Shown here piece after piece: positions 1 through 64,000 of a DNA stretch of 64,000 bases; the first letter of the stretch is position 1, and each line of letters begins with the position of its first letter. The stretch comes from Nocardia sp. NBC_00565 (GTDB taxonomy: Bacteria; Actinomycetota; Actinomycetes; Mycobacteriales; Mycobacteriaceae): contig NZ_CP107785.1 in the NCBI RefSeq assembly GCF_036345915.1, positions 1,364,001 to 1,428,000 of the forward strand, given 5' to 3'. The notes under the pieces were generated by a model that saw only the letters and a list, made by a program, of their open reading frames with translations, ran no database searches and was not told the DNA's origin. A program made the translations under genes and the position numbers.

Positions 1-173
1 AGCTGGCGGACCGCGTCGTAGCCGGTGACGAGCCAGCCCTCGTGACCGTCGGGGAAGACCATGGGACTGACCGGACGAGCCGCGCGCAGCCGGGTGATCT
101 CGCGGGGCGGGTCGAAGGGGCCCGCATTGCGCTCCACGGGGAGACCGTGCGGGATGGGGACCGTTTGACTCAT
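1..173 (-). CDS. Cytochrome P450, N-terminal part (cut by window edge)
   Basis: Reading leftwards from ATG at 173, the first 57 codons begin [18 protein letters not shown] and continue with PFDPP, then REITRLR and a [12 protein letters not shown] segment. That is the usual N-terminus of a soluble actinobacterial class I P450 (CYP105/107-like: P-F-x-P-P, then V-T-x-Y/H-x-x-V-R). A strong ribosome site (AAAGGA) lies 8-9 bases upstream of the ATG. Haem and oxygen motifs are outside the window, so substrate cannot be judged. It is divergent from the SARP regulator and has an operator-like repeat array in the promoter; a tailoring role in a secondary pathway is an inference. Confidence 0.75.
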
Positions 174-220
174 CGGGTTTCCTTTCGAGGCGGTTGTTGT
201 GACCACGGTCGCTGGCGGAC

Positions 221-249
221 CTGTCATGCGACTGACACGGCTCTGACAC
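221..249 (-). promoter_or_regulatory. SARP-type heptamer array upstream of the P450
   Basis: Three heptamers, CTGTCAT at 221, CTGACAC at 232 and CTGACAC at 243, are spaced exactly 11 bp apart. Heptameric direct repeats at 11-bp steps are the known operator form of SARP (OmpR-like winged-helix) activators. Relative to the P450 gene they run in the same orientation as the array in front of the exporter operon at 5342-5382. Binding is inferred, not shown. Confidence 0.6.
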
Positions 250-366
250 CGACCGTGCCGCCGCCTGAACCGTCCAGGGATACGGCGAAGCTCGACGGCG
301 CCCCCAACTTTCTGCGCCGCGTCAGCACTCGGATTCCTGCCAATCGCCCATGGCAAGATCAGCCAG

Positions 367-3300
367 GTGCAGATCGGGATACTTGGACCATTCGAAATTC
401 GCACGGACGACGGCGTTTTCGCCGACGTGCCGGGCGCGCGGCTGCGCGGGCTGTTGATCGCCCTCGCACTCGAACCAGGTCACGCGGTCCCGAAGGCGGC
501 GCTCATCGATTGGATCTGGGGTGAGCGCCCACCCTCCGACGCGGCGAATGCCTTGCACCGCTTGGTTTCCCGGTTGCGCAAGGCGCTGCCGGAAGGGTTG
601 ATCGAGGGGCAGACGGACGGCTACCGGTTGCGGGTGGAACCCGATGCCGTCGACGCCGTGCGGTTCGAACGCCTCGTCGCCCAGGCCCGCGATGACGAGG
701 ATCCACCGGGGGTAGGGCGGCTGCGCGAGGCCCTCGCATTGTGGCGCGGTGCGGCCATGCAGGACGTCGGTCTGCAGGATAGTGCGGCGTTCGACGCGGC
801 GGTCACCCGGCTCGAGGGGCTACGCCTGACTGCCATGGAGGATCGGTTCGATGCGGAGATCAGCCTCGGCCACGGTGTGGAGCTGGTCACGGAACTAACC
901 GACTTGGTGGCCGCGCATCCGGTGCGAGAACGGCTTGTCGCCGCGCTGATGCGGGCCCTCGTCGCGACCGGCCGCGACACCGAGGCGCTGCTCGTGTACG
1001 AGCGCACGAGAGAAACCCTGGCCGACGAGCTGGGCGTCGACCCCGCACCGGAGCTGTCGGCATTGCACGTCGCGCTGCTGCGGGGCGAGTTGGGACGGCG
1101 GGAGGAGAACCGGAAGACCAACTTGCGTGCCGAGCTGGCCAGCTACGTCGGCAAGGACGCTGATGTCGCCGCGGTCCGCGAACTCATCGCCGAACATCGG
1201 CTCACCACCCTGATCGGGCCGGGCGGCTCGGGGAAGACCAGACTTTCCACGGAAACCGCGCGTACGCTGCTCGGCGACCTGCCGGACGGAGTCTGGGTGG
1301 TCGAACTCGCGGCCATCGGCGCCGACGGTGACAAGGGGGGCGGGCCTACGGGGGGTGGGCCCGAAGGGCAGGGCGGAGGGAAAAGCGCAGAGCAGGGGGG
1401 CGGTAACAACATCGCGCAAGCGACGCTCGCCGCGCTCAAACTGCGGGATGCGCTGCTCGGCGAGGCGCCGGACGCGGAGCCGACGGATCGGGTCATTGCC
1501 GCGGTCCGCGAGCGGTCGATGTTGCTGATTCTGGACAACTGCGAGCACGTGATCGAGTCCGCGGCGACATTCGCCCATCGAGTGCTCGGCGAGTGCCGGC
1601 AGCTGCGGATCCTCGCGACGAGCAGGGAACCCCTGGGCATCACCGGTGAGGCACTATGGCCGGTCTTGCCGCTGGTTCTACCCGCGGAAGACGCCGACCC
1701 CGGCGAGATCGCGTCCGCTCCGGCCATCCGGCTGCTGCAGGACCGAGCCGGCGCGGTGCGCAATGACCTCGTGTCCGACGCCCACACATTGGCGACTTTG
1801 GCGCGCGTCTGCCGGGCACTGGACGGGATGCCACTGGCAATCGAACTCGCCGCGGCCAGGTTGCGCACCATGTCCCTCGATCAGCTCGCCCACCGGCTCG
1901 ACGACCGGTTCCGCCTACTGACCGGCGGTAGCCGTGCCGCGCTGCCCCGGCACCGGACACTGCGCGCGGTGGTCGACTGGAGCTGGGAGCTGCTCACCGA
2001 CGCCGAACGGGTGGTCCTGCGCAGGCTCTCGGTGTTCGCGGGCGGGGCGAGCCTGGAAGCAGCCGAGCGGGTCTGCGCGGGCACGGGAGGCGGACCCGAA
2101 GAGCAGGGGGGCGGGAAGAGCACCGGGCAGGGTGACGAGAAGAACGCGGCGGTCGAGGCGGAGGAGGTGCTCGAGTTGCTGACCGCGCTGACCGAGAAAT
2201 CGCTGGTGCTCACCGTGGGCGACCGGGCGCCGCGCTACCGGATGCTCGGCACGATCAAGGAGTACGCCGAGCAGCGGCTCGCGGAGGCGGGGGAATCGGA
2301 TCTGACGCGCCGTGCGCATCTCTCGTATTTCACCGAACTCGCCGAAATCGCGGAGCCGCATCTTCGCCTCGCCGAGCAACTGGAATGGCTTGCCACGCTC
2401 GAGGGCGAGCACGACAACATCGCCGCCGCGATGCGCGGCGCGATCGTGGCAGGCGAGGCAGATGGGGCGATGCGGCTCGCCGGTGCCGCAGGCTGGTACT
2501 GGTGGCTCGGCGGGCACAAGACGGAGGGCAACGAGCTGATGATGGCGGCCGTTACCCTGCCCGGTGCAGTGGCCGACGAGATCCGGGCCGTGGTGTACGC
2601 GCTTGTCGTACAGTTCGTGTCCTCCGGGCCGCAGGCTGACGAGTACTTCGCGGCGGAGTGGATCCACAAGGCTTACGAAATCAGCCAGCGTGTTCAGAGC
2701 CGTCACCCGGCGCCGAGGTTCCTCGCCGCACTGGAACGTATGTTGCAAGCGCCGGACGCGTTCCTGCCCGCATGGGAAGCACTGCTGGTCGACGAGAGCC
2801 CCTGGGTACGCGCCCTGGCCCGGCTGCAGCTCGGCAAGATGCGGATCCAGCTCGGCCACGGCGGCCGTGATGCGGACACATATCTCGAGACGGCGCTCAC
2901 CGAGTTTCGCGCGATCGGCGACCGGTGGGGGATTTCGTTCGCCCTGACCGAGCTGGCGAATCGTATCGCCATGCGCGGCGAGTTCGCCGGTGCGTGCGAG
3001 CACTACGAACAGGCGATCGCGGTCGTCCTGGAAGTCGGTGCCATCGAGGATGTCGTGTCGATGCGGTCGCGGCAGGCCCAGTTGTACTGGCTGCTGGGCG
3101 ATGAGGAGTCGAGCGCGGCTGCCATGGCCGAGGCGCAGCGGTTCGCGGAACGAGTCGCCTGGCCGAATGCGCTGGCCGAACTGGCGCTGACGAAGGCGGA
3201 GCTCGCGCGCTGGAGCGGCGACGCCGAGCAGGCACACCGGCAACTCGACGTCACGACAACCATGCTGGGCGACGACGCCGAGCGGGCAATCGTCCGCGCG

Positions 3301-3648
3301 GTGATACAAGACCTGCTCGCCTACCTTGCCGAGGATCTCGACGAGGCCCGTGCACACCGCATCGCGGCCTTCCAGGCGGCGTCGGAGGCGGGGCATGCAC
3401 CGCTGATCGCGCGGGTGCTCGTCGGTATCGCGGATCTGGCGCTGCGTGACCATCAGTACGAGCAGGCCGTGCGGCTGCTCGCGGCGAGCGCTGGCGTGCG
3501 CGGTCTGGCGGATCGTTCTCAACCGGATGTGGCCCGGATCGAGCAGGCCACGCGCAGTCGCCTCGGTGACACGAGGTTCACCGAGGCGACGGAGGAGGGG
3601 GCGCAGGCGAGCTTGCGCGAGTTGGTCGCGGTCACGCTCGCTTCATGA
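367..3648 (+). CDS. AfsR/SARP-type transcriptional regulator (BTAD + NB-ARC + C-terminal repeats)
   Basis: A 1093-residue regulator starting at GTG 367. Residues 1-95 form the OmpR-like winged helix ([24 protein letters not shown]), 96-250 the bacterial transcriptional activation domain ([23 protein letters not shown], shown in parts), about 260-560 an NB-ARC-type ATPase with P-loop GPGGSGKT at 284-291 and Walker B LLILD at 386-390, followed by an alpha-helical TPR-like tail. Such proteins activate antibiotic or secondary-metabolite promoters. Odd: two Gly/Gln-rich inserts (nt 1330-1410 and 2082-2147) break the ATPase half and resemble each other. It is convergent with the exporter permease, overlapping by 17 bp. 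No strong ribosome site is visible before the GTG, so the start is provisional. Confidence 0.85.
1330..1410 (+). repeat. Low-complexity insert 1 inside the SARP regulator
   Basis: Between Walker A and Walker B the protein carries [17 protein letters not shown] followed by AEQGGG, at about residues 322-348. At DNA level the G-rich core (from about 1354) resembles the second insert at 2082-2147: both read cccgaag-gcaggg and then a purine-rich aag/aaa-agc block. NB-ARC folds normally have no such loop here. Confidence 0.6.
2082..2147 (+). repeat. Low-complexity insert 2 inside the SARP regulator
   Basis: Encodes [18 protein letters not shown], related to insert 1 (shared GGGPE-Q-GGGKS core). 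The repeated core in two places of one gene suggests duplication of a small G-rich element kept in frame. Confidence 0.6.
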
Positions 3649-4381
3649 AAGTGGAACGCGCCCACAGGTACCCGACGACAGCGATCCCGACGCACCAGGC
3701 GATGGCGGCGATCGCGTCGCCGGTTTCCGGTGCGCCGTTGAGGAACCCGCGGATGGTTTCGATGATCGGCGTGAAGGGCTGGTATTCTGCGAACTGCCGC
3801 AGGCCCGGTCCCATCTTCTCCGCCGGTACGATCGCGCTGCTGAAGAACGGCAGCATGACCAGCGGCACGGACGCCAGACCCGCCGTTTCCGGAGACTTCG
3901 CCGCCAACCCCAAGGCGACCGTGAGCCAGCCGGCCGCGAAACCGAGCAGCACGACGATGCCGGCCACGCCGAGCCAGTCGAGGAAACGCGCGGACGGGCT
4001 GAATCCCAGCAGGAAGGCCACTCCGATGAGGGCCGCAATGGCGACGATGTTGGTCAGCACACTGGCGACGACGTGACCGGTCAGCACCGCACCACGGGAG
4101 ACGTCCATGACCTTGAACCGGTTGATGATGCCCTTCGTCATATCGGAGTTCACCGAGGTCGCGGTGGCCCCCAGCCCGTAGCAGACGGCCAACAGGGTCA
4201 GTCCCGGCGTGGCGTAGTCGATGTAGTCGACACCGACGTTGAAGGCGTCTCCGAACATGTACACGAACATCAACATGATGATGATCGGCATCAGGACCGC
4301 GTTGAACACCGAGGTCGGGTTCCGGGCGATGTGTTTGAAGTTGCGGCGCAACATGACAATCGAGGGGGATTTGGTGCTCAT
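3632..4381 (-). CDS. ABC-2 type exporter permease, DrrB-like
   Basis: A 249-residue integral membrane protein of the ABC-2 family. It starts with a short cytoplasmic N-terminus (LRRNFKHIARNP) and has about six hydrophobic segments, with the typical DrrB-like region PLVMLPFFSSAIVPAEKMGPG before the last helices. It is the membrane partner of the ATPase encoded just upstream: the ATPase stop and this start overlap in a TAATG, implying translational coupling. DrrAB pairs export anthracyclines and other lipophilic drugs; the substrate here is unknown. Its 3' end overlaps the convergent SARP gene by 17 bp. Confidence 0.85.
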   Translation of the reverse strand: MSTKSPSIVMLRRNFKHIARNPTSVFNAVLMPIIIMLMFVYMFGDAFNVGVDYIDYATPGLTLLAVCYGLGATATSVNSDMTKGIINRFKVMDVSRGAVLTGHVVASVLTNIVAIAALIGVAFLLGFSPSARFLDWLGVAGIVVLLGFAAGWLTVALGLAAKSPETAGLASVPLVMLPFFSSAIVPAEKMGPGLRQFAEYQPFTPIIETIRGFLNGAPETGDAIAAIAWCVGIAVVGYLWARSTFMKRA

Positions 4382-5319
4382 TATGCGATTACCTCCGTGG
4401 TGTTGCCCGTCAGGGTGAGGAAAACGTCGTCGAGGTCGGGTGTGTGCACGGAGAACTCTTCGGCGCTGAGTGAGTACTCGTCGAGCCTGTCCAGCAGAGC
4501 CCGCAGCGATGTCGTCCCGCCATCGCTGGGCACCCGCAGGGTCAGTGCCTCCTCGTCCCGCGTGGCGTCGGGGAACAGACGCTCGGCCGCGTCGAGTAGG
4601 GCGACGTTGGTGAACCGGAGCCGGACGTGCGTCCCGGGGATCTGGCGCTTGAGGTCGTCGGGAGTGCCCTGGGCGACCAGGCGGCCCTGGTCGAGCACCG
4701 CGATCCAGTCGGCGAGCTGATCGGCTTCCTCGAGGTACTGGGTGGTGAGGAAGATGGTCACGCCCTCGGCCACCAGGTCACGGATGATCGACCACATCGT
4801 GCGACGGCTGCGCGGGTCCAATCCCGTCGTCGGCTCGTCCAGGAAGATGATCTTCGGGTTGCCGACGAGCGTCATCGCCAGGTCGAGCTTGCGGCGCATA
4901 CCGCCGGAGTAGGTCGACGCGGGCTTGCGCGCAGCCTCCACCAGATCGAAGCGTTCCAGCAGCTCTGTGACGATCCGCTTGCCGTCTTTGGCGGAGACCC
5001 CGTTGAGGTCCACCATCAGCTGCAGGTTCTCCTGCCCCGTCAGCAACTCGTCCACCGCCGCGAACTGACCGGTGACCCCGATCGCCGCGCGCACCGCCTT
5101 GGCCTCGGTCGCGACGTCATGGTCGGCAACGCGTACCGACCCGCCGTCGGCCTTCATCAACGTGCTCAGCACGTTCACCGTCGTCGTCTTACCCGCCCCA
5201 TTCGGGCCGAGCAGGGAAAAGACCGTGCCCGCACGAACATCTAGATCGATGCCGTCGAGCACAACCTTGTCCCCGTATGTCTTCCGCAGCCCGGAAACCG
5301 CAATCGCTGAATTTCGCAT
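4381..5319 (-). CDS. ABC exporter ATP-binding subunit, DrrA-like
   Basis: A 312-residue ATPase with Walker A GPNGAGKT at 38-45, signature YSGGMRRKLD at 137-146, Walker B IIFLDEP at 157-163 and the DrrA-type C-terminal domain (LDEYSLSAEEFSVHTPDLDDVFLTLTG in parts). An upstream in-frame GTG at 5352 would give 11 extra residues but lies inside the CTGWCAC repeat array, so ATG 5319 is preferred. It powers the permease encoded next. Together with the P450 and SARP regulator it looks like an export/self-protection module. Confidence 0.88.
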   Translation of the reverse strand: MRNSAIAVSGLRKTYGDKVVLDGIDLDVRAGTVFSLLGPNGAGKTTTVNVLSTLMKADGGSVRVADHDVATEAKAVRAAIGVTGQFAAVDELLTGQENLQLMVDLNGVSAKDGKRIVTELLERFDLVEAARKPASTYSGGMRRKLDLAMTLVGNPKIIFLDEPTTGLDPRSRRTMWSIIRDLVAEGVTIFLTTQYLEEADQLADWIAVLDQGRLVAQGTPDDLKRQIPGTHVRLRFTNVALLDAAERLFPDATRDEEALTLRVPSDGGTTSLRALLDRLDEYSLSAEEFSVHTPDLDDVFLTLTGNTTEVIA

Positions 5320-5341
5320 GTGACCACCATCGGCATCCGGC

Positions 5342-5382
5342 CTGACACCCACCTGTCACGCCCCTGTCACGACCACTGACAC
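5342..5382 (-). promoter_or_regulatory. SARP-type heptamer array upstream of the DrrAB exporter
   Basis: Four heptamers CTGACAC (5342), CTGTCAC (5353), CTGTCAC (5364) and CTGACAC (5376) stand 11, 11 and 12 bp apart. The last repeat ends 22 bp before the exporter start, which fits a SARP site just upstream of a -10 element and a very short leader. Consensus and spacing match the array at 221-249. Confidence 0.65.
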
Positions 5383-5515
5383 GGTGTTCTACCTCGTCGC
5401 GCCAGGACCTGCGCGGCCTACTGACGACTGCGTGATCGGCCGGAGCCCGCCGGCGCAAAGCCACCGCCGATGTGGGCTGATTGCTGGGCACCGGCGAACT
5501 CGACGAGGTCCGGTG

Positions 5516-6400
5516 TCAGCGCCCCGCACGCGCAACGGGTGGTGCGAGGTCGGCGGCGAGGTCGGCGAACTCCTCGATCAGCGGGCTGTGCCGGTCGGCG
5601 CCCCAGGCCAGGCTCACTTGGTTGGGTGCGATATCGGGCACCTTGAGGTAGGCGATGTCGGGACGTGTGTAGAAGGCCATGACCGACAGTGGCACGAAGA
5701 TGATGCCGCGGCCCGCGGCGACGTGTTCCAGCTTCTCCTCGACGCTGTGGAAGACGGGCACGTCCGGTCGCCCGATCCGAAGCTCGGTGGCGACGTCGCG
5801 CCATTCGGACACCAGCTCGGGGTCCTGCAACAGATGTTCGTCGGCGAGGTCGGCGACGTCAATGGTTTGTTTGCCGGCAAGCCGGTGCTCGGCGGAGACC
5901 ACCACGACGCGCGGTTCGGTGCACAGCGGTCGCACGGACAGGCCCTGCGCGTCGATCGGGAGACGGACGAAGCTGACGTCCACCCGGCCGTCATGGATCG
6001 CGGTGGTCTGGTCGTCCCAGGTGGTGCGGACCAGTTCGAGGGTGAGTTCGGGATGACGGTTGGCCATGGCCTGCACCGGGGCGGTCACGATGAGACCGGG
6101 CATGAAGCCGACAGTGAGGGTGTCGGCTCCGCGGGCCGCGCGTAGCACCCTGCGGCGCAATGCCTGTGCGCCGGCCAGCAACGGGCCGGCGTCGGCCAGC
6201 AACTGTTCTCCAGCGGGGGTGAGAACAGTCGAGCGCCGATCCCGGACGAAAAGCTGCACGCCCAGTTCGTCTTCCAGCGCCCGGATCTGCCGGGACAGCA
6301 CCGGCTGGGCGATGTACAGCTGTTCGGCCGCGCGGCCGAAGTGCAGCTGTTCGGCCACCGCCAGGAAATAGCGCAGCTTCCGGAGATCAACGTCGGCCAT
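5516..6400 (-). CDS. LysR-family transcriptional regulator
   Basis: A 294-residue LTTR. Residues 6-65 form the N-terminal helix-turn-helix (LRKLRYFLAVAEQLHFGRAA; LSRQIRALEDELGVQLF), and about 90-290 the periplasmic-binding-like effector domain. It is divergent from the SDR gene at 6501, the classical layout in which an LTTR controls its neighbour and itself. An imperfect dyad with a T-N11-A core (6400-6418) begins directly at its start codon. The inducer is unknown. Confidence 0.88.
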   Translation of the reverse strand: MADVDLRKLRYFLAVAEQLHFGRAAEQLYIAQPVLSRQIRALEDELGVQLFVRDRRSTVLTPAGEQLLADAGPLLAGAQALRRRVLRAARGADTLTVGFMPGLIVTAPVQAMANRHPELTLELVRTTWDDQTTAIHDGRVDVSFVRLPIDAQGLSVRPLCTEPRVVVVSAEHRLAGKQTIDVADLADEHLLQDPELVSEWRDVATELRIGRPDVPVFHSVEEKLEHVAAGRGIIFVPLSVMAFYTRPDIAYLKVPDIAPNQVSLAWGADRHSPLIEEFADLAADLAPPVARAGR

Positions 6401-6418
6401 AATGCCTTCAGGGTATTA
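6400..6418. promoter_or_regulatory. Probable LysR-type operator
   Basis: TAATGCC (6400-6406) and GGTATTA (6412-6418) form an imperfect inverted repeat around a 5-bp centre, with the T-N11-A pattern typical of LTTR boxes, in the 100-bp gap between the divergent LysR and SDR genes. Confidence 0.5.
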
Positions 6419-6500
6419 CAGCGATGAAGATAGGTCTTGGACCCGGCTGATCGCCGAGGCCAAGGTAGAGGGACCAGTTTCGAACGGAAAGGATCAGCCC

Positions 6501-7217
6501 ATGTCCCTCGCAGGTCAACACGTCGTCGTGCTCGGCGGCACCTCCGGTATCGGGTTCGCGGTCGCCTCCGCTGTAACCGATCGGGGTGCGAAAGTCACCG
6601 TCGTCTCCAGCCGCCGCGCCAATGTCGACCGCGCGCTGGCCGCATTGCCTAGTGGTAGCACCGGCCTGGTCGCCGACCTCACAGACGGCGAGGGGGTAGG
6701 TGATCTGTTCGGTGAGCTCGGCGCGCTCGATCACCTGGTGTATACCGCTGGTGCGGAGTTGCTGTTGTCCCCGCTGGCCGATCTCGACGTGGCCGCAGCC
6801 CGAAAGTTCTTCGAACTCCGCTACTTCAGTGTCCTGACCGCGGTTCAGGCCGCGGCGTCCAGGCTGCGACCGGACGGTTCGATCACCCTGACAACCGGCA
6901 CGGCGGGTCCGCGCCCGGTCCCCGGTTCGATAGTGGCGTCCAGCCTCTGCGGCGCGATCGAAGCGCTGACCCGAGCCCTCGCAGTCGAACTCGCTCCCAT
7001 TCGGGTGAACGCCGTCCAGCCCGGTGTGGTCCGGTCGCCGCTGTGGACCTTCCCCGACGATATCCGCGACCAGTTCTATCGCGACACCGCCGCGAACACC
7101 CCGCTGCGCCGCATCGGCGAGGTCGACGACATCGCCCAGGCATACCTGTTCTTCCTGACCCAGCCGCACGCCACCGGAACCGTGCTCACCCTGGACGGCG
7201 GCGCAATGCTCAGTTGA
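6501..7217 (+). CDS. SDR-fold oxidoreductase lacking the Tyr-Lys pair
   Basis: A 238-residue Rossmann protein with GGTSGIG at the N-terminus and the SDR end motif (GTVLTLDGGAMLS). The start at ATG 6501 is chosen because GGAAAGGA lies just upstream; a longer reading from 6402 would run through the operator. In place of the catalytic YxxxK the sequence reads RPVPGSIVASSLCGAIEAL, without Tyr or Lys, as in a small SDR subgroup often found beside LysR genes. Whether it is a catalytic reductase is therefore uncertain. Likely controlled by the divergent LysR protein. Confidence 0.8.
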   Translation: MSLAGQHVVVLGGTSGIGFAVASAVTDRGAKVTVVSSRRANVDRALAALPSGSTGLVADLTDGEGVGDLFGELGALDHLVYTAGAELLLSPLADLDVAAARKFFELRYFSVLTAVQAAASRLRPDGSITLTTGTAGPRPVPGSIVASSLCGAIEALTRALAVELAPIRVNAVQPGVVRSPLWTFPDDIRDQFYRDTAANTPLRRIGEVDDIAQAYLFFLTQPHATGTVLTLDGGAMLS

Positions 7218-7238
7218 GCTACTGAGGCTTCTCTGAAC

Positions 7239-7361
7239 TCAATTCTCATGGGACAGAGGCCCTTCCGGAGACAGACCCTCGACTTCGCCGAGCCGGCCCT
7301 CACGTTTCGCCTCGATGATGCGGGCTTCGAAGTTGTCGCGGATCTCTTCGAGCCTGGCGCG
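7239..7361 (-). pseudogene. Remnant resembling the C-terminal coil of a site-specific recombinase
   Basis: The minus strand encodes RARLEEIRDNFEARIIEAKR followed by EGRLGEVEGL, a charged coiled-coil block resembling the tail of actinobacterial integrase/recombinase proteins (LIEIRDNLxARIxEAxxEGWLGEVEGL style). Nothing of the catalytic core is present. It abuts, on the other strand, a 5'-truncated ABM gene at about 7385, which looks like a deletion or insertion scar. The family assignment rests on memory of the motif and is tentative. Confidence 0.4.
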
Positions 7362-7389
7362 TCGCGCAGGGTCCGGCCGCGGAGATCGT

Positions 7390-7659
7390 GTAGCAGAGCT
7401 CAAAGAGCTGCTGTTGTCGTTCGTTGCGCCCACCCGGGAGGAGGACGGTGCTCTCCAGTATCACTTCCACGAGGATGTCGACGATCCGTCCACCTTCGTC
7501 TTCTACGAGGTGTGGCGATCGAAGGAGGACCTCGACCGACACCTCGAGCTCCCGCATATGCGCGATTTCTGGGAACGTCGGATGGACTACCTCGAGCAGG
7601 ATCTCGAAATCCGATTCTTGTCCATGCAGAGTGCGTATCCGCGGTTGATCACCGCATAA
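7390..7659 (+). pseudogene. 5'-truncated antibiotic-biosynthesis monooxygenase (ABM) domain protein
   Basis: From about codon 7390 the product reads VAELKELLLSFVAPTREEDG, then LQYHFHEDVDD, FVFYEVWRSKEDLDRHLELP and a C-terminal EIRFL, the dimeric alpha/beta-barrel ABM/quinol monooxygenase family. The first beta-strand (about 14 residues) is missing; the frame instead stays open back to ATG 7315 through DNA antisense to the recombinase remnant. It could still be made as a fusion, but loss of the edge strand probably disables it. Confidence 0.6.
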
Positions 7660-7733
7660 CGGCAGCAGAGGTCGGCCTGGGATCCCGGTCATCAACTGGA
7701 AACGTCATGGTCATCGATCCTGGTGAACACACC

Positions 7734-9047
7734 TCATGCTTCGGGGCGGTTATCGATCAGCCTGCGAGCTTTACCGAGCGAACGCTCGAGCGCGGCCGGC
7801 GCCACGACGTCGACGGTAACGGTGACTCCGATGCGGTTCTTGATCAGCTTCTGCAGGGTGCCCGACGCGGCCGAATGCTGGTCGCTGAGAACTCCGGGTC
7901 GTGCCTCGACCATGACGGTGAGGGTGTCCATGCGGCCGGCGCGTTCGAGCACACACTGGAATTGCGGAGCCAGCGCGGGGACCGCCAGTATCAGTTCTTC
8001 GATGTGGGTGGGGAAGAGATTGACGCCGCGCAGGATGATCATGTCGTCGGTGCGTCCGGTGACCTTCTGCATCCGACGCATCGTGCGGGCCGTTCCGGGG
8101 AGCAGGCGTGTCAGGTCACGGGTGCGGTAGCGGACGATCGGCATCGCTTCCTTCGACAACGAGGTGAACACCAATTCCCCCTCCGCGCCGTCCGGGAGAA
8201 CTTCGCCGGTCACCGGATCGATGACCTCTGGATAGAAATGGTCTTCCCAGATGTGCAGGCCGTCCTTGGTTTCGACGCATTCCATCGCGACGCCCGGACC
8301 CATCACCTCGGAGAGGCCGTAGATGTCGACGGCGTTCATATCGAGTGTCTGCTCGATTTCGGTGCGCATCTCCTCGGTCCACGGCTCGGCCCCGAACACA
8401 CCGGTGCGCAGCGATGTGCCGGCGGGGTCGATGCCCTTCGTGATCATCGCGTCGACGATTGTGAGCATGTAGGACGGAGTGACGAGGATGGCATCCGGTT
8501 CGAAGTCCGTGATGAGCTGGATCTGGCGATCGGTCATGCCACCGGACATCGGAATGACGGTGCAGCCCAATCGTTCCGCGCCGTAGTGCGCGCCGAGTCC
8601 GCCGGTGAACAGGCCGTAGCCGTAGGCGACGTGCACCTTGTCGGTCGGCTTGACGCCGCCTGCGCGGAGGCTGCGCGCGACGAGGTCGGCCCAGTTGCTG
8701 ATGTCGTTAGCGGTGTAGCCCACCACGGTCGGCCAACCGGTGGTGCCGGATGACGCGTGGATGCGGGCAACCTGACTCTGCGGTACCGCGAACATCCCGA
8801 ACGGGTAGTTCTCGCGCAGTTCTTTCTTGGTCGTGAACGGGAACTTCGCCAGATCACGGAGATCCTTCAGATCACTCGGATGGACTCCGGCGTCGTCGAA
8901 CGCCCTCCGATAGTGCGGCACGTTTTCGTATGCGTGCGCGAGCGACCACCGCAGTCGTTCGAGCTGAAGCGTCGAAATACGGTCGCGCGTAGCGAATTCG
9001 ATATCCGAATCGGGGGTATTGGTGGGGGTGGGCAGGACGCCGGTCAT
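7734..9047 (-). CDS. paaK: Phenylacetate-CoA ligase
   Basis: A 437-residue AMP-forming ligase that activates phenylacetate to phenylacetyl-CoA, the entry step of the aerobic hybrid pathway. It shows SSGTTGWPTVVGYT (residues 99-112), YGLSEVMGPG, and the C-terminal GRTDDMIILRGVNLFP of the PaaK family, at the usual family length. Position 105 is Trp where most PaaK have Lys or Arg; this is the variable x of the TGxP motif, so activity is expected. Last gene of the paaABCDE unit, 15 bp after paaE. Confidence 0.95.
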   Translation of the reverse strand: MTGVLPTPTNTPDSDIEFATRDRISTLQLERLRWSLAHAYENVPHYRRAFDDAGVHPSDLKDLRDLAKFPFTTKKELRENYPFGMFAVPQSQVARIHASSGTTGWPTVVGYTANDISNWADLVARSLRAGGVKPTDKVHVAYGYGLFTGGLGAHYGAERLGCTVIPMSGGMTDRQIQLITDFEPDAILVTPSYMLTIVDAMITKGIDPAGTSLRTGVFGAEPWTEEMRTEIEQTLDMNAVDIYGLSEVMGPGVAMECVETKDGLHIWEDHFYPEVIDPVTGEVLPDGAEGELVFTSLSKEAMPIVRYRTRDLTRLLPGTARTMRRMQKVTGRTDDMIILRGVNLFPTHIEELILAVPALAPQFQCVLERAGRMDTLTVMVEARPGVLSDQHSAASGTLQKLIKNRIGVTVTVDVVAPAALERSLGKARRLIDNRPEA

Positions 9048-9062
9048 CGCGGAGCTCCAGGT

Positions 9063-10157
9063 TCAGGCGTCGAAATCGACGGTCAGGGTGTCGCTGAGGG
9101 GGAAGGTCTGGCAGGTGAGCACGAAGCCGGCGGCGACTTCGGACTCTTCGAGTGCGTAATTTCGGCGCAGGTCGACGTCGCCGCGGGTTACCTTGGCGCG
9201 GCAGGTGCCGCAGACGCCGCCTTTGCACGCGAACGGAAGATCCGACCGCAATTGCGCACCCGAATCGAGTACCGACTCGTCCCGGGGGAGCGTCCCGGTC
9301 ACTGATCGGCCGTCGAGAACGATGGTGACCTCGCTGCTGGGGCCGGTGACGCCCGGCTCGCGATGCTTCTCCAGGGGCGGTGGGACATCGTCGACGTAGA
9401 ACAGTTCGTGGTGGATCTTGCTCTTGTCGACGCCGAGCGCGGCGAGCACCTCCTGCGCGTCGGTGACCATGCCGTATGGGCCGCACAGCCAGAAGTCGTC
9501 GATGTCGTCGGTAGGCACGACAGTGCCGAGGATCTCGCGCAGGCGCTGCGCGTCCAGTCTGCCGCTGAACAGCTCCACTTCACGCGGTTCACGAGACAGT
9601 ACGTGGATGACGTCGAGGCGCGCACCGAACTGGTCCTTGAGGTCTGCGATCTCCTCGGCGAACATCACTGACCGAGTACGCCTGTTGCCATACAGCAGAA
9701 TCACTTCCGCGTCGGGATTGGCGAGCATGGAGCCAGCGATCGATAGCATCGGGGTTATGCCGGACCCGGCCGCGATCAGGACGTGCCTGCCGCCCTTGGA
9801 CGGGTCGGCGGCGAACGTTCCGGTCGGGCCTTGAACGTCGATCTCGTCGCCCGCCTTGACTTGATGGACCAGCCAGGACGAGAACAGGCCGTTGGTCACC
9901 TCGCGGACGCCGACCCGTGGCGGCGAACCTACCGGCGCGCAGATCGAATAGGAACGACGATGCTCGACGCCGCAGACCGTGCGGCGCAGCATCAGCGACT
10001 GGCCCGGCCGGAAGTCGAACTCGTCGGCCAGATGGTCGGGAATATCGAAGCGGACGGCGACGGCGTCGTCGCAGAGTGATTCGACGTCGGCGACGGTCAG
10101 CGTGTGGAACGCTTTGTTTCGTGAGGTAGTGGTCACTGGTGCTGCCGTAACGGTCAT
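9063..10157 (-). CDS. paaE: Phenylacetyl-CoA epoxidase reductase subunit
   Basis: A 364-residue NAD(P)H-dependent reductase that feeds electrons to the PaaA diiron centre. An N-terminal FNR-like FAD/NAD domain (RRSYSICAP, GSGITPMLS, plus YGNRRTRSVMF) is followed by a plant-type 2Fe-2S ferredoxin with CKGGVCGTCRAKV and a last Cys in LTCQTF. Start ATG 10157 is supported by AGGAAA upstream; the frame stays open far further but into the paaD gene. Two bp separate it from paaD. Confidence 0.95.
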   Translation of the reverse strand: MTVTAAPVTTTSRNKAFHTLTVADVESLCDDAVAVRFDIPDHLADEFDFRPGQSLMLRRTVCGVEHRRSYSICAPVGSPPRVGVREVTNGLFSSWLVHQVKAGDEIDVQGPTGTFAADPSKGGRHVLIAAGSGITPMLSIAGSMLANPDAEVILLYGNRRTRSVMFAEEIADLKDQFGARLDVIHVLSREPREVELFSGRLDAQRLREILGTVVPTDDIDDFWLCGPYGMVTDAQEVLAALGVDKSKIHHELFYVDDVPPPLEKHREPGVTGPSSEVTIVLDGRSVTGTLPRDESVLDSGAQLRSDLPFACKGGVCGTCRAKVTRGDVDLRRNYALEESEVAAGFVLTCQTFPLSDTLTVDFDA

Positions 10158-10159
10158 GA

Positions 10160-10666
10160 TCAGATTTCCTTCACGTGATCGAACGGTTCCAGGCAGTCCG
10201 AGCAGCGGTACTGGGCTTTGCACAGCGTGGCGCCGAACTCGGATGTCAGGACGGTGTTCGACGATCCGCACTGGGGGCAGTCGATGACGCGTGGCTTGGC
10301 CGTCAGTGTCAGCGGAACCGGTCCTGCGGTGCGTTTCGGCGCCGGGCCGGGCACCGAATACCCTGCCTCGCTGAGCTTTCGGCGGCCCTCGGCAGAGATC
10401 CAGTCGGAACTCCATGCCGGCGTCAGGCGCGTGCTGATCTCCACACGGTCGTAACCGTGCTCGAGGAGCTTGTGCTCGATGTCGTCGCGCATCGTGGCCA
10501 TCGCGGGGCAACCCGAGTACGTCGGGGTGATGGTGACGAGCACACTTCCATCCACGGACACCGTGACCTCGCGCAGCACACCGAGATCATCGAGTGTCAG
10601 CGGCGGCATCTCCGGGTCCATGACCGATGCCGCGATATCGCGGGCGCCGAATTCCATCGTGATCAC
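10160..10666 (-). CDS. paaD: Phenylacetyl-CoA epoxidase accessory subunit
   Basis: A 168-residue MIP18-like protein (DUF59 fold: PTYSGCPAM) with a C-terminal zinc-ribbon-like CPQCG...CSDC. PaaD is required for maturation of the epoxidase, probably Fe-S assembly. GTG 10666 is chosen over ATG 10657 because GGAGGG sits exactly 6 bases upstream and the codon overlaps the paaC stop as GTGA, the junction style of this operon. Confidence 0.93.
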   Translation of the reverse strand: MITMEFGARDIAASVMDPEMPPLTLDDLGVLREVTVSVDGSVLVTITPTYSGCPAMATMRDDIEHKLLEHGYDRVEISTRLTPAWSSDWISAEGRRKLSEAGYSVPGPAPKRTAGPVPLTLTAKPRVIDCPQCGSSNTVLTSEFGATLCKAQYRCSDCLEPFDHVKEI

Positions 10667-11580
10667 CAGAGTCCCTCCGGATGAGCGCGAGCGACGCTTT
10701 GCATCTCGGCCAGCAGCGGGCCCATCGCCTCGGTGTGGATGCCGTGCCGGCCAGCCCGTCCGCCGATGGTGCCGACGCTGCGGCCGGTCGGAGCCGCCAG
10801 TTCGGCGGCGTGCAGAACTTGTGCGAGCACTGCGTCGAACTCCGCGCGCACGTCGCGGGGATCGACGCCGACCGCGACTTTCGACAGCGTGATCTCTGCG
10901 TCGGTGGGGATGAACAGCTCGTCGACGTACGGCCACACCCGTTCCAGTGCGTCGCTGGCGCGGCGCATGGATTCATCTGTGCCGCAGCCCAAGGCGACCG
11001 TCCACCGTGCCGTGTAGTCGCGGTGATAGGTCAGTTCTTTCACGCCCTTCTGTGCGACGGCGGCGAGTACCGGGTCGCGGGAAGTACGGAGCCGGTCGAA
11101 GATCGCGAGACGCCACGTCGAGAAGATCAACAATCGGACCATCGACCTGGCGAAGTCGCCGTTGTCGAGCTCGCACAAGCGTGCGTTGCGGAATTCGCCC
11201 TCGGGTCGGAAGAAAGCCAGCGCATCTTCGGCGGGCGCGGGGGAGGTGTCGGAAATGAACGGCACCACCGAACTGTCGGCAGCGGCAGCGCGGGCAAGCA
11301 GCAACCGGGCCTGCCCCAGCAGATCGAGGCCGATATTCGCCAGCGCGACCTCTTCTTCGAGTTCCGGTGCGCGCGTGGACCATTGGGCGAGACGCTGTGC
11401 GCTGACGAGCGCGTCGTCACCCAGCATGAGGCAGTACGCCGCGAGCGCAGGCAGGTCGACGTCGTCCGGGACCGTGGTGTCGACGCCGGCGAGCGGGTCG
11501 TCGAAACTGGTTCCGAAGGCCCACTGGCCATGGGAATCCTCATCGACCAGGCCGTCGTAGGCGTTATCGTGATCGGTCAT
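10663..11580 (-). CDS. paaC: Phenylacetyl-CoA epoxidase structural subunit
   Basis: A 305-residue ferritin-like protein, the non-catalytic partner of PaaA in the epoxidase heterodimer. Helices with LANIGLDLLGQARLLL, FFRPEGEFRNARLCEL and KGVKELTYHRDYTARW are typical of PaaC. It overlaps paaD by 4 bp; 12 bp separate it from paaB. Confidence 0.95.
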   Translation of the reverse strand: MTDHDNAYDGLVDEDSHGQWAFGTSFDDPLAGVDTTVPDDVDLPALAAYCLMLGDDALVSAQRLAQWSTRAPELEEEVALANIGLDLLGQARLLLARAAAADSSVVPFISDTSPAPAEDALAFFRPEGEFRNARLCELDNGDFARSMVRLLIFSTWRLAIFDRLRTSRDPVLAAVAQKGVKELTYHRDYTARWTVALGCGTDESMRRASDALERVWPYVDELFIPTDAEITLSKVAVGVDPRDVRAEFDAVLAQVLHAAELAAPTGRSVGTIGGRAGRHGIHTEAMGPLLAEMQSVARAHPEGLW

Positions 11581-11592
11581 CTGTGCACGGCC

Positions 11593-11901
11593 TCACATGT
11601 GTGGAACGTTGTCGGGGATCTCGTAGAACGTGGGGTGCCGATACACCTTGTCGCCGCTGGGGGCGAAGAACGGATCCTTCTCCGCCGGGCTCGAGGCGCT
11701 GATCGAGTTGGAAGGGACCACCCAGATGCTGACGCCTTCGTTGCGCCGGGTGTAGACATCACGCGCGTGGCGCAAGGCCATCTCGTCATCAGCGGCGTGC
11801 AACGATCCGACATGTACGTGGTTCAGCCCGCGTTTGCCGCGCAGAAAGACCTCATAGAGCGGCCAATCTGCTTTCACCGCAGAGATTTTGGGCTCCGTCA
11901 C
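11593..11901 (-). CDS. paaB: Phenylacetyl-CoA epoxidase subunit B
   Basis: A 102-residue protein ([40 protein letters not shown]) bridging the PaaAC complex. The GTG start overlaps the paaA stop as GTGA; a longer upstream reading would lie wholly within paaA. Confidence 0.95.
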
Positions 11902-12866
11902 GATGCTGCCTCCTGCTCGCGCGCGGCGAATGCCGTCGCTGCTTCGCGCACCCATGCGCCGCCCTCGTGAGCTGCACGGCGGTTGGCGATGCGCTCGACA
12001 TTGCAGGCGCCGTCGCCTTTGACGACGGCCATGAACTCGCTCCAGTCGGGCTCGCCGAAATCGTGTGCCTTCCGGTCTTCGTTCCACGTCAGATCCGGGT
12101 CCGGGAACGTCACGCCCAACGCCTCGGCCTGCGGAATGGACATGTCGACGAATCGTTGGCGCAGTTCGTCGTTCGTGTGCCGCTTGATGCCCCACTTCAT
12201 GGACTGCTCGGTGTTCGGCGACTCGTCATCGGGCGGGCCGAACATCATCAGCGCGGGCCACCACCATCTGTTCACCGATTCCTGCACCATCGCGCGCTGC
12301 TCGTCGGTGCCGCGCATCATCGTCATCAGCAGTTCGTAGCCTTGGCGCTGATGGAACGACTCCTCCTTGCACACGCGGATCATCGCGCGGGCATAGGGGC
12401 CGAAAGAGCTGCGGCACAAGGGAACCTGATTGCAGATCGCGGCACCGTCGACCAGCCAGCCGATGGTCCCGACATCCGCGTAGGTGAGCGTCGGGTAGCT
12501 GAAGATCGAGGAGTACTTCTGTTTGCCCTCGATGAGCTTGACCGTCAGGTCACCGCGGTCGGCGCCGAGGGTTTCGGCTGCGGAGTAGAGGTAGAGCCCG
12601 TGACCTGCCTCGTCCTGGACCTTGGCCATCAGAATCGCCTTGCGACGCAGTGACGGTGCACGGGTGAGCCAATTCCCCTCGGGCTGCATCCCGATGATCT
12701 CGGAGTGTGCGTGCTGCGCGATCTGACGGATCAGCGTCCTGCGATAGCCGTCCGGCATCCAGTCTCGGGGTTCGATGCGCTGCTCGTGGACGATCGTATC
12801 GTCGAACAACGTCTGCAGCGCATCGATGTCGGAAGCGTGTGACCTGGGCATATACTCTACTTTCAT
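11898..12866 (-). CDS. paaA: Phenylacetyl-CoA 1,2-epoxidase catalytic subunit
   Basis: The 322-residue oxygenase subunit that epoxidises the ring of phenylacetyl-CoA. Diiron ligands lie in the E...DEAGHG and [10 protein letters not shown] helices. The start could also be ATG 12851 (MPRSHASD), since neither has a strong ribosome site. First gene of paaABCDE-K. A TetR-type palindrome (12868-12881) sits immediately upstream of the start, so repression should block initiation directly. Confidence 0.96.
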
Positions 12867-12888
12867 TACCGAATGTTCGGTTGGTAAT
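12865..12888 (-). promoter_or_regulatory. PaaR-type operator before paaA
   Basis: ACCGAATGTTCGGT (12868-12881) lies inside a wider ATTACC...GGTAAT dyad (12865-12888), touching the paaA start. The same ACCGAAnnTWCGGT core recurs before paaJ/paaR and paaZ and resembles the published corynebacterial PaaR palindrome (ACCG...CGGT). Confidence 0.7.
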
Positions 12889-12964
12889 TAGTATGCGGCC
12901 CAGCGGTGCGGAACACAAGCTCGGGTAGCAATGTCCAAGCCCCGCCAGCGCGCTCGTTCGTGCC

Positions 12965-13744
12965 CTAGGCGCCGGTGAAAACGGGCCTCTTCTTGGCTAG
13001 AAAAGCCTGTACCGCAGCCTTGTGATCGGCCGTGCAGCCGAGGTATTTCTGCGCGGCGAGTTCCCGGTCCAGGGCGTCGGACAGTCCCGATGCCGAGGCG
13101 GCGACGAGGGATTTGACCTGGCGGTAGGCCTCGGTGGGCCCTTCCGCGAGCTGCTGCGCGATTTCCGAGGCCGTCGTCAGCACCGCATCGTCTGCGACCA
13201 CACGATGGACCAGCCCCCAGTCGAGGGCTTGTGCGGCAGTCACGCGGTCCCCCAGCAGCATCAGCCCGGCGGCGCGACTGCTTCCGAGAGCTTCGACGAG
13301 CGCGTAGCTCAGGCCGGAGTCGCTGGCCAGCGCAATACCGGTGAACGCTGTCGCGAATGTTGTCCGCGTTCCGGCGATACGGATGTCGGCGGCCAGCGCG
13401 ATACCGAGGCCGGCCCCGACACACGCACCGGGAATCGCGACGACAACAGGTACTTCGAGCGATTTCAGCGCGCGGATGAGCGGGTTGTAATGCTCGCCGA
13501 CAGTATCCATCGCGGTAGCCGGATCGGTATCGAGCGCGGCGACGTGCTCGGCCAGATCCTGGCCGACGCAGAAGTTCTTACCCTCGGCGGTGACGAGCAC
13601 TGCTCGCACGTCGGGGTGTTTCGCGGCCGCAGTCACCGCGTCGAGCAAAGCGAGTTTCGTTGCGACATCGAGTGCGTTATGCGCCGACGGCCTGGCGAGG
13701 GTGATCGTGGCCAGTCCGAGTGCCGTCATCAGCCGTACTGTCAT
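12965..13744 (-). CDS. paaG: 1,2-epoxyphenylacetyl-CoA isomerase
   Basis: A 259-residue crotonase-fold enzyme converting the epoxide to the oxepin. The oxyanion-hole segment is PGACVGAGLGIALAADIRIA; an Asp in GIALASDSGLSY matches the catalytic Asp of PaaG rather than the Glu of ordinary hydratases. Last gene of the paaJ-F-H-G unit, coupled to paaH by an ATGA overlap. Confidence 0.88.
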   Translation of the reverse strand: MTVRLMTALGLATITLARPSAHNALDVATKLALLDAVTAAAKHPDVRAVLVTAEGKNFCVGQDLAEHVAALDTDPATAMDTVGEHYNPLIRALKSLEVPVVVAIPGACVGAGLGIALAADIRIAGTRTTFATAFTGIALASDSGLSYALVEALGSSRAAGLMLLGDRVTAAQALDWGLVHRVVADDAVLTTASEIAQQLAEGPTEAYRQVKSLVAASASGLSDALDRELAAQKYLGCTADHKAAVQAFLAKKRPVFTGA

Positions 13745-14604
13745 CTGCTTGCCTCTTCCCAGTTGTAGAAACCCTGGCCCGATTTGCGGCCGAATTCTCC
13801 GCGAGCGACCTTGTCTCGCAGCAACTCCGGGGGAGTAAATCGATCGCCCAGCGTCGATGCGAGGTGTTCGGCGATCGCGAGCCGGACATCGAGACCGACG
13901 AGATCGGTCGACCGCAGCGGCCCCATCGGATGGCGGTAACCGAGTTCCATGGCCCGGTCGATCGATTCGGCGTCGGCCACACCTTCCTCGAGCATTCTGA
14001 TCGCTTCGAGCCCGAGACAGACGCCGAGGCGGCTGGTGGCGAAGCCAGGAGAATCGTTGACCAGTACCTCGCGCTTACCGAGCAAGGACACCCAGCCGCG
14101 GACTTTGTCGACGACTGCGGCGGCGGTGTTGGGCACGCGCACGATCTCGACGAGCGACGACGCTGGTACCGGATTGAAGAAATGCATTCCGATGAACCGG
14201 CTCGGATCGTTCAGCGCCGCACCCAACTCCGCGATCGAGATCGAACTGGTGTTGCTGGCGATCACGGTCGAGGCATCGACTGTCTTTTCCACCGACGACA
14301 GTACGTCGACCTTCAGACTCGGAATTTCCGGAACCGCTTCGACGACGAGATCGAGATCGGCAGGCAACTCGGCAGGGGCACCGACCGTCCGCACACGGGC
14401 GAGCACATCGGCGGGTTCTTCGGTCCCGAGCTGGCCGCGTTCGTGAGCTCTCGTCAGGCCGGTCCGGACACGATCCCGGGCAGCGGCTTGATCGCCGGCC
14501 TCCGCGATGACGACGGTCGAGCCGAGTGCCGCGAACACCTGCGCGATGCCGGCGCCCATCCGCCCTCCGCCGACTACGCCAACATGCTTCGGGATCTCTG
14601 TCAT
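13741..14604 (-). CDS. paaH: 3-hydroxyadipyl-CoA dehydrogenase
   Basis: A 287-residue NAD-dependent L-3-hydroxyacyl-CoA dehydrogenase: GGGRMGAGIAQVFAALG at the N-terminus, ASNTSSISI and the catalytic His in GMHFFNPVPASSLVEIV. It oxidises 3-hydroxyadipyl-CoA to 3-oxoadipyl-CoA. ATG 14604 overlaps the paaF stop (ATGA); a longer reading to 14988 would run into paaF. Confidence 0.92.
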   Translation of the reverse strand: MTEIPKHVGVVGGGRMGAGIAQVFAALGSTVVIAEAGDQAAARDRVRTGLTRAHERGQLGTEEPADVLARVRTVGAPAELPADLDLVVEAVPEIPSLKVDVLSSVEKTVDASTVIASNTSSISIAELGAALNDPSRFIGMHFFNPVPASSLVEIVRVPNTAAAVVDKVRGWVSLLGKREVLVNDSPGFATSRLGVCLGLEAIRMLEEGVADAESIDRAMELGYRHPMGPLRSTDLVGLDVRLAIAEHLASTLGDRFTPPELLRDKVARGEFGRKSGQGFYNWEEASR

Positions 14605-15316
14605 CGTTTCTCCAGGAAGGCAGTCATGCGCTGGTATTTGTCTTCGGTCTCGAACAGCACCGCTTGCGCGATGTCGTCGGCCCATGGGTGTGAGCCGGGG
14701 GCGTTGACGATCGTCTTCGTCAACCGCAGCGCGAGTGGTGACTGGCGGGCCATGCGATCGAGAAGCTTGTGTGCCGCCGCGAGATGGTCCTCGGTTATCT
14801 CCAGAATCAAGCCGGTCTGCAGCGCGGTCCCGGCGTCGAGGTTGCGTCCGCCCAACAGGACCTGCTTGGCGACCGATATTCCGATCAGCGACGGCAGTCG
14901 GTAGCTTGCTCCGGCCGCGGCCATGATTCCGAGTCCGGGTTCGGGATTTCCGAATACTGCTGTCGGAGTGGCGATTCTGATGTCGCACGCGTAGGCGAGT
15001 TCCGCGCCACCACCGAGCGCGTAGCCGTTGACCGCGGCCACGGTGGGCAGCGGTAGTTTCGCGATGCGGTCGAACAGATTTCGGTTGATGCCGGCGAGTG
15101 CGTCGTCGCGAGTGCGCGCGCGCAGCTGGTTGATGTCGGCACCGCCGGCGAAGTGGTCGCCGCGCCCGGTGAGCAACAACGGCTTGGGATTTCGCTCGAT
15201 GGTCGCGCAGATGTCGTGCAGCTCGGAGATCATCTGCGCATCGATGGCATTGCGCTGAGCCGGCCGGTCGAGCGTGACGATGAACCGGTCCGGCAATTCT
15301 GCGACGGCGACGCTGC

Positions 15317-15320
<4 letters not shown>
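14601..15320 (-). CDS. paaF: 2,3-dehydroadipyl-CoA hydratase
   Basis: A 239-residue enoyl-CoA hydratase of the crotonase fold (RPAQRNAID; HFAGGADINQL; NGYALGGGAELAYACDIRIA; FGNPEPGLGIMA with the hydratase Glu). It hydrates 2,3-dehydroadipyl-CoA. GTG 15320 forms a GTGA overlap with the thiolase stop, which fixes the start; the frame upstream of it is shadow of paaJ. Confidence 0.9.
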
Positions 15321-16537
<1,217 letters not shown>

Positions 16538-16573
16538 GGGTGTACTCCTCAGCCGGTGTGTACTTCATTAATA

Positions 16574-16587
16574 ACCGAACATTCGGT
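16574..16587. promoter_or_regulatory. PaaR-type operator between paaJ and paaR
   Basis: ACCGAACATTCGGT, a perfect-arm palindrome in the 114-bp gap between divergent paaJ and the TetR gene, positioned to control both. Confidence 0.7.
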
Positions 16588-16651
16588 TGGTTGGCAAGAG
16601 GGTGTCGGCCCATTGCGGCGCAAAATTGCTTCGACTGGGAGGATGTGGAGC

Positions 16652-17263
16652 ATGACGAACGCACGCGTGACACGCAGGACCGGACTGCCCGGCCGACCGG
16701 GATACGATCTGGATTCACTCCTGGCCGTCGCGGTGAAGGTATTCAACGACAAGGGGTACGACGGCACCAGCATGGATACGCTGGCGCGTGGTCTGGGCAT
16801 CACCAAGTCGTCGATATATCACCACGTGTCCGGCAAGTCGGAGTTGCTCGAACTGGCGCTCGCCCGGGCTCTCAACGCGCTGTTCGCGGTCACGACGGAG
16901 GAGCGGGCGGTCACCGGCCTTTATATCGACAGGCTCGAGTACCTGGTCCGCCGTAGCGTCGAGATCCTGTGCGCCGAATTGCCCTACGTCACACTGCTGC
17001 TGCGGGTGCGCGGGAACACCCCGGTGGAACGCCGCGCGCTGGCCAGGCGACGCGAGTTCGACGATTTCGTCAGCGGTCTGGTTGTCGCGGCCGCGGCGGA
17101 GGGCGATCTGCGGCCGGGCATCGATCCCGCGCTCACGTCCAGGCTCGTCTTCGGCACGGTGAACTCGCTCATCGAGTGGTACCGACCGCGCACCGGCGGC
17201 TCTTCGGCGGATTTGGCCGATGCCGTCGTCGCCCTCGTATTCGACGGTCTTCGCCGCACCTGA
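16652..17263 (+). CDS. paaR: TetR-family repressor of the paa genes
   Basis: A 203-residue TetR protein with helix-turn-helix TSMDTLARGLGITKSSIYHH at about residues 33-52 and a long ligand domain. ATG 16652 follows GGGAGG by 9 bases. Divergence from paaJ, closeness to paaZ and a shared palindrome before every paa unit indicate the phenylacetyl-CoA-responsive PaaR; the effector is inferred from family knowledge. Confidence 0.85.
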   Translation: MTNARVTRRTGLPGRPGYDLDSLLAVAVKVFNDKGYDGTSMDTLARGLGITKSSIYHHVSGKSELLELALARALNALFAVTTEERAVTGLYIDRLEYLVRRSVEILCAELPYVTLLLRVRGNTPVERRALARRREFDDFVSGLVVAAAAEGDLRPGIDPALTSRLVFGTVNSLIEWYRPRTGGSSADLADAVVALVFDGLRRT

Positions 17264-17349
17264 CCTACACCCCCGCGGGCTTGTTCCGGGTCGGCTCTCG
17301 ATGTCATCTGCTTGACAACGCTCGATGTCTGAGGGGATTGTAATTACCG

Positions 17350-17363
17350 ACCGAACGTACGGT
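17350..17363 (+). promoter_or_regulatory. PaaR-type operator before paaZ
   Basis: ACCGAACGTACGGT ends 14 bp before the paaZ GTG, over the expected start of transcription; third copy of the locus palindrome. Confidence 0.7.
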
Positions 17364-17377
17364 GCGATGGAGGCTTC

Positions 17378-19417
17378 GTGAGCAGACTGTTGGAAAGCTA
17401 CGTACAGGGGCGCTGGTTCGCCGCGGCCGACGAGGGCACGCCGCTGCTCAGTGCGATCGACGGTGCTGAGGTTGCCCGCATTTCGTCGACGGGACTCGAT
17501 CTCGCGGGCGCGGTCGATTACGCGCGCACCGTGGGTGGCCCTGCGCTGGCGAAGCTGACATTCCATGAGCGCGCGGCCAAGCTCAAGCAGCTCGGTCAGA
17601 CGCTGCTGGCAGGCAAGCAAGAGTTCTACGAGATCTCACGCCTGACCGGTGCGACCAAGCGCGACTCCGGGATCGATATCGATGGCGGCATCGGCACCGT
17701 GCTCAGCTATGCGAGCAAGGCGCGCCGCGAACTGCCCAACGACACGGTGTATCTCGATGGCGCGATCGAGCAACTCGGTAAGCAAGGCACTTTCCTCGGC
17801 CAGCACATCTACACCACGCGACGTGGTGTGGCGGTGCAGATCAACGCGTTCAACTTCCCAGTATGGGGTTTCCTCGAAAAGCTCGCGCCCGCGTTCATCG
17901 CCGGAGTGCCCTCGATCGTCAAGCCCGCCAGTCAGACTGCCTACCTGACCGAACTCGTGTTCCGGCGCATCATCGAATCCGGTCTGCTTCCGGAGGGTTC
18001 GGTTCAGTTGTTGTCCGGCAGCGCCCGCGGATTGCTCGACCACCTCGGCGGTCAGGACTCCGTCGCCTTCACCGGATCCGCCGACACCGCGGCGACGCTG
18101 CGCGCGCATCCCAATGTCGTCGGCGAGGGGGTCCACTTCACTGCCGAAGCGGATTCCCTCAACGCATCGGTACTCGGACCCGACGTGCGGACCGACGATC
18201 CCGAATTCGAGCTCTACATCAAGCAACTCGTCACCGAGATGACGGTCAAGGCTGGGCAGAAGTGCACCGCGATTCGTCGTGCCCTCGTCCCAGCATCCCT
18301 GGTCGACGACGTGATCGATGCGACGAAGGCGCGCTTGGCGAAGGTCGTCGTCGGAGATCCGAATGCCGAGGGCGTCACCATGGGGGCGCTCGCCAGCATC
18401 GAACAGCGCGAGGAGGTCTTGAAATCGGTTCGGGGACTGACCAAATCGGCGGAGATCGTGTTCGGTGATCCCGAATCGGTACAAGTCGTCGGAGCATCCG
18501 CGTCATCGGGTGCGTTCATATCGCCGATCCTGTTGCGCGCCGGCGATCAGGCGGCGACAGAACCGCACGAGATCGAGGCGTTCGGCCCGGTGTCGACGGT
18601 GATCGGCTACGACAACGCCGAAGAACTGATCGAGCTTGTCGCACGCGGAAAGGGCAGTCTCGTCGCATCCGTCGTGACGAAGGATGCGGTCATCGCGCGC
18701 GAGATCGTGCTGGGACTCGCTCCGTATCACGGTCGGGTTCTCGTGCTCAACAGCGAAGACGCTCGCGAATCGACCGGCCACGGATCGCCACTTCCCGTTC
18801 TCGTGCACGGTGGTCCAGGCCGCGCCGGCGGTGGTGAGGAACTCGGCGGTATACGCGGCGTGCTGCATCACATGCAGCGCACCGCAATTCAGGGAACCCC
18901 GAACGTGCTCACCGCGGTGGGCAACAAGTGGGTCGCGGGCTCGGACCGCATTACCGGTGACGTGCATCCGTTCCGCAAAGACCTCGGTGAACTGAGGCTC
19001 GGCGATACGATCATCGGCGGTCCGCGTCAGGTGACGCGCGCCGATATCGAGCACTTTGCCGACTTCACCGGGGACACGTTCTACGCGCACACCGACCCGG
19101 AAGCAGCAGCCGCGAACCCATTGTTCGGTGGCATCGTCGCGCACGGATACCTCATCGTATCCCTCGCCGCGGGGCTGTTCGTCGAGCCGGCACCAGGCCC
19201 GGTCCTGGCGAATTTCGGTGTCGACAACCTGAGGTTCCTGACGCCCGTGAAGGCGGACGATTCGCTCACCGTGACGCTGACAGCAAAGCTGATCACGCCA
19301 CGCCAGAGCGCTGATTACGGTGAAGTCCGCTGGGATGCAGTGGTTGTCAACCAGAACGATGAGGCCGTCGCGACATACGACGTGCTGACCCTCGTCGCCA
19401 AGCCGGAGGAATCATGA
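17378..19417 (+). CDS. paaZ: Bifunctional oxepin-CoA hydrolase / 3-oxo-5,6-dehydrosuberyl-CoA semialdehyde dehydrogenase
   Basis: A 679-residue fusion enzyme that opens the oxepin ring and oxidises the resulting aldehyde. The N-terminal aldehyde dehydrogenase has Glu in FTAEADSLN and Cys296 in GQKCTAI; the C-terminal MaoC-like hydratase has FADFTGDTFYAHTD and GGIVAHGYLI. Both active sites look intact. GTG start with GGAGG upstream. Heads the paaZ-ethD-paaI unit. Confidence 0.95.
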   Translation: MSRLLESYVQGRWFAAADEGTPLLSAIDGAEVARISSTGLDLAGAVDYARTVGGPALAKLTFHERAAKLKQLGQTLLAGKQEFYEISRLTGATKRDSGIDIDGGIGTVLSYASKARRELPNDTVYLDGAIEQLGKQGTFLGQHIYTTRRGVAVQINAFNFPVWGFLEKLAPAFIAGVPSIVKPASQTAYLTELVFRRIIESGLLPEGSVQLLSGSARGLLDHLGGQDSVAFTGSADTAATLRAHPNVVGEGVHFTAEADSLNASVLGPDVRTDDPEFELYIKQLVTEMTVKAGQKCTAIRRALVPASLVDDVIDATKARLAKVVVGDPNAEGVTMGALASIEQREEVLKSVRGLTKSAEIVFGDPESVQVVGASASSGAFISPILLRAGDQAATEPHEIEAFGPVSTVIGYDNAEELIELVARGKGSLVASVVTKDAVIAREIVLGLAPYHGRVLVLNSEDARESTGHGSPLPVLVHGGPGRAGGGEELGGIRGVLHHMQRTAIQGTPNVLTAVGNKWVAGSDRITGDVHPFRKDLGELRLGDTIIGGPRQVTRADIEHFADFTGDTFYAHTDPEAAAANPLFGGIVAHGYLIVSLAAGLFVEPAPGPVLANFGVDNLRFLTPVKADDSLTVTLTAKLITPRQSADYGEVRWDAVVVNQNDEAVATYDVLTLVAKPEES

Positions 19418-19725
19418 CCTTTCGTATCGCTGTCTGCTACGGCAAGCCGGAGAACCCAGCAGAGTTCGACGAGCACTACACCTCCGTCCACATCCCCCTC
19501 ACTCGCGCGGTTCCCGGATTGACCGAATTCACTTGGGGCAAAGCGGCTTCGGTGGATGGTAGCGAGCCACCGTACTATGCGGTGGCCAACCTGTATTTCG
19601 CGGACGAGCAGGCGCTGAAGGCGGGAATGGTCTCGCCGGAGATGCGTGCCGCGGGCAAGGACCTGCGTAACTTCGCCACTGGCGGGGTCACGATGTTCAC
19701 CCAGGAAGAACAGTCCGTCAGGTGA
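19414..19725 (+). CDS. EthD-family small protein in the paaZ operon
   Basis: A 103-residue ferredoxin-like alpha/beta protein of the EthD family (FDEHYTSVHIPLTRAVPGL; YYAVANLYFADEQALKAGM). EthD proteins accompany oxygenases or act as small lyases. It overlaps paaZ (ATGA) and paaI (GTGA) by 4 bp, so it is produced with the ring-opening and thioesterase enzymes. Its role in phenylacetate breakdown is not established. Confidence 0.85.
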   Translation: MTFRIAVCYGKPENPAEFDEHYTSVHIPLTRAVPGLTEFTWGKAASVDGSEPPYYAVANLYFADEQALKAGMVSPEMRAAGKDLRNFATGGVTMFTQEEQSVR

Positions 19726-20129
19726 GTGAGCACGGCTTGCGTATCGCCAGGGAGATGTTCGAAGCCGATGTCGCGTCGAAGCTATTGGGTATCGAACTGT
19801 TGGCGTTGTCCGCAGGCCATGCTCGTACAACGATGACCGTGACATCGTCGATGCTGAACGGGCACTTCATTACACACGGTGGCTATGTGTTCATCATCGC
19901 GGACACCACATTTGCATTGGCCTGTAACAGTTATGACAATGCGGCGGTCGCGGCTCGGGCAGATATCCGATACCTACGCCCGACAAAGGTCGGCGACATT
20001 CTCGTCGCAGATGCCGTCGAGCGAGCCCGGTTCGGCCGCAACGGAATATACGATGTCACCGTGACGAGCGGCGATCACGTGGTTGCCGAATTCCGAGGCG
20101 ACAGCCGGACAATTCCCGCTCCGCAGTAG
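19722..20129 (+). CDS. paaI: Hydroxyphenylacetyl-CoA thioesterase
   Basis: A 135-residue hotdog-fold thioesterase (MLNGHFITHGGYVFIIADTT; DIRYLRPTKVGD). PaaI releases CoA from dead-end phenylacetyl-CoA derivatives. GTG start overlaps the EthD stop. A stem-loop at 20144-20190 follows closely. Confidence 0.92.
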   Translation: MSEHGLRIAREMFEADVASKLLGIELLALSAGHARTTMTVTSSMLNGHFITHGGYVFIIADTTFALACNSYDNAAVAARADIRYLRPTKVGDILVADAVERARFGRNGIYDVTVTSGDHVVAEFRGDSRTIPAPQ

Positions 20130-20143
20130 TGCGGTAACCCCTT

Positions 20144-20190
20144 CTTCGAGGGCGCAGCCGGTGACCATTGTCGCCGATGCGCCCTCGAAG
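20144..20190 (+). terminator. Stem-loop terminator after paaI
   Basis: Arms CTTCGAGGGCGCA (20144-20156) and TGCGCCCTCGAAG (20178-20190) pair perfectly over 13 bp around a 21-base loop. There is no U-tract, as is common for terminators of high-GC actinomycetes. Confidence 0.6.
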
Positions 20191-20505
20191 TCGTTCCATG
20201 GGTTCAGGCGTCCGCTCGGACAGCGGTCATCAAACCCATTGCGCCCCAGGCCCGCTGTCTTCCTCGAAGATCAACTAGGTTTTGGTGGACAAGACGCCAT
20301 CGATCGACTGCAGGCGGTTGGTCACCCTCATGCCGGATCGAGAACTGGCTCGAGGTGATCGGCGGGCCTTGTCGGCTCCTATGCCGACCAGCCCTCATGC
20401 AGGACGAATCCGAGTACCTCGCAATCGTCTCCCGAACGACCGACGATCAGTCGCGGCGTCGCTGACTTCCTCGCCCGCAGGTGCACCGATAAGTAGACTT
20501 CTGGC
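20191..20505. other. Gene-free gap after the paa locus
   Basis: No convincing gene. A short minus-strand stretch near 20270-20325 reads VTNRLQSIDGVLSTKT and a stop, faintly like the tail of an Lrp/AsnC regulator, too short to call. The rest holds only the promoter region of the next gene. Confidence 0.4.
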
Positions 20506-20949
20506 GTGACCGATCTCGCGGACTTCGCGCAGCTGATCGCCGGTGACCACGGCCTATGCGTCGTCTCGACGTTGCGAGCGGACGGGACGATCCAGTCGTC
20601 CCTGGTCAATGCGGGTGTGTTGAACCACCCCGAGACCGGTGAGCCGGTGGTGGGGATAGTGGTGCGTGGCGGTACTCGCAAGCTCGATCACCTTCGTACC
20701 CGACCGCGCATGACGGTCGTCGTCCGTGTCGGTTGGCAGTGGGCTGCTGCGGAGGGGGCGGTATGGATCGCCGGTCCGGACGATCCGGCCCCCGGTATCG
20801 ACGCCGAACGGTTGCGAATACTTCTGCGTGAGGTATTCACCGCGGCCGGTGGCACCCACGAGGACTGGGATGAGTACGACAGGGTCATGGCCGCCGAGCG
20901 CCGCGCGGTCGTCCTGGTCACACCGGACCGCGTCTACGGCAATGGCTGA
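20506..20949 (+). CDS. PPOX/F420-class pyridoxamine 5'-phosphate oxidase-like protein
   Basis: A 147-residue split-barrel flavin/F420-binding protein (HGLCVVSTLRADGTIQSSLV; TRKLDHLRTRPRMTVVVRVG). The family, large in actinomycetes, includes F420-dependent reductases and haem- or biliverdin-binding members; no substrate can be inferred. GTG start; stands alone with no operon partner. Confidence 0.8.
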   Translation: MTDLADFAQLIAGDHGLCVVSTLRADGTIQSSLVNAGVLNHPETGEPVVGIVVRGGTRKLDHLRTRPRMTVVVRVGWQWAAAEGAVWIAGPDDPAPGIDAERLRILLREVFTAAGGTHEDWDEYDRVMAAERRAVVLVTPDRVYGNG

Positions 20950-21111
20950 GGGGAATCACCCCACATCGGATCGCTCCGATCCGATGAGCGGAAGTTTCCG
21001 CCCGGCGCGCGCGCTGATCGACCTGTCGCCCAGCGTCATCGTCGCCGCAGACGGCGGGCCGACACTGTTATCGGCGCACTACCTTCTCGGAGGCGGTCCG
21101 ACACTCCAACC

Positions 21112-22041
21112 TCATCGGGTGGCGAGTCGTGGAAACAGGGTTTCGGCGTTGCCTCGGTTGATGGCGTAACGCAGGTTGTCGTCGAGTGGGGTGTTGTCGA
21201 GCGCGACGTTGAACAGGTGGCTGGAGGGTACGAAAGGGAAGTCGCTGCCGTAGGTGATGCGGGTCGGATCGGCGAAGGCCAGTAGTGATGGCATCGCCGA
21301 TGGGGTGGATGACAATGCGGTGTCGAAGTAGAAGCGCCGCATGTCGGCCATGATGGTTTCGGTGGTGGTGCCGGGGTTGAATTGGGCAGCGCCGAGGAAG
21401 CGGTAGGCGGCGTAGGGGAGGAATCCGCCGCCGTGGGACAGGATCACCTTCAGTCGGCTATGGCGGTTCATGACGCCGTTGACGACCATGTGGATTGCGG
21501 TGCGGGTGGTGTCGAAGGGGTAGTCGAGCAGTGGACTGGGCATGCCGTCGAGCATGGTGATCGGTGGTTCGGTGGGGTGGATGAACACAACGGCCGAGCG
21601 GGTGTCGAGTTCGGTCCACAACGGTTCGTAGGAAGGGGCGCCGAGATAGCGGCCCTGGGCGTTGGAGAGCAGGACCACGCCGTCAGCGTGGAGTTCATCG
21701 AGTGCGTAGACGGCTTCGGTGATCGCACCGTCGACGTCGGGCAGCGGGAGGCAGGCGAATTGGCCGAAGCGGTCGGGGCGATCCTTGACCAGTTCAGCGC
21801 CGTAGTCGTTGACCTGGCGGGCCAGGGTGCGGGCCTCGGCGTCGTCACCGAAATGCACGCCGGGGGCGCTGAGTGACAGGATTCCGGTCGCAATGGATTC
21901 CTGGTCCATCAGGTCGATCGCAGCGGCCACGTTCCAGTCGGGTGTTGGCCAGCCGCCGGCTGTGCGGCCGCGGTCGTCGAGCAGTGTGCGGTAGGCCGGT
22001 GGGATCAGATGCTGATGGGTGTCGATCCGGTTGTGGGACAT
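21112..22041 (-). CDS. Amidohydrolase-family (ACMSD-like) protein
   Basis: A 309-residue TIM-barrel metal hydrolase of the amidohydrolase-2 group: N-terminal DTHQHLIPP with the HxH ligands, a His in KVILSHGGGFLPY, and Asp in ITYGSDFPF. Relatives include nonoxidative decarboxylases of hydroxybenzoates and ACMS. ATG 22041 has an AGGAGA site; the frame extends to 22125 through the shared promoter element. Divergent from the C-C hydrolase at 22329, with which it shares an operator region. Confidence 0.85.
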   Translation of the reverse strand: MSHNRIDTHQHLIPPAYRTLLDDRGRTAGGWPTPDWNVAAAIDLMDQESIATGILSLSAPGVHFGDDAEARTLARQVNDYGAELVKDRPDRFGQFACLPLPDVDGAITEAVYALDELHADGVVLLSNAQGRYLGAPSYEPLWTELDTRSAVVFIHPTEPPITMLDGMPSPLLDYPFDTTRTAIHMVVNGVMNRHSRLKVILSHGGGFLPYAAYRFLGAAQFNPGTTTETIMADMRRFYFDTALSSTPSAMPSLLAFADPTRITYGSDFPFVPSSHLFNVALDNTPLDDNLRYAINRGNAETLFPRLATR

Positions 22042-22118
22042 CCCTTGTCTCCTGACCTCTCGTCGTTGAGGGTTTGTCGCCCGGAGTCCGGTGGGCGTGC
22101 AAGTCCCAATGTATGAGG

Positions 22119-22146
22119 ATTTCATCAGAAATGCAATGAATCATCA
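22119..22146 (-). promoter_or_regulatory. Conserved catabolic operator, copy 1
   Basis: Contains ATTTCATCAGAA (22119-22130) and CAATGAATCATCA (22134-22146). 25 of 28 positions match the element at 47590-47617 before the flavin hydroxylase. The TGA-TCATCA half-sites suggest a GntR/IclR-like dimer site; the regulator is not in the window. Confidence 0.6.
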
Positions 22147-22249
22147 TTGACGCCGATCTACTCGACCATCCTGCGCGGCGCCTACGTCCTGCGCATTCGT
22201 CTTCAATGGGAACGGTTACGCCATCTGGCGGCGGCCCTAGTCCAGTTTC

Positions 22250-22300
22250 TGATGTTTTCATCATTTTCTCTTGACAGAGGAAGTGATCGTGACTGACTAT
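22250..22300 (+). promoter_or_regulatory. Operator and promoter of the C-C hydrolase operon
   Basis: The palindrome TGATGTTTTCATCA (22250-22263) uses the same TGATG/CATCA half-sites as copy 1 and lies just before a -35 TTGACA (22271-22276) with a GACTAT -10 18 bp further (22295-22300). Confidence 0.5.
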
Positions 22301-22328
22301 TTGGTCAATAGAATGCGTGGAGGTAGCT

Positions 22329-23198
22329 GTGACAAGCATCGACAAGGCCGTCGGAGCCGGGCGTACCGTCCGGGTCGGCGAACGTGAGATCTTCTGCACC
22401 GAAGTCGGGTCCGGACCTGCTGTTGTGCTGCTGCACGGTGGCGGCCCGGGGGCGTCGGGGCTGTCCAACTATTCGCGCAACGTCGAGGTGCTGGCGCAGC
22501 GGTTCCGGGTCATCGTGCCGGACCTGCCCGGCTATGGGCGGTCCTCGAAGCGCGTGGATCAGTCCGACCCATTCGGCGATCTCGCGCGGGCGGTCGGTGG
22601 GCTGCTGGACGAACTCGGCATCGCCACAGCGCATTTGGTCGGCAACTCCTACGGTGGTGCGGCGGCACTGCGCCTGGCGATGGACCGGCCGCAGCAGGTA
22701 GGCCGGCTGATCCTGATGGGTCCCGGCGGCATCGGCACCACTCGTGCACTGCCCACGAAGGGGCTACAGGAATTGCTGGCCTACTACGGTGGTGGCGGCC
22801 CGAGCCGGGACAAGCTCACCCGGTTCATCCGTGACTACCTGGTATTCGACGCAAGCGCGGTGACCGACGAGGTCCTCGATGAGCGCTACCGGGCCAGCAT
22901 CGACCCCGAGGTCGTGGCCGACCCGCCGCTGCGGCGCCCATCGGGCCCGCTCGCATTGCGCACACTGTGGCGAATGGACTTCACCCGCGACTCGCGCCTG
23001 CGCCAAGCCGCCCACCCCACACTGGTGATCTGGGGCGCGCAGGACAAGGTCAACCGGCCCGACGGGGGCCCTACGCTCGCTGGGGCCATGCCCAACTGTG
23101 ACCTGTATCTGGCGGCCGACACCGGCCACTGGGTGCAGTGGGAGCGCGCGGACTTGTTCAACTCGCTGGCCACCGCATTCCTGGAGGCAGCGGCATGA
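22329..23198 (+). CDS. Meta-cleavage product (C-C bond) hydrolase
   Basis: A 289-residue alpha/beta hydrolase of the MhpC/BphD/HsaD group: oxyanion motif HGGGPGASG, nucleophile GNSYGG, Asp in WGAQDKVNRP and His in DTGHWVQWE. It would cleave the ring-fission product of the dioxygenase encoded next. GTG 22329 is chosen because GGAGGT lies just upstream; GTG 22317 would overlap that site. A close paralogue lies at 45045-45899. Confidence 0.9.
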   Translation: MTSIDKAVGAGRTVRVGEREIFCTEVGSGPAVVLLHGGGPGASGLSNYSRNVEVLAQRFRVIVPDLPGYGRSSKRVDQSDPFGDLARAVGGLLDELGIATAHLVGNSYGGAAALRLAMDRPQQVGRLILMGPGGIGTTRALPTKGLQELLAYYGGGGPSRDKLTRFIRDYLVFDASAVTDEVLDERYRASIDPEVVADPPLRRPSGPLALRTLWRMDFTRDSRLRQAAHPTLVIWGAQDKVNRPDGGPTLAGAMPNCDLYLAADTGHWVQWERADLFNSLATAFLEAAA

Positions 23199-23268
23199 GT
23201 GGTCAGGGCCGGAGGGGGCAGCGAAGCGCAACCGGGCAGGCCCCCGCTCGTGCCGGAATGGACACCGC

Positions 23269-24375
23269 ATGAACCACTTTCAGCGCCCGAACGCCGATGG
23301 CTCGGTATTCGGCGCGGTCCACCTGGGATACGTTGTCGTGCAATCGAATCGGCGGACCGACTGGCGGCGCTTCGGTGCCGACGCGATCGGCCTGCACGTC
23401 GACGAACTGGACGGCGGCGTCCTTCGTTTCCGTCTCGACGACCGGGCCTGCCGGTTCCTCATCCAACGTGGTCCGGCCGAGGATGTGACCGCGCTGGGCT
23501 GGCAGGTGGACGATCACACCACCTTCGACCGCATCATCGCCCGGGTCGCCGACCGCGGCGTGCCGATCAGCGAGGGCACCGCGGCGGAGGCCGCGCTGCG
23601 GGGTGTGGAGCGGTTGTGGCGGTTCGCGGGGCCGAAAGGCATTGTGCAGGAGATCTTTACGGTGCCGGTGACAACGCAGGAGCCGTTGCGGATGCTGAGC
23701 TCCGGCTGGGTGACCGGCGAGGCGGGCCTGGGGCATGTGGCGATCTTGTCTCGCGAACCCGAGTCGATGCGTGGTTACTACTACACCGTTTTCGACTCCC
23801 GGCTGTCCGATTACATCGACGAGAACGTCTCCGGGTTGAAGATGAAGATCCAGTTCCTGCGGGTCAATGAGCGCCATCACTCGATCGCGATCGCCAATAT
23901 TCGCGGTATCAAGATCGATCCGATCCGAACTCGGGTGCAGCACATCAATATTCAGTCCGAGACCCTGGACGACGTGCTCGCCTCCTTCAGGCGGGTCACC
24001 GATCTCGGGTTCCGGATGGCGTGGTCGGTCGGTCAGCACACCAACGACCGCGAGCTGTCCTATTACTGCGTGACACCCTCGGGGTTCGAGCTCGAGGTCG
24101 GCTGGAATCCGATCGTGATCGGCCCGGAGTTGGAAACCACCTGGGAGCCGACCACCTATCAGGGCATCAGCATCTGGGGCCACACCCCGGTGGGGGAGAC
24201 CGTGCTGGACAAGTTCGCTCAGTTCCGGCAGGCGGTCCGGAGTTTGTCCACGCCAGAGATCACCGTTTCTCAGCTCGCGGGAGGACTGCCGCGAGGAACA
24301 CCATCGACACCGACGACGAAACCATACGCATCTTCCGAACAGCCGGTGTCGCGGACGAATTGGCTGCCGATATGA
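23269..24375 (+). CDS. Type I extradiol ring-cleavage dioxygenase
   Basis: A 368-residue, two-domain vicinal-oxygen-chelate dioxygenase (BphC/HsaC type). Fe(II) ligands expected are His156 (GLGHVAIL), His225 (RVQHINIQ) and Glu276 (GFELEVGW), all present. It cleaves a catechol next to the hydroxyls, giving the substrate of the upstream hydrolase. The C-terminus after about residue 315 is unusually hydrophilic and unlike the family ([20 protein letters not shown]), possibly altered by the decay seen downstream. ATG 23269 follows the hydrolase by 70 bp. Confidence 0.88.
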
Positions 24376-24400
24376 ACGTCCATTCGACCGAGGAGGCGGT

Positions 24401-24901
24401 ATGACATCGACCGTGATCAACTCGCCCGCCGTCCGCGCCGCCGCCGAGCGGCTTTCCGTCGCCGCGACTACCGGTGCGCCGGTCGCCGCGGTGCGCGATC
24501 TGATCGGTCCCGACGATGTCGCGGCGGCGTACGCGGTGCAGCGCATCGGCACCAGCAGCCGCCTCGCGGCGGGTGCCCGCATCGTCGGCCGCAAGATCGG
24601 GCTGACCTCGCCGGCGGTCCAGCGGCAGCTCGGGGTGAATCAGCCCGATTTCGGGGGCGATTGATGGTGAGATCGTGTCCACCGGAACCGGTTCGGCGTG
24701 CCTGGGCGATCCGCTCAATGCGCTCGCGTGGCTGGCACGCACAGCCCGCGATTTCGGTGATCCACTGCGCGCCGGTGAGGTCATCCTGTCCGGTGCGCTC
24801 GCCCGATGGCGCCGTTGCGGCCCGGTACTCGTGTCCGCTCCGAACTATTCAGTGGCGCACAAACTCTCGGTACCGTCGACTTCACGCTGGAGGACAAATG
24901 A
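24401..24901 (+). pseudogene. Broken 2-hydroxypenta-2,4-dienoate hydratase
   Basis: The first 84 codons match the N-terminus of MhpD/HsaE hydratases up to [12 protein letters not shown], then the frame shifts and stops at 24664. The C-terminus continues in another frame ([28 protein letters not shown]) and after a further one-base shift near 24798 ([16 protein letters not shown]) ends at TGA 24901. About 100 central codons, holding metal ligands, are deleted. Inactive. Confidence 0.85.
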
Positions 24902-25902
24902 GCGAGCGCCACTTGCGAATCGTCGGCACAGACCCCCCGGTCAGAAGCCGTACCAAAGTAGCCGTGATCGGCTCGGGAAATATCGGCACCGACTTGATGT
25001 TCAAGGTGCTGCGCCTGTCGGACACCCTGGAGATGGCCGCCATGGTCGGCATCGATCCAGCGTCCGACGGTCTGGCCCGCGCAGCGCGGCTCGGTGTGCC
25101 GACGACCGCGCGCGGCACTGCCGGACTGATCGCGATGCCGCATTTCGACGAGATCGACATCGTGTTCGACGCCACTTCCGCCAGTGCGCATCGCGCCAAT
25201 GCGGCAGCCATGGAGCCATACGGGAAGCGGCTGATCGACTTGACTCCGGCCGCGATCGGCCCGTTCGTCGTACCCGCGGTGAATCTGGACCGGCACCTGG
25301 ACGCCACCGATGTCAACATGGTGACCTGCGGGGGACAGGCCACCATCCCGATTGTCGCCGCCATCACACGTGTCACCGAGGTGCCCTACGCCGAGATCGT
25401 CGCCGCCATCGCCTCGAAGTCCGCCGGTCCCGGAACCCGCGCCAATATCGACGAGTTCACCGAGACGACCTCCCAGGCGATCGAAGCGGTCGGCGGTGCC
25501 ACCCGGGGCCGGGCCATCATCGTCCTGAATCCGGCCGAACCGCCGCTGATCATGCGTGACACCGTACTGGCGCTGATCGGTGATCCGAATCCGGAAACCC
25601 ATGTGGCCGTGCGGTCCTCGATCGAGATGATGGTCGCCGAGGTCGCGGCCTATGTTCCCGGTTACCGGCTCGAGCAGGCCGTCCAGATCACCCCGTTGCC
25701 GGACGACGGGTCGATGCGCACGCTGAGCGGCGACGCCATTGTGACGCATCAGGTTTCGGTGTTTCTGGAGGTCGAGGGCGCCGCCCACTATCTACCCGCG
25801 TACGCCGGAAATCTCGACATCATGACCTCGGCCGCGCTGCGTGTCGCCGAACGTCTCGCCGCGACGACGCGGGCCACCCAGACCCCGGAGAGTGTCTCGT
25901 GA
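24898..25902 (+). CDS. Acetaldehyde dehydrogenase (acylating)
   Basis: A 334-residue enzyme of the MhpF/BphJ/HsaG family converting acetaldehyde to acetyl-CoA. N-terminal [14 protein letters not shown] binds NAD; Cys144 in [11 protein letters not shown] is the nucleophile. ATG 24898 overlaps the stop of the broken hydratase (ATGA). It normally works as a complex with the 4-hydroxy-2-oxovalerate aldolase, whose gene here is only a fragment. The gene itself looks intact. Confidence 0.92.
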
Positions 25903-26450
25903 ATACAGCATCGCGCAGCGATTCGATGACGGGTGGCGGCCACGTGACGGGTGAGCCCGAAGTGTTCCTGCAGGATGTGACGCTGCGTGACGGCATGCAC
26001 GCCCTGCGCCATCGGATCACACCGAAAACCGTTGCCGCCGTTGCCGCTGCGCGCGTTGCTCGCGTTCCTGGAGACCGGCAACGGCACGGTGCGGATCCCT
26101 GGGACCTCATGATCGTGGAGACCGCGGGGGCGCACACCGACGGGCCCAATCCTTGCCTGGGCGTGATCGACAAGTCGCCGTTCTACGCGGCCACGATCGT
26201 GCTGTCCGATCTGGGGACCAAGGGGGGTCTCGTCACCGACGACCACGCGCGCGTGCTGCGGCCCGACGGCTCGGTGATCACTGGACTGTACGCGTCGGGG
26301 AATACGATGGCCCCGATGTCCGGCCGGATCTACCCCGGCGCGGGAGGCCCCGTGGGCTCGTCGATGGCGTTCTCCTACATCGCCGCCCTCGATATGGCCG
26401 GCGAGAGGGTAGGCATCAAGCCCTCCTCCACACTCGCTCGAGAAGAGTAG
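25899..26450 (+). pseudogene. Chimera: 4-hydroxy-2-oxovalerate aldolase start fused to ketosteroid dehydrogenase tail
   Basis: A 183-codon open frame whose parts come from two families. Residues 22-51 (VFLQDVTLRDGMHALRHRIT then PKTVAAVAAA) match the aldolase N-terminus; residues about 82-168 (DLGTKGGLVTDDHARVLRPD; GLYASGNTMAPMSGRIYPG; GPVGSSMAFSYIAALDMAG) match the FAD-binding C-terminus of 3-ketosteroid-delta1-dehydrogenases. The stretch between (26052-26141) is unassigned. Neither active site is complete. It overlaps the aldehyde dehydrogenase stop as GTGA, so translation probably continues into it. Confidence 0.8.
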
Positions 26451-26468
26451 TCGACACCCAGAGGCTAT

Positions 26469-27047
26469 TTATTCGCCGACCAGAAAACCCCTGGCGGCGT
26501 CCAGGATTCGTTCCGAAAGATCGTCGCCGGCGCTGGCCCTGGCGAGCAGCAGGGCACCCGCCATTACCGACACCTCGATGAGCACTTCGCGCTCTTCGTC
26601 GGCGGAGCGCTCACCGAATTCGGCCAGCTTGCCGATCATATTGCGGATGCCATCGACGTATGCCGCCCGCAGCGGGCTGTCGGTCTCGGCGCGTGCCACA
26701 TCCCCGGCCAGGGCGGCGATGCCGCAGCCTCGCCCTGCCGTGTCGCGGTGCTGGACCGACAGGTACCGCTCGATGAACGCTCGCCGCGCCGCCGGTCCGT
26801 CAGGGCTGTCTGCGCGAATCTGTTCCATTTCACGGATCTTCTCGGCGTATGCGGCCGTAGATGCTTGCGTGACCAGGTCTTCCTTGGAACGGAAATGCCG
26901 ATAGAAACCGCCGTGGGTCAGTCCGGCGGCGGCCATCAGCTCGGGCACGGTCATGGCGCCGGCCCCGCGTTCGCGTACCTGCGCCGCGGCCGCGTCGAGG
27001 ACCTGCTCGCGGTGCGCTTGCGCCTGCGCTCGGGATGCTCGCGGCAC
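26469..27047 (-). CDS. TetR-family regulator
   Basis: A 192-residue TetR protein (AcrR-like; HTH MTVPELMAAAGLTHGGFYRH). GTG 27047 is preferred to the longer reading from 27074 because AAAGGGGAT lies just upstream. Divergent from the SDR gene at 27231; a 22-bp near-palindrome (27119-27140) between them is the likely operator. Confidence 0.85.
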   Translation of the reverse strand: MPRASRAQAQAHREQVLDAAAAQVRERGAGAMTVPELMAAAGLTHGGFYRHFRSKEDLVTQASTAAYAEKIREMEQIRADSPDGPAARRAFIERYLSVQHRDTAGRGCGIAALAGDVARAETDSPLRAAYVDGIRNMIGKLAEFGERSADEEREVLIEVSVMAGALLLARASAGDDLSERILDAARGFLVGE

Positions 27048-27118
27048 GTGATCCCCTTTCCTCGGGCCGCGCACGCCCCAACGGCGCGCGCTCGGCAGTC
27101 ACAGTCTTGCGCATCTTC

Positions 27119-27140
27119 TTAGATGATGATCATAATCTAA
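27119..27140. promoter_or_regulatory. Probable TetR operator
   Basis: TTAGAT (27119-27124) and ATCTAA (27135-27140) flank ATGATCAT; the 22 bp are palindromic except for one mismatched pair. AT-rich against the local background and midway between divergent genes. Confidence 0.6.
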
Positions 27141-27230
27141 AGTGTTGGTGAGTGGCAGTGCTCGCCGCACCCGATCTATCCGGCGCACCATTCGCGCGGG
27201 GACACCAGGAACAAGTCGGAAGGGATGGAT

Positions 27231-27932
27231 ATGACCAGAATCGAGGGCGCGGTCGCGCTCGTGACCGGCGGCCAGCGCGGACTCGGACAGGCATTCGTCG
27301 ACGAACTGCTGCGCCGCGGTGCGACCAAGGTCTACGCGACCGCCCGCCAGCCGAAGACCAGCACCGACCCCCGCGTCGAACCGCTCGCATTGGACGTCAC
27401 CGACCCCGATTCGGTCACGGCCGCGGCAACCCTGGCCGCGGACGTCGATATCGTCGTCAACAATGCGGGAGTACTCCTCCCGGCGCCGCTGTTGAAAGCC
27501 GAAATGGCCGATGTGGTAGCCACTTTCGAAACAAATGTCTTCGGCCCACTGCGCGTCGCCCAGGCATTCGCGCCGATTCTCGCGGCCAACGGCGGCGGCG
27601 CGCTCATCGACATCCATTCGGTGCTGTCGTGGGGCGCGGGCGCGGCAGCCTACGGCGCGTCCAAGGCGGCGTTCTGGTCGCTCACCAATTCACTCCGGCT
27701 AGAGCTGTCCGCCCAGCACACCCAGGTGGTCGGGGTGCATCTCGGGTTCGCCGATACCGACATGGTCAAACGTCTCACCGTCGACAAAATCGACCCGAGC
27801 CAGGTGGCCGCGGCCGTCTTCGACGGCGTGGAGCGAGGCGAGCACGAGGTACTCGTCGACGAGGTGACCAGGCAGCTGAAGGCAGCGCTGTCCGGGCCCG
27901 TCGAAGATCTCGCGCTGCCCATCGGACGCTGA
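27231..27932 (+). CDS. SDR-family oxidoreductase
   Basis: A 233-residue short-chain dehydrogenase: VTGGQRGLGQAF cofactor loop, NNAGV, and catalytic Ser...YGASK. ATG 27231 is preferred over 27225 because GGAAGGG then has proper spacing. Followed 35 bp later by a tautomerase, suggesting a two-gene unit repressed by the TetR protein. Substrate unknown. Confidence 0.85.
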   Translation: MTRIEGAVALVTGGQRGLGQAFVDELLRRGATKVYATARQPKTSTDPRVEPLALDVTDPDSVTAAATLAADVDIVVNNAGVLLPAPLLKAEMADVVATFETNVFGPLRVAQAFAPILAANGGGALIDIHSVLSWGAGAAAYGASKAAFWSLTNSLRLELSAQHTQVVGVHLGFADTDMVKRLTVDKIDPSQVAAAVFDGVERGEHEVLVDEVTRQLKAALSGPVEDLALPIGR

Positions 27933-27967
27933 CCACTGTTCACCCACCTCACCAGGAGAACGCACCG

Positions 27968-28390
27968 ATGCCACTGTGGCACATCTACCATCCCGCGAAC
28001 ACCTACTCCGACAAGGACAAACAGGACTTCGCGAAAGACATCACCGAGGTCTACACCAGTTTCGGCCTCCCGGCGTTCTACGTCGTCGTGCTGTTCAAGG
28101 AAATCGAGGAATCCGCATTCTTCGTCGGCGGGGAACCGGCGAACGACACCGTGCGGATCGTCGTCGAGCATCTCGCCCGGCACCTGGACGACCCGGATAT
28201 GCGTAAACGATCGACCCAGAAGCTCGATTCGATCATGGTTCCGTATACCCGAGACCGTGGACTGCATTGGGAATTCCACACTTACGAGTCCCCTCGCGAT
28301 CTGTGGATGATCGCGGGACTGTTCCCACCCGGACCCGGCACCGAAGCCGAAAGCGCCTGGGCCAGCGAGAACAAACCCGTCCCGTACTGA
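27968..28390 (+). CDS. Tautomerase-superfamily protein (cis-CaaD/Tautomerase_3 type)
   Basis: A 140-residue protein starting M-P-L-W-H; Pro2 becomes the catalytic N-terminal proline. DITEVYTSFGLPAFYVVVLF and the C-terminal ASENKPVPY match the Tautomerase_3 group related to cis-3-chloroacrylate dehalogenase, whose natural reactions are mostly unknown. AGGAGA precedes the ATG. Confidence 0.85.
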   Translation: MPLWHIYHPANTYSDKDKQDFAKDITEVYTSFGLPAFYVVVLFKEIEESAFFVGGEPANDTVRIVVEHLARHLDDPDMRKRSTQKLDSIMVPYTRDRGLHWEFHTYESPRDLWMIAGLFPPGPGTEAESAWASENKPVPY

Positions 28391-28518
28391 TCGAACAGAG
28401 ATCTCTCAACGCGGTTGTCGCTGTTGTGAGGATAGGGCAATCGAGTTGCTACCCAGGGCAATAGGAGTGCGACACTGTGCTAATGGTGGCGCAATCGCGC
28501 GGTGATGTTCTTGTACTC

Positions 28519-28923
28519 ATGCGGATTCCCTCCTGGCTCGGGAAGAGCAAGCCAACCACCAGCATCTACGACAAAATCGGCGGTCACGATTCCTTGGAAG
28601 CCGTGGTCGAGGACTTCTATACCCGGGTTCTCGCCGACGATGAACTGGCCGGTTTCTTCAGCGGCACGAACATGTCCAGGTTGAAGGGTAAGCAGGTCGA
28701 GTTCTTCGCCGCGGCCCTCGGCGGCCCGGAGCCCTACACCGGCGCCCCGATGAAGCAGGTCCACCAGGGCCGTGGCATCACCACGCACCATTTCGGTTTG
28801 GTGGCAGGCCATCTGGGTGACTCGCTGAAAGCGGCGGGCGTTCCCGACGACATCATCGCTGACATCCTCGGTGCGGTCTCTCCGCTCGCCGACGATATCG
28901 CCTCGTCCGGTGCGACGCTCTAG
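28519..28923 (+). CDS. glbN: Group I truncated haemoglobin
   Basis: A 134-residue trHbN that detoxifies nitric oxide as a dioxygenase in mycobacteria. [20 protein letters not shown] carries the B10 tyrosine, [20 protein letters not shown] the E helix and VHQGRGIT the proximal His. ATG 28519 aligns with the mycobacterial start; an upstream GTG at 28477 would add 14 unconserved residues. Confidence 0.92.
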
Positions 28924-29073
28924 CTAGCAAGCCATCGAGGATTGGCTCGACAGGTGAGCGCGCCACAAGTGCGGAACTGTCGACGGGAGCCGGCTCCGCG
29001 CGCACTCCCGCCGTCAGCCTGAACGGCGATCGCAGGTATCACCACGGGCACCAACCGATGATCGCCTGGGTAA

Positions 29074-29304
29074 CTACCGCGAGCGGCGGCGGCGCATGGT
29101 GAGTACGCCGGTGACCCATCCGACGGCGAACATTGTCAGCAGGATCAGCCACATCGGTGAGCGAATGGTGATCAACAGGAATTCGATGGAGACCTTGCCG
29201 CGGTTCTCGGCGACGAAGATGACCGCCATGACCGTGACCGCGAGGGCCACCCATTGCGTCGGTGAGATACGGGCCAGCAACGAACGATGCTCAGTGCTGT
29301 TCAT
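29074..29304 (-). CDS. Small LapA-domain (DUF1049) membrane protein
   Basis: A 76-residue protein with two transmembrane helices (WVALAVTVMAVIFVAENR; SPMWLILLTMFAVGWVTGVL) and an Arg-rich tail (MRRRRSR). The FVAENRGKVSIEFLL segment is the hallmark of the LapA/DUF1049 family. Function in actinomycetes is unknown. Confidence 0.8.
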   Translation of the reverse strand: MNSTEHRSLLARISPTQWVALAVTVMAVIFVAENRGKVSIEFLLITIRSPMWLILLTMFAVGWVTGVLTMRRRRSR

Positions 29305-29947
29305 GGCGAATCCCTCTGTACTAGTTGGTGTCGGATCGCTATTCGGCTGTGCTGGGTTGTCGCATCGCGCAGTTCTTCTCGTCTACTATACGACCAAAGT
29401 GTGACGCCGGTCACAGTGGCAAGGTGTGTATTTGCGTAGAGATTGAGTTGTCCGGATTCGCCGAGGGGGTCGATACGGTCGGTTCACGGGCCTATCCGGG
29501 CAGAAATGCATATTCGAGCGATAGGTCCCTGCGATGCGCGCATTCCGATGTCCGGTATGTCAGCAGTTTGCGTTCTTCGAGACATAGACGTGTAGTGGTT
29601 GCGGCGCGGTAATCGGCTTTCACATTCCGACACGGACTCTGATACCAGCCCCGGCCGAGGGTATCGTCATCGACTCGACCCGTTGGCTGCGCTGCTCCTC
29701 GTGGAGTTGGGATGCAATTGGCTGGCGGCCGAGAATTCCGGCAGCGCACAGTGTTTCGCTGGACGTCTGATCAGACGCCGGCCGGAGGCAGACGACACCA
29801 TTGCGCTCGAGAAGTTGGCACGGACGGGAAATGCCTTACGCCGCTTGCTGTTCCAACTAGTCGAACTAGGGCTCCCAATAGTGCCCTATTACGAGACAAG
29901 TGGTGGTCTGGCATTCGAAGCTCTGACGCGGACCGTCCTACCGGCAG
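29305..29947. other. Gene-free gap
   Basis: No recognisable gene on either strand. A plus-strand open frame around 29680-29940 gives IRRRPEADDTIALEKLARTG but no family can be named and it lacks a ribosome site; it is probably decayed sequence continuous with the DUF2252 fragment beyond. Confidence 0.4.
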
Positions 29948-30412
29948 TCAGATTCCGGGTTCGGCCGCCAGCCGACCCGAGGCGACCGCCTCCACCAACG
30001 CCTGATGGTCCTTTTCGGTCTGATCCGCGTAGGCCTTGGCGAAGCGGCACATCGCTCGGTCGACGGCATCGGAGGAACCCAGGTAGCCGCTGATCATGGA
30101 CGCGCCGCTCGTCCGTGCATGGCCCTTGGCGAGCAGCCGCCCGCAGATGGCGACATAGTCGACGAAGGCGGCAGCGTCGATATTGGCCAAGTCCACCGTT
30201 CCCTTCATATTGCGGAACTGGCGTACGTAGTACTGCAGGCCGTCCACGGTGGTCCAGCCCAACAGTGGGTCGCTCACCGTCTGCAGAGCCTGCTGATACT
30301 CCGCGACGCGCTGACCCTGATGGTTGTGCCACTCCGCGTCGCCGTGCACGAACGTGCATCTGCCGATCGACCGTCTTGATCGAAGTATCTGAAACAACAA
30401 TGCTTCACCGAT
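29948..30412 (-). pseudogene. 5'-truncated DUF2252 protein
   Basis: The minus strand keeps only the C-terminal third of a DUF2252 (kinase-like fold) protein: GQRVAEYQQALQTVSDPLLG, YYVRQFRNMKGTVDL, GRLLAKGHARTSGASMISGY and FAKAYADQTEKDHQALVEA. A degenerate EALLFQ block marks the point where homology ends near 30412. Intact members are about 400-450 residues. Confidence 0.65.
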
Positions 30413-30562
30413 TTGGGCGGCGATCGATGACCCACCCGGCACTGATCGCGGTGTTCGCGCACGCGCTCGTCTAGGGTGTGGGTGCGGCAATGCCGCACAG
30501 TCAGATATGCGTGAACAGCGGTACGTTCCGTGGTTATTTTCCACCGAATCGAAAGGCGCTGC

Positions 30563-31504
30563 ATGGCAAAGGATTTGACGCAAATCGAATTACTGACGGA
30601 GCTGGAGCCGGTTGTCGCGGCCAATATCGACCGGCATATGGCCACGGTCAAGGACTGGTGTCCACATGATTATGTGCCCTGGGACGAGGGCCGCAACTTC
30701 GCAGCAATGGGTGGCGAGGATTGGGATCCTGAGCAGTCACGGCTCTCGGAGGTCGCCAAAGTCGCGATGATCACGAATCTGCTGACCGAGGACAACTTGC
30801 CTTCCTACCACCGTGTGATCGGCGATAACTTCTCGCACGACGGTGCGTGGGGCACCTGGGTCGGCCGCTGGACTGCCGAGGAGAACCGCCACGCCATCGC
30901 GATGCGCGACTACCTCGTATGCACCCGCGCTGTCGATCCTGTCGCCTTGGAGAACGACCGGATGGTGCACATGACCCGCGGTGTACACGCGCCGAAGGGC
31001 TTCGGTGGTGTGCTCAATCAGGTCGCTTATGTGACGTTCCAGGAGTTGGCCACCCGGGTCAGCCATCGCACCACCGGACGAGTCTGCGACGACCCGATCG
31101 CCGACCGAATGCTGCAACGCATTGCGGCCGACGAGAATCTGCACATGATGTTCTATCGCAACATCACCGGTGCCGCGTTCGACATCGCTCCTGACCAGAC
31201 GATGGAGTCGGTGTCCAATGTCCTGAGGACGTTCGCCATGCCGGGCACCGGCATGCCGAACTGGCGTCGCAATGGCGTGTTGATGGTCAAGCATGGGATC
31301 TACGACCTGCGCCAGCACCTGGACGAGGTCCTGCTACCGGTCCTGAAAATATGGAACGTCTTCAAGCGCACCGACTTCACCGCACGCGGCGAACGAAGCC
31401 GCGAAGAACTCGGCGAGTACCTCGAAAAACTCACTCGCGACGTCATCCGATTCGAAGAACAGCGCGCCCGCATCCTCGCCCGCGAGGCGGCGCGGGTCGG
31501 GTAG
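30563..31504 (+). CDS. desA: Acyl-ACP desaturase
   Basis: A 313-residue ferritin-like diiron desaturase of the plant stearoyl-ACP type found in mycobacteria (DesA). Metal ligands sit in EENRHAIAM and DENLHMMFY. It would introduce a double bond into acyl-ACP for mycolic or membrane lipids. GAAAGG lies upstream of ATG 30563. Monocistronic, followed by a terminator hairpin. Confidence 0.9.
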   Translation: MAKDLTQIELLTELEPVVAANIDRHMATVKDWCPHDYVPWDEGRNFAAMGGEDWDPEQSRLSEVAKVAMITNLLTEDNLPSYHRVIGDNFSHDGAWGTWVGRWTAEENRHAIAMRDYLVCTRAVDPVALENDRMVHMTRGVHAPKGFGGVLNQVAYVTFQELATRVSHRTTGRVCDDPIADRMLQRIAADENLHMMFYRNITGAAFDIAPDQTMESVSNVLRTFAMPGTGMPNWRRNGVLMVKHGIYDLRQHLDEVLLPVLKIWNVFKRTDFTARGERSREELGEYLEKLTRDVIRFEEQRARILAREAARVG

Positions 31505-31541
31505 GGCACCCTGGATGTCAGAGTCACCCGGAGCTGCCCGG

Positions 31542-31569
31542 TAGGTGCCTGCGATCTTGTAGGCACCTA
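31542..31569 (+). terminator. Terminator hairpin after desA
   Basis: TAGGTGCCT (31542-31550) and AGGCACCTA (31561-31569) pair perfectly around a 10-base loop. Located between convergent desA and the gentisate operon, it may stop both. Confidence 0.6.
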
Positions 31570-31813
31570 GCAGTTCCTCGGCGTCGGAACCGATGCGCGG
31601 TAATCGGCGGAAGCGGATGTTCGACTCGCCGCTGCGTGGTCGGCGCCGACGGCGTCGTAGGCGGAAGGAGCAGACTGGGCTCGCGATATGGTTCGGCACT
31701 TTCACGCACTGATCGACGGACCGAGTCTCTCGGCATGGCAGACGACTACGGCACGCCCATCGCGGCGATCGGCCAGTGGTCATCTATAGCGGCGGCGCAT
31801 GGCGGGGCCCGGT
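31570..31813. other. Convergent gap without a gene
   Basis: No coding region could be supported; besides the hairpin just before it, nothing structured was seen. Confidence 0.4.
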
Positions 31814-32533
31814 TCACAGCCAGCGCGGCGGCCCGTCGAGGTCGGTGTCGATGGTCACCCCGATCGCGCCGCGGCCGGTGGCCCAGCGCACGACGGCGGC
31901 CAGCGGTCCGGCGACCGTATGCTGCGGCGGCGAATCCTGGTGCACCGCAATGGGTGTGCGTCCATCGATGGAAAGAACGAGTCCGGTGCCCAGGTCCTTC
32001 GTGCACCACATGCCGACGATATCGGCGAGCAGCGAGTCGAGGACCACGGTGGGGAAGTCGCCGAAGCGGCCGTTGCCGGCGAGGTCGACGGCGTGTATCC
32101 ATACTTCCCGGGTACGCATCCAGGCTGTTTCGGCGGCGGGGACGAGCCGGCCCTGGGCGGTGCGGACCTGCGCCGCCCACGCGGTCGGCGGTAGGTTGCG
32201 CCATTTCTCGTCGAGGCGGGCTGCGGTGTGGGTGAACAGGTTTCCCAGGGCGGCCGGGGTGAGGGTTGCGCCCTCGTCGATCTCGCGGGCTCGTTGTTCG
32301 GGGGAGGCGTACATCGGGGTCTCCACGCCGGTAGCCGCCCAGTCCAGCAGGCGGCACAGGGCGGCGGCGTTGTAGCCGACGTGCGCGAGGAGATGCCTGC
32401 GCGTCCATCCGGGCAACAGGGTGTCGCCGTCGAGGTCGGTGTCGGTCAGGTCGGCCAGGCGTTGGGCGAAATAGGCGGTGCCGCGGCGGGCGATCAGCAG
32501 TTGCTCGCCGAGCGGCAGTTCGTGGAATTCCAC
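31814..32533 (-). CDS. Maleylpyruvate isomerase, mycothiol-dependent type
   Basis: A 239-residue DinB/MDMPI-fold protein. Metal-site residues are visible in WTRRHLLAHVGYNA and EVWIHAVDL. In Corynebacterium the homologue isomerises maleylpyruvate to fumarylpyruvate using mycothiol. Last gene of the operon that starts at 40076, 11 bp after the hydrolase that consumes its product. Confidence 0.88.
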   Translation of the reverse strand: MEFHELPLGEQLLIARRGTAYFAQRLADLTDTDLDGDTLLPGWTRRHLLAHVGYNAAALCRLLDWAATGVETPMYASPEQRAREIDEGATLTPAALGNLFTHTAARLDEKWRNLPPTAWAAQVRTAQGRLVPAAETAWMRTREVWIHAVDLAGNGRFGDFPTVVLDSLLADIVGMWCTKDLGTGLVLSIDGRTPIAVHQDSPPQHTVAGPLAAVVRWATGRGAIGVTIDTDLDGPPRWL

Positions 32534-32544
32534 TGTGCGAAGCC

Positions 32545-33363
32545 CTATTTGACGATCGTTGTGTTGCGGACGGTGCCTATGCCTTCGATGCTGATCTCGA
32601 CGGTTTCCCCGTTCAGGATGTAGCGCGGGGGTTTGCGGGCGTGGCCGACGCCGCCGGTGGTGCCGGTGATGATCACGTCGCCGGGTTGCAGGGTGAGGAT
32701 GTGGGAGATGTAGTCGATGAGCTTGGCGGGGGTGAACACGAGATCATCGGTGGTGGCGCTCTGCATCAGCCGGCCGTCGAGGCGGGTTTCGATGCGGGTG
32801 CCGAGGGTGTAGTCGGTAACCAGGAATGGTCCGAAGCCGCTGGTCTTTTCGAAGGTCTTGCCCTGATCCCACTGCAGCGTGCGGTACTGATAGTCCCGCA
32901 TGGTGTAGTCGTTGATCACCGAGTAGCCGGCGATGTAATCCGCGGCGTCGGCTTCGGACACCTGGTAGGCCGGTGTGCCGATGACGACGGCGAGTTCGGC
33001 TTCCCAATCGAGTTCGGCGGCGGCGTATGCCGGGACGATCACGTCGTCGTAGGGCCCGGTCAGTGCCTCTTTGAATTTCGAGAACAGCGTCGGGAACTCG
33101 GGCAGTTCGCGACCCATCTCGGCGATGTGGGTGGCGTAGTTGAGGCCGACGCAGATGATCTTGCCCGGGTTTGGGACCACGGGTGCGTAGTCGGCGTCGG
33201 CGAGGTCGATGGTGCGGCCGGATGCCTGCTCTGCCAACGTCTTCCAGTTCGGTGCGGTCAGCAGTTCGGACAGGTCCGAGTACCCCTCGATGACGGTGGC
33301 CGTGGCGTCGGAGACGAGGGCGGGTGCGGTGGTGCCGTCCAGGCGCAGGGTGGCGAGTCTCAT
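32545..33363 (-). CDS. Fumarylpyruvate hydrolase (FAH family)
   Basis: A 272-residue fumarylacetoacetase-fold enzyme (ICVGLNYATHIAEMG; ELDWEAELAVVIG with acidic metal ligands; ISHILTLQPGDVIITGTTGG). Next to gentisate dioxygenase and maleylpyruvate isomerase it should split fumarylpyruvate into fumarate and pyruvate. Six bp after the dioxygenase stop. Confidence 0.88.
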   Translation of the reverse strand: MRLATLRLDGTTAPALVSDATATVIEGYSDLSELLTAPNWKTLAEQASGRTIDLADADYAPVVPNPGKIICVGLNYATHIAEMGRELPEFPTLFSKFKEALTGPYDDVIVPAYAAAELDWEAELAVVIGTPAYQVSEADAADYIAGYSVINDYTMRDYQYRTLQWDQGKTFEKTSGFGPFLVTDYTLGTRIETRLDGRLMQSATTDDLVFTPAKLIDYISHILTLQPGDVIITGTTGGVGHARKPPRYILNGETVEISIEGIGTVRNTTIVK

Positions 33364-33369
33364 CGGTGT

Positions 33370-34446
33370 TCAGGCTCCTTCGGCGATGTGCGTGCGATGG
33401 AAGTGCAGGCGTTCCACGATCGGGGCGTCGGAGAACATGAACAGGTCGAAGTCGGTGTCGGCCTCGATCGAGCACTGTGTCCACGACGGGACCACGATGA
33501 GGTCGCCCGTGCCGACCTCGGTGACCTTGTCGCCCAGGTGGAATCGTCCCGTACCGTCGAATACCTGGTACACGGCTGATCCGACGTCGCGGCGGGGACG
33601 GGTGTGCGCTCCCGCGCGCAGCCGGTGGAACTCCGTGCGGATCGTCGGCATGACATCGCCACCGGTGGTCGGATTGGTGTATCGGACGGCCGCGTGGCCG
33701 GGCTCCGTGGTGGCCGGATAGCCCTCGTCCTCGAGTGCGAGCTGTTCGCGCAGCGCGGCGTCGGTGTGTTCCCACCGGTAGGCGGCGATGGGGGAGCTGG
33801 CCTTGGCGTCGAGGCCGACGAGGGGGCGCAGGCCCGGATGCGCCCAGAGCCGTTCCGAGCGTGACACGTCCGGGGTGGCATCGTCGGTGACGCAGTCGGA
33901 TCCGAATTCGAAGAAGCCGGTATCGGTGTAGTGGACGAACGGGATGTCCAGGCCGTCGATCCAAGCCATCGGCTGATCGGTTTCGTTGTGATGGCCGTGG
34001 AAATGCCAGCCCGGGGTGAGCAGCAGGTCACCGCGGCGCATCGCGACGGGGTCGCCGTCGACGACGGTCCACACGCCCTCGCCCTCGACGACGAAGCGGA
34101 AAGCGTTCTGGCTGTGGCGATGTTCGGGCGCGGTCTCTTTCGGCCCGAGATATTGGATGGCCGCCCACAGTGTCGGCGTCACATGCGGCACCCCGCCCAG
34201 ACCCGGATTCGCCAGCGCGATCGCGCGGCGTTCCCCGCCGCGGCCGACCGGTACCAGATCCCCGGCGCGCTGCGCGAGCGGATACAGCGTCGACCATTTC
34301 CATACGAAGGGAACGGCTTTCGAAGTGGGCGTCATCGGCATGAGGTCGCCGAGCTGGGTCCACAGCGGATTCAGGTTGGCGGTTTCGAAGTCGCGGTAGA
34401 GCTGATCGAGCAGCTCGTCGTCGAGCGGTGGATCCGAAGCGGTCAT
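33370..34446 (-). CDS. Gentisate 1,2-dioxygenase
   Basis: A 358-residue bicupin that opens gentisate to maleylpyruvate. The N-terminal cupin has the iron ligands in PEHRHSQNAFRFVVEGEG and GWHFHGHHN; the C-terminal cupin (GTGDLIVVPSW) is degenerate, as usual. ATG 34446 follows AGGAAGG at 8 bases; the frame continues upstream into the ligase gene. Confidence 0.92.
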   Translation of the reverse strand: MTASDPPLDDELLDQLYRDFETANLNPLWTQLGDLMPMTPTSKAVPFVWKWSTLYPLAQRAGDLVPVGRGGERRAIALANPGLGGVPHVTPTLWAAIQYLGPKETAPEHRHSQNAFRFVVEGEGVWTVVDGDPVAMRRGDLLLTPGWHFHGHHNETDQPMAWIDGLDIPFVHYTDTGFFEFGSDCVTDDATPDVSRSERLWAHPGLRPLVGLDAKASSPIAAYRWEHTDAALREQLALEDEGYPATTEPGHAAVRYTNPTTGGDVMPTIRTEFHRLRAGAHTRPRRDVGSAVYQVFDGTGRFHLGDKVTEVGTGDLIVVPSWTQCSIEADTDFDLFMFSDAPIVERLHFHRTHIAEGA

Positions 34447-34481
34447 CGGGAGTGCCTTCCTGTGCGGCGGAGCGGGATTGG

Positions 34482-36164
34482 TCACGGCTGGGCGCGGTCG
34501 TGTGTGACGCGCTCGGCGATGTCGACCCGCAGCGCTTTCTTGTCGATCTTGCCGACCTTGGTGGTCGGCATCGAGGTGACGACCTCGAGCCGTTCGGGGA
34601 TCTTGAACCGGGCGACACCGGCCGCGTTCATCACCGCGGCGACGTCGGCCAGGCCAACCGAATGGTCCTGGGCCACTGTCAGATACAGGCACACCCGCTC
34701 CCCGAGCGTCGGGTCGGGCATGGCCACTGCGGCCGCCATCTCGACGCCGTCGAGCTGGTAGGCGAAGTTCTCGACCTCCTCGGCGGAGATCTTCTCCCCG
34801 CCGCGGTTGATCATGTCCTTGTCCCGGCCTTCGACTATCAGGTTGCCGTCGGGGCGGCGCACCACGATATCGCCGCTGGCATACCAGCCGTCCGGGGTGA
34901 ACGCGCGTGAATTGTGTTCGGGGGCCCGGAAATAGCCGCGCGGGGTGTACGGGCCCCGCGTGAGCAGAGCACCGGGGATGCCGTCGGGCACCGGGTTGCC
35001 GGTCTCGTCGACGACCAGGATCTCGTCGGCGTCGCTGACCGGTCGGCCCTGGGTGGTCCGGATGATCTCCGGGTCATCGTCGAGCCGGGTCATATTGATC
35101 AGTCCCTCGGCCATACCGAACACTTGCTGCAGGCGCGCGCCCAATACCGGTTCCACCCGCGCGGCCAGCTCGTCGGGCATTCGGGAGCCGCCCACTTGCA
35201 GCACACGCAGGCTGGTGCCGCGCAGCGGCCGGTGTTGGCGCTGGTATTCGATCCAGCTCTGCGCCACCGCGGGCACGACGGCCGAGACGGTGACTCCTTC
35301 GGCATCGATGGTGCGCAGTGCGCGCTCCGGAGCCGGAGACGGCAGCATCACCGCGCGAGCGCCGGCGAACAGCGCGCCGAGGACGCCGGGGCAGGCCAGC
35401 GGGAAGTTGTGACTGCTCGGCAAGGTGCCCAGATAGACGGTGTCGGAGTCGAATTCGGAGATATCGTTGCAGCACAGGATGTTGTAGGCGTAGTCGTCGT
35501 TGGTGCGCACGATCAGCTTGGGCAATCCGGTGGTGCCGCCGGACAGCAGCATGCACGCCACATCGGCGCCGGTCGGCTCGTAGTCCGCCTCGGCGAAATG
35601 CGGGCTCGTCTCCAGCGCGGCCCGCAGGCTGTGCTCGGGGGCGTATTCCGGTGTGGTGCTGGACAATTCGCCGTGTACGACGATCGCGCGGATACTGGGG
35701 ACCTGGGCCGCGACCTGCTGGGCGACCTGCCGCAGGTCGGTGTCCCGGTCGATATCGGCCACTACGACAGTGACCGCTTCGGACAAGGCAGCCAGATGTG
35801 TCAGCTCGTACTGCCGATGCGCGGGCAGCGCCATCACCGGCACCACCCCGGTCCGCAGACAGGCGAGGGTGAGCGCGACGAACTCCCAACAGTTGGGCAG
35901 CTGCACCAGAACGCGGTCACCTGCCGCGATTCCCAGATCGAGCAGTGCCTGCGCACACGACGCGGCACGGTCCCACAACTGCCGATACGTCAGGCGGGTC
36001 GTGCCGTCGATGATGGCCTCGTCGTCCGGGCGCTGGGTGACCTGCTCGGCAATGTAGGAGGCCAGCGATCGGCCCGGCCAGTACCCGGCCGCGCGATAGC
36101 GTTCGGCGACATCGTCGGGCCAGGGCACGACACCGTCGATTGTTACGGGGGGACGGATGCTCAT
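34482..36164 (-). CDS. Aryl-acid AMP/CoA ligase (salicylate or other hydroxybenzoate)
   Basis: A 560-residue adenylate-forming enzyme of the DhbE/SdgA type: A3 motif LLSGGTTGLPKL, YASGDIVVRRPDGNLIVEGR and the C-terminal GKIDKKALR lysine. It resembles 2,3-dihydroxybenzoate/salicylate-activating enzymes. In this operon it should supply the CoA thioester for the flavin hydroxylase, as salicylyl-CoA ligase does in Streptomyces. The ATG overlaps the stop of the 24-codon gene. 4-Hydroxybenzoate is an alternative substrate. Confidence 0.85.
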   Translation of the reverse strand: MSIRPPVTIDGVVPWPDDVAERYRAAGYWPGRSLASYIAEQVTQRPDDEAIIDGTTRLTYRQLWDRAASCAQALLDLGIAAGDRVLVQLPNCWEFVALTLACLRTGVVPVMALPAHRQYELTHLAALSEAVTVVVADIDRDTDLRQVAQQVAAQVPSIRAIVVHGELSSTTPEYAPEHSLRAALETSPHFAEADYEPTGADVACMLLSGGTTGLPKLIVRTNDDYAYNILCCNDISEFDSDTVYLGTLPSSHNFPLACPGVLGALFAGARAVMLPSPAPERALRTIDAEGVTVSAVVPAVAQSWIEYQRQHRPLRGTSLRVLQVGGSRMPDELAARVEPVLGARLQQVFGMAEGLINMTRLDDDPEIIRTTQGRPVSDADEILVVDETGNPVPDGIPGALLTRGPYTPRGYFRAPEHNSRAFTPDGWYASGDIVVRRPDGNLIVEGRDKDMINRGGEKISAEEVENFAYQLDGVEMAAAVAMPDPTLGERVCLYLTVAQDHSVGLADVAAVMNAAGVARFKIPERLEVVTSMPTTKVGKIDKKALRVDIAERVTHDRAQP

Positions 36165-36235
36165 GCCTGCACCTCGCCGGCGCTCGGTTCCGGCATGACC
36201 ACCGGGGTGGCTGTATTCATTGTTCGCTCGCTCAT
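36161..36235 (-). CDS. 24-residue peptide coupled between two CoA-ligase genes
   Basis: ATG 36235 to TGA 36161 encodes MSERTMNTATPVVMPEPSAG and four more residues (EVQA). AAGGAGAG lies 6-7 bases upstream. Its start overlaps the stop of the upstream synthetase (ATGA) and its stop overlaps the start of the downstream ligase (ATGA), the same junction used by genuine genes of the operon. No domain or membrane segment; Pro/Met/Thr-rich. It may be a real micropeptide or a coupling leader that brings ribosomes to the next start. Confidence 0.6.
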   Translation of the reverse strand: MSERTMNTATPVVMPEPSAGEVQA

Positions 36236-38370
36236 GACAGCTCTCCTTCGAGCCGGTCCGGTGTCGCCACGACGACCGCGTCGAGCGCGATCAGGCCGGT
36301 CGTGATCAGCCGTAGGGGATTGATTTCGATATCGGCGATGTCCGGATGGTCGGTGAGGTACCGCACGAGAGTGACTGTGCTGCGGGCGAATTCGCCGCGG
36401 TCGAGGACCGGTCCAGCGCGCCAACCGTCCAGCAGGGGCGCGCACTGCAGATCGTCGAGCATCGCGGCCGCGCCGGCCGGGGTGACCTGGTGGCTGCGGA
36501 TGGCCACATCGCCGATCGCCTCGGCCGTGGTGCCGCCGAGCCCGGCGACCACGATCGGACCGAATACCGGGTCGCGGCGGACGCCGAGCAGTAGATCGAC
36601 GCCGGTGTCGGCCATGCTCTCCACCAGGTAGGCGGGGGCGCCGATCGTATCGAGAGCGTCCAAGGCGGTATCGAGTTCGGCGGCGGTGCGGATATTCAGG
36701 TGGACACCGCCGATCTCGGTCTTGTGCAGTACGGCGGGATCGAGCAGCTTCACCGCTACCGGTGTCGGCAGCTCCGTCAAGGCGCGGTGGGCCGTGTCCC
36801 GGTTGGCGCATACCCGCCGCGGCGGGGTGGTGAAGCCCAGCGTGTCGAGCAGATCTTTGGCCGTCGCTTCGTCGGCGGGAAAAGCGATGTCCGGCGAAAT
36901 AGCGCGGGTGGGTAGCGTGGCCCCGCCGGATGGCTCGGTCGGTGTCGCGTCGGTTTCGGACCGCAGGTGTCGAGCGCGGGCGTCGGCAACAAGTGCCCGG
37001 ATGCCGGTGGCCAGCGCGGTCGGGCCGGGCAGCACGGGCACAGCTGATTCCGCTGCTGCGGTGGCAGTTTCGGCGACGGCCCGGGCCGGGCCACCGACAC
37101 CCAGCACGACCGGCAGCTGCTCGTGTACACCGGAGCGCCGGACGGCGTCGGCGAGGTCGATGGCGTCGGGTTCGGCGAGTGCGTAGACCGCCAGGGCATC
37201 GATATCGGGGTCGGCGGCGGTGGCTGCGAGTACGGCGTCGAAGGTCGGTCCCGGGCGCCCGGTATCGACGGGGTTCGCCTGGTAAGTCATCGGCGGCAGC
37301 AGCCGACTCAGGTGCTGCCGCGTCGATTCCGTGAGCGTCGGAACCCGAATCCCTTGTGCCAGCAGCTGATCGAGCACCATCAGCCCGGGGCCGGCCTGTG
37401 CGGTGACCACGCCGATGCCCGGGTCGGGTGCGGCGGGCAGCCGGCTGCGGCTCAGCACGGCCACCGCGTCGACGAGCTGCTGCTCCGAATCCACCACGAC
37501 GGCACCGGCTTCCGCCAGCAGGGCGCGCGTGGTGCGCCACGACGTGGCCAGCGCGCCGGTGTGGGAGGCGGAGAAGGCGGATACATCGCTGCGGCCGACC
37601 ACGAGAGCCACCACCGGTTTGTCCGCGGTGACCGCGCGTACCGCGGACAGCAGCGCCGCACCATCCTCGACCGACTCGATATGCAGTGCGACCGCGGTGA
37701 TCGACGGGTCGGTGCGCAGGTATTCGAGCACGTCGACGTTGGTCACGTCCACGCAATTGCCCAGCCCCACTCCGAGTCCCACGCCGACCCCTTGCTCGGA
37801 CAGCAGAAACGACAGTGCGTGATTCATGCCGCCGCTGGCCGCGACGACCGCCACCGAACCCGCGGCGATGTGCCGCACGGTCGGTACGAAACTCACGGTG
37901 GCCGCGCCGGGCCGGAAGAATCCGGAGGTATTCGGTCCGAGGAGCCGAATACCCGTGGCACCAACGATTTTCGCCAGTTCCTCCTGCAAAGCGACACCAT
38001 CGCCGCCGACTTCGGCGAATCCGCCGGAGCAGATCACAGCGGCACCGACACCGCAGTCCGCGGCCGCACGCAAGGCGTCCGGGGTGGCGGCGGCGGGCAC
38101 GCACAGCACCGCCAGATCAGCTGGGCTGTTATGGAATTCGGTGGCAGCACGCAGGGAGAGATACATGCCGTCACCCTCGGATCGGGGATTGATCCCGTAG
38201 ACCGTATCGATCCCGGCACTACCCTGCGCGACGGCCGACAGCATGACCGACCCGAGCTTGCCGGGGGCGGCGGAGGCGCCGACGACCGCGACCGATGCCG
38301 GTCGGAACAGCCGATCGAGTCGCGACCGACCGACCGGTGAAGTACCGATGGAGGGGTGCGCCGCGGTCAT
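36232..38370 (-). CDS. ADP-forming-type acyl-CoA synthetase
   Basis: A 712-residue protein of the acetate-CoA ligase (ADP-forming)/Pat family: CoA-binding domain first (FRPASVAVVGASAAPGKLGS), then succinyl-CoA-synthetase-like domains, and a C-terminal ATP-grasp (VAVKLLDPAVLHKTEIGGV; IEINPL). No acetyltransferase domain. In this operon it may form or recycle an aryl- or acyl-CoA; why two different CoA ligases are present is not clear. ATG 38370 overlaps the hydroxylase stop (ATGA). Confidence 0.82.
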   Translation of the reverse strand: MTAAHPSIGTSPVGRSRLDRLFRPASVAVVGASAAPGKLGSVMLSAVAQGSAGIDTVYGINPRSEGDGMYLSLRAATEFHNSPADLAVLCVPAAATPDALRAAADCGVGAAVICSGGFAEVGGDGVALQEELAKIVGATGIRLLGPNTSGFFRPGAATVSFVPTVRHIAAGSVAVVAASGGMNHALSFLLSEQGVGVGLGVGLGNCVDVTNVDVLEYLRTDPSITAVALHIESVEDGAALLSAVRAVTADKPVVALVVGRSDVSAFSASHTGALATSWRTTRALLAEAGAVVVDSEQQLVDAVAVLSRSRLPAAPDPGIGVVTAQAGPGLMVLDQLLAQGIRVPTLTESTRQHLSRLLPPMTYQANPVDTGRPGPTFDAVLAATAADPDIDALAVYALAEPDAIDLADAVRRSGVHEQLPVVLGVGGPARAVAETATAAAESAVPVLPGPTALATGIRALVADARARHLRSETDATPTEPSGGATLPTRAISPDIAFPADEATAKDLLDTLGFTTPPRRVCANRDTAHRALTELPTPVAVKLLDPAVLHKTEIGGVHLNIRTAAELDTALDALDTIGAPAYLVESMADTGVDLLLGVRRDPVFGPIVVAGLGGTTAEAIGDVAIRSHQVTPAGAAAMLDDLQCAPLLDGWRAGPVLDRGEFARSTVTLVRYLTDHPDIADIEINPLRLITTGLIALDAVVVATPDRLEGELS

Positions 38371-40076
38371 CGAGCCACCTCGGCATCGGTCAGGACGCGG
38401 GCGGTCGCCTGCGAATCCGGTTCGAACGCAACGGCATCGGCGCGCCCGGACAGAATCAGCGTGGTCGCGCAGTCGCGTTCGTCGACCGCTCGGCGCGCCC
38501 GAATGGTGGCGGGCGTATCGACGACGATCGCCGGGATGCGGTGGTTCAAGCGCACATGCTCCGCGCACAGCACCCGCGACAGCGGGGTGCCGCCGCGGAC
38601 GACAACCGCATCGGGTTGCGCCGCACACAGCTTGTCCAGTTCGGCGTGCACGTCGGGGGTGAGCGAGGTGGCGTCGGTGTCGGGAGCGACGACGAGCGGG
38701 ACCGAGTCGCCACCGCCGGCCCATTCGCGGTGTGCGGCCAGTTCGGTGCTGCCGTCGCTGATCCGGAGGTGGCCTTCGGACTGTTCGGTCACGTGCAGCA
38801 GTCGGCCGACGGCGGTATGCGGGCCCAGTCGCAGCGGTGTATCCAGTGCGGACGCGCCATGTTCGGCGTGCCAGGCTTGCTCGGCGGCGGCGACGAATTC
38901 GCCATCACGTACCCGGATCTTCTCCGCCGAGATGGACCGGCTGAAGAAGTGGAATCCGAACTGCCACGGTTCGAAGGCGCGGTAGTACTGGCCGAAGTGG
39001 TCCCACCACGACAGGCTCGGCATCGAGGAACTCTGGATCTTCGCCACCTGCGGCCGCCGGACCTGCTGGAAACGGGCGAGTGCGCTCGCGAGGTCGCCGG
39101 GGGTCTCGGCGACCGAGTGGGCCAGCACCGCGGCATCCTCCATGGCCATCTTGGTGCCCGAACCGACCGAGAAGTGTGCGGTGTGCACGGCGTCGCCGAG
39201 CAGCACCACCGGGGTTCCGTTCGCACCGTTGGCGTGCCAGCGTTCGGTGCGGCGAGTGCGGAAATTGGCCCAGCGGGAGTTGTTGGCCACTAGTGGATGC
39301 CCGTCGATCCGGTCGGCGAAGAGCCGCTCCAGATACTGCTGGGTCGCCTCGTCCGATGGCCCGGGTGCGGTAGTGGTGTCGAACCCGTCGAGACCGGCAC
39401 GGCGCCAAGTAGTTTCGTCTGTCTCGACGATGAAGGTGCTCAGGCCGGAGCCGATCGGGTATCCGTGTACGGCGAAGTTGCCGTGGGCGGACTGTGCGTG
39501 CAGGAAGGTCAGCCCGCGGAACTGGTAGGTGGTGCCGAACCAGATGAATTTGACCGCCGCCTGCTCGACCGAGTGTCCGAGCTCATCGATGAAGCGTTGT
39601 CGCACAGTCGAATTGGCGCCATCGGCGGCGACGATCAGGTCATAGTCGCCGCTCTTGTCCAGTTCGTCGACGTCCACCGTGGTCGAGAAGTGCAGTCGCG
39701 CACCCAGTTCGGTCGCGCGCCGCCGCAGTGCTTCCAGCAGCACCCGGCGGTGCACGGCCGACATACCGTTGCCGCCGGCGGCGACCACGGCGTTCTTCAG
39801 ATGGACCTCGATGGCATCCCAGTGCCGTCCGTGGGCGGCGAGCGTATCGCGCAGCACCGGGTCCACGGCGTCCACATTGTCCAGCGTCGCGTCGGAGAAC
39901 ACGACCCCGAAGCCGAATACATCGGATTCGCTGTTGCGCTCGAAGACATCGATGACGGTCCCCGGCAGGGTGTGGGCGAGCGCGATGGCGGCGAACAGAC
40001 CGCCCGGCCCGCCGCCGATGCACGCGACGCGCGGCGCTGCCGGCGCGGAAGCGGGGTATGGAGCTGACGGTGGCAT
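38367..40076 (-). CDS. Flavin-dependent aryl-CoA hydroxylase (salicylyl-CoA 5-hydroxylase type)
   Basis: A 569-residue class A flavoprotein: CIGGGPGGLFAAIALA dinucleotide site, VAADGANSTVR, and GDAVHTAHFSVGSGTKMAME, the version of the GD motif typical of SdgC/2-aminobenzoyl-CoA monooxygenase-like enzymes acting on CoA thioesters. The extra C-terminal part is the family's longer tail. Followed by CoA ligases and gentisate dioxygenase, it most likely makes gentisyl-CoA from salicylyl-CoA; 4-hydroxybenzoyl-CoA 1-hydroxylation with an NIH shift is the alternative. ATG 40076 is the first good start; reading could begin at 40142 but would include the promoter. Confidence 0.85.
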   Translation of the reverse strand: MPPSAPYPASAPAAPRVACIGGGPGGLFAAIALAHTLPGTVIDVFERNSESDVFGFGVVFSDATLDNVDAVDPVLRDTLAAHGRHWDAIEVHLKNAVVAAGGNGMSAVHRRVLLEALRRRATELGARLHFSTTVDVDELDKSGDYDLIVAADGANSTVRQRFIDELGHSVEQAAVKFIWFGTTYQFRGLTFLHAQSAHGNFAVHGYPIGSGLSTFIVETDETTWRRAGLDGFDTTTAPGPSDEATQQYLERLFADRIDGHPLVANNSRWANFRTRRTERWHANGANGTPVVLLGDAVHTAHFSVGSGTKMAMEDAAVLAHSVAETPGDLASALARFQQVRRPQVAKIQSSSMPSLSWWDHFGQYYRAFEPWQFGFHFFSRSISAEKIRVRDGEFVAAAEQAWHAEHGASALDTPLRLGPHTAVGRLLHVTEQSEGHLRISDGSTELAAHREWAGGGDSVPLVVAPDTDATSLTPDVHAELDKLCAAQPDAVVVRGGTPLSRVLCAEHVRLNHRIPAIVVDTPATIRARRAVDERDCATTLILSGRADAVAFEPDSQATARVLTDAEVAR

Positions 40077-40132
40077 CGGCGTCGGTCCTAACTGAACGTG
40101 TGTGGATCGCGGAAGAGGAGTGACGGCGAAAG

Positions 40133-40175
40133 TATGTAACAAAAATTACCAATAGGTCAAGAAAGTTGTTACATA
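40133..40175 (-). promoter_or_regulatory. Promoter and dyad operator of the hydroxylase-gentisate operon
   Basis: On the minus strand TTGACC (40160-40155) and TACATA (40138-40133) are 16 bp apart. TATGTAACAA (40133-40142) and TTGTTACATA (40166-40175) are perfect inverted arms, one over the -10. The same TGTTACATA word covers the -10 of the esterase promoter at 41027-41054. Confidence 0.65.
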
Positions 40176-40176
40176 T

Positions 40177-40980
40177 CTACGAATCGAGCGTGGCCGCGAC
40201 CGAGGCGACGAACGGCTCGGCCTCGGCGCGCAGCACGTCGTGGCATTCGGTGAACACCTCGTGTGCGGCGCGGCCGCGCCAACCTGGTGGGAGCAGCACC
40301 TCCGGCAAGTCCGGATCGCGGAACGGGTAGCGCCGGTAGTGCTGCACCAGCCGCATCTGCTCGACCAGTGCCGCATCGCCGCCGAGGCCGCGTCGGTAGC
40401 GGGCCAGCCTCGGCCGGAACTCTTCTATGAATGCCTGGTAATCGGCGCCGAGCTCGCTCAGGTCCCAGCAGCGCTGCGCGATCAATCGGTCATTGGCCGG
40501 GCCGATGGTCTTGCTGCGCACGAACAGAATTCGCAGCTCGTCGGCGCCGGTCAGCGCCTCGTGTAGCTGTTTTTCCCGGTCGTGTGGGGAGAACCAGGCT
40601 GGACCGCCGTAGGGCCCGAAGCCCCACCAGCTCAGCGCCTTCTCGATGCGTTTGCGCTGCTCGCGGTCCAGGCCGGACTCGTCGACGAGGGCTTGGGTCC
40701 AGGTCTGGTTCCACTCGTCGAAGTGCCGTTCGAAGATGCGGCTGCGGCCGTCGTCGAGTAGTCGCCAACTCTTGTCGTTGAGCTGGTAGGACACCTCGCG
40801 TCCGGACTTCGTCGAATCGAACCAGCCCTCCTTGCGTAATCGGGTCATCACTACCCGCACCGTGGCGGGTTCGACGTCGAGGACGCCCATCAACTCGGTG
40901 AGGACGCCGAGCTTGGCGATGCCTCCCGTGTAGCGGAAATACTCGCCGTACAGGTCGAATACCAGTGCTCGTGGCCGCAT
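40177..40980 (-). CDS. PaaX-family transcriptional regulator
   Basis: A 267-residue PaaX-like winged-helix regulator (RPRALVFDLYGEYFRYTGG; ATVRVVMTRLRKEGWFDSTK with the recognition helix; C-terminal PaaX_C). The family senses aryl-CoA thioesters, which fits an operon for hydroxybenzoyl-CoA breakdown. It lies between the operon it probably controls and the divergent esterase, and both promoters carry a TGTTACATA motif. It is unrelated in position and type to the TetR PaaR of the phenylacetate locus. Confidence 0.88.
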   Translation of the reverse strand: MRPRALVFDLYGEYFRYTGGIAKLGVLTELMGVLDVEPATVRVVMTRLRKEGWFDSTKSGREVSYQLNDKSWRLLDDGRSRIFERHFDEWNQTWTQALVDESGLDREQRKRIEKALSWWGFGPYGGPAWFSPHDREKQLHEALTGADELRILFVRSKTIGPANDRLIAQRCWDLSELGADYQAFIEEFRPRLARYRRGLGGDAALVEQMRLVQHYRRYPFRDPDLPEVLLPPGWRGRAAHEVFTECHDVLRAEAEPFVASVAATLDS

Positions 40981-41026
40981 CGCACTCCTTCATGGCCGCA
41001 GTCGGCACAAATATGTGTCACTTCTC

Positions 41027-41054
41027 TTGACAGTCTATCCAATTATGTTACATA
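41027..41054 (+). promoter_or_regulatory. Promoter and operator of the esterase gene
   Basis: TTGACA (41027-41032), 16-bp spacer, TACATA (41049-41054). The palindrome TATGTTACATA (41044-41054) covers the -10, mirroring the layout at 40133-40160, so both are probably repressed by the PaaX-family protein. Confidence 0.6.
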
Positions 41055-41206
41055 GTGACAGGGCTCACATATCTGTGATCGCCGAAACCTCGCCCTCGGC
41101 CCAGCATCGACCGGCGAGTTCGAACAAACCGGCCAGAGGACAGCATGCCCCGGGTTCGCCCCGCCGCGTGCCGCCCTGCCGTCACCACCTGAAGAAGGAG
41201 ACAACG

Positions 41207-41941
41207 ATGTCGCATACGTTCGTCCTCGTCCATGGCGCCTGCCATGCCGGATGGACCTGGCGGCCGGTGGCCGAGCACCTGCAGGCGAGCGGGCACATCG
41301 TGTACGCACCCACCCTGCCGGGCCTGAACACCGACGACCAGCGCGCGAACGTGCATCTCGCCGATACCGTCGACTATCTGGTCGACTATGTCGAGCGCGC
41401 CGACCTGCGCAATGTGATTCTCGTCGGACACAGCTGGGGTGGTTTCCCGGTGTCCGGGGCCGCCCCGCGGCTGGCCGACCGCATCTCTCGTCTGGTGTAT
41501 TGGAGCGCCTTCGTGCCGCACAGCGGGGAAACACTGATCGACCTGTGTCCGCCCGCCTACGGTGAAATGTTCCGTGCTTCGGCCGCCGCGTCCTCGGACA
41601 ATTCGGTGATGTTCCCGTTCGAGGTCTTCTGTGCGGCATTCATGCAGGACGCCTCGGCCGAAACGCAGAAGGTGTTCTACCCACTGTTGGAACGCCAGCC
41701 CTTCCACACCATGAACGAAGCTCTCGACATCGACGAATGGCAGCGGCTGCAGTTACCGTCGAGCTACATCCTGTCCAAGGATGACCTCGCCCTGCCGCCA
41801 GGTGAATTCGCCTGGGCGCCAAGGTTTCCGGAGCGCCTTCCGGCCGGTTCCCCACTGATCTACACCCCGGGCAGCCATGAATCGCAGCTCACCCAACCCG
41901 AAGCATTGGCCGAGGCGCTCATCCAGGCCGCAGCAGGGTAG
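41207..41941 (+). CDS. SABP2-like alpha/beta hydrolase (probable aryl-ester esterase)
   Basis: A 244-residue hydrolase beginning TFVLVHGACHAGWTW, the hallmark of the plant methyl-ester esterase group (SABP2/PNAE). Nucleophile GHSWGG and a His in PGSHESQLTQPEAL complete the triad. AAGGAG lies 6 bases before ATG 41207. Divergent from the PaaX-type gene and sharing its motif; releasing salicylate from an ester for the gentisate operon is a reasonable inference. Confidence 0.82.
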   Translation: MSHTFVLVHGACHAGWTWRPVAEHLQASGHIVYAPTLPGLNTDDQRANVHLADTVDYLVDYVERADLRNVILVGHSWGGFPVSGAAPRLADRISRLVYWSAFVPHSGETLIDLCPPAYGEMFRASAAASSDNSVMFPFEVFCAAFMQDASAETQKVFYPLLERQPFHTMNEALDIDEWQRLQLPSSYILSKDDLALPPGEFAWAPRFPERLPAGSPLIYTPGSHESQLTQPEALAEALIQAAAG

Positions 41942-42191
41942 ACCGGCGATTCCTACCGCGGGCCATGGCGATCGCGGCAGGGCGTCCGGTGCTGCTGGCC
42001 GGGGCCATCGCGACGGCGGCAGATGCCGCTGTTGCGCTGGACGCGGGTGGCCGACTTGACTGGACACTCGGCGCAGACCGGCTGACGGGTCGTCCGGGTT
42101 GGCCGCCATTCCTACCCGAAGCTGTGTGGCACAGAGTTAAGGTGGCAGCGCGCTACATAGCCATGTTCCAGCAAACCTCGGACGGAGCGTT

Positions 42192-43511
42192 ATGGGACAC
42201 AGGACGAGTATTGCGGCGTGTGTTGCGGCCGCCGGTCTGTTGATCGTGACGGGCTGTGGAACGTCTACGGATTCCAGCGGAAATTCCGCGAGTGCGCAAT
42301 CGACTGCGTCGGGAGTCTCGCACGCCGATCCCGCGTATGCCGCCGTCCTCGGGCCGGCGATAACCACGCTGATGCAGGACAACGCCATTCCGGGCGCAGT
42401 AGTGGTCGTCAAATCGGCAAAGCAAGGCAATTGGAGCGCGGCATTCGGTACCCGGAGTATCGACACGAGCAAGCCCATGTCGGTGGACGACTACTTCCGC
42501 GTCGGCAGTAACACCAAGACCATGACGTCGACGGTCATCCTGCAGTTGGTGCAGGATGGCAAGCTCGCACTCGACGATCCCATTGCCAAATACTGGCCGG
42601 GCGTGCCGAATGGCGACCGGATCACTATCGCACAGCTGTCCGAAATGCGAAGTGGTCTATACAGCTACACCTTCGACCCCCAGTTCAACGCCACGCTCGA
42701 CAACGACCCAGAGAAGGTGTGGACGCCGGAGGAGTTGCTGGCGATCGCATTCGCGCATCCGGTCAACTTCCAACCCGGGGAGAAATTCGACTACAGCAAT
42801 ACCAATATCATCTTGCTCGGCCTGGTCATCGAGAAGGTCGCGAATATGAAGGTCGCCGAGAGTTTCCGGCAGCACATCTTCGAACCACTCGGCCTGAAAC
42901 ACACATCTCTCCCCGCGGCAACGGACTCCTCGATCCCCGATCCGCATCCGCAGGGCTATTCCTTCGGCACCAACGTCTCCACCATCGATACATTCACACT
43001 TCCTGCCGCGGAACAAGCCGCGGCCGTCGCGGGCACCCTGAAACCGAACAACGATACAAGCGCGAGCCCCTCGTGGGCGTGGACCGCCGGCGGTGCGATC
43101 TCCACGGCCGACGATCTGGCCACGTATGTGAAGGCGCTCGTCGGCGGCGGCCTGCTGGACGAGAAGATGCAGAAGACTCGCCTGGACAGCATTCAGCCGA
43201 TCGATCCGGCCGACCCCGTGCACGCCGGATACGGTCTCGGCATTGCACGATTCGGTCCGCATGTCATCGGACACGACGGTCAGATCCCGGGATTCATGAC
43301 GTTCATGGGCTACGACCCGGCATCGGACCTCACGATCGTGATTTGCACGAATCTCGCGGCGGTGCCGTCGGGTGAGGGGTCGGCCCTGGTGCTGCTCAAA
43401 GCCATGCTGCCGGTCTTCTATGGTGCCGATGCCCTGCCGGAGGCGAACACGAGCGTGAGCACGACTGCGCCGCCGAGTAACTCGGCCGAAACGACGACCC
43501 CCGGTCGATGA
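42192..43511 (+). CDS. Serine beta-lactamase-like hydrolase, lipoprotein
   Basis: A 439-residue class C beta-lactamase/DD-peptidase-fold protein. A signal peptide ends in the lipobox IVTGC (Cys22), so it is anchored outside the cytoplasmic membrane. SxxK is SNTK at 106-109, YSN in FDYSNTN, and HDG in GHDGQIPG replaces KTG. Such proteins are esterases, D-aminopeptidases or lactonases more often than true beta-lactamases. Thr/Ser/Pro-rich C-terminal tail. No operon partner. Confidence 0.87.
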   Translation: MGHRTSIAACVAAAGLLIVTGCGTSTDSSGNSASAQSTASGVSHADPAYAAVLGPAITTLMQDNAIPGAVVVVKSAKQGNWSAAFGTRSIDTSKPMSVDDYFRVGSNTKTMTSTVILQLVQDGKLALDDPIAKYWPGVPNGDRITIAQLSEMRSGLYSYTFDPQFNATLDNDPEKVWTPEELLAIAFAHPVNFQPGEKFDYSNTNIILLGLVIEKVANMKVAESFRQHIFEPLGLKHTSLPAATDSSIPDPHPQGYSFGTNVSTIDTFTLPAAEQAAAVAGTLKPNNDTSASPSWAWTAGGAISTADDLATYVKALVGGGLLDEKMQKTRLDSIQPIDPADPVHAGYGLGIARFGPHVIGHDGQIPGFMTFMGYDPASDLTIVICTNLAAVPSGEGSALVLLKAMLPVFYGADALPEANTSVSTTAPPSNSAETTTPGR

Positions 43512-43567
43512 CATCCGCCGCGGCGACGGATAGAACGACCACCCAGCAGATCGTGAGGTGATGCCGG

Positions 43568-44020
43568 ATGGACAACGCCGAGGTACTCGTCGCGGGCGCC
43601 GGGCCGATCGGCCTGACCGCAGCGATCGAGTTGCGACGCAGGGGAATGTCGTGCCGGATCATCGACCCACTGACAGAACCGCTGCGGTGGTCGTCGGTGT
43701 TCCGGATCAGCCACCGCATCGTGGATTCCTACAGTCGCGGAACGGTTTTCGTCGCTGGTGACGCCGCGCACATCGATCCGCCGACCAGCGCGCAGGGTAT
43801 GAATACAGGTATTCAGGACGCCCACATCCTCGCCCGGAGAGCGGGCGTTCCGCTGGACGAATTCACCGATCGACTGCCAGCGATACTCGGCTTGTCCACT
43901 GGCCGATTCACGGCCCGGGAGGAGGTCGCGGCCCTCGTGGCATTCCTCGCATCGGGCCGGGCGGCGAATATCAGCGGCGCAGACCTCGTCATCGACGGCG
44001 GAATGCTCGAGACAGTCTGA
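43568..44020 (+). pseudogene. Three-part chimera: flavin hydroxylase pieces plus SDR tail
   Basis: One open frame of 150 codons. Residues 4-34 (VLVAGAGPIGLTAAIELRRR) are the FAD-binding N-terminus of a phenol-hydroxylase-like monooxygenase; residues 45-88 (GTVFVAGDAAHIDPPTSAQG, MNTGIQDAHIL) are its late GD motif, with about 240 codons deleted between; residues 91-150 (GRFTAREEVAALVAFLASGR; GADLVIDGGMLETV) are the C-terminus of a short-chain dehydrogenase. None of the enzymes can work. Confidence 0.8.
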
Positions 44021-44057
44021 AGGCGGTCAACGCGTGTTTCGCGCAGCGAGTTGCTGC

Positions 44058-44942
44058 TCAGCCGACGGTGAAATCGTGGATGAGTTCGGCCAGTTCGATT
44101 GGGCGGTCGCCCTGTATCGAGTGTCCGGCGCCATCCACGATTTCGACCCGTGCTCGTGGTTGGCGGCGGAGCAGTTCGGCGATATCGGCGTCGTCCACGA
44201 CCGGTGACTTGGATCCGCGTGCTAGTAGCAGGGGTGCCTGGATGGCGGAGACATCGTCCCATAGTGGGGTGAAGTCGATTTGGCCGTTGGAGGTGGGGCG
44301 GATTCGGTCGTAGCGCCAGATCCAGCGGCCGTCTTCGCGTTCTCGCGCGTTGTGCAGGATGCCGCGGCGCAGTGACTGGATCGATCGGCCCGGGTTGTGC
44401 GTTATGGTGCGGTCCAGGATCTCCTCGAAGGACGCGAAGTCCTTGGGGCCGTTGATGAACGCCGATATCGCGGCGGACTTGGCTTTGTCGGTGCCGGGGG
44501 TGACGTCGACGACGATCAGGCGGCGCACCAGGTTCGGGTAGTGGGCGGCTAGCCGCAGTGCGGTCAGTCCACCGAGCGACATGCCGACGACGGCAGTGGC
44601 CCGAGGAGCTAGTTGCTCGATGGCGATCGAGATTGCGTCGGCCAGCCGGACCGGTGTGTAGCGGTGATCGGCCCACCAGTCGGAAAGGCCGTGTCCGGGA
44701 AGGTCGATCGCGATGAGGGGCCGGTTCAGCGCCAGTGCGACGGTGTCCCAGGTGTGTGCGTTCTGCGCGCCGCCGTGCAGTAGCACCAGTTCGGGTTCGC
44801 CCGCACCCCAGCGCAGGGCGCTGATCCGCCGGTCGGGGGCGATCTCGACCGAGCAGCGTGTCACCTGCGGTGGCCCGGACCAGTGCAGTCCTGCCTCCGC
44901 CGCGTTCTCGGCGAACAACCCGAATTCGTCATAGTTCGACAT
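44058..44942 (-). CDS. Alpha/beta hydrolase
   Basis: A 294-residue hydrolase: LLHGGAQNAHTWD oxyanion region, nucleophile GMSLGG, Asp in ARGSKSPVVDDADI and His in DGAGHSIQGDRP. Not a close relative of the C-C hydrolases; substrate unknown. Same strand as the hydrolase-hydroxylase pair upstream, 102 bp away, so it may belong to that unit. Confidence 0.85.
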   Translation of the reverse strand: MSNYDEFGLFAENAAEAGLHWSGPPQVTRCSVEIAPDRRISALRWGAGEPELVLLHGGAQNAHTWDTVALALNRPLIAIDLPGHGLSDWWADHRYTPVRLADAISIAIEQLAPRATAVVGMSLGGLTALRLAAHYPNLVRRLIVVDVTPGTDKAKSAAISAFINGPKDFASFEEILDRTITHNPGRSIQSLRRGILHNAREREDGRWIWRYDRIRPTSNGQIDFTPLWDDVSAIQAPLLLARGSKSPVVDDADIAELLRRQPRARVEIVDGAGHSIQGDRPIELAELIHDFTVG

Positions 44943-45044
44943 CTATTCGATCATGGCGCCTGTCAGACTGAACGTAAAGTCTTAGTGTTCAACAGGGTCC
45001 CTTCGAACCCATACCACACGTTCCGCAGCTCGACCTGTGCGAAC

Positions 45045-45899
45045 TCAGACCGTGAGGAAGGTGCGGGTTACCTCGTTGAAGTAGTCGGCGCGTTCCCACT
45101 GCACCCAGTGCCCGGCGTTCGCGGCGAGCAGCAGATCGCAGTTGGGCATGATGTCGGCCAACATCTTTGCGCCGCTCGGGCGGTTGACCTTGTCGGCGCT
45201 GCCCCAGATCACCAGGGTCGGCGTGGCCAGCTCGGCCAGCCGGCTGTCGCGGGTGAAATCCATCCGCCACAGGGTGCGCAGCGCGGTCGGTCCGGAGGGG
45301 CGGCGCAGTGGTGGGTTCGCCACGACCTCGGGGTCGATGCTCGCCTGGAAGCGGGTTTCGATGACCTCGGCGGGTACCGCGCTGCCGTCGAAGACGAGGT
45401 CTTCGCGGATGAAGGTTTCCAGCTTCTCGCGCGAGGGGCCCGAGCCGCCGTAGTACGCGAGCAGGTGTTGTAGCCCGGCGGTCGGCAGTGCGCGGGTGGT
45501 GCCGATTCCGCCGGGGCCCATCAAGACCATGCGGTCGACGCGATCGGGGGAGTCGAGAGCCAGTCGCAGCGCGCACGCGCCGCCGTAGGAGTTGCCGACC
45601 AGATGGGCCTTGCGGATGTCGAGTCGGTCGAGCAGGCCGCGAATGGCGTCGGCCAGATAGCCGAACGGGTCGTTCTGGTCGACACCTTTGCTGGACCGTC
45701 CGTAGCCGGGCAGGTCGGGCACGATCACGCGGAAGTTCTTCGCCAATTCCGCGATATTGCGGGAGTAGTTGGAGATTCCGGATGCGCCGGGTCCGCCACC
45801 GTGTAGAAGCAATACGGCCGGGCCTTCGCCGGTCTCGGCGTAGAAGATCCTCTTGCCGCGTACGTCGACCGTCTTTTCGATCATCGCCGGTGTGCTCAT
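45045..45899 (-). CDS. Meta-cleavage product (C-C bond) hydrolase, second copy
   Basis: A 284-residue MhpC/HsaD-type hydrolase with HGGGPGASG, GNSYGGA, WGSADKVNRP and NAGHWVQWE. Close paralogue of the enzyme at 22329-23198: long blocks are identical (LPGYGRSSK, LMGPGGIGTTRALPT, TLWRMDFTRDSRL). ATG 45899 has AAGGGG at 8 bases; follows the hydroxylase by 2 bp. Confidence 0.9.
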   Translation of the reverse strand: MSTPAMIEKTVDVRGKRIFYAETGEGPAVLLLHGGGPGASGISNYSRNIAELAKNFRVIVPDLPGYGRSSKGVDQNDPFGYLADAIRGLLDRLDIRKAHLVGNSYGGACALRLALDSPDRVDRMVLMGPGGIGTTRALPTAGLQHLLAYYGGSGPSREKLETFIREDLVFDGSAVPAEVIETRFQASIDPEVVANPPLRRPSGPTALRTLWRMDFTRDSRLAELATPTLVIWGSADKVNRPSGAKMLADIMPNCDLLLAANAGHWVQWERADYFNEVTRTFLTV

Positions 45900-45901
45900 T
45901 T

Positions 45902-47506
45902 TCACTGCCCCTTGTCGGCGGTTTCGGTGAATCGTGTTGTTGGGTCGGGTATTTCGACTGCCACCGTGAGCCCCTTCGGCGGTGACGGCAACATCTCGTT
46001 CGCATCGGCGGCGGCATAGACGAATCCGTCGGGTCGCAGCGCCAGAACCGTCGCTTCGTGCTGGCGCATCCAGTCGACCAGGGTGTTGTCGGTGTCGACG
46101 ACGGCTCCCTCGGATATCGCCGACCCCGCGGTGCGCAGCTGCATCGTCGGCACCCCGGCCGCGGTCCACTCGGGCCAGGCCCGATCCGGTCCGAGGTGGA
46201 TCAGCAGCCACCTCGACCCGGTCACATCATCGAGTCGCTCACGATCGCCGACCTCGTCGAGCACCCAGGGCTGTGGTGGCAGATGTCCCACCGCCGCGTG
46301 CTTCGACGGGGAAAGGAATCCCTTCGGATAGTGCGCCGCTGGAAACCATTTGGCGCTGCGGAGGTAGTCGCCGACGAACGGAAGTCGCATGGCTATGCGG
46401 AAGGCGGCATTTCGCGCGGCGGTCACCGGTGGCCGCCGCTCGGTGATGACGCGACCGAAGAAGACGGCGGCCTTGGTCACTTCGCGCACATGCGGTTGAC
46501 GCTCCACCTCGTAGCTGTCGAGCACGCTCGCGGGGAGCGAACCGGTGACCACTGCGGCGAGCTTCCAGCACAGATTCGCCACATCGCGGACCCCGGCGGC
46601 CATGCCCTGCCCGATCCACGGTGGCATGACATGTGCGGCGTCACCGGCCAGAAAGATTCGGCCCACCCGCCACCGATCGGCGAACCGGACATGATGGCGG
46701 TAGACGACCGCCCGCAGAATCTGGACCTCGTTCTCGGTGATGCCCTGGGCATTGAGCAGCCGCCATACGGCGGCGTCGGTGACGAGTTCTTTTTCGTCCT
46801 CACCGGGAAGTACCGGGAACTCCCAGCGGTGATGACCGAGTGGGGTGGGGCAATCCACGGCGGGCCGATCTGGATTGCAATGGAACCGGAGCCGATCGTG
46901 GGTCGGCCATTCGTTGATGACCTCGGTATCGATGACGACCCAGCGGTCCTCGTAGGTTTGACCCTCGAAACCGACCCCGAGCAGACCGCGGGTCGGGCTC
47001 GAGCCGCCGTCTGCGGCGATCACATACGACGCGCGAATGCGGTCGAAGGTGTCCGCGCGTAGGTCGGCGACGAGCAATTCGACGCCATGGTCGTCTTGAC
47101 GGGTGCGCAGACATTCATGTTGCAGAAGGACTTTCACGTTCGGATACCGGTCGACACCGTCGCGCAGGACTTGCTCGAGCGCGGGCTGGTAAATGAACAC
47201 CTGGGTGGGGTGGGCATTGCCGCGCGGTGCAGGCACGAAATTCAGGAACGAGCGCCCGGCGTCGTCGACGAACTCGAGCGGTTTGTCCGTCAGCATGTCT
47301 TGTTTGAGGTGTTCGGCCAAATCGAGCCGCTGCCAGATGCGGATGACTTCCTCGTCGGTCGCGATCGCCCTGGCCCGGCTGTAGATGGACTCGTCTCGTT
47401 CGATGACGACGACCTCGACGCCGAGTCGGCCGAGGAAGTTCGCGGCAGTCACGCCGGCCGGGCCGTAGCCGACGATCGCGACATCGTAGGAGTGCTGGAC
47501 GGTCAC
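45902..47506 (-). CDS. FAD-dependent aromatic hydroxylase (MhpA-like)
   Basis: A 534-residue class A flavin monooxygenase: VAIVGYGPAGVTAANFLGRL, DGGSSPTRGLLG, and GDAAHVMPPWIGQGMAAGVR with the C-terminal thioredoxin-like domain of the MhpA group. It would turn a phenol into the catechol opened by an extradiol enzyme such as that at 23269. GTG 47506 is preferred (AGAGG at 7-8 bases) over ATG 47524, which has no ribosome site. The upstream operator is shared with the 22-kb cluster. Substrate unknown; a 3-hydroxyphenylpropionate-like compound is a guess. Confidence 0.88.
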   Translation of the reverse strand: MTVQHSYDVAIVGYGPAGVTAANFLGRLGVEVVVIERDESIYSRARAIATDEEVIRIWQRLDLAEHLKQDMLTDKPLEFVDDAGRSFLNFVPAPRGNAHPTQVFIYQPALEQVLRDGVDRYPNVKVLLQHECLRTRQDDHGVELLVADLRADTFDRIRASYVIAADGGSSPTRGLLGVGFEGQTYEDRWVVIDTEVINEWPTHDRLRFHCNPDRPAVDCPTPLGHHRWEFPVLPGEDEKELVTDAAVWRLLNAQGITENEVQILRAVVYRHHVRFADRWRVGRIFLAGDAAHVMPPWIGQGMAAGVRDVANLCWKLAAVVTGSLPASVLDSYEVERQPHVREVTKAAVFFGRVITERRPPVTAARNAAFRIAMRLPFVGDYLRSAKWFPAAHYPKGFLSPSKHAAVGHLPPQPWVLDEVGDRERLDDVTGSRWLLIHLGPDRAWPEWTAAGVPTMQLRTAGSAISEGAVVDTDNTLVDWMRQHEATVLALRPDGFVYAAADANEMLPSPPKGLTVAVEIPDPTTRFTETADKGQ

Positions 47507-47589
47507 GTCGAGACCTCTCGTCATTGGGGGTTTTCGACCCGAAGGGCAAATCCGGGGATTGTTCCCGCAGCGACGACTACAGTATGATG

Positions 47590-47617
47590 ATTTCATCAGA
47601 ACGTCAATGAATCATCA
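47590..47617 (-). promoter_or_regulatory. Conserved catabolic operator, copy 2
   Basis: ATTTCATCAGAA (47590-47601) and CAATGAATCATCA (47605-47617); differs from 22119-22146 at only three central bases and precedes the hydroxylase operon at a similar distance. Confidence 0.6.
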
Positions 47618-47807
47618 GAAATGCGGAGAGAGTCAGTGGCGGACGCCAGGACGTTGCTCGTGGAGGTCGGCCGCCGCGGCATGGTCGGTGGGCCGCCACC
47701 CTCGCCACGCCGCCGAACTCTCGCGATCGTGAGCACGGCGTCCTCGGTGACTTCGGCTTTCCCCGACGGCGGAGTCTTGCTCACGAGTTCCGTTTGTGCA
47801 CGAATAT

Positions 47808-47836
47808 CTGAATCCTACGTCGAGTTCAAGTAGGGT
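47808..47836 (+). promoter_or_regulatory. Promoter of the SDR-phosphotransferase unit
   Basis: CTGAAT, 17-bp spacer, TAGGGT (47831-47836; TANNNT form). TTCAAGTAG[G/C]GTGCG is shared exactly with the promoter at 49813-49841. Confidence 0.55.
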
Positions 47837-47891
47837 GCGGTCGGGCGGACCGCTCCGTGCGGCTCGCCGCCAGGGCTCGGAAGGAGATCTC

Positions 47892-48713
47892 GTGCAGGTT
47901 GTGGGTAAGACCGCGATAGTCACCGGAGGTGGCGGCGGCATCGGCGGTGCGATCGCGGTGGGCTTGGTCCGAGCCGGTGCGCGTGTTGTCGTCGCCGATC
48001 TGGACGCCGCGGCGGCCGCTGCGGTAGTCCGCGCGATCGAGGCCGACTATCCGGGCACCGCAATAGCCGCGGGAGCCGATGTGTCGGACACCGCGCAGAT
48101 CGGTGCACTCATCGATCGTGCGGAAGCCGAGTTCGGGCCCGTGGATATGTATTTCGCCAATGCGGGCGTCGGCGGCGCGGTCGGACTGGGGGACAACGAC
48201 CTGGAGTGGAATGTCGCGGTCGAGGTCAATGTCAACGCCCATGTGCGTGCGGCGCGCCTACTGATACCCGGGTGGCTGGCACGCGGCGAGGGCTATTTCA
48301 TCAGCACCGCATCCGCGGCCGGGCTGCTGACGCAGATCGGGTCGGCGGCCTATTCGGTGACAAAACACGCCGCCGTCGGCTTTGCGGAGTGGCTTTCGGT
48401 GACCTATGGCGACCGGGGTGTGCGCGTCAGCTGCCTGTGTCCGATGGGTGTGGATACGAAACTGCTCTATGGCGGCGCGGAATCCGGCGATGCGCTGGGA
48501 ATCGCGGCGACCCGGGCCGTGACCTCGGCCGGTGCGGTGCTCAGTCCGGCGGAGGTGGCCGATATCGTCCTGGCCGCGATCGCGGACGAGCGGTTCCTGA
48601 TCCTGCCGCACGAGCAGGTGCTCGAGATGTACCGGCAGAAGGGCGCGGACTACGAACGATGGCTGAGTGGTATGCGGCGGTATCAGGCCCGGCTGCTCCG
48701 GGATGCGGAGTAG
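47892..48713 (+). CDS. SDR-family oxidoreductase
   Basis: A 273-residue short-chain dehydrogenase: TGGGGGIGGAIA, NAGVGG, Ser in STASAAG and YSVTK. GTG 47892 is set by AAGGAG five bases upstream. Four bp before the phosphotransferase gene and probably cotranscribed; the same gene set with acyl-CoA dehydrogenase and MDR is often linked to fatty-acid or sterol side-chain metabolism. Confidence 0.87.
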   Translation: MQVVGKTAIVTGGGGGIGGAIAVGLVRAGARVVVADLDAAAAAAVVRAIEADYPGTAIAAGADVSDTAQIGALIDRAEAEFGPVDMYFANAGVGGAVGLGDNDLEWNVAVEVNVNAHVRAARLLIPGWLARGEGYFISTASAAGLLTQIGSAAYSVTKHAAVGFAEWLSVTYGDRGVRVSCLCPMGVDTKLLYGGAESGDALGIAATRAVTSAGAVLSPAEVADIVLAAIADERFLILPHEQVLEMYRQKGADYERWLSGMRRYQARLLRDAE

Positions 48714-48717
48714 GCAC

Positions 48718-49752
48718 ATGATCGATACCGAGCCAGTTGGCATAGATCCGACCGCAGCCGGACGTTGGATCGAATCGTTGGGGATCCAGATCGCTGAGCC
48801 ATTGCGATTCGAGCGGATCGGGTTGGGGCAATCCAACCTCACCTATCTGATTACCGATGGCGCACAGCGCAAATGGGTGCTGCGGCGGCCGCCGCTCGGT
48901 GAGTTGCTCGCCTCCGCCCACGATGTGGTGCGCGAGGCCAGAGTGCTCAGCGCACTGGCCGGTACGAGTGTTCCGGTGCCTCAGGTGATCGGCGTGTGCC
49001 GCGATGTGGCGGTCGCCGAAGCACCTGTCGTGTTGATGGAGTACGTCGACGGGCTGGTCGTCGACCGCTTCCCGGTAGCTGAGGCACTGTCGGCGTCGAT
49101 GCGCCGATCGATCGGATTGTCCCTGGCGCGGACATTGGGGCGAGTGCACGACATCGATTTGGCGGCAACCGGACTGGTTGACCTGGCCAGCCACAAGCCC
49201 TATGCGCAGCGGCAATTGCGACGGTGGTCGGCCCAATGGGAGCGGTCCAAGACGCGGGAACTGCCACTGCTGGAAGGCCTTACGCGACGTTTGGCGGACG
49301 CGATTCCGGAGCAGACCGATGTGACGCTGGTGCATGGCGATTTTCACCTCCGCAACGTCATCGTTTCGCCCGATGCGGGTGATGTGGTGGCGGTACTGGA
49401 CTGGGAGCTGTGCACACTCGGTGATCCGTTGGCCGACCTCGGCAGCCTGCTGGCGTACTGGCGCGAACCCGGGGAATCAACGCAGGGTGGACTCGCATTG
49501 TCGACGGTGCCGGGATTCCCGAGCCGTGCCGACCTCGTTCGGGCATACGTCGAGACCACTGGTCGCGATCCGTCCGCACTCGGCTACTGGCACGCGTTGG
49601 GCCTGTGGAAGCTGGCGATCATCGCTGAGGGGGTGCTGCGCAGGGCACTGGCCGAACCGCAGAACAAGGCGGCGTCGGGAACCCCGGTGATCGAGCAGAT
49701 CGACGCGATCATCGACGACGCCGATGAGGTTGCGACCACTGCCGGCATCTGA
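48718..49752 (+). CDS. APH/ACAD10-like phosphotransferase
   Basis: A 344-residue aminoglycoside-phosphotransferase-fold kinase: ligand lobe with GLGQSNLTYLI, catalytic HGDFHLRNV and the metal Asp in VLDWELCTLGDPLADLG. This subfamily is fused to or encoded beside acyl-CoA dehydrogenases (ACAD10/11), which act on 4-hydroxyacyl-CoAs by phosphorylation; the next gene is exactly such a dehydrogenase. Not an antibiotic-resistance enzyme. Confidence 0.87.
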   Translation: MIDTEPVGIDPTAAGRWIESLGIQIAEPLRFERIGLGQSNLTYLITDGAQRKWVLRRPPLGELLASAHDVVREARVLSALAGTSVPVPQVIGVCRDVAVAEAPVVLMEYVDGLVVDRFPVAEALSASMRRSIGLSLARTLGRVHDIDLAATGLVDLASHKPYAQRQLRRWSAQWERSKTRELPLLEGLTRRLADAIPEQTDVTLVHGDFHLRNVIVSPDAGDVVAVLDWELCTLGDPLADLGSLLAYWREPGESTQGGLALSTVPGFPSRADLVRAYVETTGRDPSALGYWHALGLWKLAIIAEGVLRRALAEPQNKAASGTPVIEQIDAIIDDADEVATTAGI

Positions 49753-49812
49753 CCGCTTCGCGCCGCATATCGAACCCACTGCACACGCTGTCGGGCGGCC
49801 GCGTTCATAAAA

Positions 49813-49841
49813 TTGAAGTTGACGGCGGATTCAAGTAGCGT
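49813..49841 (+). promoter_or_regulatory. Promoter of the ACAD-MDR unit
   Basis: TTGAAG (49813-49818), 17-bp spacer, TAGCGT (49836-49841), 42 bp before the acyl-CoA dehydrogenase ATG. The TTGAA/TTCAA words form a dyad across the spacer. Confidence 0.55.
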
Positions 49842-49883
49842 GCGAGCTGGATCACGCGTCAGTCGAGGGAAGCGAGGAGTCCC

Positions 49884-51128
49884 ATGTTCGAGCTGTCTGC
49901 CCGAGCCCGTCGGTATCAGGACGATCTACTCGCGTTCATGGAGGAGCGCATCTACCCCGCGGAGCCGATCTACGAGGCGCAGATGGCGGAGTCGGGTGAC
50001 CCGCACTTCCATCCGCCGATCATCGAGGATCTGAAGACCGAAGCCCGCAAGCGCGGACTGTGGAATCTGTTTCATCCGCATCCGGAGTGGGGGCCGGGCC
50101 TGAACAACCTGGAATACGCACCGTTGGCCGAAATCATGGGCCGCAGTGCGCATTTGGCACCGGAGGCGACCAACTGCAATGCCCCGGACACCGGAAATAT
50201 GGAGGTGCTGACGCTGTTCGGCACCGAGCAGCACAAGCAGGAATGGCTGCGGCCGCTACTCGATGGCGAGATCGCCTCGGCCTTCGCGATGACCGAGCCT
50301 GCGGTCGCCAGCTCCGATGCCACCAATATCCAGCTGCGGATGGTGCGCGACGGCGACGACTATGTCCTCAATGGCCGGAAGTGGTGGACCTCCAACGCAT
50401 TACACAAGAACTGCAAGGTGCTCATCGTGATGGGCAAGACCGATCCGGACGGGCCGGTCCACCGTCAGCAGAGCATGATGGTCGTCCCGATCGACACCCC
50501 GGGCGTGACGGTGCTGCGCAACCTTCCGGTCTTCGGGTACCGGGATCGGGAGGGGCACGCGGAGGTGCTGTTCGAGGACGTCCGGGTGCCGCGCACCGCG
50601 CTGCTCGCGGGTGAAGGCGATGGGTTCATGATCAGCCAGGCCCGGCTGGGGCCGGGCCGGATCCATCACTGCATGCGGTCGATCGGCATGGCCGAGCGCG
50701 CCTTGGATCTGATGATCGATCGGGCTCAGTCCCGCACGACATTCGGCGAGCCCGTGGCGAATCGAGCCAATATCCAGGACTGGATCGCCGAATCGCGCAT
50801 CGAGATCGAAATGGCCCGGCTGTTGACCCTGAAGGCGGCCTATCTGATGGACACCGTCGGAAATCAGAACGCGCGCACCGAGATCGCCGCGATCAAGGTC
50901 GCGGCGCCGCAGGTGGCGTTGAAGGTGATCGACCGGGCGATCCAGGTGCACGGCGGCGCGGGCGTCTCCGATGACTTCCCGCTCGCGAGTATGTACGCCC
51001 ACCAGCGCACCCTGCGGCTGGCCGACGGACCGGACGAGGTGCACAAGCGCACCATCGCGCAGCGCGAGCTGCGGCGCCGAGATCCCGCCTGGGGCAAGCG
51101 CCCGGCGGCCGAGAAGGAGTCCAGATGA
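49884..51128 (+). CDS. Acyl-CoA dehydrogenase (ACAD10/11-like)
   Basis: A 414-residue FAD-dependent dehydrogenase: [15 protein letters not shown] flavin-binding loop, [10 protein letters not shown], catalytic region [20 protein letters not shown] and the C-terminal [15 protein letters not shown]. With the APH-like kinase encoded before it, it matches the ACAD10/11 system for hydroxyacyl-CoAs. Overlaps the MDR gene by ATGA. Confidence 0.92.
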
Positions 51129-52126
51129 CGAAAACCCAGCAGGTGCGGCTCGCGAAGCGACCATCGGGACTGTCCGATGCGGACACCTGGGAGGTGTCGA
51201 CGCAGGAGCTGCCCGCCATCGCGGACGGGCAGATTCTGGTGCGGGTCGACTTCATCTCCGTCGACCCGGCCATGCGCGGCTGGCTGAACGACGTGCGATC
51301 CTATCTGCCGCCGGTCGGTATCGGCGAGATCATGCGAGCGCTGGATATCGCGACCGTCGTCGAATCGGCGCATCCGGATTTCGCTGTCGGCGACGCCGTC
51401 AGCGGCATGTTCGGCGTGTCCGAGTACGCGATCAGCGACGGCCACGGGGTGACCAAGGTGGATCTCGGCGTCGCGACGGGCCCGACCTGGTTGGGCGCGC
51501 TCGGGATGGCAGGGATGACAGCGTATTTCGGCCTGCTCGACGTAGGTAGGCTGCAGGCCGGGGAGACCGTGGTGGTTTCGGCGGCGGCCGGCGCCGTCGG
51601 CAGCGTTGCCGGCCAGATCGCGAAAGCCAAGGGCGCCACCGTCATCGGGATCGCGGGTGGCGCCGAGAAATGTCGCATGCTGACCGAGGAACTCGGCTTC
51701 GACGCGGCGATCGACTATCGCGGCGAGCATGTGCTGTCGCGATTGCGCGAGGTCGCCCCGGGTGGTGTCGATGTCTACTTCGACAATGTCGGTGGCGAAA
51801 TCCTCGATGCCGCATTGGCCAATCTTCGCCGCGGCGCGCGAGTGGTGCTCTGCGGCGCGATCGCGTCGTACAACGACGACAAGCTGCCGACCGGCCCCTC
51901 CCGCTATATGTCGCTGCTGGTATTCCGGGCGTCCATGACGGGATTCGTGGTGATGGATTACGCCGATCGCTATCCAGAGGCTATCGCGCAGATCTCGCAG
52001 TGGCTGGCCGACGGCAGCATCATCAGCCGCGAACACGTCGTCGAGGGTGGTGTGGCTCGGTTCGGTGAAACCCTGAACATGCTGTTCGCCGGGGCGAATA
52101 CCGGCAAACTCGTCCTGGCAGTCTGA
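51125..52126 (+). CDS. Zinc-free NADP-dependent MDR oxidoreductase
   Basis: A 333-residue medium-chain reductase of the leukotriene B4 dehydrogenase/CurA group: [12 protein letters not shown] at the N-terminus, [18 protein letters not shown] for [17 protein letters not shown]. It reduces conjugated double bonds of enones or enoyl compounds. ATGA overlap makes it the partner of the acyl-CoA dehydrogenase. Confidence 0.9.
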
Positions 52127-52192
52127 CACCGCTGACCTGATCGAGCATTGGTTTCCGAAACCGTTGGCGGAGTGGACGACTCCCGCGCGGAA

Positions 52193-52501
52193 TCAGGTCG
52201 GGTCGGTCCAGGTGTCGTCGATGGGCCAACCGGCGGCCAGTAGGTGTTCGCGGACGCGGGCGATATCGGCTTCGAGTGGCATTTCGTCGGTCAGTTTGGT
52301 GATGACCACGCCGACGTCGGCCTTGTCGGGTGGGATGGCGCCCTGTCGGACGAGGGCGGAGGCGACTTCGCGGACGTCGTCCTCGGGGAGGCGGCGCGAC
52401 AGCAAGGCGAGCAACGGTACGTAGTCCGTATCCGGCACGCCGTAGGGGTATCCGGCGCGCAACCAGCCGACGATCCTGGCGAGGAAATTGGATAGGGCCA
52501 T
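52193..52501 (-). CDS. DUF3349 protein, copy 1
   Basis: A 102-residue helical protein (WLRAGYPYGVPDTDYVPLLA; AAGWPIDD). DUF3349 proteins are restricted to actinomycetes and of unknown role. Paralogue of the next gene upstream; last in the pitA cluster, 26 bp behind copy 2. Confidence 0.87.
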   Translation of the reverse strand: MALSNFLARIVGWLRAGYPYGVPDTDYVPLLALLSRRLPEDDVREVASALVRQGAIPPDKADVGVVITKLTDEMPLEADIARVREHLLAAGWPIDDTWTDPT

Positions 52502-52527
52502 GGAACTCCGGTTCTGCGGGAAGTGGT

Positions 52528-52836
52528 TCAGGCGTCGGAGGGGTGCGCGAGCGGCCAGCCGACGGCGGCGAGCCGGGCCGCGACCCGGTTCACATCGTCC
52601 TCGCCGGGCTTCTCGTGTGCGAGCTTGCTGATCGCGGCCTCGACCTGGCTTCGCTCGATCGTGCCGTCGGTGTTGTCGACCACCAGCTGTTCGACGATCT
52701 GGTTGACCTCGGGTTCGGTGAGTCTGCGGTGCAGTACCGCGAACAGGGCGACGTAGTCCTCCTGGGGCACGCCCTGCGGGTAGCCCGCGCGCAGCCAGTT
52801 CAGGACCGATTCGAGGAATGACGCATTCGATGTCAT
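52528..52836 (-). CDS. DUF3349 protein, copy 2
   Basis: A 102-residue protein with the same core (WLRAGYPQGVPQEDYVALFA; AVGWPLAH). In M. tuberculosis a single DUF3349 gene (Rv0543c) stands in this position beside pitA, so a tandem duplication happened here. Four bp from the membrane-protein gene. Confidence 0.87.
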   Translation of the reverse strand: MTSNASFLESVLNWLRAGYPQGVPQEDYVALFAVLHRRLTEPEVNQIVEQLVVDNTDGTIERSQVEAAISKLAHEKPGEDDVNRVAARLAAVGWPLAHPSDA

Positions 52837-52840
52837 GAAT

Positions 52841-53131
52841 TCACTTCTTGGGAGGTTTGGCGCCGAACAGCTGGATGTCGAAGGTGTGGCTGATGAAATC
52901 CTTTGCGATGTACAGGATTCCGATCATCACCGCGATGACGACGATCGCGAAGCAGAGGTATGCGACGGCCTGGGCGAGCGGATTGCGGGCGGGTGCGCCG
53001 TTTGCTGTTGCCGTTTCCAGCGACCAGAACCGGATGCCGACCGCGAAGATCAGCGGTAGTCCGGCCCCGAGCAGAACGGCGATCAGCGTGACTTCACCGA
53101 GTGACTTGGCGATGGCGTTGAACGTGTGCAT
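52841..53131 (-). CDS. Small two-helix membrane protein
   Basis: A 96-residue protein with two hydrophobic segments (VTLIAVLLGAGLPLIFAVGI; AVAYLCFAIVVIAVMIGILY) and a lysine-rich end. Its place between pitA and DUF3349 matches mycobacterial Rv0544c. A much longer overlapping reading on this strand is only shadow. Probably made with PitA; possible accessory subunit. Confidence 0.8.
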   Translation of the reverse strand: MHTFNAIAKSLGEVTLIAVLLGAGLPLIFAVGIRFWSLETATANGAPARNPLAQAVAYLCFAIVVIAVMIGILYIAKDFISHTFDIQLFGAKPPKK

Positions 53132-53142
53132 GAACTCTCTCC

Positions 53143-54333
53143 TCAGACCCGCGCGCTGGTGGGGGCGTCGAGGTCGGACGGGGGAGTGAGACCGCCCTCC
53201 CACTTGTCGTTGACATTGGTGGTGTCCACCGGATCCTTCCGCGAGCGGAAGTACATGTAGGCCGACAGTGCGATCAGGATCGCGAAGTCGATCAGGACGC
53301 CGCCGAGGCCGCCGAACAGATCGGCGATCCACCAGCACAGCGCGCCGACGAGTCCCGCGAGCGGCAGTGTGAAGATCCACGCGACGGCCATCCGGCCCAT
53401 TACGCCCCAGCGCACCTCGGCGCCCGGTTTGCCGAGTCCGGTGCCCAGGATCGAGCCGGTCGCGGTTTGCGTGGTCGAGAGCGGGAGGCCGAATTGCGCG
53501 GAGGTGAGAATGATCGCGGCGGAGGAGGATTCGGCCGCGAAGCCCTGCGGTGAGTCGATCTCCACCAGGCCCTTGCCCAGTGTTCGGATGATGCGCCAGC
53601 CGCCCAGGTAGGTGCCCGCGGCGATGGCGAGCGCGCAGCAGACCTTGACCCACAGCGGAATATCGTCGCTGTTGGTGAATGTGCCGTGCGCGACCAGGGC
53701 CATGAAGATGACGCCCATTGTCTTCTGTGCGTCGTTCGTGCCGTGTGCGAGCGAGACCAGCGACGCGGACCCGATCTGACCCCAGCGGAAACCGACCTTG
53801 ACCTTGGCCTCGGCCGATCGCTGGGTGAGCTTGTAGATCAGATAGGTGCCCAGGCCCGCGACCAGCGCCGCGACGAACGGCGCCAGCAGCGCCGGGACGA
53901 TGATTTTGCTGATGAGGCCGGTTTTCTCGTTGCCGGTCCAGATCACGCCGCTGGTGCCGAGGGCCGCCACGGCGGCGCCGATCAGGCCGCCGAACAAGGC
54001 GTGTGAGGAACTCGACGGAATGCCGAACAGCCACGTGAACAGGTTCCACAGGATGCCGCCGACCAGGCCTGCGAACACGATGTGCAGCAACTCCATGTGA
54101 TGCACGTTGTTGATATTGAGCAGCCCGCCCGACACGGTCTTGGCGACCTCGACCGAGAGGAACGCGCCGACGAGGTTGAGCACCGCCGACAACCCCACCG
54201 CCACCCGGGGACTCAGCGCCCCGGTGGCAATCGACGTCGCCATGGCATTGGCGGTGTCATGGAAACCGTTGGTGAAATCGAAGGCCAAGGCCGTCACGAT
54301 GACGATCAGAAGCACGATCAGTTCTGCGCTCAC
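53143..54333 (-). CDS. pitA: Low-affinity inorganic phosphate transporter
   Basis: A 396-residue Pit-family permease with the duplicated signatures GFHDTANAMA and AHGTNDAQKTMG, ten or so membrane helices and a central loop (RSAEAKVKVGF). Imports metal-phosphate with protons. GTG 54333 start. Heads a four-gene unit with the membrane protein and the two DUF3349 genes. Confidence 0.94.
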   Translation of the reverse strand: MSAELIVLLIVIVTALAFDFTNGFHDTANAMATSIATGALSPRVAVGLSAVLNLVGAFLSVEVAKTVSGGLLNINNVHHMELLHIVFAGLVGGILWNLFTWLFGIPSSSSHALFGGLIGAAVAALGTSGVIWTGNEKTGLISKIIVPALLAPFVAALVAGLGTYLIYKLTQRSAEAKVKVGFRWGQIGSASLVSLAHGTNDAQKTMGVIFMALVAHGTFTNSDDIPLWVKVCCALAIAAGTYLGGWRIIRTLGKGLVEIDSPQGFAAESSSAAIILTSAQFGLPLSTTQTATGSILGTGLGKPGAEVRWGVMGRMAVAWIFTLPLAGLVGALCWWIADLFGGLGGVLIDFAILIALSAYMYFRSRKDPVDTTNVNDKWEGGLTPPSDLDAPTSARV

Positions 54334-55056
54334 ACCAGCATCTTCGTGCGCCCAGACGGCGGCTGGCTACCTCGCGGACGGCTGTTCATTCAGTATTCAA
54401 CAAGACGGAAGGTTGTATCGCGGGCCGGTCGTGGTGGCCGTCTTGTTGGCGAACCACGTCTCGACATCGCGGTCTGCGCTGCCTATGTGGAAGGCTCAGT
54501 GGCTCAGGGGGATCCGGTGTTGCTGCCGTATAGATGACCCGACAGTATCGGCCGCTGAACATGTGACCAATCGGAAGATTTCGCGTATCCGCAGGACGGT
54601 CCGGACGTATTATCGGTAGTCTGCGGCGAAGTTACTGTCAGGGTGGGGTCGGGCTGCGAGCCCTTGCGTGCGTGGGTATCATCGAGGCATGCGCCCGAAA
54701 CATATTGTGGTCGAGCATGTTTGGTGTACCTCGGTGGTCCCGGCACGCGTCTTGACCATGGCGCTACTCTAGGACCGCCGGATTCGGAACGCGTCGAGGC
54801 CGTAATGGCCTGCGGATCCTTGGGATTCGCGCCGATTCTGGCCTTCGCGTTGCAAGCGACACCAGCCCGAGTTCGACGATGCAGTCAGCTCGACCCAGTA
54901 CTCAGCTCGACCAAGCACTCAGCTCGACCAAGCACTTAGCCAGCCTGGCCGGTAGTGGACCGACAAATCCGGACACTGCCGTATCCGCATGCGCGAAATG
55001 CCGTGCAGTCACGCGGATCTCGCCGTCACACTCTGTTCGTTCTTGGGAGCCATTTC
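54334..55056. other. Long gap between pitA and the P450
   Basis: No gene supported. Contains the pitA promoter region, a short hairpin (GGGCTGCGAGCCC near 54650) and a 17-bp tandem repeat (54884-54934). A 26-codon open frame at about 54690 has no support. Confidence 0.45.
54884..54934. repeat. 17-bp tandem repeat, three copies
   Basis: CTCAGCTCGACCAAGCA at 54901 and 54918 is exact; a first copy at 54884 differs at three positions. Intergenic, upstream of the P450. Confidence 0.8.
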
Positions 55057-56306
55057 ATGACCACGTCAACGTCACTGGCGTACGCGACTACACTGCCGGT
55101 CGATATCGAAGGTACACGCGGGTGAAGCTACACTCGCCAGAGTTCGCGGCTGATCCGCACAGCGCCTATGGCGATTTGCGACGGCGCTGTGGTCCGGTGG
55201 CCCCGGTGGAGATCGCGGCCGGGGTGCCCGCGACATTGGTGCTCGGCTACCGCGAGGCTCTCCAGATCCTGTCGGACCCCTTTCATTTTCCGCCGGAACC
55301 GCTGGCCTGGCAGTCCACTGCCGGGACCGAATGCCCGGTACTGCCGATCATGGAGTGGTTGCCCAAGACGTCGAAGACGGCGGGGGAGAACCGGCACCGC
55401 TATCGCGGCGCTTACCTCGCCACGCTCGGCAATATTGATCTGTATGCGTTGCGCCGTGCGGTCGAACGCACGGCGATGCCGTTGATCAACAGTTTCTGCG
55501 AGGCGGGGTCGGCCGATCTGCTCACCCAGTACGCGATCCCGCTCACCGTGCGCGTGCTCAACGAGCTGCTCGGGTTCGCGCCGGAGGCGGGGGAGAAGGC
55601 ATTCGCCGCGATGTCGGCGTTGCGCAACGCGACCGACGCGGCATCGGCCGAACTGGGCAACAAGATGTTCACCGAGGTGGTTTCGACGGTGATGGCGGCC
55701 AAGCGGGCCGCACCGGGCGCGGATGTGATGTCGTGGCTGTTGGAGCAGTCCGCCGATTTCGACGATGCGGAGATCGTGCAGGAGATGGCGGTCCTGTATG
55801 CGACGGGCACCGAACCGACGTGGAATCTGATCGCGAATACGCTGCTGTTGATGGTGACCGATGACGAGTTCCACGACGATTTGCTCGGCGGAGCGCTGTC
55901 GGTCCGCGATGCGATCGATGAGGTGTTGTTCACCGATCCGCCGCTGGCGAATTTCTGCTTCAGCTATCCGCGTCAGCCGCAAATAGTCGGCGAAACGTGG
56001 TTGCCGGTGCACCAGCCGGTCGTGATCAGCTTGGCGGCCTGCAATAACGATCCTGCGGCGGTGGCCGGTAACCGTACCGGAAATCGGTCGCATCTGGCGT
56101 GGGGTGCGGGCCCACATTCCTGCCCAGCCCAGTCGCTGGCGATGATCATCGTGCAAGAAGCGCTCGACCAGTTGCTCGATGCGCTACCGGATATCGAGTT
56201 GGCGGTGCCCGCCGAGCAACTGCAGTGGCGACCGGGCGGTGTCCACCGTGCGTTGTCGGTATTCCCGGTAGCCTTTCCCCCTTCCCCCCCTTTTACTTTC
56301 GGTTGA
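55057..56306 (+). CDS. ExxR-less cytochrome P450 (CYP157-like), split N-terminus
   Basis: The main frame (GTG 55122-56306, 394 residues) is a P450: FAADPHSAYGDLRRRCGPVA, I-helix TGTEPTWN instead of AGxDT, and haem Cys in WGAGPHSCPAQSLA. The K-helix reads AIDEVLFTDPP, so the otherwise invariant ExxR arginine is Phe. Streptomyces CYP157 proteins, often tied to conservon signalling clusters, also lack ExxR. A 22-codon frame from ATG 55057 (MTTSTSLAYATTLPVDIEGT) with a GGGAG ribosome site ends in a GTGA overlap with GTG 55122; it looks like the true N-terminus, separated by a one-base shift in GCGGGTG or coupled. No cvn genes nearby. Confidence 0.75.
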
Positions 56307-56335
56307 GTCATGGTGGGCGCACCTACCCATGATGG

Positions 56336-58024
56336 TTAGGCCACAAGTATTTTTCGCGCCAGTTCGCGTGCGTCGGCTGGATCGGCGGATCCCAGCACCG
56401 CCGCCGCGGCTTCGCGGCATGCGTCGAGGGTGACCGACGACAGCATTGCCCCGACCGCGGCGACGGCGGGCGCGGCCGAGGACAGTGAGCTCACACCCAA
56501 GCCGACCAGCACACAGGCGAGCAAGGGGTCTGCGGCGGCCTCACCGCAGACCCCGATGGGCTTGTCCATGGTGCGGCCCGCGGCCGCGGTGCGGGCGACC
56601 AGCGTCAGCACCGCGGGCTGCCACGGGTCGGTGAGCGCGGCCAGTTCGGGGGACATACGGTCGGCGGCCATCGTGTACTGGGCGAGGTCATTGGTGCCGA
56701 TCGAGGCGAATTCGACGTGTTCGAGGATGGTTTCGGCGAGCAGCGCGGCCGCGGGCACCTCGATCATGACGCCGGGCACCAGGCCGCGCGAGCGCACCTT
56801 GTCGGCGAACGATTTCGTCTCGGCCGCGGTCGAGATCATCGGGGCCATCACCCACGGGACGACATCGCGTCCGGCCGCGGCCAATGCGATCGCGTCGAGC
56901 TGGCGGTCCAGGATTCCGCTGTCGCGCGCGGCGATCCGGATACCGCGCACACCGAGGGCGGGATTGGCCTCGTCGGGGTGTTCGGCGAACCGCAGCGGCT
57001 TATCCGATCCGGCGTCCAGCGTCCGGAGCACCACCTTGGCGTTCGGATACGCGTCGAGCACTTCGCGGTAGATCCGCGCCTGCTCCTCGACGGTCGGCTC
57101 GGATTCCCTTTCCAGGAAACACAATTCGGTGCGGAACAGGCCGATGCCCGCGGCCGCCGTGGCCTGGGCGGCGCGCGCGCCCGCTCCGTCCTGGACGTTC
57201 GCGAGCACGTCGACGCGGTGCCCGTCGGCGGTCGCGCCGGGCCCGCTCCACTCCGCGTTGCGCGCGGCGACGGCACGGTAGTCCGCGACGCGACGCGCGG
57301 CCGCGGCGGCATCCGGTGCGACGGTGACCGTCCCGGCCGAGCCGTCCACCAGCACCTGCGTCCCGGCGGGTACTTTGTCGAGCCCGTCGACGCCGACCAC
57401 GCACGGAATGCCGAGCTGCCGCGCGATGATCGCGGTATGGCTGGTCGCGCCACCAAGTGAGGTGGCAAGCGCGATGACGAGTGCGGGATCGAGACCGGCC
57501 GTATCCGCGGGGGCGAGGTCCGCGGCGAGCAGGATCGAGGGCATTGCCGGAGTCGGGATGCCGGGTTCGGGCGCGCCGACGAGTTCGGCGACCACGCGAT
57601 CACACACATCGCGCAGATCGGTGACGCGCTCGGCCATCAGCCCGCCGAGCTTGGCGAACATTACGGCGAACTGTTCGGTGGCCACGATCGCCGCCATGGT
57701 CGCCGGATCTCCCTCGGCGATGCGGCGTTGCGCGACCCCCAGCCAGCCGCGGTCACCGGCCATCGCGGCATTCGCGGCGAGCACCTCGGCGGCGGCTCCG
57801 CTCGAGGCGGCGGCCCGGTCACGCAATCGCTGGGCGACCGTGGCGGCAGCGGCGTGGAACGCGGTGAGCTCTGCGGCCCGATCGGACTCGGAAATCGGGC
57901 CTATTCGGGCATCGACATTCACCCGTGCGGTCGGGCGGATTGCCGGCGCGACAGCGATCCCCGGCACCGCGGGTGTGCCCCGCAATACTGTCTCAACCAG
58001 CTCGAACTGCTCCAATCCGGTCAT
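56336..58024 (-). CDS. ptsI: PTS enzyme I
   Basis: A 562-residue phosphoenolpyruvate-protein phosphotransferase that starts the phosphate relay to HPr. Phospho-His196 in GGATSHTAIIAR, C-terminal PEP barrel with GLFRTELCFLERE, EVPAAALLAE and GVCGEAA. Divergent from fruR with the CAACAT repeats between, so probably co-regulated with fructose uptake. Confidence 0.94.
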   Translation of the reverse strand: MTGLEQFELVETVLRGTPAVPGIAVAPAIRPTARVNVDARIGPISESDRAAELTAFHAAAATVAQRLRDRAAASSGAAAEVLAANAAMAGDRGWLGVAQRRIAEGDPATMAAIVATEQFAVMFAKLGGLMAERVTDLRDVCDRVVAELVGAPEPGIPTPAMPSILLAADLAPADTAGLDPALVIALATSLGGATSHTAIIARQLGIPCVVGVDGLDKVPAGTQVLVDGSAGTVTVAPDAAAAARRVADYRAVAARNAEWSGPGATADGHRVDVLANVQDGAGARAAQATAAAGIGLFRTELCFLERESEPTVEEQARIYREVLDAYPNAKVVLRTLDAGSDKPLRFAEHPDEANPALGVRGIRIAARDSGILDRQLDAIALAAAGRDVVPWVMAPMISTAAETKSFADKVRSRGLVPGVMIEVPAAALLAETILEHVEFASIGTNDLAQYTMAADRMSPELAALTDPWQPAVLTLVARTAAAGRTMDKPIGVCGEAAADPLLACVLVGLGVSSLSSAAPAVAAVGAMLSSVTLDACREAAAAVLGSADPADARELARKILVA

Positions 58025-58109
58025 TTGAAGATGCTCCTCCGCGCCTGTGCCGAGCGGCGTGACGTAACCGCCGTATTGCTATCACTGTGATCCAGACTAC
58101 TCAAAACTC

Positions 58110-58154
58110 TTGACAAAGCAACATGATCAGGCATAAAACAACATGAAACAACAT
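58110..58154 (+). promoter_or_regulatory. fruR promoter with CAACAT operator repeats
   Basis: TTGACA (58110-58115) with a CATAAA -10 (58132-58137). CAACAT occurs at 58119, 58139 and 58149, i.e. 20 and 10 bp apart on one DNA face, the direct-repeat pattern of DeoR-type sites; sits between divergent ptsI and fruR. Confidence 0.6.
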
Positions 58155-58171
58155 TGAGTCTGGAGGATCGG

Positions 58172-58939
58172 ATGTACGCGGAGGAGCGGCAGCAGGCCAT
58201 GGCCATGCTGATCGGGCAACGTGGCCGTATGTCGGTCGCCGACCTCGCGGAGCAATACGGCGTCACCACCGAGACGGTGCGCCGCGACTTGGCAGTACTT
58301 GACCGCATGGGGCTGATCCGGCGGGTGCACGGCGGCGCGGTGCCCGCGACCGCACTGACCGCGATCGAACTCGGCACCGTCGAGCGGGAACATACCCAGA
58401 CCGCCGAGAAGGAACGAATCGCCAAGGCGGCCTTGGAATTTCTGCCGCCCACCGGTGGCAGCGTGCTGTTCGACGCAGGTACCACCACCGCGCGGATCGC
58501 CGCACTGCTGCCCGCCGATCGCGCACTGTTCGCCGTGACCAATTCGATCCCCGTCGCGGCCCGGCTCGGGACCAATACCGGGATCCATCTGCATCTGCTC
58601 GGCGGCCGGGTGCGCGGTGTCACGCAGGCCGCGGTCGGCGCCGAGGCGCTGCGACTGCTGGCCGATCTGCGGGTGGATGTCGCCTTCATCGGCACCAATG
58701 CCCTGACCACGGCGCACGGATTGTCGACGCCGGACTTCGACGAGGCGGCGGTCAAACGGGCCATGGTGGCCAGCGCGCATCGCGTGGTGGTGGTCGCCGA
58801 TTCGACCAAGGTCGGCCGCGAGGATTTCGTGCGCTTCGCGAGCATCGACGAGATCGATGTGCTGGTCACCGATTCCGGCGTACCGCAGTCGGTGCGCAAT
58901 GAGCTCGTCGACTGCGGGATCGAGGTGATCGAGGCATGA
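58172..58939 (+). CDS. fruR: DeoR-family regulator of the fructose PTS
   Basis: A 255-residue DeoR protein: HTH MSVADLAEQYGVTTETVRRD, then an isomerase-like sugar-phosphate sensor domain (DAGTTTARIAALLP; FDEAAVKRAM). Likely senses fructose-1-phosphate or 1,6-bisphosphate. ATG 58172 follows GGAGG at 5 bases; an upstream TTG at 58154 would swallow the site. Overlaps fruK (ATGA). Confidence 0.9.
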   Translation: MYAEERQQAMAMLIGQRGRMSVADLAEQYGVTTETVRRDLAVLDRMGLIRRVHGGAVPATALTAIELGTVEREHTQTAEKERIAKAALEFLPPTGGSVLFDAGTTTARIAALLPADRALFAVTNSIPVAARLGTNTGIHLHLLGGRVRGVTQAAVGAEALRLLADLRVDVAFIGTNALTTAHGLSTPDFDEAAVKRAMVASAHRVVVVADSTKVGREDFVRFASIDEIDVLVTDSGVPQSVRNELVDCGIEVIEA

Positions 58940-59886
58940 TCGTCACGCTCACCGCGAATCCGAGCATCGATCGGACCGTATCGCTGCCCGAGCCGCTGCG
59001 TCGCGGGGCCGTACACCGTGCGTTGAGCGTGAGCAACCATCCGGGCGGTAAGGGCGTCAACGTCTCGCGCGTGGTCGCCGCCGCCGGTGCGGACACCGTC
59101 GCCGTGCTACCGGGCAATAGTGGTGATCCACTCCCGCGCGCACTCGCCGAGGCGGGGATCGACTATCGCATCGTGCCCGCGCCCGGTGCCGCGCGCGTGA
59201 ACTTGACGCTGGCCGAAGCGGACGGCACCACCACGAAGATCAATGAGCCCGGCGCGCCGCTCACCGCGGAATGCCTGGGCGCGCTTGCTGATCTGCTGTG
59301 TGAGCTGGCCCCGGCCGCGTCCTGGGTGGTGCTGTCGGGATCATTGCCGCCGGCTGTGCCCGCCGACTGGTACGTCGAACTCGTCCGGCGCTTGCGTGGG
59401 GTCCGCGTCGCCGTCGATACCTCCGATGCGCCGCTGCGCGCGCTTGCCCGCGAATTCGATACCGCGGCACCGGAGTTGATCAAACCGAACGCCGAAGAAT
59501 TGGCACAGCTCGGCGGCGGCGATCCGGCCGCGCTGGAAGATCCCGTCGCCGCGGCCCACGCCGCCACCGCGCTGGTCGACCGCGGTGTCGGCGCGGTTCT
59601 CGCCACACTGGGCGCCGCCGGCGCCGTATTGGTGACCGCGGACGGGGCATGGCATGCCGCGGCTCCCGCGATCACCCCGCGCAGCACCGTCGGTGCGGGT
59701 GATGCCGCGCTGGCCGGTTATCTGCTCGCCGATTCGGCCGGTGCCGCACCCGCCGAGCGGCTGCGCCGGGCCGTCGCCTACGGCAGTGCCGCGGCCGGGC
59801 TTCCCGGCACCGGGCTACCCGGTCCGCATCACACCGACCCCGACGCCGTAACCGTTACGGCACTCGATCTCCTGCCCCACCGCTGA
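58936..59886 (+). CDS. fruK: 1-phosphofructokinase
   Basis: A 316-residue PfkB-family kinase that phosphorylates fructose-1-phosphate. Substrate motif GGKGVNVSRVVAAAG and catalytic GAGDAALAGYL with the Asp base. Coupled to fruR and 11 bp before fruA. Confidence 0.93.
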   Translation: MIVTLTANPSIDRTVSLPEPLRRGAVHRALSVSNHPGGKGVNVSRVVAAAGADTVAVLPGNSGDPLPRALAEAGIDYRIVPAPGAARVNLTLAEADGTTTKINEPGAPLTAECLGALADLLCELAPAASWVVLSGSLPPAVPADWYVELVRRLRGVRVAVDTSDAPLRALAREFDTAAPELIKPNAEELAQLGGGDPAALEDPVAAAHAATALVDRGVGAVLATLGAAGAVLVTADGAWHAAAPAITPRSTVGAGDAALAGYLLADSAGAAPAERLRRAVAYGSAAAGLPGTGLPGPHHTDPDAVTVTALDLLPHR

Positions 59887-59897
59887 AGGACACCGCG

Positions 59898-62057
59898 ATG
59901 ACCGATCGCATCATCACCCCTGAACTCGTCTCCCTGGACACCGATCTCGGTAGCACCAAGGAGTCGGTGATCGCCGCACTCGCGCAACGCGTCGCCGACG
60001 CGGGGCGGGCCGAGGACGCCGCGGCGCTGACCGCCGCGGCGCTCGCCCGCGAATCCCAGTCGGCGACCGGACTTCCGGGCGGTATCGCGATCCCGCACTG
60101 CCGGGCCGCGACCATTACCGCCGCCACGCTCGGCTTCGCCCGACTGGCACCGAAGGTGGACTTCGGTGCGCCGGACGGACCGGCCGATCTGGTGTTCCTG
60201 ATCGCCGCTCCGGAAGGTGCGGGAGCCGAGCATATGAAGCTGCTCTCCAGTCTCGCGCGGGCATTGGTGAAGCCCGAGTTCGTCGGTGAGTTGCGCAGTG
60301 CCGCAACGTCATCCGACCTTGTCGCGCTGGTCGATCGGGTGTTGGCTCCGGCTCCGGCTGCTGCCGCCTCGGCGACAACTACTGCCGGTGCGGTAGCAGT
60401 TGGTGCAGGTGCGGCGACAACTGCCAACGGTGCGGCAACAGCTACGGGTGGTGCGGTGACGACTGGTGCTGATGCGGTGACGACTGCCAACGGTGCGGCA
60501 ACAGCTACTGGTGGTGCGGCAACAACAGACGCGGCTGGGTCTGATTCGACTGCTCCCGAACGGGTTTCGAGCGCGACGGTTGATCGAGCAGCGCCGCGGA
60601 CCATCGTCGCCATCACCGCATGCCCGACCGGAATCGCGCACACGTACATGGCGGCCGATTCACTTGTCGCCGCGGGCAAACGGGTGGGCGTGACCGTCCA
60701 GGTGGAGACCCAGGGCTCCAGCGGCACCACCCCGCTGAGCCCCGACACGATCGCCGCGGCGAGCGCGGTCATCTTCGCCACCGATGTCGGTGTGAAGGGG
60801 CGCGACCGGTTCGCCGGGAAGCCGGTCGTCGAATCCGGCGTAAAACGTGCGATCAACGAGCCCGACGCGATGGTCGCCGACGCACTGCGCATCGGCGAGG
60901 ACCCCTCGGCCGCAACGGTCTCCGGTACACCGACCGAACCGGCCGGCGCACCCGCCGCGCTCGGAAAAGGTACGCGCCTGCGGCAGATTCTGCTGACCGG
61001 CGTCAGCTACATGATTCCGTTCGTCGCCGCGGGCGGCCTGCTCATCGCGCTGGGGTTCCTGCTCGGCGGCTACGAGATCGCCAGCAGCGCCAAGACGATC
61101 GTGCTCGACAATTCGCTCACCGACCTGCCGAACGGCGGTCTCGGCGCCTACTTCGGCGCGGTGCTGTTCGAACTCGGTTCGCTCGCATTCGGGTTCCTCG
61201 TTCCGGCATTGGCCGGATACATCGCCTTCGCGATCGCCGATCGCCCCGGTCTGGCACCGGGATTCACCGCGGGCGCGGTCGCTGTCTTCGTCGGGGCCGG
61301 ATTCCTCGGCGGACTCGTCGGCGGTCTCATCGCCGGAACCGCCGCGCTGTGGATAGCGAAACGTCCGGTGCCGCAATGGGCGCGCGGTTTGATGCCGGTG
61401 GTCGTGGTGCCGCTGTTCGCCTCGCTGTTCGTCGGCGTCATCATGTTCGTCCTGCTCGGCAAACCGCTCGCGGCGGTGACCAGTGGCCTGACCAACTGGC
61501 TGAACGGCCTGTCCGGCACTTCCGCGGTGGCGCTCGGCATCATTCTCGGACTCATGATGTGCTTCGATCTCGGCGGTCCGGTCAACAAGGCCGCCTACGC
61601 GTTCGCCGTGGCCGGACTGTCGGTCACCGATCCGGCCTCGCTGCGCATCATGGCCGCGGTCATGGCCGCGGGCATGGTGCCGCCGCTGGCGATGGCACTG
61701 GCGACCGTGCTGCGGCCGCGCCTGTTCACCACTGCCGAACGGGAAAACGGCAAGGCCGCCTGGCTGCTCGGCGCCTCCTTCATCTCCGAGGGCGCCATCC
61801 CGTTCGCCGCCGCCGACCCGTTGCGCGTCATTCCGTCCATGATGGCCGGTGGCGCGGTCACCGGTGCGCTCGTGATGGCCACCGGTACCACCCTCAGCGC
61901 GCCACACGGTGGGATCTTCGTCTTCTTCGCGGTCGGGCACCTCGTGTGGTTCCTCGCCGCGCTGCTGGCCGGAACCGTGGTGAGCACCGTATGCGTCACG
62001 GCCGCAAAGGAACTCATCAAACCGCGCAGCGCGACACCGGCGCTCGTCCCCGCGTAG
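59898..62057 (+). CDS. fruA: Fructose PTS permease IIABC
   Basis: A 719-residue fused permease. EIIA first, with phospho-His67 in GIAIPHCRA; then an Ala/Thr/Gly-rich linker (about 155-215) built of DNA repeats; EIIB with Cys242 in CPTGIAHTYMAADSL; then the EIIC membrane domain of about nine helices from residue 360 on. Takes up fructose as fructose-1-phosphate with ptsI and ptsH gene products. Confidence 0.94.
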   Translation: MTDRIITPELVSLDTDLGSTKESVIAALAQRVADAGRAEDAAALTAAALARESQSATGLPGGIAIPHCRAATITAATLGFARLAPKVDFGAPDGPADLVFLIAAPEGAGAEHMKLLSSLARALVKPEFVGELRSAATSSDLVALVDRVLAPAPAAAASATTTAGAVAVGAGAATTANGAATATGGAVTTGADAVTTANGAATATGGAATTDAAGSDSTAPERVSSATVDRAAPRTIVAITACPTGIAHTYMAADSLVAAGKRVGVTVQVETQGSSGTTPLSPDTIAAASAVIFATDVGVKGRDRFAGKPVVESGVKRAINEPDAMVADALRIGEDPSAATVSGTPTEPAGAPAALGKGTRLRQILLTGVSYMIPFVAAGGLLIALGFLLGGYEIASSAKTIVLDNSLTDLPNGGLGAYFGAVLFELGSLAFGFLVPALAGYIAFAIADRPGLAPGFTAGAVAVFVGAGFLGGLVGGLIAGTAALWIAKRPVPQWARGLMPVVVVPLFASLFVGVIMFVLLGKPLAAVTSGLTNWLNGLSGTSAVALGIILGLMMCFDLGGPVNKAAYAFAVAGLSVTDPASLRIMAAVMAAGMVPPLAMALATVLRPRLFTTAERENGKAAWLLGASFISEGAIPFAAADPLRVIPSMMAGGAVTGALVMATGTTLSAPHGGIFVFFAVGHLVWFLAALLAGTVVSTVCVTAAKELIKPRSATPALVPA
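60420..60519 (+). repeat. Direct repeats in the FruA linker
   Basis: A 37-bp unit starting ACTGCCAACGGTGCGGCAAC occurs at 60420-60456 and 60483-60519 with one mismatch, 63 bp apart, so the copies stay in frame and code TANGAATATGGA. Confidence 0.8.
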
Positions 62058-62094
62058 CGAACAACTCGTCGGATCGACAAGGAGATTGATCACC

Positions 62095-62352
62095 ATGGCA
62101 AGTACCACCGTCACCGTCGGCTCGTCCATCGGTCTGCACGCCCGCCCCGCCAACGTCATCGCCGACGCCGTGACCGCCGCCGGGGTGCCGGTCACGCTCG
62201 CCCTGGTCGGCGGCGAACCCGTCGAGGCCAACTCCGCGCTCATGATCATGACCCTCGGGGCCGGCTTCGGCACCCCGGTCGTGATCACCAGCGACGACCA
62301 GCCGACCCTGAACAAGGTCGCCGAACTCGTCGCCAGCGACCTCGATGCCTGA
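62095..62352 (+). CDS. ptsH: HPr phosphocarrier
   Basis: An 85-residue HPr with phospho-His15 in GLHARPAN and Ser47 at the regulatory position (EANSALMIM). ATG 62095 has AAGGAG ten bases upstream; the TTG at 62086 is too close to it. Last gene of the fru unit. Confidence 0.93.
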   Translation: MASTTVTVGSSIGLHARPANVIADAVTAAGVPVTLALVGGEPVEANSALMIMTLGAGFGTPVVITSDDQPTLNKVAELVASDLDA

Positions 62353-62635
62353 GCCGCTCATGTTCGCCGAAGCCGTTGCCTACGAACGCGTCATGGGCCG
62401 CTGGAGTCGCCAGGTCGCGCCCTTGCTGCTGGAATTCGCGGCTGTCGACGGCACGGGTTCGCTGCTGGATGTCCGGTCCCGAACGGGTGCGTTGGGTTCC
62501 GCCGCCGCGGCGCTCCCGTCCGTGCAGGTGACGTGCGTAGATCCGCCACGCGCCTTCGTCGACTGTGCGCGCGACCACGGCAGCGCCCTGACTGCTCGGG
62601 CCTGGGCGGTGCGTGGTACGCGGCCGACCGGCTGA
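62345..62635 (+). pseudogene. Truncated class I methyltransferase
   Basis: About 96 codons: AYERVMGRWSRQVAPLLLEF resembles the N-terminus of SAM-dependent methyltransferases. The SAM loop reads LLDVRSRTGALG where LLDVGSGTGALT is expected, and the C-terminal two thirds are absent. It overlaps the HPr stop by 8 bp. Likely dead. Confidence 0.65.
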
Positions 62636-62637
62636 GA

Positions 62638-63543
62638 TCAGGTGGTGCGCGGTGCGGTTCCGCCCGGAAAGGTGGCCTGGCGGGCGGCGGCGTATTCGGC
62701 CTGGACCTTGAAGTACCGGTCGTTCGGTCCGTAGGCGGCGTAGAACACGAAGCCGCGGGTGTCGGGGTCGGCGAAGGGGGCACCATCGACGAAGCGTGCG
62801 AGTACCGGATCGAGATGGGTAGGGAAGCTCGATGGCTCGCAGCGGACCGGGAAGCAGATGCGTCGCATACCCGGCTCGGACCAGGAGAAGGTGCGGTAGA
62901 GGTTGAATGTGCGTCCGAGCAAGGCCAATTCGTCGTCGGTGGCCGCGGTGAAGTCGAGTTCGGCCAGGATTTCGGCGATGTCCGCGGGAGCGAGGTGGCC
63001 GGGTTCGAAGACATTCGAGTACAGGTTCATCGTGCGGGCGTCGAAATCGACGGCCAGGATGCCGATTCGGCCGCCATAGCGGGACAGGTGCGCGGCATGG
63101 GCACGGGCCGACTCGGGCATTCCGGAGAATCCGAGAATTCGCTCGACACCGATCAGTTCGGGGAAGACCAGCCAAATCTTCTGTACGCCACCGGCAAGGG
63201 CGAGATCGACGCCCGAGCGGACCGGTACGGCGGCCGAGATCTCGGCGAGCAGCTGCTCCATCGGATGTCCGGTATAGGTGAGAAGTCCAGCGGCACGCAG
63301 TCTTTCGATCAGATCGGTCGGGTCGCCCGGATGCATCACCCTGGCATTGACTTCGCGCTCGTGCACCGGATGGGTGGTGGTGCGCACACCGACGACGGAG
63401 TTGGCCCATAGGTCGGCGAGTGTGTCCAGCACCGGATCCACGACCACCGGGTCGTAGCGCACCTCGGCCAGATGTGCGTACTGCTGCAAGTCCGTTCGGA
63501 GCTTATCGAGTGCCACTGTGGCGGATGCGGTCATGACTTTCAT
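62638..63543 (-). CDS. ABBA-type aromatic prenyltransferase
   Basis: A 301-residue protein related to NphB/CloQ/Fnq26. Matching blocks include LALAGGVQKIWLVFPELIGV, LSRYGGRIGILAVDFDARTM followed by NLYSNVF, and YRTFSWSEPGMRRICFPVRC. These soluble enzymes attach dimethylallyl or geranyl groups to phenolic rings in meroterpenoid pathways without a DDxxD motif, and none is seen here. ATG 63534 is an alternative start. Downstream of a MarR gene by 32 bp on the same strand, so probably one unit. The substrate and remaining pathway are not in the window. Confidence 0.78.
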   Translation of the reverse strand: MKVMTASATVALDKLRTDLQQYAHLAEVRYDPVVVDPVLDTLADLWANSVVGVRTTTHPVHEREVNARVMHPGDPTDLIERLRAAGLLTYTGHPMEQLLAEISAAVPVRSGVDLALAGGVQKIWLVFPELIGVERILGFSGMPESARAHAAHLSRYGGRIGILAVDFDARTMNLYSNVFEPGHLAPADIAEILAELDFTAATDDELALLGRTFNLYRTFSWSEPGMRRICFPVRCEPSSFPTHLDPVLARFVDGAPFADPDTRGFVFYAAYGPNDRYFKVQAEYAAARQATFPGGTAPRTT

Positions 63544-63575
63544 GGTCCCGCAAACCTCGGCCCGACGGCAGCACT

Positions 63576-64000
63576 TCAGCCGTGGCTATTTTCCTGTAAG
63601 CGGCGGGCGATCTCGCCGAGGCCGTCGCCGATGGCGGTGAGCTGGGCCGGGGTCAGGACGTCGATGAACAACTCGCGGACGGTGGCGACGTGGCCGGGAG
63701 CCGCATCGTGGAGCTTGTCTCGACCCGCGTCGGTGAGGACTGCATAGATCGCGCGCATATCGCCGGAACTGGTGCGGCGGCGAACCAGGCCCGACTTCGC
63801 CAACTGGTCGATCTGATATGTGAGCTTGCTCTTCGAGTCGAGCATCGCCGCCGCGAGCTCGGTCATCCGTAATTCGTGCTCCGGTGCGTCGCCGAGCCGG
63901 ACCAGGATCTCGTACTGCAGATGGGAGAGTCCGTCGTCGCGAGTCAACTGCTGGTCCAGGCGCCGGCTCGACGGGCCCGGCAGTGCCGTGCACGAGGCAC
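63576..64000 (-). CDS. MarR-family regulator, 3' part (cut by window edge)
   Basis: At least 141 codons of a MarR winged-helix protein: RRLDQQLTRDDGLSHLQYEI, RMTELAAAMLDSKSKLTYQI for the recognition helix region, and GLVRRRTSSGDMRAIYAVLT wing. The frame stays open to the window edge, so the true start is outside. It precedes the prenyltransferase and may control it. Confidence 0.85.
   Translation of the reverse strand, partial: ASCTALPGPSSRRLDQQLTRDDGLSHLQYEILVRLGDAPEHELRMTELAAAMLDSKSKLTYQIDQLAKSGLVRRRTSSGDMRAIYAVLTDAGRDKLHDAAPGHVATVRELFIDVLTPAQLTAIGDGLGEIARRLQENSHG

What the first reader, a model, noticed from the sequence alone, without database searches (positions are those of the whole stretch)
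221..5382. A SARP regulon defined by two matching heptamer arrays
Heptamers CTGWCAC/T recur at exact 11-bp steps before the P450 (221, 232, 243) and before the DrrAB-like exporter (5342, 5353, 5364, 5376), in the same orientation relative to each gene, on both sides of a SARP/AfsR-type gene. Seen directly: repeats and spacing. Known: SARPs bind such heptamers. Inferred: this regulator turns on a P450 plus efflux pump, i.e. a small regulated oxidation/export module possibly part of a biosynthetic cluster to the left.
Basis: partly seen in the sequence, partly recalled or inferred. Interest (0 to 1): 0.75.

Follow-up and report, generated by a model that had tools for sequence, protein, structure and literature searches.

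The report
Large SARP's genome-wide detox regulon
In this soil bacterium a regulator protein and rows of short repeated DNA words appear to form one switch that turns on a drug pump, an oxidising enzyme and other, probably protective, genes scattered over the chromosome, and the same switch is found in many related bacteria.

Summary
Three CTGWCAY heptamers at 221/232/243 and four at 5342/5353/5364/5376 are exact; the last step is 12 bp, not 11. Chance predicts about 0.0002 exact triples in the 9.71-Mb genome; five are found.

The same arrays lie in promoter position before other genes of this Nocardia genome and of many actinomycetes: DrrA-type pump, P450, alpha/beta hydrolase, an unannotated ~134-aa helical protein, fewer GtrA, DUF4097, MMPL and beta-lactamase-like genes. 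Geometry fits a SARP site: 11-bp repeats, 10 nt, GANNGT; drrA's start codon lies where transcription should start (57 of 60 drrA-class hits), so the mRNA should be leaderless.

The arrays probably belong to this SARP: they occur in 103 of 128 congeneric genomes with it and 0 of 20 without. Heptamer letters shift with one recognition-helix residue, but in one clade only. No biosynthetic cluster was found beside it.

Best reading: activator of a dispersed xenobiotic/antibiotic-defence regulon. It may explain reported chelocardin-resistant Amycolatopsis mutants (PMC7559539); orthology there is untested. Nothing was tested at the bench.

The parts
1..173 (-). 5' end of a cytochrome P450 gene (ATG at 173); the whole 408-aa gene continues left of the window (L014:16947-18173)
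   Evidence: Pfam p450 E=1.1e-28; nearest solved structure CYP105AS1 E=1.3e-120
205..210 (-). -10-like hexamer GACCGT of the P450 promoter, 10 nt from the last heptamer
   Evidence: read; same place conserved in the P450-class hits
221..249 (-). array 1: three heptamers RTGWCAG (GTGTCAG, GTGTCAG, ATGACAG in gene direction) at 11-bp steps
   Evidence: 35 P450-class hits (34 distinct) in 80 related loci
367..3648 (+). large SARP regulator, 1093 aa (GTG start): winged helix + BTAD, then ATPase-like (GPGGSGKT, LLILDNCEH by eye) and TPR-like region; recognition helix residues 61-74 NALHRLVSRLRKAL
   Evidence: BTAD E=2.1e-37, Trans_reg_C E=4.7e-6; AfsR structures 8hvr/8jke/8k60, E down to 4e-35; helix
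3632..4381 (-). drrB-like ABC-2 permease
   Evidence: ABC2_membrane E=3e-22; DrrB models matched but below cut-off
4381..5319 (-). drrA-like ATPase; ATG at 5319, predicted leaderless
   Evidence: TIGR01188 drrA 320.5 bits, cut-off 312.45 (scanned from 5322); start
5326..5331 (-). -10-like hexamer GATGGT; the A of the ATG is 7 nt after its last base
5342..5382 (-). array 2: four heptamers (GTGTCAG N5 GTGACAG N4 GTGACAG N4 GTGTCAG in gene direction), steps 12-11-11
   Evidence: 60 drrA-class hits (59 distinct) in 80 related loci

Best explanation
The SARP at 367-3648 is an AfsR-like large SARP that binds side by side on three or four RTGWCAG repeats spaced one helical turn apart just upstream of a weak GANNGT -10 box and recruits RNA polymerase. 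It thereby activates a dispersed regulon: the neighbouring P450 and DrrAB pump and, elsewhere in this genome, copies of a ~134-aa helical protein, an alpha/beta hydrolase with such a protein, and perhaps a GtrA-type gene. At drrA and the hydrolases the start codon sits at the expected transcription start, so the mRNAs should be leaderless. No array was found pointing at the SARP gene in 141 loci, so the protein is more likely switched post-translationally through its ATPase/TPR part, by a toxic small molecule, than by autoregulation through such arrays. The job is most likely defence against antibiotics or other xenobiotics by oxidation, hydrolysis and efflux. Shown by computation: arrays, geometry, conservation, co-occurrence, gene families. 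Inferred: binding, activation, leaderless transcription, inducer, function. The confidence given is for the SARP-array regulon; for the defence function it is about 0.6.
For: (1) 5 exact triple arrays in the genome against 2e-4 expected, 0 in the reversed control. (2) 110 array hits (108 distinct; two are overlapping registers) in 80 SARP-ortholog loci of many genera, 0 in a complement-not-reversed control; first gene downstream drrA 60, P450 35. (3) Same -10 position throughout, start codon 22 or 23 nt after the last heptamer in 57 of 60 drrA-class hits. This is the spacing described for SARPs (11-bp repeats, 3' repeat 8 bp from the -10, in the GTCAGNN register; PMC10936776 and PMC7040171, passages). 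(4) Arrays with at most 1 mismatch in 103 of 128 congeneric genomes with a SARP match at E<=1e-100 and 0 of 20 without (Fisher 1e-12); in the class 14 of 26 against 11 of 270, reversed control 4 of 296. (5) Residue 65, aligned to base-contacting AfsR T88, changes with the heptamer: R65 loci have A at position 4 in 53 of 79 and A at position 3 in 3 of 79; A65 loci 0 of 45 and 43 of 45. (6) At all 30 loci of 134-aa genes returned by the genus search an array (>=18 of 21) lies upstream. (7) PMC7559539: nine chelocardin-resistant A. sulphurea mutants all carried point mutations in an AfsR/SARP gene beside drrAB, while drrAB overexpression gave no resistance and the authors inferred further unknown targets (passages).
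Against: No binding, expression or TSS data. The residue/heptamer covariation is one evolutionary event (one independent pair), and 2 of 45 A65 and 3 of 79 R65 loci do not follow it. Co-occurrence is not corrected for kinship. 25 of 128 SARP-bearing congeneric genomes show no array at the 1-mismatch threshold; 5 of 80 ortholog loci show none. 11 class-level genomes have an array without the SARP at E<=1e-180, above the control rate. The genome has 14 BTAD matches, this SARP included; one paralog (L031, 47% identical) has a helix, NALQALVSRVRRAV, close to that of the A65 orthologs, so cross-binding is possible. The defence function rests on gene families and on a paper whose regulator I could not check for orthology. 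The C-terminal NOD/TPR reading is weak (TPR_12 20.1 bits, cut-off 30.1).
Confidence: 0.82

Rival explanations
1. Same SARP-array regulon, other purpose: a secondary-metabolism or physiological programme (for example tailoring and export of an endogenous product), not xenobiotic defence. This rival disputes only the function, so its odds are not exclusive of the core claim.
For: SARPs are known as antibiotic-biosynthesis activators (PMC10972967 passages); P450, hydrolase and DrrAB could tailor and export an own product; GtrA, DUF4097 and the 134-aa protein have no obvious detox role.
Against: No biosynthetic core genes found beside the locus (NRPS not searched genome-wide); targets are dispersed and vary between species while pump and P450 recur over genera; resistance mutants in an Amycolatopsis SARP next to drrAB (PMC7559539).
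Confidence: 0.3
2. The arrays are bound, wholly or partly, by another of the genome's SARPs.
For: 14 BTAD matches in the genome, the window's included; the helix of L031 (5.63 Mb) resembles that of the A65 orthologs.
Against: The exact triple arrays do not lie by the other BTAD genes (nearest 241 kb; coordinates); none of the 12 other helices that could be aligned equals this one; presence of this SARP tracks the arrays and its helix residue shifts with the heptamer.
Confidence: 0.1
3. The arrays are a repeat element or chance in GC-rich DNA, not regulatory.
For: Two arrays (243918, 338994) are near-identical duplicates sharing flanking sequence.
Against: Spacers diverge while heptamers are kept, position relative to -10 and start codon is fixed, control scans are empty or nearly so.
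Confidence: 0.02

Closest known systems
AfsR of Streptomyces coelicolor and the afs box (PMC10936776, abstract and passages; PDB 8hvr, 8jke, 8k60)
   Same: Large SARP; winged helix + BTAD aligned over the N-terminal ~240 residues; 11-bp direct repeats just upstream of a poor -10; R92 position conserved as R69 in 79 of 80 orthologs.
   Different: Two repeats at afsS, three or four here; other heptamer; the T88 position, called highly conserved in that paper, is R, A or Q here; 156 bits against a cut-off of 1430 in the AfsR equivalog model; targets are protective-looking genes, not afsS.
PapR2 of Streptomyces pristinaespiralis (motif GTCAGSS, PMC7040171, passages)
   Same: Same core: GTCAG in the register that puts the last repeat 8 bp from the -10.
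   Different: PapR2 is described as an activator of antibiotic clusters; here the repeats are more constrained (RTGWCAG, three to four copies) and serve a dispersed regulon.
DnrI-drrAB of Streptomyces peucetius (Prija 2017; title seen only in reference lists)
   Same: A SARP reported by title to bind drrAB and to respond to the drug.
   Different: DnrI belongs to the daunorubicin cluster (recalled); no such cluster was found here and this SARP is a large one.
AfsR/SARP next to drrAB in Amycolatopsis sulphurea, hit in chelocardin-resistant mutants (PMC7559539, passages)
   Same: SARP beside a DrrAB pump, in a genus of which many species carry this SARP with arrays.

Membership tests
SARP family | N-terminal OmpR-like winged helix followed by BTAD | tested here: met
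   Trans_reg_C 27.0 bits (cut-off 26.2) and BTAD 129.1 bits (cut-off 22.1); AfsR and EmbR structures matched
SARP family | targets carry heptameric direct repeats at 11 or 22 bp, 3' repeat 8 bp from the -10 | tested here: met
   (the -10 is inferred from conservation, not mapped); rule taken from PMC10936776 and PMC7040171 passages
SARP family | protein binds those repeats and activates transcription | not testable with these tools
   only indirect: co-occurrence and helix/heptamer covariation
large SARP (NOD + TPR tail) | nucleotide-binding domain and TPR region after BTAD | tested here: inconclusive
   1093 aa; Walker-like motifs by eye; TPR_12 below cut-off
AfsR equivalog (NF053617) | score above the curated cut-off | tested here: not met
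   156.2 bits against 1430
DrrA subfamily (TIGR01188) | score above the curated cut-off | tested here: met
   320.5 bits against 312.45
DrrB (TIGR01247) | score above the curated cut-off | tested here: not met
   43.5 against 223.05; ABC2_membrane met
biosynthetic-cluster-situated SARP regulon | biosynthetic core genes nearby | tested here: not met
   6 of 10 called left-flank genes scanned; no full-length ketosynthase within 300 kb, one 41-position match in the window; NRPS not searched genome-wide

The most novel reading that the evidence does not exclude
One large SARP subfamily is the master switch of an actinomycete-wide, genome-dispersed multidrug/xenobiotic defence regulon, read through a fixed four-repeat leaderless promoter. 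The regulon grows by promoter capture: the drrA promoter plus its first codons (up to about 30) is copied in front of unrelated genes, because a leaderless promoter cannot move without its start codon. The recognition helix and the heptamer then co-evolve. The ~134-aa protein is a new defence protein that nearly always travels with this promoter.
Probability: 0.45. Interest if true: 0.78.

Novelty: new variant of a known kind. Interest (0 to 1): 0.64.

Why it matters
SARPs are studied mostly as switches of antibiotic gene clusters (PMC10972967, passages). A conserved SARP regulon without a cluster, built around oxidation, hydrolysis and efflux, would be an intrinsic drug-response system of actinomycetes and could supply the missing targets behind resistance mutants reported in PMC7559539. 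The array is a strict, searchable signature, so regulons can be read from genomes and the SARP-DNA code tested with natural R/A variants at one residue.

Tried and rejected
A biosynthetic cluster on the left: not found (limits given above). Autoregulation of the SARP through arrays: no array (>=18 of 21) reads toward the SARP start within 600 bp in 141 loci. Function of the 134-aa protein: no Pfam family above cut-off in three copies scanned, all-helical model (mean pLDDT 86) but no PDB match at E<=0.001; left open. Orthology of the A. sulphurea regulator: species not among the 80 loci nor among the 120 listed of 7972 proteins; left open. An early test found arrays at only 7 of 30 134-aa genes because - strand genes were not turned; redone with orientation it is 30 of 30. 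Residue/heptamer covariation looked decisive by counts but is one clade, so it is claimed as support only; 11 duplicate SARP N-termini were dropped before that count. Promoter capture: a control showed that matches to drrA DNA reach up to 27 nt past the start codon in other array classes too, so the shorter cases (L188, L206, L205) do not count on DNA alone. The Rfam, viral, phage and plasmid tools were not used.
Full report
OBSERVATION. The window is G000:C1:1364001-1428000 of a 9.71-Mb single-contig genome. In gene direction they read RTGWCAG. Single heptamers are not over-represented. Exact triples at 11-bp steps: 5 in the genome, about 2e-4 expected from the simulated heptamer rate; with up to 2 mismatches 8 places, none in the reversed control.

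WHERE THE OTHER ARRAYS ARE. In the same genome arrays lie upstream of two near-identical copies (96%) of an unannotated 134-aa protein (243.9 and 339.0 kb), of an alpha/beta hydrolase followed by a paralog of that protein (9.24 Mb, 1 mismatch), of a decayed-looking hydrolase/134-aa pair followed by padR, DUF1048 and a second drrAB-like pair (3.61 Mb), and, degenerate, of a GtrA-type gene (343.4 kb). Three pair-only sites exist against about one expected; two of them (6.52 and 7.94 Mb) share a CGCG spacer and may belong to another regulator.

CONSERVATION. A genome scan with the SARP gave 80 ortholog loci, 67-82% identical in the best segment, in Nocardia, Micromonospora, Kribbella, Amycolatopsis, Streptomyces and others (only the best 80 are returned). 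They hold 110 array hits (>=19 of 21), control 0; 108 are distinct and 75 of 80 loci have at least one. The first gene downstream is drrA 60 times, P450 35, hydrolase 1, 134-aa protein 1, another called gene 11, no called gene 2; by eye 8 of the 11 begin like the DUF4097 protein confirmed once by Pfam (L203). Of 148 congeneric genomes 37 have an exact triple array (control 0), and in 13 of these 37 two arrays lie about 4-5 kb apart, as here.

GEOMETRY. In the drrA class the core heptamers are followed by 10 nt, then G-A-N-N-G-T (A 100%, T 98%), then ATG/GTG 22 nt (34 hits) or 23 nt (23 hits) after the last heptamer in 57 of 60; one of the three exceptions is an overlapping register of the same promoter (L135). 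With a -10 box at -12 to -7 this puts the start codon at +1 or +2: leaderless. The outermost repeat, 12 bp further out, is perfect in 29 of 60 drrA-class hits and in 2 of 35 of the P450 class, whose genes have a leader. In the register GWCAGNN the last repeat is 8 bp from the -10, the distance given for SARPs in PMC10936776 (passages) and for AfsR and others in PMC7040171 (passages). The latter paper gives PapR2's motif as GTCAGSS.

WHICH REGULATOR. Arrays with at most one mismatch occur in 103 of 148 congeneric genomes (reversed control 1). Of the 148, 128 have a SARP match at E<=1e-100 and 20 have none; the split is 103 of 128 and 0 of 20. In 296 genomes of the class it is 14 of 26 (E<=1e-180) and 11 of 270, reversed control 4. 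Neither test is corrected for kinship. AfsR T88 and R92 contact bases (PMC10936776) and align with residues 65 and 69 here. R69 is kept in 79 of 80 orthologs; residue 65 is R 72, A 7, Q 1. Adding 60 Nocardia loci picked by hand and the window, and dropping 11 duplicates, R65 loci (79 with array) have A at heptamer position 4 in 53 and at position 3 in 3; A65 loci (45) have 0 and 43; 3 loci have Q65. On the tree this is one event. Of 12 other SARP helices aligned in this genome none equals this one, but L031 (NALQALVSRVRRAV) is close to the A65 type.

THE REGULON. For 40 hand-picked distal arrays in Nocardia the first gene (second in two cases) is: hydrolase 12, 134-aa protein 5, that protein fused to a beta-lactamase-family domain 1, GtrA-type 7 (one Pfam-tested), P450 3 (one second, behind a ferredoxin gene), drrA-like 2, beta-lactamase-like 2 (one Pfam-tested), MMPL exporter 2 (one second; one Pfam-tested), DUF4097 2 (one Pfam-tested), RibD_C 1, Rce1-like 1, DUF4395 below cut-off 1, none 1 (untested ones by BLAST to the session's references or by eye). 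At the 30 loci of 134-aa genes returned by the genus search an array lies upstream in all: 28 within 104 nt and 2 about 960 nt off, before what looks by its leader like a hydrolase. The protein family has 1145 database relatives, the listed 120 mostly named hypothetical or D-alanyl-D-alanine carboxypeptidase. The window's P450 is closest in the PDB to CYP105AS1.

PROMOTER CAPTURE. The GtrA gene of this genome starts with drrA-like codons: 155 bp spanning array, -10 and about the first 31 codons are 86% identical to a Nocardia drrA. L179, L192, L197 and L137 match drrA 68-90 nt past the start codon, L185 and L202 30-41 nt. In 12 hydrolase, 31 small-protein-locus and 35 P450 array hits the same search reaches at most 27 nt, so L188, L206 and the ferredoxin gene L205 (7-19 nt) do not stand out by DNA. 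A leaderless promoter carries its start codon with it, which may be how the regulon spreads (inference).

FUNCTION. P450, hydrolases, DrrAB and MMPL pumps point to detoxification. In PMC7559539 (passages only) nine chelocardin-resistant A. sulphurea mutants all had point mutations in an AfsR/SARP gene beside drrAB; drrAB overexpression did not give resistance and the authors proposed further unknown targets. The regulon found here is a candidate for them, if that gene is an ortholog, which I could not test.

LIMITS. All evidence is computational; binding, activation, transcription starts, inducer and biological role remain inferences. Gene calls come from a crude codon-usage caller of my own.

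Noticed in passing
L016:12823-13362 (genome 343 kb); L179, L185, L192, L197, L202, L137: GtrA-type genes (L016 and L179 Pfam-tested) whose promoter and first codons match drrA: leaderless promoter capture.
   Followed up: partly
L016:8501-8902, L015:9040-9441, L021:9229-9633 and 95 of 148 genus genomes: Unannotated ~134-aa all-helical protein family with His33 and His52 invariant in 30 aligned members, often multi-copy, once seen fused to a beta-lactamase-family domain (L177).
   Followed up: partly
L019:7823-7840 and L020:7752-7769 (genome 6.52 and 7.94 Mb): Two-heptamer sites sharing spacer CGCG and a similar downstream stretch; perhaps the site of a different regulator, perhaps chance.
   Followed up: no
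L018:6420-7251: Hydrolase and 134-aa genes behind an exact array look decayed (hydrolase frame not open from the leaderless start, 73-aa remnant), followed by padR-DUF1048-drrAB.
   Followed up: no
window 1321-1410 and 2083-2145: Gly-rich low-complexity inserts in the SARP (GGGPTGGGPEGQGGGKSAEQGGGN and similar) in the ATPase region; many ortholog matches break there.
   Followed up: no
window 5516-7217: LysR regulator divergent from an SDR gene; no array of their own.
   Followed up: no
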